This document shows positions 1 to 47,572 of a stretch of 47,572 bases of DNA, piece after piece; position 1 is the stretch's first letter; each line of letters begins with the position of its first letter. The DNA is from Lachnospiraceae bacterium (GTDB taxonomy: Bacteria > Bacillota > Clostridia > Lachnospirales > Lachnospiraceae). A program made the position numbers and the translations under genes. The DNA lies in contig JAQYAV010000149.1 in NCBI GenBank assembly GCA_029338675.1, positions 1 to 47,572 of the forward strand, read 5' to 3'. The notes beneath the pieces were generated by a model, which was not told the DNA's origin, did no database searches, and saw only the letters and a list, made by a program, of their open reading frames with translations.

Positions 1-89
1 CAAAGCTTTGATGCTGCATAGCATAAATGTCCGATAATATTAGCTTCATTCTCGTTCAGCTTTACAAACGTTTTACGCGATAACAGCAT
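1..89 (-). CDS. TnpB-like (IS200/IS605 OrfB) transposase, N-terminal 29 residues only
   Basis: The minus strand shows ATG at 89 with a strong AGGAGG about 5 bases upstream (95-100). It reads into MLLSRKTFVKLNENEANIIG and then HLCYAASKL before leaving the window. This matches the usual opening of IS200/IS605-family OrfB/TnpB proteins, in which a short beta-strand segment is followed by a helix ending in an AASKLWN-like motif. TnpB proteins are RNA-guided nucleases encoded in small transposons. Only the extreme N-terminus is visible, so catalytic residues, completeness and any guide RNA cannot be judged. No IS200-type tnpA is seen next to it inside the window. Family assignment is by recall of the N-terminal motif. 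Confidence 0.6.
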   Translation of the reverse strand, partial: MLLSRKTFVKLNENEANIIGHLCYAASKL

Positions 90-344
90 AGTATTCCTCC
101 TTATGTCATGGTTTAAAAGCTTCTTTCTGTATTTGGCAAACTTCACATCATACGCACAGATTCTTGAATTCATCAGACCATCTTTCATGTATATAGTATA
201 TCATATTTTCGACTCCACATCAACAAGAAATCGAATATATGTTCGTTTTTTATCAAAAAAAATTGTCCATTCATATATGCGTTCATATATGCAAATGGGC
301 AATTTAATACATTTATTCAACAATATCATTTTCGCATACGATTG

Positions 345-404
345 GACTTAACGCTTTCATCTCGGCACTTGAAGAACCGAGGATTCCCGCTTGTCATCCT
401 AAGC
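345..404 (-). mobile_element. possible IS200/IS605-type end remnant with hairpin
   Basis: Read on the minus strand, MATE homology stops near 405. It is followed by GGGAATCCTCGG, a short loop and CCGAG (arms 361-365 and 377-381, 11-nt loop), then ATGAAAGCG. A GGGAATCC-hairpin-GATGAAAG arrangement resembles the 3' ends of many TnpB-bearing elements. It may be the end of a lost element that truncated the MATE gene, or the left end of the element whose tnpB starts at 89. The AT-rich 90-344 stretch holds a short direct repeat TTCATATATGC (270-280, 282-292) and nothing else I recognise. The call rests on pattern memory only. Confidence 0.35.
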
Positions 405-938
405 TGTGAAATCATACTATAAAATGTTTTTCCAGTAGATGTAAGCAATCGTTCAAAGAAAAACTGTGCAAATAGTCCAAATGAAAATACCATTACTACA
501 CTTAAATAGTCTACACCTAACTCTACTATCTGTGCACCTGATTCATCAACCTGACCTTCGTAAAGGCTTCTTACAACAGTTAATCCAAGTACAAGAAATA
601 CTAAGTAACTTAATACATAAATAAATCCACCATTACAGGCTGTTTTATTTGCCTTCTTAGAATCCTTTTCTCCCAATGCCTTAGAAAGCATGGCATTGAT
701 ACCTACCACCTGTTCCTGCTCCAACTGCAATAAGAAGCTATTGCAATGGAAAGGCTACAGATACGGCTGTAAGTGCATCCTCAGATATTCTAGAAACAAA
801 TATACTATCTACTATGTTATATAATGACTGAACAAACATAGATAGCATCATTGGAACTGACATATTAAATACCAGTTTTTTGATAGGCATAACACCCATC
901 TTGTTAATTTCGACTGTGTTATTATTTATGTTATTCAT
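405..938 (-). pseudogene. MATE efflux transporter, broken and 3'-truncated
   Basis: The first 66 codons (738-938) give a typical MATE start, including PMMLSMFVQSLYNIVDSIFV and ending AVSVAFPLQ. An in-frame TAG follows. The next codons still read LLIAVGAGTG, after which one extra G shifts the frame into VGINAMLSKALGEKD, again typical MATE sequence, continuing to STGKTFYSMISQL near 405. Homology then ends at the IS-end-like hairpin. So there are three lesions: a stop, a +1 frameshift and loss of roughly the C-terminal two thirds (family members are about 450 residues). MATE proteins are 12-helix Na+ or H+ coupled drug exporters. This copy cannot make one. Confidence 0.85.
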
Positions 939-1015
939 AAATTCTTCTCTTTCTGTAAAACTTATATTACCCCATAATTATTATGAAAATTATAGTTCAT
1001 TAGCCATGTGTATGT

Positions 1016-1654
1016 CTAGAAGCCTAATGATTCATTTACGAGAATAACTTTAATTCTTCCATTATGTCTGCTGAATCTTGTAATAAGCGTCTGACAGCAT
1101 ATTGTATCAGGGGATTTACAATCAAAGCAAGCACCTGTTTTGCAGCAAGGAGTGTCCAAATTAAAACGTTGAGCATTAATTGGGGCAGCTATATTTTTAG
1201 CTCTGCTCATTGCATCCTCCACACTCTTTACTACCTTGTTCATCCCTACAATTACAATTACATGCTGTGGACCATATGCAATAGCAGAAACTCTGTTAGA
1301 ATTTCCGTCAATATTAACCATAACTCCATCTTCAGTAATTGCATTTGCGCTTGTTAAGAAATAATCTGCCGAGAAAATCTGTCTTTCAATTATCCCCTTT
1401 TCTTCTACACTGGCTGCTCTGTTTCTGTCAAGTACTGTATACTTTCCATTACTGATTGCGGCAAAGCCTCCTATCTGTTCTACTGATTTTGTTCCTCCAA
1501 ATCCAATTGAGCTTCCTTCTGGGATTAACTCAAGCATTTTAGCAAGTGCAGCCTCCTTATCAGGTGCATAAAAGCCTTCCATGTTACGTGATTCAAGTCC
1601 TTTAATTACCTTTTGTGCTAACAATTCATTTCTCTTAAATTCAAATTTTGTCAT
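1016..1654 (-). CDS. LUD-domain (lactate utilisation YkgG/LutC-like) protein
   Basis: 212 residues. The fold signature is the central SSIGFGGTKSVEQIG segment and the later SADYFLTSANAITEDG and NIDGNSNRVSAIAYGPQ motifs of the LUD (formerly DUF162) family. The C-terminus carries a Cys cluster (TPCCKTGACFDCKSPDTICC), common in stand-alone clostridial members and possibly metal binding. LutB/LutC homologues take part in L-lactate oxidation, but single LUD proteins like this have no assigned reaction. No lutA or lutB lies nearby. ATG at 1654 has no close Shine-Dalgarno; AAAGGAGAT sits about 30 bases upstream, with a small GTGGC/GCCAC hairpin and a six-codon ORF between them. It lies downstream of the ATP synthase terminator on the same strand. 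Confidence 0.85.
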   Translation of the reverse strand: MTKFEFKRNELLAQKVIKGLESRNMEGFYAPDKEAALAKMLELIPEGSSIGFGGTKSVEQIGGFAAISNGKYTVLDRNRAASVEEKGIIERQIFSADYFLTSANAITEDGVMVNIDGNSNRVSAIAYGPQHVIVIVGMNKVVKSVEDAMSRAKNIAAPINAQRFNLDTPCCKTGACFDCKSPDTICCQTLITRFSRHNGRIKVILVNESLGF

Positions 1655-1855
1655 ACTACATTACGTGGCATATTCTAAGCCACTATCTCCTTTCTATATA
1701 TATTCTGTACCTATTGTATAGCTATTCTATATCTATACTGTATATATTCTTCCTATGGACTAACGTCAGTTGGATTGTGGTACCCCTTACAACTACTGCT
1801 TATTATCCCATTAAATATAACAGCCATAATTAGTCAACTGTTTTTGATTTAACAA

Positions 1856-1888
1856 AACGGAAGAATCACTATAAATAATTCTTCCGTT
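1856..1888 (-). terminator. Rho-independent terminator of the ATP synthase operon
   Basis: An 11-bp perfect stem, AACGGAAGAAT (1856-1866) with ATTCTTCCGTT (1878-1888) around an 11-nt loop, lies 13 bases beyond the atpC stop. On the minus strand it is followed by TTTTGTT. Confidence 0.85.
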
Positions 1889-1900
1889 GTTAAATCATAT

Positions 1901-2320
1901 TTACATAAACTTCTTGCTATCCTTTACGCCTCTTAATCTTGCCATAGCTCTTGCCATGGAAGCCGCAGATACATGATAGTCTTGAATACTTTGTTTTTGT
2001 TGTAGCTGTTCTCTAGCACGTTCTAGAGCTGCCTCAGCTCTAAACTTATCAATCTCTTCTGGTCTTTCAGCAGAATATACTAATATATCTACCTTGTTAT
2101 GCTCTACTTTAACCAATCCAGAAGATACGATTGCATGCTGATATTCTGTTTCACCAGGTAATCTGAATCTTATTTCACCTATCTCAATGGCACATGTCAT
2201 AGGGGCATGATTTGCCATAATTGCCATTTCTCCATCATATCCTGGAAATATAAGAATCTCACACTCTCCATCATAAAACACTCTGTTACAAGATAAGATT
2301 TTTAGCGAAAATGTATTCAA
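1901..2320 (-). CDS. atpC: F1Fo ATP synthase epsilon subunit
   Basis: 139 residues, the normal length for the family. The N-terminal beta-sandwich shows CEILIFPGYDGEMAIMANHAPM and the C-terminal helical hairpin is present (AALERAREQLQQ). Epsilon is part of the central rotor stalk and inhibits ATP hydrolysis. The start is TTG at 2320, chosen because GAGGTGAA lies 8-15 bases upstream and no ATG fits. It begins 16 bases after the atpD stop and is the last gene of the atp operon, followed directly by the terminator. Confidence 0.96.
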   Translation of the reverse strand: MNTFSLKILSCNRVFYDGECEILIFPGYDGEMAIMANHAPMTCAIEIGEIRFRLPGETEYQHAIVSSGLVKVEHNKVDILVYSAERPEEIDKFRAEAALERAREQLQQKQSIQDYHVSAASMARAMARLRGVKDSKKFM

Positions 2321-2336
2321 ATATTATTCACCTCGC

Positions 2337-3743
<1,407 letters not shown>

Positions 3744-3759
3744 TCACTCGCTATATGCT

Positions 3760-4734
3760 CTAAACCTGCTTAACCCTTGTAAGCTGTTTCTTCTTTTTTG
3801 CTTTCTTGTTTCTAAGTGCTTTGGCACCACCAATAACCTCAGTAATCTCTTGAGTAATTGCAGCCTGACGCACTCTGTTGTATTCAATTGATAGCTCTCT
3901 TAACATTGCTTCTGCATTATCAGTTGCAGATTGCATAGCCATCATTCTTGCATTTTCCTCACTTGCAGAGCCCTCAACAAGTGCACCATAAATAAAACCA
4001 GTTACATAGTTATACACAAGGTTCTCTAATACCTTTTTAGGGGAAGGATATATAAGAAAATAATCATTTGCCGAATCTAATTCTTCCAAAGTATTATCAC
4101 TTAAGCCCTTCTTGGCTTCTTCAATCATCTCAGCCTTTACAAAGCTTGCAGTCTTAAGAGGGAGTAATTGAGCTACCTCAACCTCCTCCTTAATTCCATG
4201 AGTCATCTTAGTATAGACAATATAGATTTCATCAATCTTCTCTTCCTTGTATAACTGTACAATATTTTCAGCAATAACTCTGGCTCTATGAACACTTGGG
4301 TTATTTGCCGAAAATCTAAAGTCTTCTTTTACGTTGTACTTCTGCGACTTGAAGAAATGTCTTCCATTCTCTCCAATTGCAAATATTGTATAATCCTCTG
4401 TTTCATCACAGAGTCTCTTTGCTTCTTTAATTACGTTATGGTTATATGCTCCAGCCATTCCTTTATCACTTGTAATAACAATATAACCCTTACTTTTGAC
4501 TTCTTCCTGAAGGTCACTTATTCGGTTATCAAAATAAAGATGTTGCATCTGAGGAAAATGATAAAGAATACTTCTAATCTGTTCCTGCAAACCAAAAAAG
4601 TATGGTTCAGTGTCTTCAAGCTTCTGCTTTGCTTTTCTAAGCTTCATTGAAGACATCATATACATGGCTTTAGTAATCTTCATCGTGTCCTGAATACTGT
4701 TTATTCTTTTTTGAATTTCCTTAGTATTCGCCAT
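3760..4734 (-). CDS. atpG: F1Fo ATP synthase gamma subunit
   Basis: 324 residues when started at ATG 4734 (MANTKEIQKRINSIQDTMKI), which has AAAGGAAG six bases upstream; an ATG seven codons earlier lacks a site. Gamma is the rotating central shaft. Both terminal coiled-coil helices are recognisable: TKAMYMMSSMKLRKAKQKL near the start, and MAMQSATDNAEAML plus YNRVRQAAITQEITEVIGGA near the end. The protein is longer than the usual 285-295 residues, partly from a basic C-terminal tail rich in lysine (KKAKKKKQ). The operon position between alpha and beta is canonical. Confidence 0.96.
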   Translation of the reverse strand: MANTKEIQKRINSIQDTMKITKAMYMMSSMKLRKAKQKLEDTEPYFFGLQEQIRSILYHFPQMQHLYFDNRISDLQEEVKSKGYIVITSDKGMAGAYNHNVIKEAKRLCDETEDYTIFAIGENGRHFFKSQKYNVKEDFRFSANNPSVHRARVIAENIVQLYKEEKIDEIYIVYTKMTHGIKEEVEVAQLLPLKTASFVKAEMIEEAKKGLSDNTLEELDSANDYFLIYPSPKKVLENLVYNYVTGFIYGALVEGSASEENARMMAMQSATDNAEAMLRELSIEYNRVRQAAITQEITEVIGGAKALRNKKAKKKKQLTRVKQV

Positions 4735-4773
4735 AGTTCTTCCTTTCACTGGCACTAAACCAGTTTGATAACA

Positions 4774-6813
4774 CTATATCTGTGCTTCTTTATTTTCTAA
4801 TTGGCCATAGTTTGCTTTAAATTCATTTCCAGCATCAATAATTGCCTCTTTGATATCATCCTCAAGCTTCTTTGAAGAATCCAAGCTGTTAATAATATCT
4901 GAATGTTCGCTTGCAAAGTATTTAAGTAATTCAGTTCTAAAGCTCTTAACCTTGTCTACCTCTATATCACTAAATACATGTGCATTAGCTAAAACAAGCA
5001 TAATAACCTGCTCTGCCATAGTAAATGGCTGTCCCATAGGCTGCTTAAGCAACTCCATAAGAGAACGTCCATGTGCAAGCTGTTTCTTAGTTCCTTCGTC
5101 AAGGTCAGAAGAGAACTGAGTAAATACTTCCATCTCACGATATTGTGCCAAATCAATTCTTATACTTCCTGCTGCCTTCTTCATAGCCTTAGTCTGTGCA
5201 GCACCACCAACTCTCGATACTGACAATCCAACATTAACCGCTGGTCGTTGACCTGCAAAGAACAACTCACTCTCAAGGAATATCTGTCCATCTGTAATAG
5301 ATATAACGTTAGTAGGTATGTATGCAGATAAATCTCCCACCTGAGTTTCAATGATAGGAAGTGCTGTAAGAGAACCGCCACCAGCTTCACTGTTAAGTCT
5401 GCTAGAACGCTCTAACAATCTTGAATGTAAATAGAATACATCACCAGGATATGCCTCACGTCCTGGAGATCTCTCCAACAAAAGTGAAATAGCTCTGTAA
5501 GCTACTGCATGCTTTGACAAATCATCATACACAATAAGAACATCCTTGCCCTTGTACATAAAATACTCAGCAATTGCAGTTCCTGCATATGGAGCAATAT
5601 ATTGTAATGGTGCTGGATCAGAAGCTGTTGAAGAAACAATAACTGTATAATCCATAGCATCATTTTGTTTAAGTGTATTAACTAACTTAGCTATTGTAGA
5701 AGACTTCTGACCAATAGCAACATAAACACAGACAACGTCCTTACCCTTTTGATTAATAATTGTATCAAGGGCAATAGAAGTCTTACCAGTTTGTCTATCT
5801 CCTATAATAAGCTCTCTTTGTCCTCTACCAATTGGGAACATAGAATCTATTGAAAGAATTCCTGTTTCCATAGGAACATTTACAGACTGTCTATCTGTAA
5901 TTCCAGGTGCTTCACATTCAACAGGTCTAAATCCATCTGCTGCAATATCGCCCTTACCATCTAGTGGTGCACCAAGAGCATCTACTATTCTGCCCTTGAA
6001 GGCCTCACCTACTGGAACACCAGCAATCTTTCCAGTACGTACAACTCGGCTACCTTCCTTAACACCTGTATCACGGCCAAATAAGATAACACCTATTTCA
6101 TCTTCTCGAATATCTTGAACCATACCCTTTACACCACAGTCAAATACAACTATCTCACCATAAAAGGCATGATCAATTCCATCAACGTTTGCAATTCCAT
6201 CTCCAACCCAGGTAACAACACCTATCTCTTTATCCTTTATCTCAAGCTCGAATTCATCTATACTTGCCTGAAGAATAGATAGTATATTCTCCTTGCTGTT
6301 GGAATTAATGCCACTCTTTATCTTAGTCTCAAACTGTTCAATACGACCTTGCTCACTCCAGTCATATTCCTTTGCACCAACTCTTAAAATAAATCCACTC
6401 TTAATTGAAGGATCATTCTTAAGCTCTAATTCAACATCATCAGTATGGAATTCTTTTTCAATGAAATTTTTGATTCCCATAAGCTGAGTATCCGATGGTA
6501 CATCAACATATATAAGTTCTGCCACTAAATGGGTAGCATTTTGAGTTTTTTCAATTTGATTAAATGCTTGTACAACCCCATCAAATAAATTAACATCATT
6601 ATTATCACAAAGTAACTGCAAGAAATTACGTATTTCTTTAGGAAATACTTTCTGAATTACTATGTGTTTCTTCTCTATCTCTACTGTGGGATTCTCTAAC
6701 TGTTCTCGAATCTGCGGAACAATTTCAAACAATTCAGCTGTTGAAGTCAATACAGTCTTAGAAATGTTCGAATTGTACAAATCCATTGCATAATCCATTG
6801 TTTTCTGTATCAC
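4774..6813 (-). CDS. ATP synthase delta-alpha fusion (AtpH-AtpA)
   Basis: One open frame of 679 residues encodes two normally separate subunits. Residues 1 to about 168 are delta/OSCP (helical bundle, then SGFILRVGAKEYDWSEQGRI, the usual delta C-terminal motif). Residues from about 173 to 679 are alpha, starting ENILSILQASIDEFEL and carrying GDRQTGKT at 338-345 and LLERSPGREAYPGDVFYLHS. Lengths match an intact delta (about 180) plus alpha (about 500), with no stop and no internal Met at the usual alpha start. Delta links F1 to the peripheral stalk, so the fusion would tether one or more alpha N-termini to it. The start is GTG sharing one base with the atpF stop (TAGTG), after AGGTGATGAATA. 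Confidence 0.95.
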   Translation of the reverse strand: MIQKTMDYAMDLYNSNISKTVLTSTAELFEIVPQIREQLENPTVEIEKKHIVIQKVFPKEIRNFLQLLCDNNDVNLFDGVVQAFNQIEKTQNATHLVAELIYVDVPSDTQLMGIKNFIEKEFHTDDVELELKNDPSIKSGFILRVGAKEYDWSEQGRIEQFETKIKSGINSNSKENILSILQASIDEFELEIKDKEIGVVTWVGDGIANVDGIDHAFYGEIVVFDCGVKGMVQDIREDEIGVILFGRDTGVKEGSRVVRTGKIAGVPVGEAFKGRIVDALGAPLDGKGDIAADGFRPVECEAPGITDRQSVNVPMETGILSIDSMFPIGRGQRELIIGDRQTGKTSIALDTIINQKGKDVVCVYVAIGQKSSTIAKLVNTLKQNDAMDYTVIVSSTASDPAPLQYIAPYAGTAIAEYFMYKGKDVLIVYDDLSKHAVAYRAISLLLERSPGREAYPGDVFYLHSRLLERSSRLNSEAGGGSLTALPIIETQVGDLSAYIPTNVISITDGQIFLESELFFAGQRPAVNVGLSVSRVGGAAQTKAMKKAAGSIRIDLAQYREMEVFTQFSSDLDEGTKKQLAHGRSLMELLKQPMGQPFTMAEQVIMLVLANAHVFSDIEVDKVKSFRTELLKYFASEHSDIINSLDSSKKLEDDIKEAIIDAGNEFKANYGQLENKEAQI

Positions 6814-7295
6814 TATTCATCACCTGCTTTGTTCAAAAATCTATCATATATTGCAGAATTAGAAGTTGCCTTCTCACTGGCAACAACCTTCGCTGTTGCA
6901 TCTATAACCATATCTGCAATTTCTTTCTCTGCATTTTTAAGAATCTGAGCTTTCTGGCTATTTGCATCTGCCTCAGCATCGATTTTAATCTTCTCTGCTT
7001 CTTTTCTTGCAGATTTAACTATACGCTGATATTCTTCATCAGCACTTTTTCTAGCTTCCTGTAATACCTTCTTCTTCTCAGTTTCAGTTTCACTAAGAGC
7101 CTCTTCATATTTTGATTTTAATACATCGGCTTCATTTTGTTTTTCTTTCACTTCATTAAACTGCTTGTCCGCCTCTTCCTGACGCTTCGCAATTATCTTT
7201 TGAACTGGCTTAAACAAAAAGATTCTCATTAAAACGAAAAGGATAAGTAAATTAATTACAGTAAGCGCTATATTCCAAAATTCTAACTGTAACAT
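6813..7295 (-). CDS. atpF: F1Fo ATP synthase b subunit
   Basis: 160 residues with one N-terminal membrane helix (NIALTVINLLILFVLMRIFL), followed by a long charged coiled coil rich in Lys, Glu and Ala. This is the standard peripheral-stalk b subunit. Only one b gene is present, so a b2 homodimer is expected. The stop codon overlaps the GTG start of the delta-alpha fusion by one base. Confidence 0.95.
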   Translation of the reverse strand: MLQLEFWNIALTVINLLILFVLMRIFLFKPVQKIIAKRQEEADKQFNEVKEKQNEADVLKSKYEEALSETETEKKKVLQEARKSADEEYQRIVKSARKEAEKIKIDAEADANSQKAQILKNAEKEIADMVIDATAKVVASEKATSNSAIYDRFLNKAGDE

Positions 7296-7310
7296 ATTTC
7301 TCGCCTTTCA

Positions 7311-7535
7311 CTATTTCAACATTACTATTATCATAAGCGCAATTACGAATCCATAAATTGCAGTTGCCTCTGCCAAGGCACATCCAAGAATAAGAAGCTT
7401 AGTGATTTTACCATCAGCCTCTGGTTGTCTTGCTACTGCCTCTGTTGCCTTACCTGTTGCTATACCTATACCTATACCTGCTCCAAGTGCTCCAAGAACA
7501 GCGATACCTGCTCCAATTGCTATTATTGTTCCCAT
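7311..7535 (-). CDS. atpE: F1Fo ATP synthase c subunit, proton type
   Basis: 74 residues forming two membrane helices joined by the polar loop [10 protein letters not shown]. Helix 2 holds the ion-carrying Glu in [10 protein letters not shown]. In sodium-type c subunits such as that of Ilyobacter, helix 1 carries a Gln in the GxGQGYAAGK stretch and helix 2 reads ESTGIY. Here the matching positions are [10 protein letters not shown] and EATAIY, so the Gln and Ser sodium ligands are missing and protons are the likely coupling ion. AAAGGAG precedes ATG 7535. Confidence 0.97.
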
Positions 7536-7581
7536 ATTTTTTCTCCTTTTTGTTTTTATTTTTCTGTTAGTAGTAAAAATG

Positions 7582-8268
7582 TTACTCCATTGCTTCGCCT
7601 AAATAAAGCGATGTTAAAAATACAAATACATATGCCTGCAATAAGCCATCAAACAAATCAAAATACAAGCTAAATACTACTGGCAAACCAACTGGCATTA
7701 TAGTTTTAATAAGCTCCATAATTACAAATGCACCTATTACATTACCAAAAAGACGCATACAAAGTGATAGTGGCTTAGTAACCACCTCAAGTATGTTGAT
7801 TGGTGCTACAATTGCTATTGGTTCGATAAACTTATGCAACCAGCCTTTTATACCCTTATGATATATTCCGGCTGCCTCAACTAAGATGATGCTCATAAGC
7901 GCAAGGGCTATTGTTACTCTCATGTCCTTTGTTGGTGATTTGAACCCAAAGAGTCCAATAATATTGGAAAAACCAATAAATACCAAAACCGTAGTAAGAT
8001 AACCCACATACGACTTACCTTCTTCTCCTACCATCCCTTCAACAATTCCTGTAAGCTTAGTTACAATTGTTTCTGCAACTGCCTGCCTCTTGCTAATGTT
8101 GCGTACCTTGAGATTTCTTGTCAAAATAATAGAAGCTAAAACTAAAACTCCCATAATAATCCAGGTAACCACAACGGCTTCCGACACTGGAATGCCTCCG
8201 AAGATTGGTATTGTAAAGACTGTTTCACAATTGAGCTCCTCTATAAGAGTGTCTGCTAAATTATCCAA
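7582..8268 (-). CDS. atpB: F1Fo ATP synthase a subunit
   Basis: 228 residues, an integral membrane protein with several hydrophobic helices. It contains the essential stator Arg in [17 protein letters not shown], which faces the c-ring. The start is TTG at 8268 ([12 protein letters not shown] follows); AGAGGAGA is eight bases upstream, while the nearby ATG is out of frame and stops at once. This is the first gene of the operon. No atpI precedes it. A promoter lies 40-70 bases upstream. Confidence 0.95.
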
Positions 8269-8307
8269 ACAACCATCTCCTCTTTATTTTTTAAACTTTC
8301 AATGTGA

Positions 8308-8336
8308 AGTTTACGCCTATTTACTTTAAAAGTAAA
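8308..8336 (-). promoter_or_regulatory. putative promoter of the ATP synthase operon
   Basis: On the minus strand there is a -35 TTTACT (8331-8336), a 17-bp spacer and a -10 TAAACT (8308-8313), placing the start site around 8300, about 30 bases before the atpB ribosome site. The -35 lies inside the palindrome TTTACTTTTAAAGTAAA, which could be an operator. The rest of 8337-8468 shows no gene and no convincing terminator for the GH115 gene. Confidence 0.5.
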
Positions 8337-8468
8337 GTCCTTTTTATCGTACAAAAAGCCCAAACCACATCACAGAAAAAGCCAAATAAGCCTCATTATT
8401 TTTTATAATTCTGATACTTTAATTCTCCTTAGATTATGTAGCTTATACATATTCAAAATACACATATT

Positions 8469-11336
8469 TTATTTTACGAAATAGCTTTCCTTTGGTCCTA
8501 AATATGATTTCTTAATTGGTTTATCAACTGGATAAATTACAATCCTTTCTAGTACTAAGCCAGCCTCCATTGCGCCAATTGTAATACTAGTTAATCCTTT
8601 TTCAAAAGAAAAAGTATCTTTAGTTACTCTGATTTGATCAAGAGCACCTCTACACCATTCTTTATCCCTATTGCTTCCACCACGATAATTCTCGTCTAAT
8701 ATAACATATGTTTTAGTCTGGTTGTTTGCACATACTAAAGCCTGTAATAATTCTCCATTTCGTAGAGAGTTAGTAGGTGTTACCCATATCTCAACAATAT
8801 AATCTCCACTTATTGGAGCCATAAAGCTATATGTAACCTCTGGCTTGTCATCTTCCTTACCAAACCACGAAGTTGTTGGATAAACCTTTAAACCACTTCC
8901 GCTTCTTCCATAGTTATCAATAATCTGGAAGGCACCTTCTGCCACATCCTTCTTACTTGAAAAATGCTTTGCTTCCATAACAATTGCCTCATTATCAGGA
9001 AGGAAGGTCATAGGTGCTATACCATTTTGATCAACCCTTCTCGCCATCACCAAAATAGATACTGTAGTATCCTCTGCCACAACAAGAAGCTCTACTGTAT
9101 CCTTCTCAAGAGATAAAAGACTTCTATCGCAGGATAATTCAATGACCTCAAGGTCTTTAATGTTTCCGTTTTTCTTACTTATTGATAACCATTTTGGAAG
9201 ATTTTCTCCCACAATGTTTATTGAGTAATCTAGTGTTCCTATTCCATCATTGCTTAATTCAATTTTAACCCTTTCATTACCCTCATACATAAAATCATCA
9301 ACAATAATTTGTGATGGTGAGCCATAATTTTTCACACAGATTCTCTCATCATCAGCCCTTGAAACACTAAGTCTTGCCTTTGCAACTGGCTCAACATACA
9401 TTCTAATTGGATATACATGGCCATCATCATTCCATTTAGTAAATCCAACATGCTCCTCAAGCTCCATGCCCTTCCATTTTCCATCTCTGAACTCACCAAA
9501 TTCTTTTGAAAGCTCTCTATCTTTTTCAATGCATTCTGCTAAAAGCTTTCCGTAATAATTAGCTATAGGTCGTCCCTGTTTAGCATAATGGGCATTCTTT
9601 GTAGCGTATAAATTCATTCTTACAAGATTAATGCTTGTTTTTGCAGGATAGTAAATCATACTGTAATATCCAAGCTTTTGTTCATCAGTCATCATGCTAT
9701 ATAATTCTTCATTTCTACGCTCAATATCTGCTGCAAATGCAAGGATTTTATCTGTTTCTTCGTAATTGCAGGGATGATATATAGATGCATTTAATGCTTC
9801 TGGCCTTCTCTTTGCATTCAGCTCAACAAAGTCTAAATACACACTAGCAATCCTGTTAACTGTTTCTTCATCTGCCCATGAAAAATTCTTTTTTGTCCAC
9901 TGCTTCATGTATTCATCTATCACATTTCTTGAATTAGTTCCCCACTTGTCAAAGTCATAAGCAAGACAAAGAAAATAATTAAGGGCTACTTCATTTCCTT
10001 TTAAATCCCCAACATTAACAATCCATATATCCTTTATTCCATAATCATATGCTTCAGACATCTGTTCCCAGATTGTAGTAAGCTTTGTAGATGGCATCCA
10101 CTCATAAGAAATAGGATCTCCATGATAATCCAAATGATAATACATTCCAAATCCACCTGGATGCTTTCTCATTTCCTCCGTTGGGAGTGTTCTCATATGT
10201 CCAAAATTATCCTCACAGAGCATAAATATTACATCATCAAGCTCCTTCCAATTGCATAAACCTTCTGTATTCTCATCCCCATAAAAATACGCTTCAACCT
10301 CTTTGTACAAAGCCAATAACTGAGGTACCTTAGTCACATCCTCATTAATGCACTCTTTAATAAGTCCTCTTTGAGTAGTTATTATATCCTTTAACAAATC
10401 AATGTTGTCTTTAAGGGTAGCCTCCTCACCAAGCATAGAGCTATCTCTTTCCCCTCGCATTCCAATAGTAACCATATGCCCATACTTGCCACTTCTAATT
10501 AGGGCATCTCTCCAGTATCTTGTTAAGCCCTCGCTATTTGTATAATAATTCCATTCATTTCCATAAATGGAATCCTCACCACGAACAATATCCCATTCCT
10601 CGCTAGCTCTAAGGCAAGGCTCATGATGTGAATATGCAACAGTTATACCATACATATGTGCCAATTCTTCACTTAAGCTGCCTGGACCATCCAAGCAAAA
10701 TGATGAAGTCCACATTGCAGGCCACAGATAATTACCCTTCATTCTAAGCAAGAATTCAAATACCTTATCATACATTTCAGCAGTAAATCCATTATAGTGA
10801 TTGAAGGTCCAATTTCCAAAACATGGCCACTCATCATTAATAAAAAATCCTCTATATCTTACACTTGGTTCCTTTGAAATAATTTCTATATCCTTAGAAA
10901 TAATTATTTCATCTCTAGCTTCAGGAACTACGTCTCCAAAATCACACATTGCAGTAACGCCAATATATTCAGACAAAGCAAATAAACCATATATTGTTCC
11001 AAGCTTATCACTTCCACATATAAGAAGAAGCTTTGAAGCCTCTTTATATGGATTATCAATTAAACTAATAGAATATACCTCACGTTTATTTTCTATGCTC
11101 TTTCTATCAAATAGTCCTTTCTCCTCAAGTTCATTAAGTAATGAACTATTTCCAAGAGTTGCAATCAAAACCTTTGTGGATGCATCATATTTATTTACCA
11201 GCTTAGGTTTCTTTCCTGTAACCTTGCAAAAATCATCTAAAACCTTTGTGGCAATTTTCTTTACGCCTTCAAATGCCTCTTTTTCAACAAGCATATTGAA
11301 TATTGAATTGTTATCAATCAAAGTTATTGTACTCAA
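8469..11336 (-). CDS. GH115 xylan alpha-glucuronidase, cytoplasmic
   Basis: 955 residues from a TTG start at 11336, chosen because GGAGGA lies seven bases upstream; the longer frame from 11399 has no site and would run through the terminator hairpin. GH115 signatures include YRGFFINDEWPCFGNW (about 160-175), RMKGNYLWPAMW (about 198-209) and VGDLKGNEVALNYFL. The C-terminal part is a beta-rich domain, as in other GH115 enzymes. These enzymes remove glucuronic or 4-O-methylglucuronic acid from internal or terminal xylose units of xylan. There is no signal peptide, so it should act on imported oligosaccharides. The acetylesterase gene sits immediately upstream on the same strand. Confidence 0.92.
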   Translation of the reverse strand: MSTITLIDNNSIFNMLVEKEAFEGVKKIATKVLDDFCKVTGKKPKLVNKYDASTKVLIATLGNSSLLNELEEKGLFDRKSIENKREVYSISLIDNPYKEASKLLLICGSDKLGTIYGLFALSEYIGVTAMCDFGDVVPEARDEIIISKDIEIISKEPSVRYRGFFINDEWPCFGNWTFNHYNGFTAEMYDKVFEFLLRMKGNYLWPAMWTSSFCLDGPGSLSEELAHMYGITVAYSHHEPCLRASEEWDIVRGEDSIYGNEWNYYTNSEGLTRYWRDALIRSGKYGHMVTIGMRGERDSSMLGEEATLKDNIDLLKDIITTQRGLIKECINEDVTKVPQLLALYKEVEAYFYGDENTEGLCNWKELDDVIFMLCEDNFGHMRTLPTEEMRKHPGGFGMYYHLDYHGDPISYEWMPSTKLTTIWEQMSEAYDYGIKDIWIVNVGDLKGNEVALNYFLCLAYDFDKWGTNSRNVIDEYMKQWTKKNFSWADEETVNRIASVYLDFVELNAKRRPEALNASIYHPCNYEETDKILAFAADIERRNEELYSMMTDEQKLGYYSMIYYPAKTSINLVRMNLYATKNAHYAKQGRPIANYYGKLLAECIEKDRELSKEFGEFRDGKWKGMELEEHVGFTKWNDDGHVYPIRMYVEPVAKARLSVSRADDERICVKNYGSPSQIIVDDFMYEGNERVKIELSNDGIGTLDYSINIVGENLPKWLSISKKNGNIKDLEVIELSCDRSLLSLEKDTVELLVVAEDTTVSILVMARRVDQNGIAPMTFLPDNEAIVMEAKHFSSKKDVAEGAFQIIDNYGRSGSGLKVYPTTSWFGKEDDKPEVTYSFMAPISGDYIVEIWVTPTNSLRNGELLQALVCANNQTKTYVILDENYRGGSNRDKEWCRGALDQIRVTKDTFSFEKGLTSITIGAMEAGLVLERIVIYPVDKPIKKSYLGPKESYFVK

Positions 11337-11378
11337 CTTATATTCCTCCGAATTATATATTTTAGGTAATACTAAAAT

Positions 11379-11404
11379 AATGCGTGGATGAAAACCCACG
11401 CATT
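11379..11404 (-). terminator. hairpin between acetylesterase and GH115 genes
   Basis: A nine-bp perfect stem, AATGCGTGG/CCACGCATT, with an 8-nt loop lies 11 bases after the esterase stop, followed on the minus strand by ATTTTAGT. The U-run is weak, so it may be a partial terminator or 3' end stabiliser that tunes GH115 output relative to the esterase. Confidence 0.7.
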
Positions 11405-11415
11405 ATCTTAGTCGC

Positions 11416-13110
11416 TTATTCTACATATCCAAAACCTAATATTGTAAATAGCTTATCCTCATCACCAGAAGCCATCTTTATTTCAATTGTATGTTCTTTA
11501 GTTTCTTCTTCAGTGAAGAGAATTGAAGCATGACAATGAGTCCATCCCACCTGTCGTGGATCAAATTCTAATACCTTTTCGCCATCCACATAAATATCTG
11601 CCTTTCCAAACTCTGCTGAGCCTGAGTCCTTACTTATAAGTAATAACGCTTTACAAGTAAGCTTCATTACAAAAGGAGCATTTCCTTTAACATGATGCCA
11701 GTTATATGGGAATACAGGTGTTGCTGCAAATTCATCATCAAACTCAACTAGCTGAAGTTCTTTGTCTTCTTCAGTAAAATCACCTACTGAAACAATATCA
11801 CATTTGTCAAAATTAGTCTTTTTGTCTAACAATCTTACATTAGTAAAATCTATGCCAAATACAGGTTCTACCTTCTCCCAGTCAAATTCCTCATCAAGCT
11901 CCATAGCATCAACAGCTCTAATCAAATTCATAATTGTATCTGCCATAATCTTGTGACCAGCATTAGTAGGATGAAATCTATCATAGAAGAATTGATTCTT
12001 ACTAACTACTCTTCCCTTGCCTAGTTTCTTATAGAACTGTTCTACAACAGCATCTCTCACACTTGCCATTGGAAGCTGATATCTAAAGCCACATGGCGAA
12101 AGTCTCTCCTGAAGATTCCAATCATCAGCAAATACTGCATATATTAACAATACTGCTGTATCCTTTGAAAGAGAAAGAGCCTTTCTAATAAGGCACTCAT
12201 AGCATCTACCCTTTGTCTCGTCATCCTCATCATTAACAGCAAACTCAATCACTACTAAATCAGGATTAACTGTTCCTTCTCTTAATATATCTCTCTCAAA
12301 TCTAATCATTCCAAGCTCTGAAGGTGTTCCACCTACACCTCCCTTAATGAAATGAATATTATCGCCTGTTCCAAATTCGTTCTTGAAATGTTCATAAGTC
12401 TGATAAGCATATGCCTTAGTGTTAATTGGAACAGCACCAGCCCCCTGTGTAATAGAGCCACCAATAAATGCAACTGTTACATCCTGTCCACTTTTAGCCT
12501 TCTCAATTACTCTCTTAAGTCTGTTGTTATTACCAGTTGAAACTAATGATTTCTCAATAATCTTCTTATAATCCTCAGACTCAAAATCTATTTCATTTTC
12601 CTCCTCAATAGGAGGTGCCTCATATCCTTGTCTAAGATAAAGTCTTACATTAACAGATGCATATATCTCAGGCTTAACGAATTCAAATCTAGCCTGTCCA
12701 ACTACATCATCATCACCAGTCCACTGAACATCATCAAACCATACGATATGCTCCATACCATCTGGAATGCAAGATATATTAATTGTTGTGCCAGAGACAT
12801 ATGGATCCTTCTTGCCATACATCTGGAATGCAAAATTAATCTCATTCTCAAGATCATCAGACTCAATGCTAACGCCAATACCTGCAACCATATCTAAAAA
12901 TGTATCTGCATTAACAAGCATATCAAGCATAGCCTCATCCTGAATATTTCCAACTAGATTAGCAAATGTACAAACTCTTCTATCACTAAGATATATTGGC
13001 TGCATACCTTTTCCATCTTCTGTTGGGCTTGCCACTACTTCTTTATTCTTAAATAAATAAAAGCTACTTCCTTTTGCAGTAGGATCCTTTGGTGCATTTC
13101 TTTCTGACAT
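11416..13110 (-). CDS. SGNH/GDSL carbohydrate acetylesterase (likely acetylxylan esterase)
   Basis: 564 residues, no signal peptide. An N-terminal beta-rich domain (about 1-175) precedes an SGNH hydrolase domain: block I VAFIGGSITQGAGA with nucleophile Ser219, an oxyanion Gly in GGVGGT (about 258-262), block III VIEFAVND with Asn293, and block V YDRFHPTNAGH with catalytic Asp377 and His380. A further beta-sandwich follows (about 400-564). SGNH enzymes of this build deacetylate plant polysaccharide fragments. Pairing with a cytoplasmic GH115 points to xylo-oligosaccharides, but mannan or another acetylated sugar cannot be excluded. ATG 13110 is preceded by AGGAGG. The first gene of a two-gene unit. 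Confidence 0.85.
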   Translation of the reverse strand: MSERNAPKDPTAKGSSFYLFKNKEVVASPTEDGKGMQPIYLSDRRVCTFANLVGNIQDEAMLDMLVNADTFLDMVAGIGVSIESDDLENEINFAFQMYGKKDPYVSGTTINISCIPDGMEHIVWFDDVQWTGDDDVVGQARFEFVKPEIYASVNVRLYLRQGYEAPPIEEENEIDFESEDYKKIIEKSLVSTGNNNRLKRVIEKAKSGQDVTVAFIGGSITQGAGAVPINTKAYAYQTYEHFKNEFGTGDNIHFIKGGVGGTPSELGMIRFERDILREGTVNPDLVVIEFAVNDEDDETKGRCYECLIRKALSLSKDTAVLLIYAVFADDWNLQERLSPCGFRYQLPMASVRDAVVEQFYKKLGKGRVVSKNQFFYDRFHPTNAGHKIMADTIMNLIRAVDAMELDEEFDWEKVEPVFGIDFTNVRLLDKKTNFDKCDIVSVGDFTEEDKELQLVEFDDEFAATPVFPYNWHHVKGNAPFVMKLTCKALLLISKDSGSAEFGKADIYVDGEKVLEFDPRQVGWTHCHASILFTEEETKEHTIEIKMASGDEDKLFTILGFGYVE

Positions 13111-13156
13111 ATTTTCTATTCCTCCTGTCTACTATTCCTAGGGTTGTATACAAGCT

Positions 13157-13193
13157 ATTATATATTACCCTTTTGTAAAAATCTATAGATTTT
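13157..13193 (-). promoter_or_regulatory. promoter with palindromic operator for the acetylesterase-GH115 unit
   Basis: The minus strand has a perfect -10 TATAAT (13157-13162). A perfect 16-bp palindrome, AAAATCTATAGATTTT (13178-13193), covers the place where the -35 should be, and no good -35 hexamer is present. This layout suggests binding of a dimeric regulator at the promoter; whether it represses or activates is unknown. Confidence 0.5.
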
Positions 13194-13251
13194 ATAAATG
13201 TTTATAACGATTTATTAAAAAATATTTTCATGTGTTTATATCATTTTTTTG

Positions 13252-13860
13252 TTAGTTGTATTCAAGAATGTTGTAATTATTTATTATAATATTTTCATCC
13301 ACAAAATCAATATTAGCTATTATGCCTTTGCCATTTTCAATTTGCCATTCAAAATAGTCCTTATGTGGCTTTGAAAATCTATCCATAATGGCCATAATTG
13401 TACCACCATGTGCAACAATAGCAACATCTTTCTCCTTCCCATATCGACTAACAAAATCCTTTATATACGAAAAAAACGCCTTGCAGCAACGTTCTTCAAA
13501 CTCTCCCTTACTTTCTCCATTAGGAAAAGGGGCTTCACCATTGCTATCTATGTAAGCCTGATATTCTGCGTAATCTTTCAATTCCTCGTAATTTTTATAT
13601 TCGTAATCTCCAAAATTACATTCCTTAAAGTTATCTACAACCTTCTGAGGCAGCCCTCCTAATATTGCAGTTGCAGTATCAACACATCTTGCCATAGGAC
13701 TTACCGCAACCTCAGTAAGCATCATATTGTTCTTAAATTCCCATTTATATTCTTTTAATCTGTCTAATTCCTCTCTAAGAACACCCTCGTTAGTTGTTCC
13801 AACATATCTTCTTTCTACATTTCCCTTAGTCTTTCCATGTCTGATTAATACTATTTTCAT
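13252..13860 (-). CDS. cobC: histidine phosphatase, probable alpha-ribazole phosphatase
   Basis: 202 residues of the phosphoglycerate-mutase-like family. The phosphate-accepting His is in IVLIRHGKTKGN, followed by SPMARCVDTA and the second His in VAIVAHGGTIMAI. In cobalamin synthesis CobC removes the 5'-phosphate of alpha-ribazole-phosphate or of adenosylcobalamin-phosphate. The role is assigned from context: the start overlaps the preceding mini-cobU stop by 4 bases (ATGA) in a cobT-U-S operon. Sequence alone would allow a general phosphatase. Confidence 0.8.
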   Translation of the reverse strand: MKIVLIRHGKTKGNVERRYVGTTNEGVLREELDRLKEYKWEFKNNMMLTEVAVSPMARCVDTATAILGGLPQKVVDNFKECNFGDYEYKNYEELKDYAEYQAYIDSNGEAPFPNGESKGEFEERCCKAFFSYIKDFVSRYGKEKDVAIVAHGGTIMAIMDRFSKPHKDYFEWQIENGKGIIANIDFVDENIIINNYNILEYN

Positions 13861-14204
13861 TTAATTTTCTCACCTATGCCACACACAACGCGAATTACTG
13901 TTTCTGAAGTCTCTGCCAATCTGCAGTTTATTCGCCCATTTGTCTCTCGAAACTTACGTTCAAATTCATCCACGGGAACGACTCCATATCCAACCTCATC
14001 ACTAATAACAACAAGCTTATCCAAGCTGCCATATTCACTAATATGAAGTAACAATCGCTTATCTAACTCTGCAAATGAATCTAAGCCTTTTTTAAGTTCT
14101 TCTCTAACAATACTCTGATATCCATTTATCACCACATAATCTGGAAAATTATCTTCTGCATATTTCATTTTGCCCTGATAAGCTCCACCAACAATAAAAA
14201 CCAT
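13857..14204 (-). CDS. mini CobU-like P-loop protein (115 residues)
   Basis: It begins MVFIVGGAYQGKMKYAE, a P-loop at the normal CobU position. It ends with VISDEVGYGVVP, then RKFRETNGRINCRLAETSE and RVVCGIG, which match the C-terminal half of CobU (consensus NEVGxGIVP, FRDxxGRxNQxLA). The middle third of a normal CobU (about 180-200 residues) is missing, including the RIxxHxxxR segment with the guanylylated His. It may therefore keep cobinamide-kinase-like nucleotide binding without guanylyltransferase activity, or act with the full CobU encoded two genes upstream. The frame is intact and translationally coupled to cobC. Its AGGAGG lies 19 bases from the ATG inside a hairpin. Confidence 0.8.
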   Translation of the reverse strand: MVFIVGGAYQGKMKYAEDNFPDYVVINGYQSIVREELKKGLDSFAELDKRLLLHISEYGSLDKLVVISDEVGYGVVPVDEFERKFRETNGRINCRLAETSETVIRVVCGIGEKIK

Positions 14205-14212
14205 ATTCTTAT

Positions 14213-14249
14213 ATATATTTTATCCTCCTACCAGGATTATAAAATATAT
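14213..14249 (-). promoter_or_regulatory. hairpin enclosing the ribosome site of mini-cobU
   Basis: An 11-bp perfect stem, ATATATTTTAT/ATAAAATATAT (14213-14223, 14239-14249), continues into TCCT/AGGA around a 3-nt loop. The AGGAGG of the downstream gene is in the inner stem and would be hidden when folded. The cobS to mini-cobU gap (14205-14336) also holds the hairpins TTTATGC/GCATAAA and CAACT/AGTTG. Translation control or transcript processing is an inference. Confidence 0.5.
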
Positions 14250-14336
14250 GCTCCTTTCTAATGTGATATATTTATCTACAACACTTCGCCAACTACCCAG
14301 TTGTCGTTTATGCTAAAGCATAAAAGGGTATAAAGG

Positions 14337-15101
14337 CTACATTATCAAGCTTGTAACAATAATAACCCCTAGCTCACAAAGCTGAAGAAAATAGCCAGCC
14401 AAATCACCTGTTACCCCACCAAAGGTTTTCTGTGACATTACATAATAGTAAGCAAGGACAATAAAGCCAACTGCCACTACAGCTGCCCCCATCACTATAT
14501 CAATGCATAAGAATGCTATAACGCACACAAAAAGCTCCACAAATAAAACTGGTTTTGATTTATTATCAGACATCTCCTTTGCACTTGCCAACATTCCATC
14601 TTTTTTAGCTTTTGGAAAAGTCATCACTGACAAGCCACTTAATATTCTCGAAAAAACAAATCCCACTGCATAAATCGCATATTGTTTTACAATGATATCT
14701 CCTTTTATTAACTCATAGGCAAATGCAAAATATAGCAGAAAATATACGATTCCATATATTATTGCAAATGCACCAGCGTGTGGATCCTTTAATATCTTAA
14801 GTTTTTCTTCTTTTGGTTTATATGAGCTTTTGGCATCAACTGTATCCATATATCCATCCATATGAATTCCACCTGTAATTAATATAGGTAAAACAGTCAT
14901 AATAGCAGACAAAGCAAGAATAGATATATTGCCAAAATACATTTTTATAAAATAAATAACTGCAAATTCTACCCCACCGATAAATACTCCAATAAACGGA
15001 AAAAAACACATTATATATTTCATATATTTTTTATCCCATTTTACCTTTGGCATAGGCACACGTGAATATGTTGAAAATGCCATTATCAACGATTTTATCA
15101 T
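14337..15101 (-). CDS. cobS: adenosylcobinamide-GDP ribazoletransferase (cobalamin synthase)
   Basis: 254 residues, a polytopic membrane protein. Family marks are the Asp-rich GGIHMDGYMDTVDAKSSY near 95-115, then KILKDPHAGAFA, and the C-terminal FGGVTGDLAGYFLQLCEL. CobS joins adenosylcobinamide-GDP to alpha-ribazole (or its phosphate) at the membrane. Its start directly follows the cobU stop. Confidence 0.95.
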   Translation of the reverse strand: MIKSLIMAFSTYSRVPMPKVKWDKKYMKYIMCFFPFIGVFIGGVEFAVIYFIKMYFGNISILALSAIMTVLPILITGGIHMDGYMDTVDAKSSYKPKEEKLKILKDPHAGAFAIIYGIVYFLLYFAFAYELIKGDIIVKQYAIYAVGFVFSRILSGLSVMTFPKAKKDGMLASAKEMSDNKSKPVLFVELFVCVIAFLCIDIVMGAAVVAVGFIVLAYYYVMSQKTFGGVTGDLAGYFLQLCELGVIIVTSLIM

Positions 15102-15716
15102 TTATATTTCTTCTTTCTTTTTTAATTCTATAGGTATTCCACATACTACCTCATAGGATTTTTCTGATAGTTCAGTAAGACGTCTATTTATATATGCCAG
15201 ATAATCTGCATAGCGAATCGTTTCTTCGTATTCGTTATTTCTATCAATATATATTTCATTTGTAACAACTACATATGCTTTTACTTTTTTTGACATATTG
15301 AATATTGGCTCAACAATGTACTCTTCAATTTTACTTTTCCATTTTGCTTGACTAAATTCCTGTCCTATCTTATAAGAATTAAGTCTTCCCTCGTCAAGAT
15401 ACATTTCATTAGCCAGCAAATTAGACATACATTCACTTAAAAGAACCTTTTCACCATCTATAGCCTCATTGCATAGCAACGATGAAATATTGCAAAAGCA
15501 CTCAATTGTTTCAAAGCCTTTTCCTGCTCTTTGACATTTATGTCTATCTATTCTTTGTTTTGTTTCCTCATCCATTACCCCTGGCTTACCAAAAATGTAT
15601 GGGTACATATGTGCAATATAATACATATTAGACGAAGCACTATTTAATTCAACACACAGCGTCTCTGCAAAAGCTGACTTGCCACTTCCACTTCCTCCTG
15701 TTACCAGATATAACAT
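15102..15716 (-). CDS. cobU: adenosylcobinamide kinase / cobinamide-phosphate guanylyltransferase
   Basis: 204 residues. The P-loop is VTGGSGSGKSAFAE at the N-terminus and RIDRHKCQRAGKGFETIE carries the guanylyl-accepting His (H59). The C-terminal motif has drifted: the usual NEVGxGIVP reads TNEIYIDRN, though the later YINRRLTELSEKSYEVVCGIP is recognisable. It thus keeps the kinase loop and catalytic His but has a degenerate C-terminal motif, the reverse of the mini CobU downstream. It lies between cobT and cobS with no gaps. Confidence 0.9.
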   Translation of the reverse strand: MLYLVTGGSGSGKSAFAETLCVELNSASSNMYYIAHMYPYIFGKPGVMDEETKQRIDRHKCQRAGKGFETIECFCNISSLLCNEAIDGEKVLLSECMSNLLANEMYLDEGRLNSYKIGQEFSQAKWKSKIEEYIVEPIFNMSKKVKAYVVVTNEIYIDRNNEYEETIRYADYLAYINRRLTELSEKSYEVVCGIPIELKKKEEI

Positions 15717-16793
15717 TTACAAAGCTTCCTCCTCAAATCTCTCATATGCCTCAATGTTATAATTGTCAAATGTTCCCATGTTGTTGTATATAGAAACAGC
15801 CATATCAAGCATTGGCATAAGTGCAATAGCACCTGTTCCTTCTCCAAGACGAAGTCCACCATCTATCATAGGCGATACTCCTATTTTTTCTAAAGCAAGT
15901 TTACCTGTCATCTCCCCAGACACATGAGAAGCAATCATATAATCAGCACAGGCTGCATCTATATTTACTGCGCACAAAGCAGAAACGGAAGATATTGCCC
16001 CATCAATTATTATGGGAAGCTTATACCTTAATCCACCTAAAAATAAGCCCACCATTCCGGCTATTTCTAAACCACCCACTGCAGAAATAAGCTTATACAT
16101 ATCCTGATTATAATTATCTTTGACTCTTTCAATTGCTTTTTTTACTACAAGCAATTTCTTATTTAAGCCTGACTTACTTAATCCAGCACCTACTCCAGTT
16201 ACTTCCTCTGCTGACTTATCCAGCAACACCCCTGCCAAAATGCTAGTAGGCGTAGTATTTCCTATGCCCATCTCACCAGTGGCAATTATTTTGTAGCCTT
16301 TATCCTTTAAGGCTCCAACAATTTCTATACCTGTTTCAATAGCCTTCTTACATTCCTCAATGCTCATAGCATCTTCAATAGCAAGGTTATTTGTTCCACG
16401 TTTTATTTTTCTATTTATTACTTTATTGGTAACTAGCTCATTTTCCTGATAGTAATCAGTGTCCATGCCAATATCTACAGTAAATACATCTACATTGGCA
16501 TAATTACACATCTGATTAACTGTTGATTTACCTTCTGTAAAATTCTCTGCAACAATTCTTGTAACCTCACTTGTTGTCTGTGTAACTTGCTCGGCAACAA
16601 CACCATGATCTGCACACATAATAACTAAGGCTCTTTTGTCAATTCTTAGACCCTTTGCTGAGCCATATATTCCACATAGCTTAGCAACATCATCCTCCAT
16701 TACACCAAGGCTTGCTATTGGTTTGGCTATATTATCCCAATTCATTTTAGCCTCTATGACTATTTTTTTAATGTTTTCATCTACTATTTTCAT
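15717..16793 (-). CDS. cobT: nicotinate-nucleotide-dimethylbenzimidazole phosphoribosyltransferase
   Basis: 358 residues, normal length. It activates the lower-ligand base by transferring phosphoribose from nicotinate mononucleotide, giving alpha-ribazole phosphate. Motifs: VIMCADHGVVAEQVTQT, ATGEMGIGNTTPTS with the substrate loop, the AAIS-type stretch IIDGAISSVSALCAVN, and near the C-terminus GGLRLGEGTGAIALMP with the catalytic Glu. No cobalamin riboswitch is evident upstream; corA ends only 29 bases before the start. Confidence 0.96.
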   Translation of the reverse strand: MKIVDENIKKIVIEAKMNWDNIAKPIASLGVMEDDVAKLCGIYGSAKGLRIDKRALVIMCADHGVVAEQVTQTTSEVTRIVAENFTEGKSTVNQMCNYANVDVFTVDIGMDTDYYQENELVTNKVINRKIKRGTNNLAIEDAMSIEECKKAIETGIEIVGALKDKGYKIIATGEMGIGNTTPTSILAGVLLDKSAEEVTGVGAGLSKSGLNKKLLVVKKAIERVKDNYNQDMYKLISAVGGLEIAGMVGLFLGGLRYKLPIIIDGAISSVSALCAVNIDAACADYMIASHVSGEMTGKLALEKIGVSPMIDGGLRLGEGTGAIALMPMLDMAVSIYNNMGTFDNYNIEAYERFEEEAL

Positions 16794-16822
16794 TGCTACA
16801 ACATCTTTCTATATTTTGAAGC

Positions 16823-17764
16823 TTACATCATTTTTCGTTTTTTGAGAATAATTGCTACAATTACGCATATAACTGCTGTAACACTACATATTACTCCAAA
16901 GCCACAGGTTGTTGCAGCAAGCGGCATACCTTCCGATTTTACGTTCATTCCATACAACCCTGAAATAATTGTTGGAATTGACATTACTATTGTGATTGAT
17001 GCCAAATATTTCATTATATTGTTAAGCCTGTTGTCAATTACTGCAGACATCAATTCTCTAGTACCCTTGATGATATCCCTGTATATTTGTGTCATCTCAA
17101 TGGCCTGTAAATTCTCTATTACAGCATCATCCAAAAGCTCCTGATCATCAGGATACTTCTTTATTCCACTATATCTTTTTAGCTTATCCAAAACCATTCG
17201 ATTAGCTCTTAATGAGGTATCAAAGTATACAAGGTTGGACTCGAGCTCGTACAAAATGATGATATCTGAATCCTCTGTTGTTCCTCCAATTTTTTCTTCC
17301 ATTTCAATTCTCTTTTTATCAATTACCCTTAGATATGTCTGATACAACATATTGGCTCTATAAAGTAGTTGATAAGTAAATCTAACCTGTTTTTTTGTTG
17401 TGAAATCACGAATATGAGAATCAATAAAGTATCTTACAACAGGAGTCTCCACAGAACAAACTGTAATAATTGCCTCTTTTGTCCATATAACGCCAAGAGG
17501 AATTGTTGTATATGCTTCCTGACTATGTCTAATTTCCACCGAAGGAATATCGAATAAAATTAGAGTATAATCTTCTGTAACGTCCACACGTGATGACTCA
17601 TAGCTATCCAATGCAGCTCTTAAATCTACTATATCTATTCCATACTTAAACGCAATCTTATTAGCTTCATCATTAGTCGGAGCAACAAGGTTAATCCACA
17701 TACCCTGCTCATATTCCTTTATCTCCGTCAACTTTCCATCATTAGTAATGTATCGACTAATCAT
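16823..17764 (-). CDS. CorA-family divalent cation transporter
   Basis: 313 residues when started at ATG 17764 (MISRYITND), where AAGGAG lies seven bases upstream. A large cytoplasmic domain is followed by two C-terminal helices with the family signature YGMNV after helix 1, and a basic KKRK tail. CorA proteins carry Mg2+, sometimes Co2+ or Ni2+. Being 29 bases ahead of cobT, it could be cotranscribed and supply metal, but cobalt specificity cannot be read from the sequence. Confidence 0.9.
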   Translation of the reverse strand: MISRYITNDGKLTEIKEYEQGMWINLVAPTNDEANKIAFKYGIDIVDLRAALDSYESSRVDVTEDYTLILFDIPSVEIRHSQEAYTTIPLGVIWTKEAIITVCSVETPVVRYFIDSHIRDFTTKKQVRFTYQLLYRANMLYQTYLRVIDKKRIEMEEKIGGTTEDSDIIILYELESNLVYFDTSLRANRMVLDKLKRYSGIKKYPDDQELLDDAVIENLQAIEMTQIYRDIIKGTRELMSAVIDNRLNNIMKYLASITIVMSIPTIISGLYGMNVKSEGMPLAATTCGFGVICSVTAVICVIVAIILKKRKMM

Positions 17765-17799
17765 CCTATCACTCCTTCCCTTCACCAACCTCTAGACAC

Positions 17800-17847
17800 T
17801 TGCGAAATTCCTCCCCTTGATACACCGTATGGGGAGAGATTTCGCAA
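17800..17847. promoter_or_regulatory. long near-perfect hairpin between ylmH and corA
   Basis: Arms TTGCGAAAT/ATTTCGCAA (800-808, 839-847) continue through one G-T pair and one mismatch into CTCCCC/GGGGAG, with a 14-nt loop. Neither strand has a following T-run, so it is not a classic terminator. It could be a transcript processing site or a control element for corA and the cob genes. Confidence 0.5.
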
Positions 17848-17851
17848 CTAT

Positions 17852-18622
17852 CTATTTGTATTGCTGAAGCTTAATCATTGTTCTTCCTTTTTTAGTTGTT
17901 GCAGTAATTCCTTTAAATATATATTTGCCGTATCCTCTTACAGAGAAGATGTCACCTTCCTTTAGCTTATCGCTATTGTTTTCACAAATCATTCCGTTTT
18001 TACTTATTTTTCCACTTCGAAACAGATTGTGTGCTTCATTTCTTGAAACCTTTGTTACTGCAGCAACAACAGCATCAAATCTAGGAGCTGCAACTATGCA
18101 TTGCACATCAACCAAGGTTGGTTTCAAATCATTTATACACGCTTCATCATCTACATTCATAATTAAACACTTTACATTAGTATGTCTAATTTTAGACAGT
18201 TCATCATGAATATAGTCTGCAATGCTATCAACACAATATATATATGCTCTCTTCTCATCCTTAACAAAAATATCACCTAATATGTTTCTTTCTATTCCCA
18301 GATTCATAATTGCCCCTAAGAAATCTCTATGAGTTAGTTTCTCTGCAAATTTCTCGGCTAAGGGCTCCACCTTTATTACCTTGATTGGCCAAGGTTCCAA
18401 GTAGCCTAGTAAAGCTTCGTTGCCAAAGCGTACCATCCTTCTCTCTAAATTACCCTCATGTTCAAATATTTCATAGCTTGAAAAGCTTATATCACTTTTG
18501 CATTCTTCAAGAATTGACATCTCGCCTAAGGATAAGAAATTAGTGTATGTATAAATATTGTTTTGGTATGACTTGTTGGCCAAATCAATAAGTCTGGCTC
18601 GTAATATTTTATCGTCGTTCAT
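17852..18622 (-). CDS. YlmH-like S4-domain RNA-binding protein
   Basis: 256 residues. An N-terminal helical region (DLANKSYQNNIYTYTNFLSLGE) is followed by a central domain with HRDFLGAIMNLGIERNILGDI, and a C-terminal S4 domain from about 185 (FDAVVAAVTKVSRNEAHNLF, KISKNGMICENNS, GDIFSVRGYGKYIF). YlmH homologues bind 50S-peptidyl-tRNA complexes in ribosome rescue and quality control in Firmicutes. GAGGATG precedes ATG 18622. In many Firmicutes ylmH sits with division genes; here it stands alone. Confidence 0.88.
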   Translation of the reverse strand: MNDDKILRARLIDLANKSYQNNIYTYTNFLSLGEMSILEECKSDISFSSYEIFEHEGNLERRMVRFGNEALLGYLEPWPIKVIKVEPLAEKFAEKLTHRDFLGAIMNLGIERNILGDIFVKDEKRAYIYCVDSIADYIHDELSKIRHTNVKCLIMNVDDEACINDLKPTLVDVQCIVAAPRFDAVVAAVTKVSRNEAHNLFRSGKISKNGMICENNSDKLKEGDIFSVRGYGKYIFKGITATTKKGRTMIKLQQYK

Positions 18623-18711
18623 AACATCCTCTATTGCAAATAATCTTTCTATTTATATTAACATTTTTGCATTATCAAAAGCAATTACAGAGTTAATTTT
18701 TTACATAAAAA

Positions 18712-18746
18712 ATACTCTCTTTACGTTCTTCATATAAAGAGAGTAT
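18712..18746 (-). terminator. terminator of the choice-of-anchor-A protein gene
   Basis: A perfect 12-bp stem, ATACTCTCTTTA/TAAAGAGAGTAT, with an 11-nt loop, followed on the minus strand by TTTTTT. It lies 19 bases after the stop. Confidence 0.92.
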
Positions 18747-18765
18747 CTATTATTCACATTAAAAC

Positions 18766-20406
18766 CTATTTAGTTGCTTGTCTTTTTTTATCAACACATA
18801 CGATAATTCCTGCACCAGCCAATAACATAAATACAATTGGAAGAGTTCCATTAAAATCATCCCCAGTCATTACAACTGTATCTGTAGGAGGATTCTTCTT
18901 CTCATCGGTACTTCCACCTGTTGCAGTTTTATTTGTTGTGCTAGTCTTGTCTGAATCAGCAGTTGTCTTATTGCTATCTGAAGTTTTATTTTCATCCTTC
19001 TGCTCATCAGTTGATGTAGTCTTCTGTGCCAAACTACTATCTTCTGTTGTTGCTGTTGTTGTTTTGTTGTTTGAACTACTATTCTCTGTTGTGGCTGTTG
19101 TTTTGTTGTTCGAACTACTATCCTCTGTTGTTTTGTTGTTCGAACTACTATCCTCTGTTGTGGCTGCAGTTGTTGCTGCAGTTGTGGCTGCAGTTGTTGC
19201 CTCTGTTGTGGCTGCAGTTGTTGCCTCTGTTGTGGTCTCTGTTGTGGCTGCTGTTGTGGCTGCAGTTGTTGCCTCTGTTGTGGCTGCAGTTGTTGTAGTA
19301 GGTTCTACCGGGCCTGTTGAATTAGTACCTAATTTACTATAAGGATAAAAATGTCCCTCTGCTGAAGAAGTAACTGACTTTGCAATAACCCCTCCTTCAA
19401 AGTTGCCACCTTTAATTGTAACAGCAGCCTTTGGAGCAACAACATGACCAGGAACGACCTCTGTTGTTACGGATGTTGCATCTGGTATATTCCAAATCAA
19501 CTTCATTCCACCACAATACAATTGTCCGCCTTCTTTTATATTTTCTATCTTTTTTAAACCATGCCCATCATCTGTAATATTTGCTTTGATAGAATCTCCT
19601 CCACCAAAAGGTACTAATTCTATAGGATCTCCAGATGAATTAGAAGCAAATAAAATAACCTTTTTATCATCTCCAAGTGCTAAATATCCATAGTCCCCAC
19701 CAATCTTAACACTGTCACCTAAAATATTAATTATTTTCTCAGACTTTACAAAATCATCTAAAGATTGGTCTCCATTATTGCCCATAAATACTATTGCATC
19801 ACACGCATTATATGCATCTTTATCAATTGCAATATTATCTACTACACCAGTAAAATCCAAAACAGCAACTTCGCAAATATTACTATCAATAGTGTATTTT
19901 TTCAAATCAGCTATTTTAATTGTTTTATCTGCCGCGTTCTTCATATTAGAGCTTTCCTCTTCAATGCTATTGTACGCATCATTAATATCTATATAATTAT
20001 CACTTTGAATTCGGCCAGTGCTTTCAACAACGCTACTTTCCTTAGAGCCATAATATAATTTCATGTCATTATATGTTCCATATCCATATTCTTCTTTAAA
20101 GTATATACCATTATTATAGTTACCAACAGCCTTGATATTACCTGCATAAGAATCAACAATGGCACCATCTCCATATGCACCAATATCAATATCTCCACCT
20201 GCTATAAATGCCCCTACTGTGTGGTTGTTTACCGTAAGATCATCTTTTACAAAATACTGATATTTGCTCAAAACATAAGATATTCCGTAATCACTCCCAT
20301 ATGATGGTGCTGCTGGTGCTGCAAAGCTTGTTGATAACATCATTCCAACAGCAAGACACGAAGCAGCAATACCTGTTGTTAGCTTTCTAAATAGTTTTTT
20401 CTTCAT
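18766..20406 (-). CDS. exported choice-of-anchor-A surface protein with Thr-rich stalk
   Basis: 546 residues. A signal peptide (KKKLFRKLTTG then a hydrophobic stretch ending STSFA-A) precedes a choice-of-anchor-A type domain (VGAFIAGGDIDIGAYGDGA, VVAPKAAVTIKGGNFEGGVIAKS) over about 35-365. A low-complexity Thr/Ala/Ser stalk of ATTEATTAATT and TTEDSSSNNK repeats covers about 370-500. The end is a sorting-like segment: VVMTGDD, hydrophobic helix LPIVFMLLAGAGIIVCV, then KKRQ. VMTGD resembles the xxTGD sortase motifs of clostridia rather than LPXTG, so covalent wall attachment is likely but unproven. The ligand is unknown. The stalk repeats are prone to length change. Confidence 0.8.
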   Translation of the reverse strand: MKKKLFRKLTTGIAASCLAVGMMLSTSFAAPAAPSYGSDYGISYVLSKYQYFVKDDLTVNNHTVGAFIAGGDIDIGAYGDGAIVDSYAGNIKAVGNYNNGIYFKEEYGYGTYNDMKLYYGSKESSVVESTGRIQSDNYIDINDAYNSIEEESSNMKNAADKTIKIADLKKYTIDSNICEVAVLDFTGVVDNIAIDKDAYNACDAIVFMGNNGDQSLDDFVKSEKIINILGDSVKIGGDYGYLALGDDKKVILFASNSSGDPIELVPFGGGDSIKANITDDGHGLKKIENIKEGGQLYCGGMKLIWNIPDATSVTTEVVPGHVVAPKAAVTIKGGNFEGGVIAKSVTSSAEGHFYPYSKLGTNSTGPVEPTTTTAATTEATTAATTAATTETTTEATTAATTEATTAATTAATTAATTEDSSSNNKTTEDSSSNNKTTATTENSSSNNKTTTATTEDSSLAQKTTSTDEQKDENKTSDSNKTTADSDKTSTTNKTATGGSTDEKKNPPTDTVVMTGDDFNGTLPIVFMLLAGAGIIVCVDKKRQATK

Positions 20407-20499
20407 TGTTAAAACCTCTCTTTAAATAGTTTTAATATCTCATAGTTTTTCTCTTTCAATATGTGTAACTATTACATAATTCAGCTACACTTTATACGT

Positions 20500-20531
20500 A
20501 TTGTATTACAAGCATATTGATTAATCAATAT
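20500..20531 (-). promoter_or_regulatory. promoter with 18-bp palindromic operator upstream of the surface protein
   Basis: The minus strand has -35 TTGATT (20523-20528), a 17-bp spacer and -10 TACAAT (20500-20505). A perfect 18-bp palindrome, ATATTGATTAATCAATAT (20514-20531), overlaps the -35 and spacer. The start site would be about 90 bases before the ATG. The remaining 20407-20692 sequence is AT-rich and shows no gene. Confidence 0.55.
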
Positions 20532-20692
20532 TAACGCCTAAAAATTTGAAATTCGTTAATTTTATACAATGAATTATTCTATTAACTCATTAATCCAAAG
20601 CAATTCTCGGTTTACTTTTCAATTATTCTCATAATTTTAAACAAAACTATGTCAAAATCAAGTCAAAGAAAAAATGGTTTTATATTGAAAAA

Positions 20693-20723
20693 AGGTGGTT
20701 TATCTAAAACATATAAACCACCT
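20693..20723 (-). terminator. terminator of the large Ig-repeat protein gene
   Basis: An 11-bp perfect stem, AGGTGGTTTAT/ATAAACCACCT, with a 9-nt loop, followed on the minus strand by TTTTTTC. It lies 37 bases after the stop codon. Confidence 0.93.
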
Positions 20724-20760
20724 GATTGTTCTAAATTATTTTGTTATTGATATATGTAAT

Positions 20761-23700
20761 TTACACTCTTGTCTTTTTGGTTTTAACAACAATAAGTGTA
20801 ATTACTCCAGCAAGTAACACAAGCATAATAATAATTGCTGGTAAATTATATCCAGACTCATCCTTTTGTTCCTCTAGGACTATTTCATCAGCATTTCCTA
20901 TTGCAAATTTGTATGTATCTGTTGCAATATTTCCAGCATTATCTCTTGCATTCATTGTAAGTTCGTATGTTCCTTCGTCATTTACCTGAAGACTTGCAAC
21001 ATTATTCTTAACTTCAATTTCTTTACCGTTAATAGCAACAGACTGTAATATATCGTCATCATATTGAACAGAAACCTTAATATCAAACTTGCCTTCTTTT
21101 ACCTGATTCTTCTCAACACCTTCTACTACAAATACAGGTGGCTTAGTATCATATACAAAGGCTACTGTTTTCTCTGAAGTATGATTAAGCTCATCCTTTG
21201 CCTTGATAGTAAGCTTATATGAGCCATCCTCAAGTTCATTATTTCCGTCATACTCACTACCGTTAAGATATTTATTTACTTCGCATACAGTCAAGTCTTT
21301 TACAAGCTTTTCTTCGTCAAAGCTCAAATCAACACTGTTTACTGAGCTGCCATCCTTTATTGGAATATCCAAAATCTCTGGATTAGTCTTATCAATAGTG
21401 AAATGCACTCTGTTCGTTGTTGTATTTCCAACCATATCAGTTGAAGAGATCTCAATATCATATATACCATCTTCTTCAAACTGTTTGTTTATTACTGTTG
21501 GATTTCCCATTACATTGTAGCCGCCAAAATCAATATTATGTGACATGCCATCAATGTCAACACGCTTACCAACTACCCTAACCTTCTTGTTAAGATAAAA
21601 TTCATCAGATATTTCAGAGTAGATTGTAACATTTTCAGTTGTCTTATCATAATTATTTACACCTGTAAGTTTAATCATTGGTGCCTTCGTATCAATAATA
21701 AAGTTTCTGCTTAATGTAGCTCTATGTCCAACTCTATCTGAGGCTTCCATCTCAATTCTATATATTCCTGTTTCAGCAAATGTTTCATTAGTAAGTGTAA
21801 TAACGCCTGTTGGTTTAATATCAATAGTCTTAAGCAAAGTCTCTCGAACACCGTCACCTGCTTTTTTGTATATTACAGCCTTTCCATTTGCATCAGAATA
21901 AAATGATTCTTTAACACTTAATACAACATTAACTGCTGTAGAAGCTTTTCCATCTTCTCCTATACCACCGATATTAATCTCTGGGAACGTTTTATCTATT
22001 CTAAACTCGACTGTTCTTGTTTCACTTTTATTTCCAGCTTGATCGATACAGTAGAAATCTACAACATAATCGGCTTCCTCTGAAAAACCAAAAGATAGAT
22101 TTCTGCTCTTCATATAAACTGGAGCGCTAAAGCTTGTATTAGCCAAACGTCTGTCCACTCTATAATAGAAATCATTTTCATCTATATTAGAGTCCTCCAC
22201 ACTTGTATTTACAACAACATCCGAAGTAAAATAAAGCTTTCCACTTCCTTCCGAATAGGAATAATTATTTCCAATTTGAGTACTAATCATTGGAGCAACT
22301 GTATCCTTAACAAAGCTTATAGTTTTTGTGGCAGATTTATTTCCAGCATTATCCACTGCATATACTGCAACATCATGTTTTCCTTCTCCTGTAGAAGTGT
22401 AGTTTCCCACAAGCTTATTAATTGTATCATCATATTGCCATGAAATAGATACATTTCTTCCATTATCTGTTACAACTAACCCAGAAGCTTCAACATTATT
22501 GTCATCACATGTAAATTGTAAGCCAACATTTGAACTATAATATTTGTCTCTTATTGAACCATCAAAGTTTGTCGTAGGATTTTTTCCACCCATATCGCCA
22601 GATACAATCTTAGCAGTTACATTTGGTAAGGTTTTGTCAATAATAAATTCTGCTTTGTTTGAAGTAGCACTGCTTTCGTTTCCTGCCAAGTCAAATGCAT
22701 GAACTTCAACTGTATACTTTCCATCAATTAATGCTTTTTCCTGTGCGAAATTAGGAATATTAAATATTTTTTCAATGTCCTTTTCAAGAGTACTAACACC
22801 ATCTAAGTCAAAGCTTAATACTTCTCCATCTGGATATGTCACGTCAACTGCAATCCTTGAAAGAGATATATTATCTCCAACAAGTGTTTGCATTTTGGGA
22901 ATATCTGTATACGTATTCTTATCTGTTTTTTCAGCTATATCTACAAATGATACGTATGGCTTAGTTGCATCAACCTTAACTACATATGTCTTTTGTTCCA
23001 TATGATTATAAGCTTTGTCAGTTGCATTAAACACAAGCACTGTTCCGCCTATATTCTGAGATTCAGACACTTTGTTGATTTTGCCTTTATATACTTCCTT
23101 AAGTCCTTCAGCATACTGGTTGTTTTCTCCATATCCGCTGTCAATGTCAGCAAACATTTCATAACCAACATAACTAAGTTCACTTTCTACCTTTGACATA
23201 TCCTCTGCATCGAAGAAACCAGCATTTATTACATAATTAAATTCAGCACTTCTATACCATTTATCACTATCAAATGTCTCTTTTGAATTACCATTAACAA
23301 TAATATTTACACTTTCCATCTGAGGCTTTGACATATCATATAATAATGTACCTAAAGGAATCTTCTTTACTATAGGATTGCCACTTGCATCGTAGTTATC
23401 CTCAACAATCTCCACATAGGAATTCTTCATAAGAATGTTCTTGCCCATATCAGTAGGAATATTAAGTGTAATTCCATTTACATTGAATAAACCAGTTGAA
23501 GCATCAAATTTGCATTTTTCTGCGTCGTCAACCACCTCGTATTGTGGTCCATAACTAATTAATGTTCCATCTTCCTTCTCAATAACAATTCTAACACTTT
23601 TAATCTTATGACTTGAAACTGCCTTGACTAAAACCGAATGTTTTCTATTTGTATTTGCTGGAATGCTTGAAACTGCTTTTCCTTCATCATCTAAAATGCT

Positions 23701-25767
23701 ACTACCCGATATATCCATTGAATCTAAGACAAATGTATAAGGTACATTTATTGTCTTCTTTGTTCCAACCTTATTGGTTAATGTAATCTTTAAGCTTCTA
23801 TTTGTATGAGACACATCATATCCTGCTTCATTGTAGTAAAATGTATCAGTAAATGAGTCAGGTGCAGCAATTGTTGATGTTTTTTTGTCTTCTTCACACG
23901 AAGCACATAAATCCTCAAAATCCACAGAAGTAATATCGTTTTTCTTGTCAATAACAGTATATCTATATTCATAATACTTGTATGGATTAATCACAAAGTT
24001 TGCCGAAATAAAATTGCCATTGGAAGAATCGTAATCATATGAACCAAGGGTTTTCCATTCATCTTCAGAGCCTCTTGCTCTATACTCTACTAAAAGACTA
24101 TCACATGCCGGCGCAGTGTTATCAATATAAATGTTATCCCACTTAATTGAACCATTATTTCCTACCTTATCAGATACAGTAACAACAATTGCGTAATTAC
24201 CCTTAAAGGCTGTATTTTCTGCTATCTCTGAAAATTTAAATGAAATAGCGGCATTTGTTTCATCACCTTGCAAATGATATGTTACTGGAGTTACTGCTGT
24301 ATCTCCATCTTTAAAGAAGTTCACAACAACTGATGTGAAATCAACACCCGACATAGCATCTGTAATACCACTTACTTTTAAAACAAAATCCCCAACTTGT
24401 TTAACATTATTTGGATCATATTCAGCTTCATCTATTGTAATTTTTTCAATAGAAGGGGCATCATTATCATTTAACACATTAAACTGTTTTTCTTCAGTAC
24501 CATAATTCATTTTATCCAAAACTTTAATTTTAATTGAAGTGTTTGCACCTTCTCCCAAAACACAGTAAGCTTCAGCTGCCGAAGTCATCACATCATTAAT
24601 ATAAATTTCTTTAACACCACTTCCGGCTCCATCATCAGCAGATACCTTAAGTACAAGCTTGTTAGTACTATCTGTAAGCTTATGTTTAAATGAAATAACT
24701 CCTGCAATTTCATTATTAGATGCATGATATAAGCTTTCACCTACCTTACTATATCCACCACTTTCATCAGGAGTTCCTTCAAAAATATCAACGGTATAAG
24801 TTGGTGCATTCTCATCCTTATTCACACGTAAAGGTTCTGAACATAATACTTCTTTATCATTTGCGGAAAACACTCCAATAAATCCAATATACTTTCCGTC
24901 TTGTAAACTTGCTAAGCTATTATTGTCACCCCATTGTGATTCTGGCTTATTACTATCAGAATCACCATTATAAGGTCTTATGGCATATTTTATTGTTGGA
25001 AGCTTACCCTCAGGCAAGTTGCAGCTAAGCGTTGCTGCAGCTACATACCCATCATCTGACACATCACTACTACTTGAGTCTAACCATTTTGCTCCTTCTA
25101 TAGCTGTTGCAAGAGAACTTCCGTCGTAGGAATAAATTGCCTGAAGAGAATACTTTGATTTATTATCTTCGTCAAACTCCACATCAACAAGATTTAACTT
25201 TTCTTTTAATAATTCCTTTACGCCCTCATTCTCCAAATCAAACTTAGGTCGCGCATAAAGGGCGATATTAGTTGTTAAATTATCTGTTGTTATTTCAATT
25301 TTGTCGCCATTTCCATATACATCTGTAGGCTGCAGTTCTTCCATATCTGAATATGAAATATAGTCTTCTGGTTTTGATGTACACTTAATTATCCTATATT
25401 CTATTTTGCTAGTTGTAAGTTCACTATCAAAAAGCTTTCTTTCTGCATCCTCATCAACAGCAACTGTTAGTTCTAAATTTGCATCTCCATGCCCAAACAA
25501 TTTAATAGATGTATTCTTAGCTTCAAAATATACTGTGTTAGTATCAGCAACTACTGTTGCCGACTCATCAACTGCACCATCTATGTTGTACCGGAAAATT
25601 GTTTTTTCTTCTGGTGCAACTTCTCCACTTCCACCACCATCTTCTTCAGCATGAATCATTGTTAAATCTGATGTACTTCCTGTAAGAGTTGTAATAACCA
25701 TTGCGGCACTAAGGCATATTGTAACAGCTCTTGATTTTATTTTCTTCAAAAATCTGTTCTTCCTCAT
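20761..25767 (-). CDS. giant exported Ig-like-repeat surface protein
   Basis: 1,668 residues from ATG 25767 (MRKNRFLKKIK), preceded by GGAGG; an ATG four codons earlier has no site. A signal peptide ends near MIHAEE. The body is a tandem series of bacterial Ig-like modules of roughly 90-110 residues. Each module ends in a variant of DKTxPxI (VDATKPYVSF, IDKTLPNVTA, KDTVAPMIST, IDKTFPEINI, IDTKAPMIKL, IDKTNPEILD, YDTKPPVFVV) and each contains a D(x)AGN-type turn. The C-terminus is a single helix (AIIIMLVLLAGVITLIVV) followed by KTKKTRV, with no LPXTG motif, so membrane anchoring is likely. It probably forms a long stalk for adhesion or display. The ligand is unknown. Confidence 0.82.
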   Translation of the reverse strand: MRKNRFLKKIKSRAVTICLSAAMVITTLTGSTSDLTMIHAEEDGGGSGEVAPEEKTIFRYNIDGAVDESATVVADTNTVYFEAKNTSIKLFGHGDANLELTVAVDEDAERKLFDSELTTSKIEYRIIKCTSKPEDYISYSDMEELQPTDVYGNGDKIEITTDNLTTNIALYARPKFDLENEGVKELLKEKLNLVDVEFDEDNKSKYSLQAIYSYDGSSLATAIEGAKWLDSSSSDVSDDGYVAAATLSCNLPEGKLPTIKYAIRPYNGDSDSNKPESQWGDNNSLASLQDGKYIGFIGVFSANDKEVLCSEPLRVNKDENAPTYTVDIFEGTPDESGGYSKVGESLYHASNNEIAGVISFKHKLTDSTNKLVLKVSADDGAGSGVKEIYINDVMTSAAEAYCVLGEGANTSIKIKVLDKMNYGTEEKQFNVLNDNDAPSIEKITIDEAEYDPNNVKQVGDFVLKVSGITDAMSGVDFTSVVVNFFKDGDTAVTPVTYHLQGDETNAAISFKFSEIAENTAFKGNYAIVVTVSDKVGNNGSIKWDNIYIDNTAPACDSLLVEYRARGSEDEWKTLGSYDYDSSNGNFISANFVINPYKYYEYRYTVIDKKNDITSVDFEDLCASCEEDKKTSTIAAPDSFTDTFYYNEAGYDVSHTNRSLKITLTNKVGTKKTINVPYTFVLDSMDISGSSILDDEGKAVSSIPANTNRKHSVLVKAVSSHKIKSVRIVIEKEDGTLISYGPQYEVVDDAEKCKFDASTGLFNVNGITLNIPTDMGKNILMKNSYVEIVEDNYDASGNPIVKKIPLGTLLYDMSKPQMESVNIIVNGNSKETFDSDKWYRSAEFNYVINAGFFDAEDMSKVESELSYVGYEMFADIDSGYGENNQYAEGLKEVYKGKINKVSESQNIGGTVLVFNATDKAYNHMEQKTYVVKVDATKPYVSFVDIAEKTDKNTYTDIPKMQTLVGDNISLSRIAVDVTYPDGEVLSFDLDGVSTLEKDIEKIFNIPNFAQEKALIDGKYTVEVHAFDLAGNESSATSNKAEFIIDKTLPNVTAKIVSGDMGGKNPTTNFDGSIRDKYYSSNVGLQFTCDDNNVEASGLVVTDNGRNVSISWQYDDTINKLVGNYTSTGEGKHDVAVYAVDNAGNKSATKTISFVKDTVAPMISTQIGNNYSYSEGSGKLYFTSDVVVNTSVEDSNIDENDFYYRVDRRLANTSFSAPVYMKSRNLSFGFSEEADYVVDFYCIDQAGNKSETRTVEFRIDKTFPEINIGGIGEDGKASTAVNVVLSVKESFYSDANGKAVIYKKAGDGVRETLLKTIDIKPTGVITLTNETFAETGIYRIEMEASDRVGHRATLSRNFIIDTKAPMIKLTGVNNYDKTTENVTIYSEISDEFYLNKKVRVVGKRVDIDGMSHNIDFGGYNVMGNPTVINKQFEEDGIYDIEISSTDMVGNTTTNRVHFTIDKTNPEILDIPIKDGSSVNSVDLSFDEEKLVKDLTVCEVNKYLNGSEYDGNNELEDGSYKLTIKAKDELNHTSEKTVAFVYDTKPPVFVVEGVEKNQVKEGKFDIKVSVQYDDDILQSVAINGKEIEVKNNVASLQVNDEGTYELTMNARDNAGNIATDTYKFAIGNADEIVLEEQKDESGYNLPAIIIMLVLLAGVITLIVVKTKKTRV

Positions 25768-26061
25768 ATTTTCCTCCAAGTATAATCTACGTTACGTACA
25801 TAAAATCTCTTTATTGTAAAATCAAAACTCATAAATGACAAATATATAATTATCCAATTATACAGAATAATTATTGCACAATATATTGTATATTTCAAGA
25901 AAAAATAAACTATTTACACACAAGACTATAGACATATTCATTTTACATATTTATAATGAAGCAAATACAATATAAAAATATTTCAACAATGTTGATAGTA
26001 GCTGATTATTTCAAAATCATACTTCATTACATATGATATATATTATACAAGGAGAACTAAT
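25768..26061. other. divergent intergenic region, surface protein / nadA
   Basis: 294 bases, strongly AT-rich, with GGAGG for the minus gene at its left end and AAGGAG for nadA at its right end. TATAAT-like hexamers occur on both strands but none has a convincing -35 at proper spacing. No NAD or NiaR-type operator or riboswitch was recognised. Confidence 0.4.
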
Positions 26062-26976
26062 ATGAATATTAAAGAAATGCAAGAGGAAATAATAAGACTA
26101 AAGAAGGAAAAGGACGTATGTATATTGGCACACTGCTACCAAAGTGCAGACATTATTGAAGTTGCTGATTTTACTGGTGACTCATATAAGCTTTCTGTAG
26201 ATGCCTCTAAGGTTTCTAACAAGAACGTCCTTATGTGTGGTGTTCGTTTTATGGCGGAGACTGCAAAGATTCTTTCACCTGACAAAAAGGTTTTCTTAGC
26301 AAATCCAGAAGCTGGCTGCCCTATGGCTGAGCAAATGGATGTTGAAATGATTCAAGCCGTAAAGGATGCTAATCCTGATTATACAGTTGTGGCTTACATT
26401 AATACTACTGCTGCACTTAAAACAATCTGTGACGTTTGTGTCACTTCTGCTTCAGCAGTTAAAATTGTTAATTCAATTGAAAATGACAATATTCTTTTTA
26501 TTCCTGATTGCAATCTTGGTGATTATGTTGCAAAGCAACTTCCTAACAAGAACCTTAAGCTTCTTCAGGGTGGTTGTCCTATCCATGCAAGAGTAACTGC
26601 AAAGGATGTACAACGTGCCAAAAAGCTTCATCCAAATGCTTTAGTATTAGTTCATCCAGAATGTACTCCAGATGTTGTAGCTTTAGCTGATTATGTTGGC
26701 TCTACAACAGGAATTATGAAATTCGCCAAAGAATCCTCTAACAAAGAATTCATCATTGGTACTGAAATCAGTATAACTGATCATTTAGGCTTTGAATGTC
26801 CTAACAAATTATTCTACTCTCTTTCTAAAGACTTGATTTGTTCAAACATGAAAGCCACTAACTTAACTGATGTATATCACGCATTACTTGGCACTGCTGG
26901 TGAGGAAATAATTCTTGACGACGACACAATCACTAAGGCCAAAGCTTGTATAGACAAAATGATTGAATTAGGTTAA
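26062..26976 (+). CDS. nadA: quinolinate synthase
   Basis: 304 residues. It condenses iminoaspartate with dihydroxyacetone phosphate to make quinolinate for NAD. Three Cys in the expected places can hold the 4Fe-4S cluster: C86 (NPEAGCPMAEQ), C201 (VHPECTPD) and C260 (LICSNMK). Substrate motifs HCYQ, TGDSYKLS and EISITDHL are present. AAGGAG lies 8 bases before ATG. nadB and nadC, the usual partners, are not in this window. Confidence 0.96.
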   Translation: MNIKEMQEEIIRLKKEKDVCILAHCYQSADIIEVADFTGDSYKLSVDASKVSNKNVLMCGVRFMAETAKILSPDKKVFLANPEAGCPMAEQMDVEMIQAVKDANPDYTVVAYINTTAALKTICDVCVTSASAVKIVNSIENDNILFIPDCNLGDYVAKQLPNKNLKLLQGGCPIHARVTAKDVQRAKKLHPNALVLVHPECTPDVVALADYVGSTTGIMKFAKESSNKEFIIGTEISITDHLGFECPNKLFYSLSKDLICSNMKATNLTDVYHALLGTAGEEIILDDDTITKAKACIDKMIELG

Positions 26977-27022
26977 TTAGATTTACATATTAGCATTTAT
27001 TTGAAAGGAACTTATATCTATA

Positions 27023-28102
27023 ATGAAAAAGAAAGCACTTATTGCTATGAGTGGTGGAGTTGATTCAAGCGTTGCAGCATATCTTATGAATGAAAAAGGC
27101 TTTGAATGTATTGGTGCTACCATGAAGCTATATCAAAATGAACAGTTGAATGTCTCGAAGGAGCATACCTGTTGTTCGTTAGATGATGTTGAGGATGCAA
27201 GAAATGTTGCAATCAGCATGGGAATGCCCCACTATGTTTTTAATTTTTCAGAACGCTTTAACGAAGAAGTAATCGAGAAATTTATCAAGGCCTATGAAAA
27301 CGGAATAACGCCTAATCCTTGTATTGAATGCAATCGACATTTAAAATTTGAGTATTTGTATAATCGTGCAAAGGAACTTGGGTATAATTATGTTGTCACA
27401 GGTCATTATTCAATAATTGAGTATTCAGATGAAATGAAGCGTTATATTTTGAGAAAGGCTGTTGATCCTACCAAAGATCAAAGCTATGTGTTGTATTCTA
27501 TGACTCAGGATATGCTTGCACACACTCTTTTTCCACTTGGTGGAATGACCAAAACACAAGTAAGAGAGATAGCGCTAGAGCATAACTTTGTTAATGCTGC
27601 AAAGCATGATAGTCAGGACATTTGCTTCGTGCCTGAAGGAAAATATGCAGATTTCATTGAAAACTACACTAAAAAGCAATACCCTGAAGGGGATTTTGTT
27701 GATACAAACGGAAATGTTTTAGGCAAACACAAAGGAATAATTAGATATACTGTTGGCCAGAGGAAAGGTCTTGGTCTTTCCCTAAAGCAACCAATGTACG
27801 TAAAAAATGTTTGTCCCGAAGACAACACAGTTATTCTATCAACAAATGAAGAATTGTTTTCAACCTCCTTAGATGCAAATGATATTAATTTAATTACTGT
27901 AGACGAAATAACAAAACCTCTCCGCGTAAAAGCAAAGGTACGATATAAACACGAAGAGCAATGGGCAACTGTTACCCAGACTGGTGAAGATACTATTCAC
28001 GTTGAATTCGACGAGCCACAGCGAGCTATCACTAAAGGTCAGGCAGTTGTTTTATATGACGGAGACATTGTTGTAGGCGGGGGAACTATTTTTAATATTT
28101 AG
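27023..28102 (+). CDS. mnmA: tRNA-specific 2-thiouridylase
   Basis: 359 residues, normal length. It makes s2U34 in Lys, Glu and Gln tRNAs. The PP-loop is AMSGGVDSSVAAY (about 8-20). Catalytic Cys100 lies in NPCIECNRHLKF and Cys201 in DSQDICFVPEG. The C-terminal beta-barrel domain is complete (RYKHEEQWATV to VLYDGDIVVGGGTI). It begins 46 bases after nadA. The usual cysteine desulfurase partner is not adjacent. Confidence 0.97.
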   Translation: MKKKALIAMSGGVDSSVAAYLMNEKGFECIGATMKLYQNEQLNVSKEHTCCSLDDVEDARNVAISMGMPHYVFNFSERFNEEVIEKFIKAYENGITPNPCIECNRHLKFEYLYNRAKELGYNYVVTGHYSIIEYSDEMKRYILRKAVDPTKDQSYVLYSMTQDMLAHTLFPLGGMTKTQVREIALEHNFVNAAKHDSQDICFVPEGKYADFIENYTKKQYPEGDFVDTNGNVLGKHKGIIRYTVGQRKGLGLSLKQPMYVKNVCPEDNTVILSTNEELFSTSLDANDINLITVDEITKPLRVKAKVRYKHEEQWATVTQTGEDTIHVEFDEPQRAITKGQAVVLYDGDIVVGGGTIFNI

Positions 28103-28162
28103 TAATTTAGTAGCATTTTAAACTAATTGATTGTATTTTATTTTTTGAAAAGAGGTATAAGA

Positions 28163-29050
28163 ATGAGTGATTATATTTTAAGCTGCTGTTCTACTGCAGA
28201 CCTTACAAAAGAACAATTAGAAGAAAAAGATATTAAGTACATTTATTTTCATTATGAATTAAATGGTGTTCAGCATTTAGATGATTTGGGTCAGTCAATT
28301 CCATTTAAAGATTTCTACAACAAACTTGCAAGCGGTGCCGAAACAAAAACTTCTCAGATTAACGCCGAGGAATTCAAGCAATATTTTGAACCATTTCTGC
28401 AGGAGGGAAAGGATATTATTCACATCTGTTTATCTTCAGGGTTATCAGGTGTAGTTAACTCAGCAACTATAGCAAAAACAATACTAGAAGAAGAATATCC
28501 TGATAGAAAGATTTACATCGTAGACTCCCTCTCCGCTTCTTCAGGTTACGGATTATTAGTTGATATGGCTGCCGACCTAAAAGCAAGTGGTAAATCAATT
28601 GATGAGCTTTATGAATGGGTTGAGGCAAATAAATTGAATATTCACCACTGGTTTTTCTCAACTGATTTGTCATTTTATATTAAAGGTGGTCGTGTTTCTA
28701 AAACAGCAGGAACAATCGGCAATTTACTTAACATTTGTCCTATGCTAAATGTTAATGACGAAGGAAAGCTCATTCCTAGAGCAAAGATTAGAACTAAGAA
28801 AAAAGCAATATCTGCAGTGGTAGAGCAAATGAAGCAATATGCCCAAAACGGAACTGATTATAACGGAAAGTGCTTTATTTCTCATTCAAACTGTTTCGAT
28901 GACGCTAAGCAGGTAGCCCTATTAATTGAATCTCAATTTCCTAACTTAGACGGAAAAGTTAGAATTAACTATATTGGAACTACAATTGGAAGTCACACTG
29001 GTCCTGGTACTGTAGCGCTTTTCTTTGTAGGTAATCCTAGAACTGAATAA
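28163..29050 (+). CDS. DegV-family fatty-acid-binding protein
   Basis: 295 residues from ATG 28163 (MSDYILSCCSTADLT), with AGAGGT upstream; an earlier in-frame ATG at 28127 has no site. DegV landmarks: SQINAEEF, CLSSGLSGVVNSA, VDSLSASSGYG, FYIKGGRVSKTAGTIGNLL and C-terminal GTTIGSHTGPGTVALFF. DegV (FakB-like) proteins bind fatty acids and can present them to a kinase (FakA). No fakA is nearby. It is probably cotranscribed with mnmA and is followed at once by a terminator. Confidence 0.93.
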   Translation: MSDYILSCCSTADLTKEQLEEKDIKYIYFHYELNGVQHLDDLGQSIPFKDFYNKLASGAETKTSQINAEEFKQYFEPFLQEGKDIIHICLSSGLSGVVNSATIAKTILEEEYPDRKIYIVDSLSASSGYGLLVDMAADLKASGKSIDELYEWVEANKLNIHHWFFSTDLSFYIKGGRVSKTAGTIGNLLNICPMLNVNDEGKLIPRAKIRTKKKAISAVVEQMKQYAQNGTDYNGKCFISHSNCFDDAKQVALLIESQFPNLDGKVRINYIGTTIGSHTGPGTVALFFVGNPRTE

Positions 29051-29052
29051 AG

Positions 29053-29104
29053 AAAAAGCGTGATAGCTTAAATAACATGGTAAATTTAAGTCATCACGCT
29101 TTTT
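29053..29104. terminator. convergent terminator between degV and pssA
   Basis: Outer arms AAAAAGCGTGA/TCACGCTTTTT with an inner CTTAAAT/ATTTAAG pairing form a long hairpin with T-rich flanks on both strands, so it can end transcription from both sides. Confidence 0.92.
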
Positions 29105-29123
29105 TTGTATAAAACTTTAGTTT

Positions 29124-29762
29124 TTATAAATCAGCACCTGATAATAAGAATAGTAATTCAACCAAGCCACATAGTACAACACATATCTTTCCAATAAATG
29201 CTGGCTTTCTAAGCTTAAACGGAGTGATAAATGCAACTGCCATAACCGCGAGAGTTACCATTCCACTTTTTCCAACTGGAAGCTTAGTTACACTAGCAAT
29301 TTCATATACTGCTGGTACTATCAAAGCTGCAACAGTAACTGGTAAGCCCTGATAATATTTTCTAGGTTCTGCTGTATTTGTCTGACGTTCTTCCTCATCT
29401 ACATTAAAATATGCTAATCTGATAAGTGCGCATAATGCATACATTCCAGAAACAAAGAATGAATATGTACTCTTTGGATTCATTCCATAAACCAATATTG
29501 CTGGTAATGCTCCAAAACAAATCAAATCACTTAAGGAATCAATCTGTATTCCAAAATTCTTTTCCTTAGAGCTTCTTTGCTTTGTAGCTGCAACTGTTCC
29601 ATCGAACATGTCGCATATTCCTGCAAACATTAAGCAAAAGATTGCCTGATGGAACTGTCCATCCAACACACAGGTAATTCCTGTGAAACCTACTAACATA
29701 CCTAAATATGTAAGTATAACTGTATAATTATAATATCCTAAAGGTGTCTTTTTCTCTTTCAA
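29124..29762 (-). CDS. pssA: CDP-diacylglycerol-serine O-phosphatidyltransferase
   Basis: 212 residues from TTG 29762, chosen because AAGGAG lies seven bases upstream; the ATG ten codons earlier has none. A CDP-alcohol phosphatidyltransferase: the metal-binding motif reads CDMFDGTVAA then GIQIDSLSDL, giving the DxxDG...GxxxDxxxD pattern. The Arg usual after DGxxA is replaced by an Ala-Thr-Lys stretch. Several membrane helices follow. It makes phosphatidylserine from CDP-diacylglycerol. No psd decarboxylase gene is next to it. Confidence 0.88.
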   Translation of the reverse strand: MKEKKTPLGYYNYTVILTYLGMLVGFTGITCVLDGQFHQAIFCLMFAGICDMFDGTVAATKQRSSKEKNFGIQIDSLSDLICFGALPAILVYGMNPKSTYSFFVSGMYALCALIRLAYFNVDEEERQTNTAEPRKYYQGLPVTVAALIVPAVYEIASVTKLPVGKSGMVTLAVMAVAFITPFKLRKPAFIGKICVVLCGLVELLFLLSGADL

Positions 29763-29832
29763 AACTATTCTCCTTGTATATCTAATAAGCACTCATTTAC
29801 TGAATTCTCTTTTATCAAAAGGTTACGTGATT

Positions 29833-30411
29833 TCATTGTAGCAAAAATGCAAAGCCATAGCTATATGCTAGTATGCACCAAGGTTTTCCCAAAAATATGA
29901 TTAATGCAAACTTCTTGAAGCTCATCTTTCCTAATCCGGTAAAAAAGCAAAAGAAATCATCTGGAAAAAGGGGCATTATCATAGTAAATAACAAAAACCA
30001 TGTATATGACTTAGTATCAGATGCTCTATTAGCCCATCTAATATATTTTTCTTTGTTGAAAATCGAATTAACAAAATCCTCGCCATATTTTCTAGCCGCC
30101 ATAAATGCACCTAATGAACCAAGGCAAATTCCAATATAATTAATAATAAATCCACCCATGCTTCCAAATAAAATTGCACCTACTGCACATCCAAAAAATC
30201 CTGGTATTATTGGCACAATAACCTGCATTGCCTGTATCAAGGTTAAAACAACAGGAGCAAGATACCCAAATTCTTGTATGTATAATCTTAGTGTGTCAAT
30301 TGAATCAAATCTGCCATTAAGATATGCCTTAAACATAACAGAAAAAAAACTAATACAAACAACAAAGATAAAAGTAACTGCTACTCTTGACCATCTTTCA
30401 TCTTCGGACAC
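29833..30411 (-). CDS. VTT-domain (TVP38/TMEM64, DedA-like) membrane protein
   Basis: 192 residues from GTG 30411, with GAGGAGG upstream. An N-terminal helix is followed by the VTT domain: PVVLTLIQAMQVIVPIIPGF, a glycine-rich loop in GFIINYIGICLGSLGAFMAAR, and FLLFTMIMPLFPDDFFCFFTGL with the family's FPD-type loop. Members have been linked to lipid scrambling or undecaprenyl-phosphate recycling; this one's role is unknown. The 29-bp repeat array lies in its upstream region. Confidence 0.85.
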   Translation of the reverse strand: MSEDERWSRVAVTFIFVVCISFFSVMFKAYLNGRFDSIDTLRLYIQEFGYLAPVVLTLIQAMQVIVPIIPGFFGCAVGAILFGSMGGFIINYIGICLGSLGAFMAARKYGEDFVNSIFNKEKYIRWANRASDTKSYTWFLLFTMIMPLFPDDFFCFFTGLGKMSFKKFALIIFLGKPWCILAYSYGFAFLLQ

Positions 30412-30440
30412 AACAACCTCCTCTTGTAATATACAAACAC

Positions 30441-30672
30441 GAAATTACTATCGAGACAATATATTACATGAAATTACTATCGAGACAATATATTACATGA
30501 AATTACTATCGAGACAATATATTACATGAAATAACTATCGAAACAATATATTACACGAAATTACTATCGAGACAGTATATCACACGAAATTACTATCGAG
30601 ACAATATATTACATGAAATTACTATCGAAACAATATATTACACGAAATTACTATCGAGACAGTATATCACAT
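30441..30672. repeat. eight-copy 29-bp tandem repeat array
   Basis: Eight head-to-tail units of exactly 29 bp start at 30441, 30470, 30499, 30528, 30557, 30586, 30615 and 30644. Each begins GAAAT(T/A)ACTATCGA(G/A)ACA. There are no spacers, so this is not CRISPR. Units 1-3 are identical. Units 3-4-5 match 6-7-8 in their variant pattern (cgagac / cgaaac / cagtatatcac), differing only at single positions, so an 87-bp block was duplicated. The array fills the gap between the nhaC stop (30676) and the VTT start region. No strong hairpin is seen within a unit. Confidence 0.95.
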
Positions 30673-30675
30673 GAA

Positions 30676-32130
30676 TTATAACTCGTCAATTTTAGGATGT
30701 TTTCCCTTGCCAAAAAAACGTTTTCCTTCTTTGTCTGCAATTGTAATTCCCATAAATGCCATTACCAAAGTTACTATCGGAGTCAATATATTAAATACTG
30801 CATATGGGAAATATTCGAATGTTGATACTCCTAAAACCCCAAGAATATATACACCACAAGTATTCCAAGGAACTAATGCTGAAGTAACTGTTCCTGCACT
30901 TTCCAATGCATTTGACAATGTCTTAGGATGTAATCCCATATCCTTATATGCATCAGCATACATTCTGCCTGGAACAACAACTGAAATGTACTGCTCTGGC
31001 ATTGTTATATTACTAAGTACACATGTAGCTTCTGTAGTAAGCACAAGGGTTGCAGGCTTCTTTGCGATTTTTACAATCTTACTTACTAATACTCTAAGCA
31101 TTCCTGTTTTTTCCATAATTCCACCAAACATCATTGCAATTAATGTAAGGGACACCGAGAAAAGCATGTTGTTTATTCCACCTGTGGATAATAGGCTATC
31201 AAGTGCCTCAACACCTGTCTCGCAAGTATATCCGTCCATTCCAGCAACTAATATATCTCCATAGCTTATACCTGGCTGGAATATTACTCCTACAATTGCT
31301 CCAACAAAAATACCAATTGTTATTCCTGGAATAGCAGGGACCTTTAATGCAACTGCAACTATTACAACTATTGGTGGAAGCAGCAATATTGGATTTATAT
31401 TAAATAAATCCGTTAAGCCGTTGCTCATCTCTGCAACTGCACTTATATCTGCTGAAGATCCACTTGCATACTGAATTCCAAGTACTGCAAAAATAATCAA
31501 TGTTAAACCATATGCTATTGTAGTTGGTAGCATCATAAATTTTACATGTGTAAACACATCTGTTCCTGCCATTGCAGGTGCAAGATTTGTTGTATCAGAC
31601 AATGGAGACATTTTATCTCCAAAATACGCTCCTGATATTATTGCTCCTGCTGCAACTGGTGCTGGGATTCCAAGTCCAATTGCAATTCCAACTAAAGCAA
31701 GTCCCATTGTTCCCATTGTTCCCCAAGAAGTTCCTGTAGCTAGAGAAGTAATAGAACATATTAATACTGATGCAACCAAAAATACGCCTGGAGCCAACAG
31801 CTTCATTCCATAATATATCATAGCTGGAACAACACCACTCAATATCCAAACACCTACTAATATTCCTACAATCATAAGAATCATAACTGCCTGAAGAGCA
31901 TTCATAATTCCTTCCTTCATTGCATCCTCAATAAACTGCCACTTAAATCCTAGATGCATTGCCATTCCTGCAGCGGCACAACAACCAATAAACATTGAAA
32001 TATGCACACCTGCATCAAATTTAATTATTCCAACTGCCATACTAGCAATCAAAATTGCAAAAACAATCAAAGCATGACAAACCCTTGGTTCCTTTTGCAC
32101 TTTCTCCTTATTTTCTGCCTTTTGTTCCAT
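30676..32130 (-). CDS. NhaC-family Na+/H+ antiporter
   Basis: 484 residues with about a dozen membrane helices. NhaC marks include TSLATGTSWGTMGTMGLAL, ISGAYFGDKMSPLSDTTNLA and LTTEATCVLSNITMPEQYIS. It exchanges Na+ (or in some members malate/lactate with Na+) for H+. The start ATG 32130 has a GAGGAGATTGG-type site. Its own promoter lies just upstream. The stop is separated from the tandem array by only three bases. Confidence 0.9.
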   Translation of the reverse strand: MEQKAENKEKVQKEPRVCHALIVFAILIASMAVGIIKFDAGVHISMFIGCCAAAGMAMHLGFKWQFIEDAMKEGIMNALQAVMILMIVGILVGVWILSGVVPAMIYYGMKLLAPGVFLVASVLICSITSLATGTSWGTMGTMGLALVGIAIGLGIPAPVAAGAIISGAYFGDKMSPLSDTTNLAPAMAGTDVFTHVKFMMLPTTIAYGLTLIIFAVLGIQYASGSSADISAVAEMSNGLTDLFNINPILLLPPIVVIVAVALKVPAIPGITIGIFVGAIVGVIFQPGISYGDILVAGMDGYTCETGVEALDSLLSTGGINNMLFSVSLTLIAMMFGGIMEKTGMLRVLVSKIVKIAKKPATLVLTTEATCVLSNITMPEQYISVVVPGRMYADAYKDMGLHPKTLSNALESAGTVTSALVPWNTCGVYILGVLGVSTFEYFPYAVFNILTPIVTLVMAFMGITIADKEGKRFFGKGKHPKIDEL

Positions 32131-32168
32131 TCCAATCTCCTCTTCACAATCATATAAAAACCAGTGGC

Positions 32169-32197
32169 ATTATAACATATAGTATGGTATATGTCAC
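32169..32197 (-). promoter_or_regulatory. putative nhaC promoter
   Basis: On the minus strand: -35 GTGACA (32192-32197), 17-bp spacer, perfect -10 TATAAT (32169-32174), about 40 bases before the ATG. The -35 overlaps the last base of the rhomboid gene stop. Confidence 0.6.
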
Positions 32198-33243
32198 TAT
32201 TGGGGTAGTTTTACGTTTTTGAAGTTTTTATTTGCCACAACAAAGAATATTAATGCTACTATTGCCCCAGCAACAAATCCTACAAAATGTGCTACTACAT
32301 TTATGTTCGTTTCAAAAAAAACCATTGAAAATGATAGTAACAAATATAGCGCCAATCTTGCCAATGTACTTTTGTTTCGTGCATTCTTGTTTAAGATTAG
32401 CATTATGGCTAACGCACCAAGTATTCCAAATATGGCACCTGATGCCCCCGCTGATACGTGATTTGCTATGTTATTATGATTATAATATATTACTGTTCCA
32501 AGGGAGGCAGCAAAGCCTGATATAAAGTAAGTGATTGTGTAGAGTATTTTTCCCATGCTTTTTTCTACTATACTTCCAATAATAAATAGCATAAACATAT
32601 TTGATAATAAATGGGATAATCCAAAATGCAAAAACATACTTGTAAATGCTCTATACCATTCTCCTTTTTCAACTATGTCAATCCCTGATAGTCCACCGCA
32701 GCTATGTATATAGTTAGCATTAAGTACATTACCATTTAACGATGTTATTATAAATACAAGTATATTTATGGCAACAAGAATATTGGTTACTGTTAATATG
32801 CGTTTTAGTTTTATTGGCTGAAGCTTTCTTGCTCGTGCTTCTTCTGTAACTTCTTCTGCTGCCAAATAATTCTCAATATCTTCTCTTATTCCAAGAAAGT
32901 CCGTTGGTTGATTTAGTAGTACAAGCAGTTCCCCCTCTGATTTTGTAATATACCAGTGATTTTTGTCTTCATATAAGAGTTGCTCTACTTTGTTGTAATT
33001 GTCAGTTAGAATTATCTTTAAAATCTTTACTGATTTTATATTTCTCTCGTTAAAAAACTTAGTTATCTTTTCTTGGATTTCGTTATATATTTCTTTATTT
33101 ACTTCTGGTAATTCTTCATTATCAATAAAGCTTATTACATAAGCTGCATTTTGGTATACAGCAAACATATTTTGCGTTCCAAACATTATATAGCTCATAT
33201 TCCGAAAGCCTTTTTGAAGAAACATGTCCATTAATGTATTCAT
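32197..33243 (-). CDS. rhomboid intramembrane serine protease
   Basis: 348 residues. A soluble N-terminal domain of about 150 residues is followed by six or more membrane helices. The catalytic Ser is in the GASGAIFGILGAL motif and the catalytic His in VVAHFVGFVAGA; the family's loop-1 region is near CGGLSGIDIVEKGEWYRAFT and FGLSHLLSNMFMLF provides the conserved HxxxN. Rhomboids cleave membrane proteins inside the bilayer. The substrate is unknown. The leader is purine-rich with two AAAAAAATAGAAAG repeats instead of a clear Shine-Dalgarno. Confidence 0.93.
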   Translation of the reverse strand: MNTLMDMFLQKGFRNMSYIMFGTQNMFAVYQNAAYVISFIDNEELPEVNKEIYNEIQEKITKFFNERNIKSVKILKIILTDNYNKVEQLLYEDKNHWYITKSEGELLVLLNQPTDFLGIREDIENYLAAEEVTEEARARKLQPIKLKRILTVTNILVAINILVFIITSLNGNVLNANYIHSCGGLSGIDIVEKGEWYRAFTSMFLHFGLSHLLSNMFMLFIIGSIVEKSMGKILYTITYFISGFAASLGTVIYYNHNNIANHVSAGASGAIFGILGALAIMLILNKNARNKSTLARLALYLLLSFSMVFFETNINVVAHFVGFVAGAIVALIFFVVANKNFKNVKLPQ

Positions 33244-33315
33244 ATTTTTTTCTTTCTATTTTTTTCTTTCTATTTTTATTTTCTTATATCTTACTACATA
33301 TTTTGTTGCAAATAA

Positions 33316-33762
33316 TTAGTATCTCTGATTATCAGCTTTGGCATAATCATCGAACAATACTAAACATTCTTCTCTTCCTAACTCTGACACAAATTTATCT
33401 TCGTTATTCCAATTATCATAAAACACCTGGTCTCTAAAGCCTATGTTGTCTGTATCTTCAATTGTGCAGCCATAGTATACTTTCTCTATATTTGACCATA
33501 ATATTGCGCCCTTGCACATTGGACATGGTGCAGCTGTTGTATATAAAGTACAGCCACTTAAATCATGTGTTTTCAAATTTTTGCAGGCATCACGAATTGC
33601 TGAAACTTCGCCATGACAAGTTGGATCATGGTCAATCAATACTCTATTATGTCCTCTTCCAACTATTTTACCATCTTTTACAACAACACAGCCAAAAGGT
33701 CCACCATGCTTATTTTTTATTCCCTCGTATGCTTCTTTTATTGCCTCTTGCATATATATCAT
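33316..33762 (-). CDS. nucleoside/guanine deaminase of the CMP-dCMP deaminase fold
   Basis: 148 residues. The zinc site is HGEVSAIRDACKN (His and catalytic Glu) plus TTAAPCPMCKGAI (two Cys). It resembles Bacillus GuaD-type guanine deaminases more than TadA: a C-terminal extension (GFRDQVFYDNWNNEDKF) is present and the GGPFGCVVVKDG opening fits. Guanine to xanthine is the likely reaction, but other nucleobases are possible. AGGAGG precedes ATG 33762 by 10 bases. Confidence 0.85.
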   Translation of the reverse strand: MIYMQEAIKEAYEGIKNKHGGPFGCVVVKDGKIVGRGHNRVLIDHDPTCHGEVSAIRDACKNLKTHDLSGCTLYTTAAPCPMCKGAILWSNIEKVYYGCTIEDTDNIGFRDQVFYDNWNNEDKFVSELGREECLVLFDDYAKADNQRY

Positions 33763-33763
33763 A

Positions 33764-34056
33764 TTATATAATCCTCCTATTTTCTCTTTCTCGCTTCTTC
33801 CAACTTATAAAACCATACATATCATTCATTAAAAAGATTAGAAAATTAACTACTACTGAAATGTATACTGGATTTACCATTGTTGCCATAGTCCATCTAC
33901 ACCTATTATTATTGGCAACAAGAACACTTCCCTCTGAACCAAACATAAATCCAATACCTGCTATAAGAATAATAAATGGCATAACGAGATTAAGTGCGGC
34001 AAAGCGAATCTAATTAATTTTTTATATGAAAAATGTTCTGATAACTGTATATTCAT
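33764..34056 (-). pseudogene. chimeric relic: MATE transporter start joined to a PnuC-like C-terminus
   Basis: ATG 34056, with GAGAAGG upstream, opens a typical MATE start (MNIQLSEHFSYKKLIRFAL). The frame then breaks and resumes, after about 30 missing residues, at AALNLVMPFIILIAGIGFMF followed by GSEGSVLVAN, also MATE. From about position 33915 the frame continues as NPVYISVVVNFLIFLMNDMY then GFISWKKRE, which looks like the C-terminal end of a PnuC-type nicotinamide riboside transporter. So two dead transporter genes were fused by deletions. The 72-residue frame left (33764-33982) has no clear start of its own. MATE identity is strong, PnuC moderate. Confidence 0.7.
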
Positions 34057-34127
34057 TACTACCTTCTCTAGATTTTTTTATTTTTTAATGCTTACTTCTT
34101 TAGACTGGCAATGACTTACGCGTTTTG

Positions 34128-34691
34128 TCACACCCCATAAACAATAATCCCCGATAATGCAGAAATCATAATTAGCATAATAGGAGACATTTTCCTGCTA
34201 GTTTTTCTCTTGTACCCAAATAGCACCAGCACTAAAAAAGCAGTTATAATTAATGCCTTCATATCAATATATACTTTGGACATATCAGGTATACAATTTG
34301 TAATCACCATATGAAGTCCAGTGGACAAAATAAGTCCTATAACGCATGGCTTTAATCCCTTCAATGCTCCTTGAAAATATACACTATTAAGTGCCTTTTT
34401 AAGCAATACCATTATCAATAAAATAATGCAAAATGATGGAAGTACAACTCCTAACGTTGCCACTAAGGCTCCTAATATACCTGCCTTCGTACTCCCAATA
34501 TACGTTGCCATATTAACCATAATTGGACCAGGTGTACTTTCGCTTACAGCAATCATATATGTCAAACGCTCTTCGTCAATCCATCCATGGGACAGCACCA
34601 TATCCCTAATCAATGGAATAGCTCCATACGCTCCACCAAATGAAAAGCATCCAACCTTCAAAAATGCCAAAAACAAACTAAGATAAATCAT
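34128..34691 (-). CDS. chromate transporter half-subunit (second)
   Basis: 187 residues from ATG 34691 (MIYLSLFLAFLKVGCFSFGG), with AGGAGG upstream; it follows the first subunit stop by one base. CHR-domain signatures: FSFGGAYGAIPLIRD and SESTPGPIMVNMATYIG. Several membrane helices. Half-size ChrA pairs probably form a heterodimer that moves chromate, sulfate or another anion; the substrate is not defined by sequence. Confidence 0.9.
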   Translation of the reverse strand: MIYLSLFLAFLKVGCFSFGGAYGAIPLIRDMVLSHGWIDEERLTYMIAVSESTPGPIMVNMATYIGSTKAGILGALVATLGVVLPSFCIILLIMVLLKKALNSVYFQGALKGLKPCVIGLILSTGLHMVITNCIPDMSKVYIDMKALIITAFLVLVLFGYKRKTSRKMSPIMLIMISALSGIIVYGV

Positions 34692-34692
34692 T

Positions 34693-35262
34693 CTAGTTCC
34701 TCCTAAAATAATATTTTTCTTCAATTCGGTAATATGCTATTCCGATTATGGCAGCCATCAACATTATTGTAATTGATGATATTTTGATTGCAGTGAAGGT
34801 TATTATAATCATTGCAACAAGAGAGCTTGTCATTATTACAATAGGGAATTTTTTCTTAGGCATTTTTTTGATCATGTTAATTGCCACATTTAAGATTAAT
34901 ATACCAACTCCAACCTTTATTCCCTTAAAGGCATTTGCAACTATTGTGATCTCCAAGAAATTATCAAGGAAGGAGGATATGCAAAATATAATTATAAATG
35001 AAGGAATAACTACTCCGATTGTTGCTAAAAGCGCCCCAAAGAAGCCAGCTATTTTGTAGCCTACAAAGGTTGCGCAGTTTATTGCAATTGGACCTGGGGT
35101 AGACTCTGCAATTACTGTTACATCCATCATTTCCTCATGGGTTATCCATTTTTTCTTATCTACACAAATATCTTCTATAACAGAAATCATGGCATATCCA
35201 CCTCCAAAGGTGAATAAACCAATCTTCATAAACATTAGAAATAATTCTAATAAAATATTCAT
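34693..35262 (-). CDS. chromate transporter half-subunit (first)
   Basis: 189 residues. Opening FMKIGLFTFGGGYAMISVIED and AESTPGPIAINCATFVGYK are the CHR-domain motifs shared with its partner. It is translated immediately before the second half-subunit, a normal arrangement for clostridial short-chain ChrA pairs. No chrB-type regulator is adjacent. Confidence 0.9.
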   Translation of the reverse strand: MNILLELFLMFMKIGLFTFGGGYAMISVIEDICVDKKKWITHEEMMDVTVIAESTPGPIAINCATFVGYKIAGFFGALLATIGVVIPSFIIIFCISSFLDNFLEITIVANAFKGIKVGVGILILNVAINMIKKMPKKKFPIVIMTSSLVAMIIITFTAIKISSITIMLMAAIIGIAYYRIEEKYYFRRN

Positions 35263-35283
35263 TATACACTCCCAAATAATTAA

Positions 35284-35781
35284 TCAGCCTATGACTTTCG
35301 ACAAATCAAGTTCCATTTCAATGCCATCCCATATTTCATGTCCAACCTTATATTTGATTTTTTCGTTAAGAGACATTTCATTAAAGCCTACCTTCTTATA
35401 GCATTTATAAGCATTTTCATTATTTATAAATACACCTAAGGTAGCTTTCTTTGCACCATATATTTCCTTCGCATATTTTACACCTAAGGTCAGCATCTTC
35501 TTTCCATATCCCATTCCACGTTTTTTTTCATTAACAACAACAAAGCAAAACCTCACTTCATCAGGATAGTCTTTAGATATACGAAGCATAAAAAATCCTA
35601 CAACTTCATCTCCCTCAATAGCGGTAAATGCCATATGGTCAGTAACTTTATTAAACTGTTTAACAGTTAAAGGATATTTTCCTAATATTCCTGCACACCA
35701 ATTATAGTAGGTGGTTTCATCATCTACCCACGAAAGAATAGTTTCAGCATCAGCCACATTATAAGGTCTTAATCTAAGCAC
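35284..35781 (-). CDS. GNAT-family N-acetyltransferase
   Basis: 165 residues. Acetyl-CoA binding motif A reads VVVNEKKRGMGYGKKMLTLG (R/Q-x-x-G-x-G/A type), and motif B includes LGVFINNENAYKCYKKVGF. RimJ/RimL-like fold. The substrate is unknown. It sits 21 bases upstream of the chromate transporter pair on the same strand. Confidence 0.9.
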   Translation of the reverse strand: MLRLRPYNVADAETILSWVDDETTYYNWCAGILGKYPLTVKQFNKVTDHMAFTAIEGDEVVGFFMLRISKDYPDEVRFCFVVVNEKKRGMGYGKKMLTLGVKYAKEIYGAKKATLGVFINNENAYKCYKKVGFNEMSLNEKIKYKVGHEIWDGIEMELDLSKVIG

Positions 35782-35950
35782 AATTATTTCTCCTCTTATC
35801 TAGTATTGCACGTTAACTTACATTATGCCTTTATTATAATAAGTTTATTTTATTTTTCGCATTTTTCCAAACCTATTATATCAGATACTTCTTACTATCT
35901 CTAATATTATTCGCAGTAAAATTATTTTTTAGAAAAACCAACTATCTTTA

Positions 35951-36082
35951 GGCTGATTATAGTTGCCTTGCTACATACAAAATGCGCAATCTTAAGTTGA
36001 TTACATCTGCCTTGCTACATACAAAATGCGCAATCTTAAGTTGATTACATCTGCCTTGCTACATACAAAATGCGCAACATTT
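35951..36082. repeat. three-copy 44-bp tandem repeat next to a terminator
   Basis: Units start at 35951, 35995 and 36039; units 2 and 3 are identical except at the far end and unit 1 differs at a few positions. Each carries TGCCTTGCTACATACAAAA and ATGCGCAA. The last unit supplies one arm of the terminator at 36068-36095, so the array looks like repeated copying of a terminator arm plus its flank. The other bases of 35782-36120 are AT-rich and hold no gene. Confidence 0.92.
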
Positions 36083-36095
36083 AAGCTGCGCATTT
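36068..36095. terminator. terminator downstream of the zinc-ribbon membrane protein
   Basis: Perfect 9-bp stem AAATGCGCA/TGCGCATTT with a 10-nt loop. On the minus strand a short T-run (TTTTG) follows, and on the plus strand ATTTT. It lies 25 bases after the 36121 stop. Confidence 0.65.
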
Positions 36096-36120
36096 ATTTT
36101 CACTCGTTTAAGACATCTAG

Positions 36121-36735
36121 CTAATTATTTATAGTACCTCCACAATATGGACATGTACAAACATATCCCTTTGCTGCAGTGAAGCTTGCTCCACATCCAG
36201 GACAATTTACCGCCACCATATTTAGCTTAGTTGGATCAATCGGCTTATTATCCATAAGCTCCTCTTCTCTATAAATATGCTCATATCGAACAGAGTTCTC
36301 TACCCAAGTAAATTTTGTTCCAAGTGCAATAATATCAATAGTTGCACCTATTGGATAATCTCCTGAACCTCTCGTAAATCCAGTTGGAATAATAGCTTCT
36401 CTTTCAATTCCCATTTCATCAAAATAATGGACCTTAATATTAACAAGATAATCACCATTCATTATTGAGCTCTTATTATCAACATATCCATATATTTTTC
36501 CTGTGTATCTTTTTCCATTCTCTTTGAGATTCTTGCGAGCCAACGACGACTTAATAACTGATAGCAATATGCCTCCTCCAACTGCTGCAAAAATAAATCC
36601 TATCAAAAGACATATCAAAGCACCAAACATTTCATGAATAGTAAAAATTAAAGATACTCCAATAGAAAGCACTAAAACTCCTACTGCAAAAAATATTCCA
36701 CCAAATAACCTCAAAAACTTATCTGATTCGTTCAT
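36121..36735 (-). CDS. membrane protein with DUF3592-like domain and zinc ribbon
   Basis: 204 residues. Two N-terminal membrane helices (FFAVGVLVLSIGVSLIF and FGALICLLIGFIFAAVGGGI) precede a soluble beta domain (about 75-160: YTGKIYGYVDN, YLVNIKVHYFDEMG, YPIGATIDI), similar to DUF3592 proteins. A C-terminal zinc ribbon follows, NCPGCGASF with CTCPYCGGTI. Function unknown. The four Cys in two CPxC knuckles suggest a structural zinc. Confidence 0.7.
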   Translation of the reverse strand: MNESDKFLRLFGGIFFAVGVLVLSIGVSLIFTIHEMFGALICLLIGFIFAAVGGGILLSVIKSSLARKNLKENGKRYTGKIYGYVDNKSSIMNGDYLVNIKVHYFDEMGIEREAIIPTGFTRGSGDYPIGATIDIIALGTKFTWVENSVRYEHIYREEELMDNKPIDPTKLNMVAVNCPGCGASFTAAKGYVCTCPYCGGTINN

Positions 36736-36868
36736 TTTTATAATTCCTCGCCGTAATATAATATATTTTTCTAGTATTTTCCGATTAAGGAAGCACTAAT
36801 AAACCACATATATTTTACTACATTGACTTTGAATATTCTATATATTTAAAAATAAATTAAAACTTCAT

Positions 36869-36935
36869 ATAAGCTATGGTAAAACTTCCCTGATGAAGGG
36901 TATAAGCTATGGTAAAAACTTTCCTGATGAAAGGT
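36869..36935. repeat. 33/34-bp direct duplication over the 3' end of the aldo/keto reductase gene
   Basis: Two adjacent copies (36869-36901 and 36902-36935) share ATAAGCTATGGTAAAA and CCTGATGAA. The second copy encodes the last codons and stop of the reductase gene; the first lies just downstream. Each has a small hairpin (CTTTC/GAAAG, or CTTC/GAAG type) followed on the minus strand by TTTT, so both may act as weak terminators. Confidence 0.85.
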
Positions 36936-37833
36936 ACAATTTATACCATTCATGATGTGTTAAATTAACATTACATGCCTCAGCCATCTCAGACAAATGA
37001 ACTGGATTCATTGTGCCTGCTATAACCTGCATCTTTGCCGGATGCCTTAAAATCCAAGCTATTGCTATTGCCGACTTAGTAACATCATACTTCTTCGCCA
37101 GCTCGTCAAGTGCCTTGTTCATCTCCGGAAAATCTGGATTATCAATAAACATCCCCTTAAACATTCCATACTGAAGAGGCGACCATGCCTGAATTGTAAT
37201 ATCATTTAATCTACAATAATCAAGTGCCCCACCATCTCTCATAAATGACATATCTGTTGTCTTATTGTTCATATAAAGTCCTTGATCAATCAACTGCGAC
37301 TGCTCTAAGGATAGCTGTAGCTGATTAATCTTCAATGGCTGCTTTACATATTTCTTTAATAATTCAATCTGCATTGGCATTGTATTACTAACACCAAAAT
37401 GGCGAACCTTACCTGACGCCTCAAGTTCATCAAATGCCTCAGCGATTTCTTCTGGATCATATAACAAATCAGGTCTATGTAAAAGCAAAATATCAATATA
37501 ATCCATTTTTAGTCTCTTTAATATTCCATCAACACTTTCAATAATATTTGATTTTCTCCAATCAAATATTTGCTCATTAAATTTCAATCCACATTTAGAC
37601 TGTATTATCAAGTCCTCACGTTTTATATCTGTCAATAAAAGTGCGTCTCCAAATCTTTTTTCTGCTTCACCGTCTCCATAACAAGTTGCATGATCAAAGA
37701 AATTTATTCCAAGATCACAAGCAGTTTGAATCATATTTGCCGCATCCTCTGTTGTTAATGCTGGCATACGCATACACCCAAGCACTAATCTAGATGCATT
37801 TTCCAGACCATTTGCTATGTTTATTTTCTGCAT
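36907..37833 (-). CDS. aldo/keto reductase
   Basis: 308 residues from ATG 37833 (MQKINIANGLENASRLVLGC), with AAGGAG upstream; the longer frame starting at 37884 has no site. A TIM-barrel NADPH-dependent oxidoreductase: catalytic Asp and Tyr in NFFDHATCYGDGEAEKRFG, Lys in LIIQSKCGLK and His in ILLLHRPD; then VRHFGVSN and AIAIAWILRHP. Similar to the YdhF-like clade. Substrate unknown. Confidence 0.93.
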   Translation of the reverse strand: MQKINIANGLENASRLVLGCMRMPALTTEDAANMIQTACDLGINFFDHATCYGDGEAEKRFGDALLLTDIKREDLIIQSKCGLKFNEQIFDWRKSNIIESVDGILKRLKMDYIDILLLHRPDLLYDPEEIAEAFDELEASGKVRHFGVSNTMPMQIELLKKYVKQPLKINQLQLSLEQSQLIDQGLYMNNKTTDMSFMRDGGALDYCRLNDITIQAWSPLQYGMFKGMFIDNPDFPEMNKALDELAKKYDVTKSAIAIAWILRHPAKMQVIAGTMNPVHLSEMAEACNVNLTHHEWYKLYLSSGKFLP

Positions 37834-38057
37834 ATCTTTTCTCCTTATATTCCAAATAATATTTATCTTTGTCGAATTGTCCACCTCAAGAATAAAGTGG
37901 ATTTTCGGTAGCCTTATTCAATAGTAAATTTATATACAATCATAAACAATAGATTTGAAATAATTAGAATACTTTTTTACAACTTATATATCATTATGTT
38001 CAAATATTTTATTCAATACCATTCATAACAAAACTTCACTTTTTGACTCTTTTCACG

Positions 38058-38154
38058 CCTGTGTTGGCACGCAAGCGCATCTTCTACTCCACACAGGTTC
38101 CATCCTAGAGGAGCGTTTTTTGTATAGCAAATTAGGGCTTTCCTATACAAAAAA
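38058..38154. other. structured non-coding stretch, possible small RNA
   Basis: CCTGTGT (38058-38064) pairs with ACACAGG (38091-38097). Then GGAGCGTTTTTT leads into a 12-bp stem, TTTTTTGTATAG/CTATACAAAAAA (38116-38154). The A-run of that stem also forms the outer arm of the terminator at 38149-38188, so the two hairpins exclude each other. I matched this to no RNA family; a partial likeness to tRNA (TTGGC, CTTCTAC and GGTTCCATCC stretches) is not enough to call one. The rest of 37834-38054 is AT-rich with no gene. Confidence 0.35.
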
Positions 38155-38188
38155 ATCTCCACGACCATATTGTCGTAGAGATTTTTTT
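38149..38188. terminator. bidirectional terminator
   Basis: AAAAAAATCTC/GAGATTTTTTT with inner ACGAC/GTCGT, one mismatch and a 6-nt loop. T-runs on both strands. On the minus strand it closes the small exported-peptide ORF (stop 38204-38206); on the plus strand it would end any RNA from 38058. Confidence 0.9.
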
Positions 38189-38203
38189 GTTACTTGATAT
38201 TTA

Positions 38204-38396
38204 CTATTTTATATATGACTGATTTTTATTAGATATTATTCCACCTGTAACTGTTAGATCGCCTCCATATTCTGCATTTGCTTCAATTGACATTATGTTA
38301 ATTCCTGATATAAGCATTGTTAGCGCAATTAACATACTTAGTAACCTATTCGTTACCTTTGAATTAATTGTAACTTTTTTTTGCTAATTTGTACAT
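38204..38396 (-). pseudogene. small exported peptide ORF interrupted at an A8 tract
   Basis: ATG 38396 reads MYKLAKKSYN then stops. If the A8 run (38374-38381) lost one base, or an RNA polymerase or ribosome slipped once, the frame would be MYKLAKK, VTINSKVTNR, a hydrophobic core LLSMLIALTMLISGIN, then SIEANAEYGGDLTVTGGIIS and NKNQSYIK, a classic signal peptide with an ANA-type cut site and a short mature tail of about 20 residues. No Shine-Dalgarno sits near the ATG; GGAGG (38432-38436) precedes a 5-codon in-frame ORF. A terminator follows 16 bases later. It could be a truncated relic of a larger surface protein or a slip-switched gene. Confidence 0.5.
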
Positions 38397-38440
38397 TATG
38401 TGTTATTTACATAATTGCATAAAAATACCGACCTCCAATC

Positions 38441-38460
38441 GTTAGATTTTTAGTTCTAAC
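38441..38460. promoter_or_regulatory. short hairpin downstream of the hybrid kinase gene
   Basis: GTTAGA/TCTAAC with an 8-nt loop; TTTTT follows on the plus strand only. It sits 45 bases past the kinase stop, so its role on the minus strand is unclear. Confidence 0.4.
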
Positions 38461-38504
38461 TTTTTGGGGGCGGTACATTGTAATCAAAGAGACTTTTTAC
38501 TATA

Positions 38505-40982
38505 TTATATATTTGTTAATGTTTCTGCAAGAGCTGCTAAAAGCTTTTCAATATTAATTGGCTTAGCAATAAATCCATTCATTCCTGCCTCATACGCCTT
38601 ATTTTTGTCTTCTTCAAAGGCATTTGCTGTTAATGCTATAATAGGAATGTTCGACTTTGTTTTATCGTTAATATTTCTTATTTTTCTTGTTGCAGTGTAT
38701 CCATCCATTTTGGGCATCTGTACATCCATAAGAATAATATCATAGCAATCCTCTGAAGCATTATTCATTTTATCAACTGCAACACATCCATCTTCTGCAA
38801 CATCAACTACTATTCCATTTTCCTCTAGAAGCGCAGTTGCAATTTCTTGATTAAGCTCATTATCCTCAACAAGAAGTATCTTCTTCCCCGTAAGATCAAT
38901 AGCATTCTCTTTAATAAGACCATTTGTGCTATCCGTATGGTCCTTAGGATTTTCTCCACTTGCAATATCACTTGCAACGGATTTATCACCAGCTATCTCA
39001 CAGTCAAGTATAACCGTAAATTCCGTTCCCTTTCCTTCCTCACTAGTTACACTAATAGAACCCTTTAGCATGTCTACGATATTCTTTGTAATTGCCATGC
39101 CAAGTCCTGTACCCTGAATTCCACTAACTGTTGACGTCTGCTCTCTAGAAAACGACTCATATATATGCTCCATGAAGGACTTTGACATTCCAATTCCATT
39201 ATCCTTTATGCGAATCTCATAGGTTGCATATCCACATTTCGTGTTTTCTTTTTCAGAGATTTTAATGCTTATTTTTCCACCCATTGGCGTGAATTTTATT
39301 GCATTTCCAACAATATTAAGCAATATCTGATTTAATCTTAGCTTATCAGTGATAATATCCTCATGAATTACATTTCCCGTATCAATATGTAATTCCTGTT
39401 GTTTTTCTGTAATACTCGACTGAATAATTGTAGTTAAATCACTGAAAATATCTGGAATATGAACTGTTTTATATTTAATCTTTAGATTACCACTTTCTAT
39501 TCTGCTCATATCAAGTACATCATTTATAAGACACAACAAATGATCACATGACGTTGAAATCTTTTTAAGATAATCCTTCACCTGTTCCTTATCACCTAAA
39601 TGCGTAGTTGCAAGATTTGCGTATCCAATAATGGCATTCATTGGTGTTCTTATGTCATGAGACATATTATTTAAGAAATTGGTCTTTGCTTTATTAGCAT
39701 TCTCCGCAACAACAAGTGCATTCTGAAGTATTTTTCGTTGTTGCGTTTCCTCAGAAATTATCTCATCAATAACACGATATCCCATAACTATCTTAAATCC
39801 ATCAATTTCATTTAACTTGAAAACAGATACCTCGTAATTCTCCTTACCTAACGGATGATTCTTAATACGATATCTGTATGATAAACGCCCTCCATTATCA
39901 GGCAAATATTCCATTAATTTGTCTGGATTTAGTTTATCTAGAAAATCAGAAGAAACTGACTTATCAACATTGATGTCATAGTATGTCTTGAGTCTTTCTG
40001 AATAGCAATACCCATTTTCACGTAGCCTTGCTTCCATATCACGTTCACCCTCAGCCACATCTTCTTCATTTGGCTTAATATGAAGCTTAAGCAAAACCGT
40101 ACTGTCCGCCTCTAAATCACATAAATAAACATAATCGTAATCAGAGCATAAAGCATTTAGTATACTCTTTTCATTAGATAGTGCCTTATTCTCAGATATA
40201 TCCAAAAATGTAGTGTATGAACAACGCTCTCCCTCAAGAGATGTGACAACCTCTGAATGAGCCAAAACATTAGTAAGCTGTCCATTAATTCCAACAATTA
40301 TACATTCGTAGTCCACCTGAATATCATCATCACTTAATGAAACTAATTTGGACACTACCGTTGGATCATTGTAAATGTGCTTAATTTGTCCAACTCTTTC
40401 TTGAACATCACTTATTTCTTTTGCTCCATAGATTCTAAGAGCCTCAGCATTCATATACTGAATAGTATGGTCTGAAATAGTATATACAACCATTCCACAG
40501 ACAGCCTTATCCATAAGGTCCCAGTAAAATTCTTTAGACTTCTTCATCTGCATAATTCTATTTCTTCTAATAAGTGTTTCCTCATCAAGCTGGCCACTTT
40601 CCAACCGAATTGTATCAGATAATTCCTTATGGTAACCTACGATAAATGCCTTATTTCCATCCACCTTTAATCTTCGTCCACCACATCGAACTCGCATTTC
40701 TCCTTCAATAGGATGATTATATCGGTATACTACCTCTGCATTTCCCTGCAGCAAATCCTTGCCATAAGAAATCATTATCTGCTGATCATCCGGATGAATA
40801 TTTTCCATGAAAAAAGTACAATATCTTTCGGGTGTCCACCCATCTGGAGCCCCCATTAATTTGAGCATATTTTCATCTGGATATAGCCTGACATTTTCCC
40901 CATTCTCGGTTTCCATCTTCCAAAATCCGGTTTCGCTAGCAGTAATGTATTCTTTTATTTCTTCCTCAGACAAATATCCCAT
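38505..40982 (-). CDS. PAS-containing hybrid sensor histidine kinase / response regulator
   Basis: 825 residues from ATG 40982 (MGYLSEEEIKEYITASETGF), with GGAGGAG upstream; the longer frame lacks a site. Two PAS-like modules (about 10-125 and 155-270) and a third divergent sensory region (about 270-405) precede a HisKA domain with phospho-acceptor H442 (NNMSHDIRTPMNAIIGY). The HATPase domain has NAIKFTP, DNGIGM and GTGLGMAI; the receiver domain ends the protein (LLVEDNELNQEIA, Asp753 in ILMDVQMPKMDGY, Lys in ALTANA and AKPINI regions). There is no membrane helix, so it is cytoplasmic. No partner output protein is adjacent. Confidence 0.93.
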   Translation of the reverse strand: MGYLSEEEIKEYITASETGFWKMETENGENVRLYPDENMLKLMGAPDGWTPERYCTFFMENIHPDDQQIMISYGKDLLQGNAEVVYRYNHPIEGEMRVRCGGRRLKVDGNKAFIVGYHKELSDTIRLESGQLDEETLIRRNRIMQMKKSKEFYWDLMDKAVCGMVVYTISDHTIQYMNAEALRIYGAKEISDVQERVGQIKHIYNDPTVVSKLVSLSDDDIQVDYECIIVGINGQLTNVLAHSEVVTSLEGERCSYTTFLDISENKALSNEKSILNALCSDYDYVYLCDLEADSTVLLKLHIKPNEEDVAEGERDMEARLRENGYCYSERLKTYYDINVDKSVSSDFLDKLNPDKLMEYLPDNGGRLSYRYRIKNHPLGKENYEVSVFKLNEIDGFKIVMGYRVIDEIISEETQQRKILQNALVVAENANKAKTNFLNNMSHDIRTPMNAIIGYANLATTHLGDKEQVKDYLKKISTSCDHLLCLINDVLDMSRIESGNLKIKYKTVHIPDIFSDLTTIIQSSITEKQQELHIDTGNVIHEDIITDKLRLNQILLNIVGNAIKFTPMGGKISIKISEKENTKCGYATYEIRIKDNGIGMSKSFMEHIYESFSREQTSTVSGIQGTGLGMAITKNIVDMLKGSISVTSEEGKGTEFTVILDCEIAGDKSVASDIASGENPKDHTDSTNGLIKENAIDLTGKKILLVEDNELNQEIATALLEENGIVVDVAEDGCVAVDKMNNASEDCYDIILMDVQMPKMDGYTATRKIRNINDKTKSNIPIIALTANAFEEDKNKAYEAGMNGFIAKPINIEKLLAALAETLTNI

Positions 40983-41077
40983 ATATTCTCCTCCATCTAC
41001 CGAACACTTGAATAATAATTTTCTTGTAAAACCGCCCAAAATATTTATCTTTATTCTATCATTTGCGCATCTTTTAT

Positions 41078-41620
41078 TCAAATAAAATCATATCTTATTA
41101 CTTCACAATTTTTCACGCCCCAAGCAGCATATTCTTCATTTGTCATATCACTAAAATATGACTGAACTACTCTCGCAATTCCATTATGAGCAACTAAGAT
41201 ATACGTCTTTTTCTCAGACTTTATTTTAATTTCATCTAGCAGATTATAGATTCTTTGCGCAAGGCGAAGCATAGATTCACCACCCTCATAGCTACATACA
41301 AACTGGCCTTTTGCCACCTTAAAAGCTTCTCCATTTCTTGGAGTAGATTCCCATTTTCCAAAATTCTGCTCAATCAACCTTGGCTCTACTCTTGCTGGAA
41401 TTTTAGTAATTTCGGAAATATGCTTAGCTGTATCAGCAGCACGCATCAAGGGTGAATATAGAATTTCATCAGCCTTTATTCCTTCTTCTAATATCTTCTT
41501 GCCTGTTTCAATGGCCTGTTCGTGACCAAACTCTGTAAGTGCAATATCTGTTGCTCCACATATTTTATTTTCAACATTCCATATAGTCTGTCCATGACGA
41601 ACAAAATAAAAATGTCCCAT
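41078..41620 (-). CDS. histidine phosphatase (phosphoglycerate-mutase-like)
   Basis: 180 residues from ATG 41620 (MGHFYFVRHGQTIWN), with GAGGAGG upstream. Catalytic His in FVRHGQTIWN, Arg in SPLMRAADTA, Glu in LIEQNFGKWE, second His in LVAHNGIARVV. No operon partner explains its substrate. It differs from the cobC copy at 13252, and a general sugar or nucleotide phosphatase is the safest call. Confidence 0.9.
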   Translation of the reverse strand: MGHFYFVRHGQTIWNVENKICGATDIALTEFGHEQAIETGKKILEEGIKADEILYSPLMRAADTAKHISEITKIPARVEPRLIEQNFGKWESTPRNGEAFKVAKGQFVCSYEGGESMLRLAQRIYNLLDEIKIKSEKKTYILVAHNGIARVVQSYFSDMTNEEYAAWGVKNCEVIRYDFI

Positions 41621-41722
41621 TAATTCATCCTCCTCATGCATCTCGAAATAATAATATATAATCATTTTACTACATTATTAAGGTGACAACAATTTGAAGA
41701 AGTGAAAATATACCACTAACCT

Positions 41723-41751
41723 TTGACTATCCAAAAAACTAGTTCTAATTT
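41723..41751 (+). promoter_or_regulatory. putative promoter of the GH10 relic
   Basis: -35 TTGACT (41723-41728), 17-bp spacer, -10 TAATTT (41746-41751), which would give a leader of about 170 bases before ATG 41929. Confidence 0.45.
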
Positions 41752-41829
41752 ATACAATTAATAGCAAATTTCATTATATTAAAATATACCCTTTCCCCTT
41801 AAAATAAAGAAAAAATACAATATAAAATC

Positions 41830-41893
41830 ATAGCAACAGATGAAAGCATTCAAATTTTGGGGCAACTAAGAAATGTTGCTATTGCATTGAATG
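41830..41893 (+). promoter_or_regulatory. possible pseudoknot in the leader of the GH10 relic
   Basis: ATAGCAAC (41830-41837) pairs with GTTGCTAT (41875-41882), and CATTCAA (41847-41853) with TTGAATG (41887-41893). The two helices interleave, the order of an H-type pseudoknot. AAAGGAGGAG follows about 25 bases later, before ATG 41929. No known riboswitch class was recognised. Confidence 0.3.
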
Positions 41894-41928
41894 GATGATT
41901 AAATTCGTATTTCAAAGGAGGAGTATAT

Positions 41929-42915
41929 ATGAGTAATTTGGAGCATAGAAAGGGAGCTAGAAAGTTTAAGTTTGTTGATGAAAATGGAGTAGCTTTGGCA
42001 AATTCTAAGGTTAGTGTGAAGCAGGTAAATCATGAGTTTTTATTTGGATGTGGTGCTTTTGATTTTCTTCCTACAACAGAAGATTCAGATATGGGAAACG
42101 TAGATTTTTATCAGGATAAGGTTGTTCCTAAGAAGGAATTTTATCAGGATAGAGTAAATAAATGGCTAGATGTATGTTAATGAAGTATGATAATAATACT
42201 ATTTTAAGCAAGCAGCTTGATAGAATTAATCGTGAAGTTACAAACTTCAAGGGTGTTGTTGATATCTGGGATGTTATTAACGAAGTTGTTATAATGCCTA
42301 TTTTTGACAAATATGATAATGCTATTACAAGAATCTGCAAGGATCTTGGACGTGTCAGACTAATTAAAGAGGTATTTGATGCAGCAAAAGCAGCAAATCC
42401 AGATGCTGTCTTACTAATAAACGACTTTAACTTATCTGAAAACTACAAAATCTTAATTGATGGATGCTTAAATGCAGGCGTTCCGATTTCAGCAATTGGT
42501 CTTCAGACACATCAGCATCAAGGTTATATGGGCAGAAAGAAATTAGAAGAAGTATTAGATCGATTCTCTTCATTTGGTCTTCCACTTCATTTTACTGAAA
42601 ATACTTTAGTTTCTGGACATATTATGCCTGCCGACATCGTTGACTTAAATGATTATCAGGTTGATGAATGGCCAAGTACTCCTGAAGGAGAGGAACGACA
42701 GAAAAATGAGTGGAAGGAAATGTACGAAATTTTATTTGAGCATCCACTTGTTGAGGCAATTACAGGCTGGGATTTTGCTGATGGTGCTTGGCTACATGCT
42801 CCAAGTGGTCTAATACGAGAAGACAATACATTAAAACCAGCTTATCACGAATTAAAGCGTTTAATCCATAAAGAATGGCACACTGAAGACACATTAAAAA
42901 CAGATGAAAATTGTT
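41929..42915 (+). pseudogene. GH10 endo-1,4-beta-xylanase, internally deleted and 3'-truncated
   Basis: ATG 41929, with AAAGGAGGAG, opens a GH10-like N-terminus (VNHEFLFGCGAFDFLP) up to DRVNKWLDVC and a stop. The next frame resumes at LMKYDNNTILSKQLDRINRE, having lost the block of about 50 residues that normally holds the HPLxWH motif. The acid/base motif VVDIWDVINEVV and the nucleophile motif LHFTENTLVSG are kept, as is EAITGWDFADGAWLHAPSGL. The tail after WHTEDTLKTDEN is replaced by sequence from the 32-bp inverted repeat at 42921. There is no signal peptide. It cannot encode an active barrel. Confidence 0.85.
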
Positions 42916-42920
42916 TGTTT

Positions 42921-42952
42921 GGGGACGTTGCTTTTGTCACGAAGACTGTCCC
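42921..42952 (+). repeat. left 32-bp inverted repeat (REP-like)
   Basis: GGGGACGTTGCTTTTGTCAC then GAAGACTGTCCC. Ends can pair as GGGAC/GTCCC. Partner at 43913-43944. Confidence 0.9.
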
Positions 42953-43192
42953 TATGGTCAATATAGAGTAACTATATATTCACTCTATATTGACTACTCA
43001 AATCTGATTTTCTTTCTAAGCATCTTATTTGCAAGTCGCATAGTTTACTGTTTTGAAAACAACGAATAAAAAGTTCACCTTCCACTACATTTTCAAAGCC
43101 AATTTTTGTTATATCTTAAAGTAGTTCTACATCTGCTAAAAAATATGTCAAACGTTCTTCAAGGTTGTAGCATCTCTTTCATGGTACAAGAC

Positions 43193-43285
43193 TTTATTGA
43201 AATCATTTTGCTGTGCGTAATGCAACGGCTAACGAATAAGATGTGGTAGATGGTATAGGTTTATTGAAATCATTTTGCTGTGCGT
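43193..43285. repeat. 26-bp direct repeat, 67-bp spacing
   Basis: TTTATTGAAATCATTTTGCT followed by GTGCGT occurs perfectly at 43193-43218 and 43260-43285, in the non-coding part of the inverted-repeat segment. Flanks also share TGGTA. The surrounding 42972-43423 sequence has many stops in every frame and no gene I recognise. Confidence 0.85.
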
Positions 43286-43423
43286 TGCAACAGTGATTTT
43301 GGAAGAATTTTCGATGTATGTTTAAAATATATTTAACTACAACGCCAAAAAATGTGCAAAATTTAAGCGTGATTGACAATTAAACAATCTAGTAATTACT
43401 TTATTTACTACCTTATAAAATGG

Positions 43424-43867
43424 CATTTCCAATTACACCTCTCAAAATCTTGGAGCTAACAAACCGTCACGTATCAAGGATGGTTTCAAAGCTGGAATCA
43501 AAATGGTATGGATGCTTGTGCTTCCACTTTTTGTTCTATATTTTTTTGTGGCAAACTCTGTCTTAAACTATTTCTAGACAATCCAACAAAACTAGCAATG
43601 CATACTGGCATTACATTTTTAAGAATACTTTAGCCTTTCTATTTTGCGGTATCTGCTAAGCTTGTCGCCGATGGTATTCTTAGAGGTGCTGGCAGAATGA
43701 AATACTTTATGATTGCAACATTTACAGATTTAATTTTAAGAGTTTTTCTGTCCTTTATATTTTCTAACACAGTTCTTGGAGCAACTGGTATATGGTGCTC
43801 ATGGCCTATTGGATGGTTTGTTTCCACTATTCTTTCTATTAATTTCTACAGAAAAAGTATGCAAACA
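43424..43867 (+). pseudogene. MATE efflux transporter, C-terminal fragment with frameshift and stop
   Basis: In one frame SNYTSQNLGANKPSRIKDGF and KAGIKMVWMLVLPLF read as typical MATE sequence up to ANSVLNYF and a stop. A second frame continues LDNPTKLAMHTGITFLRIL, hits TAG, and goes on PFYFAVSAKLVADGILRGAG to GIWCSWPIGWFVSTILSINF and YRKSMQTKK, the normal MATE C-terminus. The N-terminal half is absent. This is the third MATE relic in the window and lies inside the inverted-repeat segment. Confidence 0.87.
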
Positions 43868-43907
43868 AAAAAATGCAGCACCAAATTTAGGTGTTGCATT
43901 TTTTTAA
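43868..43907. terminator. bidirectional terminator, MATE relic / rhodanese-PP-loop gene
   Basis: AAAAAAATGCAGCACC pairs with GGTGTTGCATTTTTTT around a 7-nt loop, with one G-T pair. T-runs on both strands. It ends the converging genes on both sides. Confidence 0.93.
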
Positions 43908-43912
43908 TCAAA

Positions 43913-43944
43913 GGGACACTCTTCGTGACAAAAGCAACGTCCCC
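43913..43944 (-). repeat. right 32-bp inverted repeat (REP-like)
   Basis: Inverse complement of 42921-42952 with one mismatch. Its last base is the first plus-strand base of the stop triplet of the neighbouring minus-strand gene. Confidence 0.9.
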
Positions 43945-45089
43945 TATTCATATTCGTCTAAGAAGTGATGTTTTACTCCGTCTTTTTTGTATGAGATGAT
44001 TGTGTTAAGATTTACATTTTCAACGCTCTTGAAAATATTTCCCTCTATATATGGGTTGTTTTCCTTTAACTTTGCTATTAATTTTTTTGTTTCTAATCTC
44101 TTTGAAGATGTAGTTCCATCCTCGTGACATGTGCTGCAGGTTTCTGTAAAATGACAAGCGCACTGCAAAAAATGGAGTTCGTTATAATCTCTCCACTTAC
44201 ATATGTCTTCTTCTCTAACTAGGTATAGCGGTCTAATTAGTTCCATTCCATCAAAATTAGTACTATGTAGCTTAGGCATCATTGTCTGTATTTGTGCTCC
44301 ATGGAGCATTGCCATAAGAATTGTTTCAATCACATCATCGTAGTGATGTCCTAGAGCAATCTTATTACATCCAAGTTCCTTTGCTTTACTATATAAATGT
44401 CCTCGTCGCATTCTCGCGCATAGATAACAAGGACTCTTTTCAACAGTATCCACTGCGTCAAATATTGTACTTTCAAATATAGTTATTGGTATTCCAAGCT
44501 TCTTCGCGTTACTTTCTATCAGCGCACGATTTTCCTTATTATAACCAGGATCCATAACTAAAAATGTAAGTTTAAACAAAACCTTTTTATGCTTTTGTAT
44601 CTCTTGAAAAAGCTTTGCCATAAGCATAGAATCCTTGCCACCTGATATACATACTGCTATGTGATCTCCGTCTTGAATCAATTCATATGTTTTACATGCC
44701 TTTGCAAAAGGAGAAAATAGCTGTTTGTGAAATTTCTTTCTAATACTTTCTTCTGCTTTTGCTTTGCATTCATCATCATTTTCATTTTGAATAGAATCCA
44801 TTAAAACAGCATTATAGCCACCTGCTAGACTATAGCAATCAAAGCCTTGCTCTTCTAAACGCTCCGCAACATCTTTAGATTTTTCTCCACGCTGACAGTA
44901 AATTATGATTGTTTTACTTTTATCTAGTAGATTTAAGCATTCATCATAGTTTTTCTCAAACTGAAATAGTGGAATATTTATTGCCTCTGGAAGCATACCA
45001 TATATAACACTTCCCTCGTCTCTGATGTCAACCAATTGACAGGAATCTATTGAAAACTTTTTTAGATCAAAAAATGTAATCTCTTTCAT
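43944..45089 (-). CDS. rhodanese-TtcA-like fusion (probable tRNA sulfur-transfer enzyme)
   Basis: 381 residues in two parts. Residues 1-100 form a rhodanese domain with active Cys65 in IIIYCQRGEKSKDVAE. Residues from about 115 are a PP-loop ATPase of the TtcA/TilS superfamily, with ISGGKDS at 148-154, CYLC (C221, C224), GHHYDDVIETILMAML and a Cys-rich segment CACHFTETCSTC (C310-C321). TtcA uses a Cys-bound Fe-S cluster to thiolate C32 of tRNA; the fused rhodanese would pass persulfide sulfur to it. The extra Cys cluster could hold a cluster or zinc. AGAGAGGAC precedes ATG 45089. Confidence 0.85.
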   Translation of the reverse strand: MKEITFFDLKKFSIDSCQLVDIRDEGSVIYGMLPEAINIPLFQFEKNYDECLNLLDKSKTIIIYCQRGEKSKDVAERLEEQGFDCYSLAGGYNAVLMDSIQNENDDECKAKAEESIRKKFHKQLFSPFAKACKTYELIQDGDHIAVCISGGKDSMLMAKLFQEIQKHKKVLFKLTFLVMDPGYNKENRALIESNAKKLGIPITIFESTIFDAVDTVEKSPCYLCARMRRGHLYSKAKELGCNKIALGHHYDDVIETILMAMLHGAQIQTMMPKLHSTNFDGMELIRPLYLVREEDICKWRDYNELHFLQCACHFTETCSTCHEDGTTSSKRLETKKLIAKLKENNPYIEGNIFKSVENVNLNTIISYKKDGVKHHFLDEYE

Positions 45090-45125
45090 TATTTTAGTCC
45101 TCTCTTTCCTGTCAAAGTTATCATT

Positions 45126-45147
45126 CTATTGACTAGTATGTCAATAG
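45126..45147 (-). promoter_or_regulatory. palindrome downstream of the rhodanese-PP-loop start region, at the end of the alpha/beta-hydrolase relic
   Basis: CTATTGAC/GTCAATAG (8-bp arms, 6-nt loop). On the minus strand it contains a perfect -35 TTGACA (45139-45144), followed 17 bases later by ATAACT, just before the rhodanese-PP-loop gene's AGAGAGGAC site. It could be an operator over that gene's promoter. Confidence 0.5.
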
Positions 45148-45150
45148 GTT

Positions 45151-45374
45151 TTATCCTATTTTTGCCTGCAACCACTTACCTACAAGGTTGGCTAATTTCA
45201 TTCTTTGACCAACAAAGCTATGATTACTTTTTATTATCTCGTAATCTATTTTTCCACCTTTTTCTTCCAAATGTTTAGCTAATGGTTTTAACATCTTATC
45301 TGGTGGTGCAATAGTGTCATACAATGCCTCAACCAACAAACAATTACGGTCAACTAAATTTACAATCTTATTTT
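45151..45374 (-). pseudogene. alpha/beta-hydrolase C-terminal relic
   Basis: The frame reads NLVDRNCLLVEALYDTIAPP, then a helix LKPLAKHLEEKGGKIDYEI and KSNHSFVGQRMKLANLVGKW. This matches the end of alpha/beta hydrolases: the late Asp (YDTIAPP) and catalytic His (NHSFVGQR) positions. The nucleophile and the N-terminal two thirds are missing. The upstream part overlaps the tail of the YezD-like gene in another frame. No ribosome site fits the internal ATG at 45339. Confidence 0.65.
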
Positions 45375-45509
45375 TTCAGTTTTATCAATTTGTATTATCT
45401 TTCCGTCTTGGATTATAAGAGTAATATTGCCGTATTTTACTTCCTCGATTAATTGGCTGATCAGCTCAGTCACAGCAGCTTCATTACCGTTTAATCTTTC
45501 TTTTCCCAT
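45360..45509 (-). CDS. YezD-family (DUF2292) small protein
   Basis: 49 residues, MGKERLNGNEAAVTELISQL then IEEVKYGNITLIIQDGKIIQ and IDKTEKIRL. The pattern of a short helix, YGxIxLIIQDGKIIQID and a KTEKIRL end is the YezD/DUF2292 signature. These proteins are found beside sulfate-assimilation and cysteine genes in Firmicutes; the biochemical role is unknown. It starts 13 bases after cysK with AGAGGATG upstream of ATG 45509, so it is translated from the same transcript. Confidence 0.8.
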   Translation of the reverse strand: MGKERLNGNEAAVTELISQLIEEVKYGNITLIIQDGKIIQIDKTEKIRL

Positions 45510-45521
45510 AAACACATCCTC

Positions 45522-46457
45522 TTATGAATTAAATAAAGGTGTTGATAAATATCTGTCTCCTGAATCTGGAAGTAAAGCAACAATTGTCTTGCCCTTATTT
45601 TCAGGTCTCTTTGCCAAGATTTCAGCAGCCTTTAATGCTGCACCTGATGAAATACCAACTAAAATACCCTCTGATGTTGCAAATGCTTTTCCTTCTGCAA
45701 ATGCATCCTCATTTTCAATTGCAATTATTTCATCATATATTTTTGTATCAAGTACATCTGGTACAAATCCTGCTCCGATTCCCTGAATCTTATGTGCACC
45801 TGGTGTTCCAGTTGAAAGAACTGCGCTTGTTGCTGGCTCAACTGCAACGATCTTCACATTAGGATTTTGTTCCTTTAAGTACTGGCCTACACCTGTAATT
45901 GTTCCACCTGTACCTACACCAGCAACAAAGATGTCAACCTTTCCATCTGTCTGTCTCCAGATTTCAGGTCCTGTTGTTTCTTTGTGTACCTTTGGATTCG
46001 CTGGATTAACAAACTGTCCAAGAATAACAGATCCTTCAATTTCCTTGTTAAGCTCCTCAGCCTTTGCAATAGCACCCTTCATACCTTTTGCTCCCTCTGT
46101 AAGCACAAGCTCAGCACCATATGCCTTAAGAAGATTTCTTCTCTCAACACTCATTGTCTCTGGAAGAGTAAGGATTGCTTTATATCCTTTAGCGGTTGCA
46201 ACAGCTGCAAGACCTATACCAGTATTACCACTTGTTGGTTCAATAATAGTTGCTCCTGGCTTTAAGCTTCCCTTTTTCTCTGCATCCTCAATCATTGCAA
46301 GAGCAATACGATCCTTAACCGATCCTGCTGGATTTAAGTATTCAAGTTTGGCAAGTACTGTTGCCTCTGTTATTTCTCTCTTCTTTGAATAACCATTTAA
46401 CTGTAATAATGGTGTACCACCTATCAACTCTAATGCACTCTGTTTGATTTCGCTCAT
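45522..46457 (-). CDS. cysK: cysteine synthase A (O-acetylserine sulfhydrylase)
   Basis: 311 residues. A fold-type II PLP enzyme: Lys48 in [12 protein letters not shown] binds [16 protein letters not shown] is the substrate loop, [10 protein letters not shown] binds the cofactor phosphate, and [15 protein letters not shown] ends the protein. It makes cysteine from O-acetylserine and sulfide. No cysE is nearby. It is followed by the YezD-like gene. An upstream hairpin (46494-46517) and a LysR regulator suggest control. Confidence 0.97.
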
Positions 46458-46493
46458 AATATTAATCCTCCTATTTTATAAATTAAATAATTT

Positions 46494-46517
46494 GCAGTTA
46501 CCACTTTCGGCAACTGC
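46494..46517 (-). promoter_or_regulatory. hairpin in the cysK leader
   Basis: GCAGTTACC/GGCAACTGC with one internal mismatch and a 6-nt loop, 37 bases before the cysK start. No known cysteine, SAM or T-box riboswitch motif was seen, so it may be a protein site or simple leader structure. Confidence 0.4.
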
Positions 46518-46604
46518 TATATTAATGTTAGCCTCAAGTGTTGTTCCTTTACTGGAATGACTATATCCTACCATATTGATATGAATTTGAAAATTTCACG
46601 AATA

Positions 46605-46620
46605 TTATCATGCGTGATAA
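46605..46620. promoter_or_regulatory. short palindrome between lysR and cysK
   Basis: TTATCATGCGTGATAA, perfect 6-bp arms around TGCG, 20 bases past the lysR stop and about 150 before cysK. Possible operator or weak hairpin; no T-run on the lysR strand. Confidence 0.35.
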
Positions 46621-46639
46621 GTTTTTCTAATAACTGATT

Positions 46640-47542
46640 TTATTCCTTATATTTTGCTAACTCTTCTACATAGGTTTCTCCTATTTCGCTAAGAGAATGA
46701 TTTTCCTTCACAATATAACCAATAGTTAACGGGTCCTCCTCTTTAAGCTTAATAGTATTGAATCCAGATTTTAACGAAAAACTTTCTATCATAATTCCTG
46801 TTCCAATGGAATACCCATTTAGCGCTACCATAAGCTCTGCACTGGTTGCTCTATCAGTTGATTTTATTATTTTCTTAAAATCATAATTAGAAAGTGCTTC
46901 CTCAGATAAGTAAAAGTTATTATCGCTGCTTTGATCAAATGACACACAAGGGTATCCTTCTAAATCAGCTAAGGATAATTCTTCTCTATCTGCTAATGGA
47001 TGCTTTTTCCATACATAAACATATGTGTTTTTTGTCATAATTGGAACAAATTTAAGCTGGTATTCTTTAAGCAATTTACGTATTATTTTCTCATTTGAAG
47101 ATGAATAAGAAATAATGCCTATTTCGCTTTTTAATGTTTTAACATCATTTAAGACCTCATCTGTTCTTGTCTCATGAATCGAATAATTATATTCTTCCGA
47201 GTCAAATTTCTTAATAGTATTTACAAATGCATGTATCGCGAAAACATAATGCTGTAACGAAACCGAGAACTGCCTTCTTCCGTCACTATTTTTCTCATAT
47301 TTATCTTCAATCAATTCAAACTGGCTTACCGCCTGCTTTGCATATATCAAAAACTCCTCGCCTTCATTCGTTAACGAAATTCCACGATTTGTTCTATTAA
47401 AAAGCACAATACCTAACTCTTCCTCTAAATCATTTATGGCTAAAGACAACGCTGGCTGAGTTATTATCAGGCGATTTGCCGCTTCTCGCATAGAAGTAGA
47501 TGATGCAACAGCAATTACATATTTTAGTTGCAAAATTGTCAT
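46640..47542 (-). CDS. LysR-family transcriptional regulator
   Basis: 300 residues. The N-terminal winged helix-turn-helix is classic: SMREAANRLIITQPALSLAI, NDLEEELGIVLFNRTNRG, SLTNEGEEFLIYAKQAV. The C-terminal half is a two-lobe effector domain. It ends 182 bases before the cysK start on the same strand, so it may regulate cysK, by analogy with CysB/CysL-type regulators, but the effector cannot be told from sequence. AGGAG precedes ATG 47542. Confidence 0.93.
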   Translation of the reverse strand: MTILQLKYVIAVASSTSMREAANRLIITQPALSLAINDLEEELGIVLFNRTNRGISLTNEGEEFLIYAKQAVSQFELIEDKYEKNSDGRRQFSVSLQHYVFAIHAFVNTIKKFDSEEYNYSIHETRTDEVLNDVKTLKSEIGIISYSSSNEKIIRKLLKEYQLKFVPIMTKNTYVYVWKKHPLADREELSLADLEGYPCVSFDQSSDNNFYLSEEALSNYDFKKIIKSTDRATSAELMVALNGYSIGTGIMIESFSLKSGFNTIKLKEEDPLTIGYIVKENHSLSEIGETYVEELAKYKE

Positions 47543-47572
47543 ACTGTTTCAACTCCTAGTATAATAATGATG

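Follow-up and report, generated by a model that had tools for sequence, protein, structure and literature searches.

How can an F-type ATP synthase be built when its delta subunit is encoded as one protein with alpha? This question is raised by the window, the whole 47,572-nucleotide stretch of Lachnospiraceae DNA analysed here, which is contig C149 of a draft genome of 2.85 Mb (171 contigs, 99.97% complete). The first-pass annotation had set out a dilemma for such a fusion: three delta domains in every F1, processing of the protein, or an internal translation start that frees alpha. The dilemma was rightly posed; internal start signals lie below background, and the sequence favours three uncut copies. 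We consider it likely that the locus encodes a working F-type ATP synthase with delta permanently joined to alpha, and that the protein, uncut, would place three delta domains in each F1.

The fusion gene (4774..6813, minus strand) is a single frame of 679 codons that runs from 6813 to 4774 without a stop through a whole delta/OSCP and a whole alpha. It opens with GTG and overlaps by one base the last base of the TAG stop of the b gene. The delta part begins with the N-terminal domain (NTD; about codons 1-92, 6538..6813), which is matched by the OSCP profile from position 25-26 and scores 140 bits against an NTD model whose seed contains the window sequence itself. The b-binding C-terminal domain (CTD; about codons 93-166, 6316..6537) follows, placed by Pfam and by alignment, and it aligns with the engineered chain 9jc1. 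The delta/OSCP profile PF00213 was covered over positions 26-171 of 172, so both delta domains are present in the window. A short linker (about codons 167-175, 6289..6315), whose last two codons are AAGGAG with no close in-frame ATG, GTG or TTG behind them, leads into a complete alpha subunit that includes the N-terminal helix (4774..6294), recognised by its helix pattern and by NCBIfam atpA TIGR00962 (753.8 bits against a cut-off of 484.45, over residues 174-669 of the fusion). Pfam places OSCP at residues 22-164 (E 3e-19), ab_N at 196-261, ab at 318-533 and ab_C at 540-665. These assignments bear out the first-pass claim of a complete delta and a complete alpha in one frame of 679 residues, here assigned to the minus strand. 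Its remark that alpha has no start codon of its own also holds, as there is no in-frame ATG, GTG or TTG after codon 112 as far as about codon 209, the end of the region listed.

The gene lies in a complete F-type operon on the minus strand, in the order a-c-b-[delta-alpha]-gamma-beta-epsilon, in which all eight subunits are encoded. Ahead of the fusion stand a (228 aa, 7582..8268; PF00119), c (74 aa, 7311..7535; PF00137, by sequence without the Na+-type Gln) and b (160 aa, 6813..7295; PF00430), and behind it gamma (331 aa, 3760..4755; PF00231), beta (464 aa, 2337..3731; PF00006) and epsilon (139 aa, 1901..2320; PF02823 and PF00401), all on the same strand. The genome holds a second F-type operon on contig C163, absent from the first-pass annotation, with a separate delta (179 aa) and a canonical alpha that is 56% identical to the fused one. 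The c subunit of the window carries the motifs GIGIG and AEAT and that of C163 carries GIGQG and AETT, which we take to be the sodium-type signature; the window enzyme is accordingly predicted, from motifs, to be proton-coupled beside a sodium-type second enzyme. An N-ATPase can be the second F-type operon of a genome. Membership of the window operon in that family was considered and rejected: N-ATPases are described in the available part of PMC5706428 as lacking delta, which is present in the fusion, and the fused alpha scores 614.5 bits against a TIGR03324 cut-off of 750.5. Elsewhere in the window, by eye, a MATE-type transporter near the contig end (326-938) is seemingly split in two frames, either a broken gene or a sequencing slip; large glycosidase-like and esterase-like genes and a short xylanase-like fragment (8469-13110 and 42162-42971) would fit a plant-fibre degrader; and a series of cobalamin-biosynthesis-like genes occupies 13252-16793.

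The fusion is widespread among relatives. Within the genus, the full fusion occurs in 4 of 37 genomes and a form without the delta NTD (hereafter NTD-less) in 13 more, among the matches listed; the other full fusions (G019, assembled as one contig, G025 and G002) have the same build at 74-75% identity. Also among the matches listed, a canonical alpha gene accompanies the fusion in 16 of the 17 fused genus genomes, including that of the window, and the seventeenth (G033) has low-identity fragments alone of another alpha. The first-pass annotation could not tell how common the fusion is and had proposed a search across Lachnospiraceae. In a drawn subset of 396 family genomes, each at least 80% complete and with matches ordered by E-value, at least 78 genomes from 72 of 317 genera encode delta and alpha in one frame. 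Among the matches listed, these comprise 28 full, 48 NTD-less and 2 contig-cut fusions, full and NTD-less being told apart manually by the length of the frame and the range of the match, and 8 further genomes of the same lineage have stops between delta and alpha. Outside the family, the fusion is present in no fewer than nine families of the class: in a class-wide sample, 27 of 393 genomes reached E 1e-40 or better, and 24 of these matches have no stops (12 in the same family and 12 in nine others). In the phylum sample, 19 of 398 genomes passed E 1e-30, of which 5 are fused, all in the same class, 13 are unfused neighbours read through stops and 1 is a plain alpha. A scan of named genomes returned at least 530 stretches encoding relatives of the query, the best 80 of which were classified. 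The NTD-less form was also observed in some genomes that are titled as named strains and not as metagenome-assembled genomes (Lachnospiraceae AC2031, LC2019, FE2018, NC2008 and NK4A179), and these carriers are probably culturable.

The relatives form a graded set of operons, from a c b delta alpha gamma beta epsilon with separate genes (8 loci, L155-L162) through the full fusion to the NTD-less fusion. The NTD is kept in all 8 unfused deltas, and on rechecking, the OSCP match extends into it in 28 of 28 full fusions. OSCP also matched 42 of 44 NTD-less fusions, with G075 and G208 giving none at E 0.01; at L018, which has no Pfam OSCP match, the delta CTD was placed by alignment. A separate NTD gene was sought near NTD-less fusions, and the NTD profile gave no match to E 1 either in frame or up to 700 bases upstream, its best match over L175-L190 being no better than E 1.7. 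Pfam OSCP matches that run upstream through stops in G093, G353 and G166 were rejected as NTDs, because the NTD profile gave them no backing and the b gene lies there; the OSCP alignment likewise extends into b in G093, G166 and G098, with the NTD profile match absent there.

In the tree, the NTD-less rows make up one large clade, with further cases interspersed between full fusions. The members of this clade that were mapped have a long a subunit (272-307 aa where found) and a long precursor of c if c was found, and the interspersed cases have short a and c where mapped. A c subunit with a signal-like N-terminal extension, in precursors of 119-145 aa, was observed at L039, L040, L043, L044, L099, L111, L126, L139, L153 and others. 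Two genomes have unusual inventories. G170 carries three F-type alphas, on C34, C51 (L162) and C10: a canonical one, an unfused alternative and an NTD-less fusion. In G098, the only genome of its genus available for comparison, b, delta CTD and alpha make up one 778-aa frame (L178, 3156-5492) that is the sole F-type alpha of the genome; such a chain would impose a 1:1:1 ratio of b, delta and alpha, and as a single case it could be an assembly slip.

The junction itself has an engineered counterpart. In Bacillus PS3, residues 105-178 of delta were joined to alpha to give the deltaDeltaN-alpha FoF1 (Ueno et al., 2025; PMC12229609, seen in part, as throughout). The best solved-structure match to the window junction is 9jc1_I, a chain named delta plus alpha, and from this name and its content 9jc1 appears to be that construct. 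The alignment covers 157 query residues with one gap of a single residue; when the whole window protein is the query, 9jc1 ranks fourth by E-value, behind plain alphas. From the serine of YDxS to VGDGI there are 50 residues in the window and 51 in 9jc1. Of the 26 full fusions counted, 24 have 49-56 residues there and the remaining two have 71 and 81 (L174 left out of the count). An AF2 model of the NTD-less L099 protein (mean pLDDT 73.6) contains elements like those of the delta CTD, a short linker modelled with lower confidence and the alpha N-helix; the structure comparison lies mostly over alpha (model residues 101-580) with little on the delta part, and 9jc1 is not among the best 50 matches listed.

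Whether the fused protein has to share its duties was examined in 80 of 87 genomes (G175, G119, G105, G381, G237, G195 and G197 being left out), with thresholds of E 1e-60 for alpha and E 0.01 for OSCP. The fusion is present in 73 of the 80, which cover 72 of the at least 78 fused family genomes, and in 26 of the 73 neither another F-type alpha nor another OSCP match was detected beside it. Of these sole carriers, 9 have the full and 17 the NTD-less form, and 22 are at least 90% complete; G379, with one alpha match and a second delta near a contig end, was kept out of the 26. The fused protein can thus probably serve alone.

Several explanations would leave F1 with its usual complement, or the fusion without substance. 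A sequencing or assembly error that fuses two genes might be suspected in a draft of 171 contigs; error and chance are ruled out by the relatives, in which the same fusion appears in the one-contig genome G019 and fusions recur in at least 78 of 396 family genomes, and the probability left to error is negligible. An internal translation start could instead release alpha, so that one delta-alpha would assemble with two plain alphas. All 8 unfused relatives and all 10 canonical genes have a start codon with a Shine-Dalgarno (SD) match of at least 4 nt at the alpha position, as against 1 of the 28 full and 2 of the 89 NTD-less fusions; the background, taken from windows of equal size at other places in these genes, is 0.06-0.08. 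The window does have AAGGAG at codons 174-175, and the codons that follow, ATA and ATT, rarely initiate, so that an unusual start is conceivable. Over a wider region, in-frame start codons occur in 13 of 28 full fusions (background 0.83) and 61 of 89 NTD-less ones (0.81), and starts with SD-like matches in 5 of 28 (0.24) and 14 of 89 (0.27); both are thus rarer than background in either class, as are the alpha-position signals against 0.06-0.07, and we judge internal initiation very unlikely. At the delta start, by comparison, the loci in which b was found have an SD of at least 4 nt in 23 of 26 full fusions and in two NTD-less sets (11 of 14 and 80 of 84), and this start overlaps the b stop or lies within 5 bases of it in 24 full and in 11 and 77 NTD-less cases.

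Proteolysis could part delta from alpha after synthesis or assembly, for which a short linker of variable sequence is available. The linker is, however, held to a narrow length in nearly all full fusions, and a cut delta without its NTD would presumably lose its known hold on F1, a difficulty for the 17 sole-enzyme genomes with the NTD-less form; this processing appears unlikely. Finally, because the window genome also encodes a canonical alpha, a mixed F1 would be possible there, in which fused alpha and the canonical alpha of the second operon combine to leave one delta per F1. Both genes do occur together in at least 16 of the 17 fused genus genomes, including that of the window, but the 26 genomes with no other F-type alpha and the 56% identity of the two alphas in the window genome make such mixing highly improbable.

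The uncut fusion is also illuminated by the history of its NTD. An alpha tree of 66 hand-picked rows, with the fusion columns removed and bootstraps not fully settled (an earlier tree had 55 of 101 NTD-less rows after redundancy filtering), was compared with a beta+gamma set; L164, whose alpha pattern failed, is missing from the 66 rows and from the earlier tree, and L175 and L183, for which no beta was found, are absent from beta+gamma. In the alpha tree, NTD-less rows stand beside full ones in L163 with L183 (support 95/92), L168 with L170 and L175 (99/94), L060 with L071 (100/86) and L067 with L172 (100/97). A single clade of all NTD-less rows, that is a single NTD loss, was rejected (p-AU 0.0005 for alpha and 4e-11 for beta+gamma), and state changes among fused rows number 10 and 5, respectively. 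The trees indicate that the delta NTD was lost several times among fusions. A single fusion event fits the alpha data (p 0.518) and is mildly rejected by beta+gamma (p 0.023). Where the NTD is retained, its dN/dS of 0.10 (L009-L011) and 0.09 (L010-L011) points to purifying selection, and the value of 0.30 for the distant full pair L001-L052, equal to that of the delta CTD of the same pair, suggests weaker constraint between distant full fusions. The repeated loss is probably explained by the covalent link having replaced the anchoring job of the NTD. In every class the N-terminal helix of alpha has kept its pattern; in ordinary enzymes this helix touches delta (PMC12229609).

A mechanism can be proposed from these observations. 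The delta start, which is coupled to the end of b, carries translation signals and the alpha position does not; the 679-aa chain would then enter F1 uncut in the place of alpha, bringing three delta domains into each F1. Every delta CTD, lying by its own alpha, could offer a b2 stalk a place to dock, and an a subunit could come with each stalk, as in the engineered PS3 enzyme. In the full-length form, one NTD probably occupies the central seat on F1, which makes one to three stalks possible for the window enzyme. The first-pass annotation had called the fusion a structural problem for a well-known machine; this problem is smaller than claimed, given that the engineered delta(CTD)-alpha assembles and works, carrying as many as three stalks and three a subunits (PMC12229609).

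How many stalks the uncut fusion holds is a separate matter, and the translation signals of the operon cannot distinguish one from three. The uncut protein could well support a single stalk, with one NTD filling the central concavity of F1, only the CTD of that copy holding b2 and the remaining two delta copies idle; compatible with the uncut fusion, this arrangement has a little less than an even chance in our view. It draws on the NTD being retained in 28 family genomes (among the matches listed) under the constraint measured for L009-L011, and on the argument that the NTD restricts stalks to one (PMC12229609). Against it, repeated loss suggests that the NTD is dispensable once fused, and three CTDs would still be available. 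Even in the engineered enzyme a single stalk was the most frequent state, cryo-EM particles with 0, 1, 2 and 3 stalks making up 15, 51, 26 and 8% (PMC12229609). More tentatively, the window enzyme and its fused relatives may be natural multi-stalk synthases, in which three CTDs hold two or three b2 stalks with their a subunits, the fusion having come first and repeated NTD loss having then opened the remaining stalk sites. For the NTD-less relatives, the description as natural multi-stalk enzymes is plausible.

If the multi-stalk proposal is true, the proton-to-ATP ratio would be two or three times the usual, allowing fermenting bacteria to make ATP at very low membrane energy. V/A-type enzymes have a multi-stalk plan, and the fusions would represent convergence on it. 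Every ATP synthase to date has only one a subunit, and what ATP costs in protons is set by how many stalks and a subunits there are; in the engineered PS3 enzyme, the ratio was 5.8 compared to 3.0 and balance was reached at 68 instead of 133 mV (PMC12229609). With a common fusion, sole-enzyme carriers and a graded series of separate, full and NTD-less forms, natural multi-stalk enzymes become directly testable.

The openly licensed literature yielded one paper on a delta-alpha fusion, PMC12229609, and no report of the full-length form; neither 'fusion' nor 'fused' occurs in the available text of PMC4478896 on butyrivibrios. What is new relative to that literature is the fusion with its NTD intact, how widely fusions occur, the recurrence of NTD loss and the many genomes without another F-type alpha, and the NTD-less fusion itself is already in print (PMC12229609). 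A 2017 survey lists, in its available part, Clostridia operons without delta (Niu et al., 2017; PMC5709465), some of which may hide delta inside alpha.

Among known systems, the b-delta fusion of Mycobacterium and Gordonia (Niu et al., 2017; PMC5709465) is likewise a natural delta fusion, but to b and not to alpha. Closer are three natural NTD-less delta-alpha fusions named as possible multi-stalk enzymes in PMC12229609 (Acidaminococcus fermentans, UniProt G4Q3K6 and A0A1I2C5T3), which by description resemble the NTD-less relatives of the window enzyme; the latter differs in keeping its NTD, and multi-stalk architecture is a prediction for all three. The engineered PS3 enzyme, in which the multi-stalk state has been measured, is man-made, lacks the delta NTD that the window enzyme retains and has had the epsilon C-terminal domain removed as well. 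Nevertheless, it shares with the window enzyme, known from its gene alone, a delta CTD covalently attached to the alpha N-terminus through nearly the same linker.
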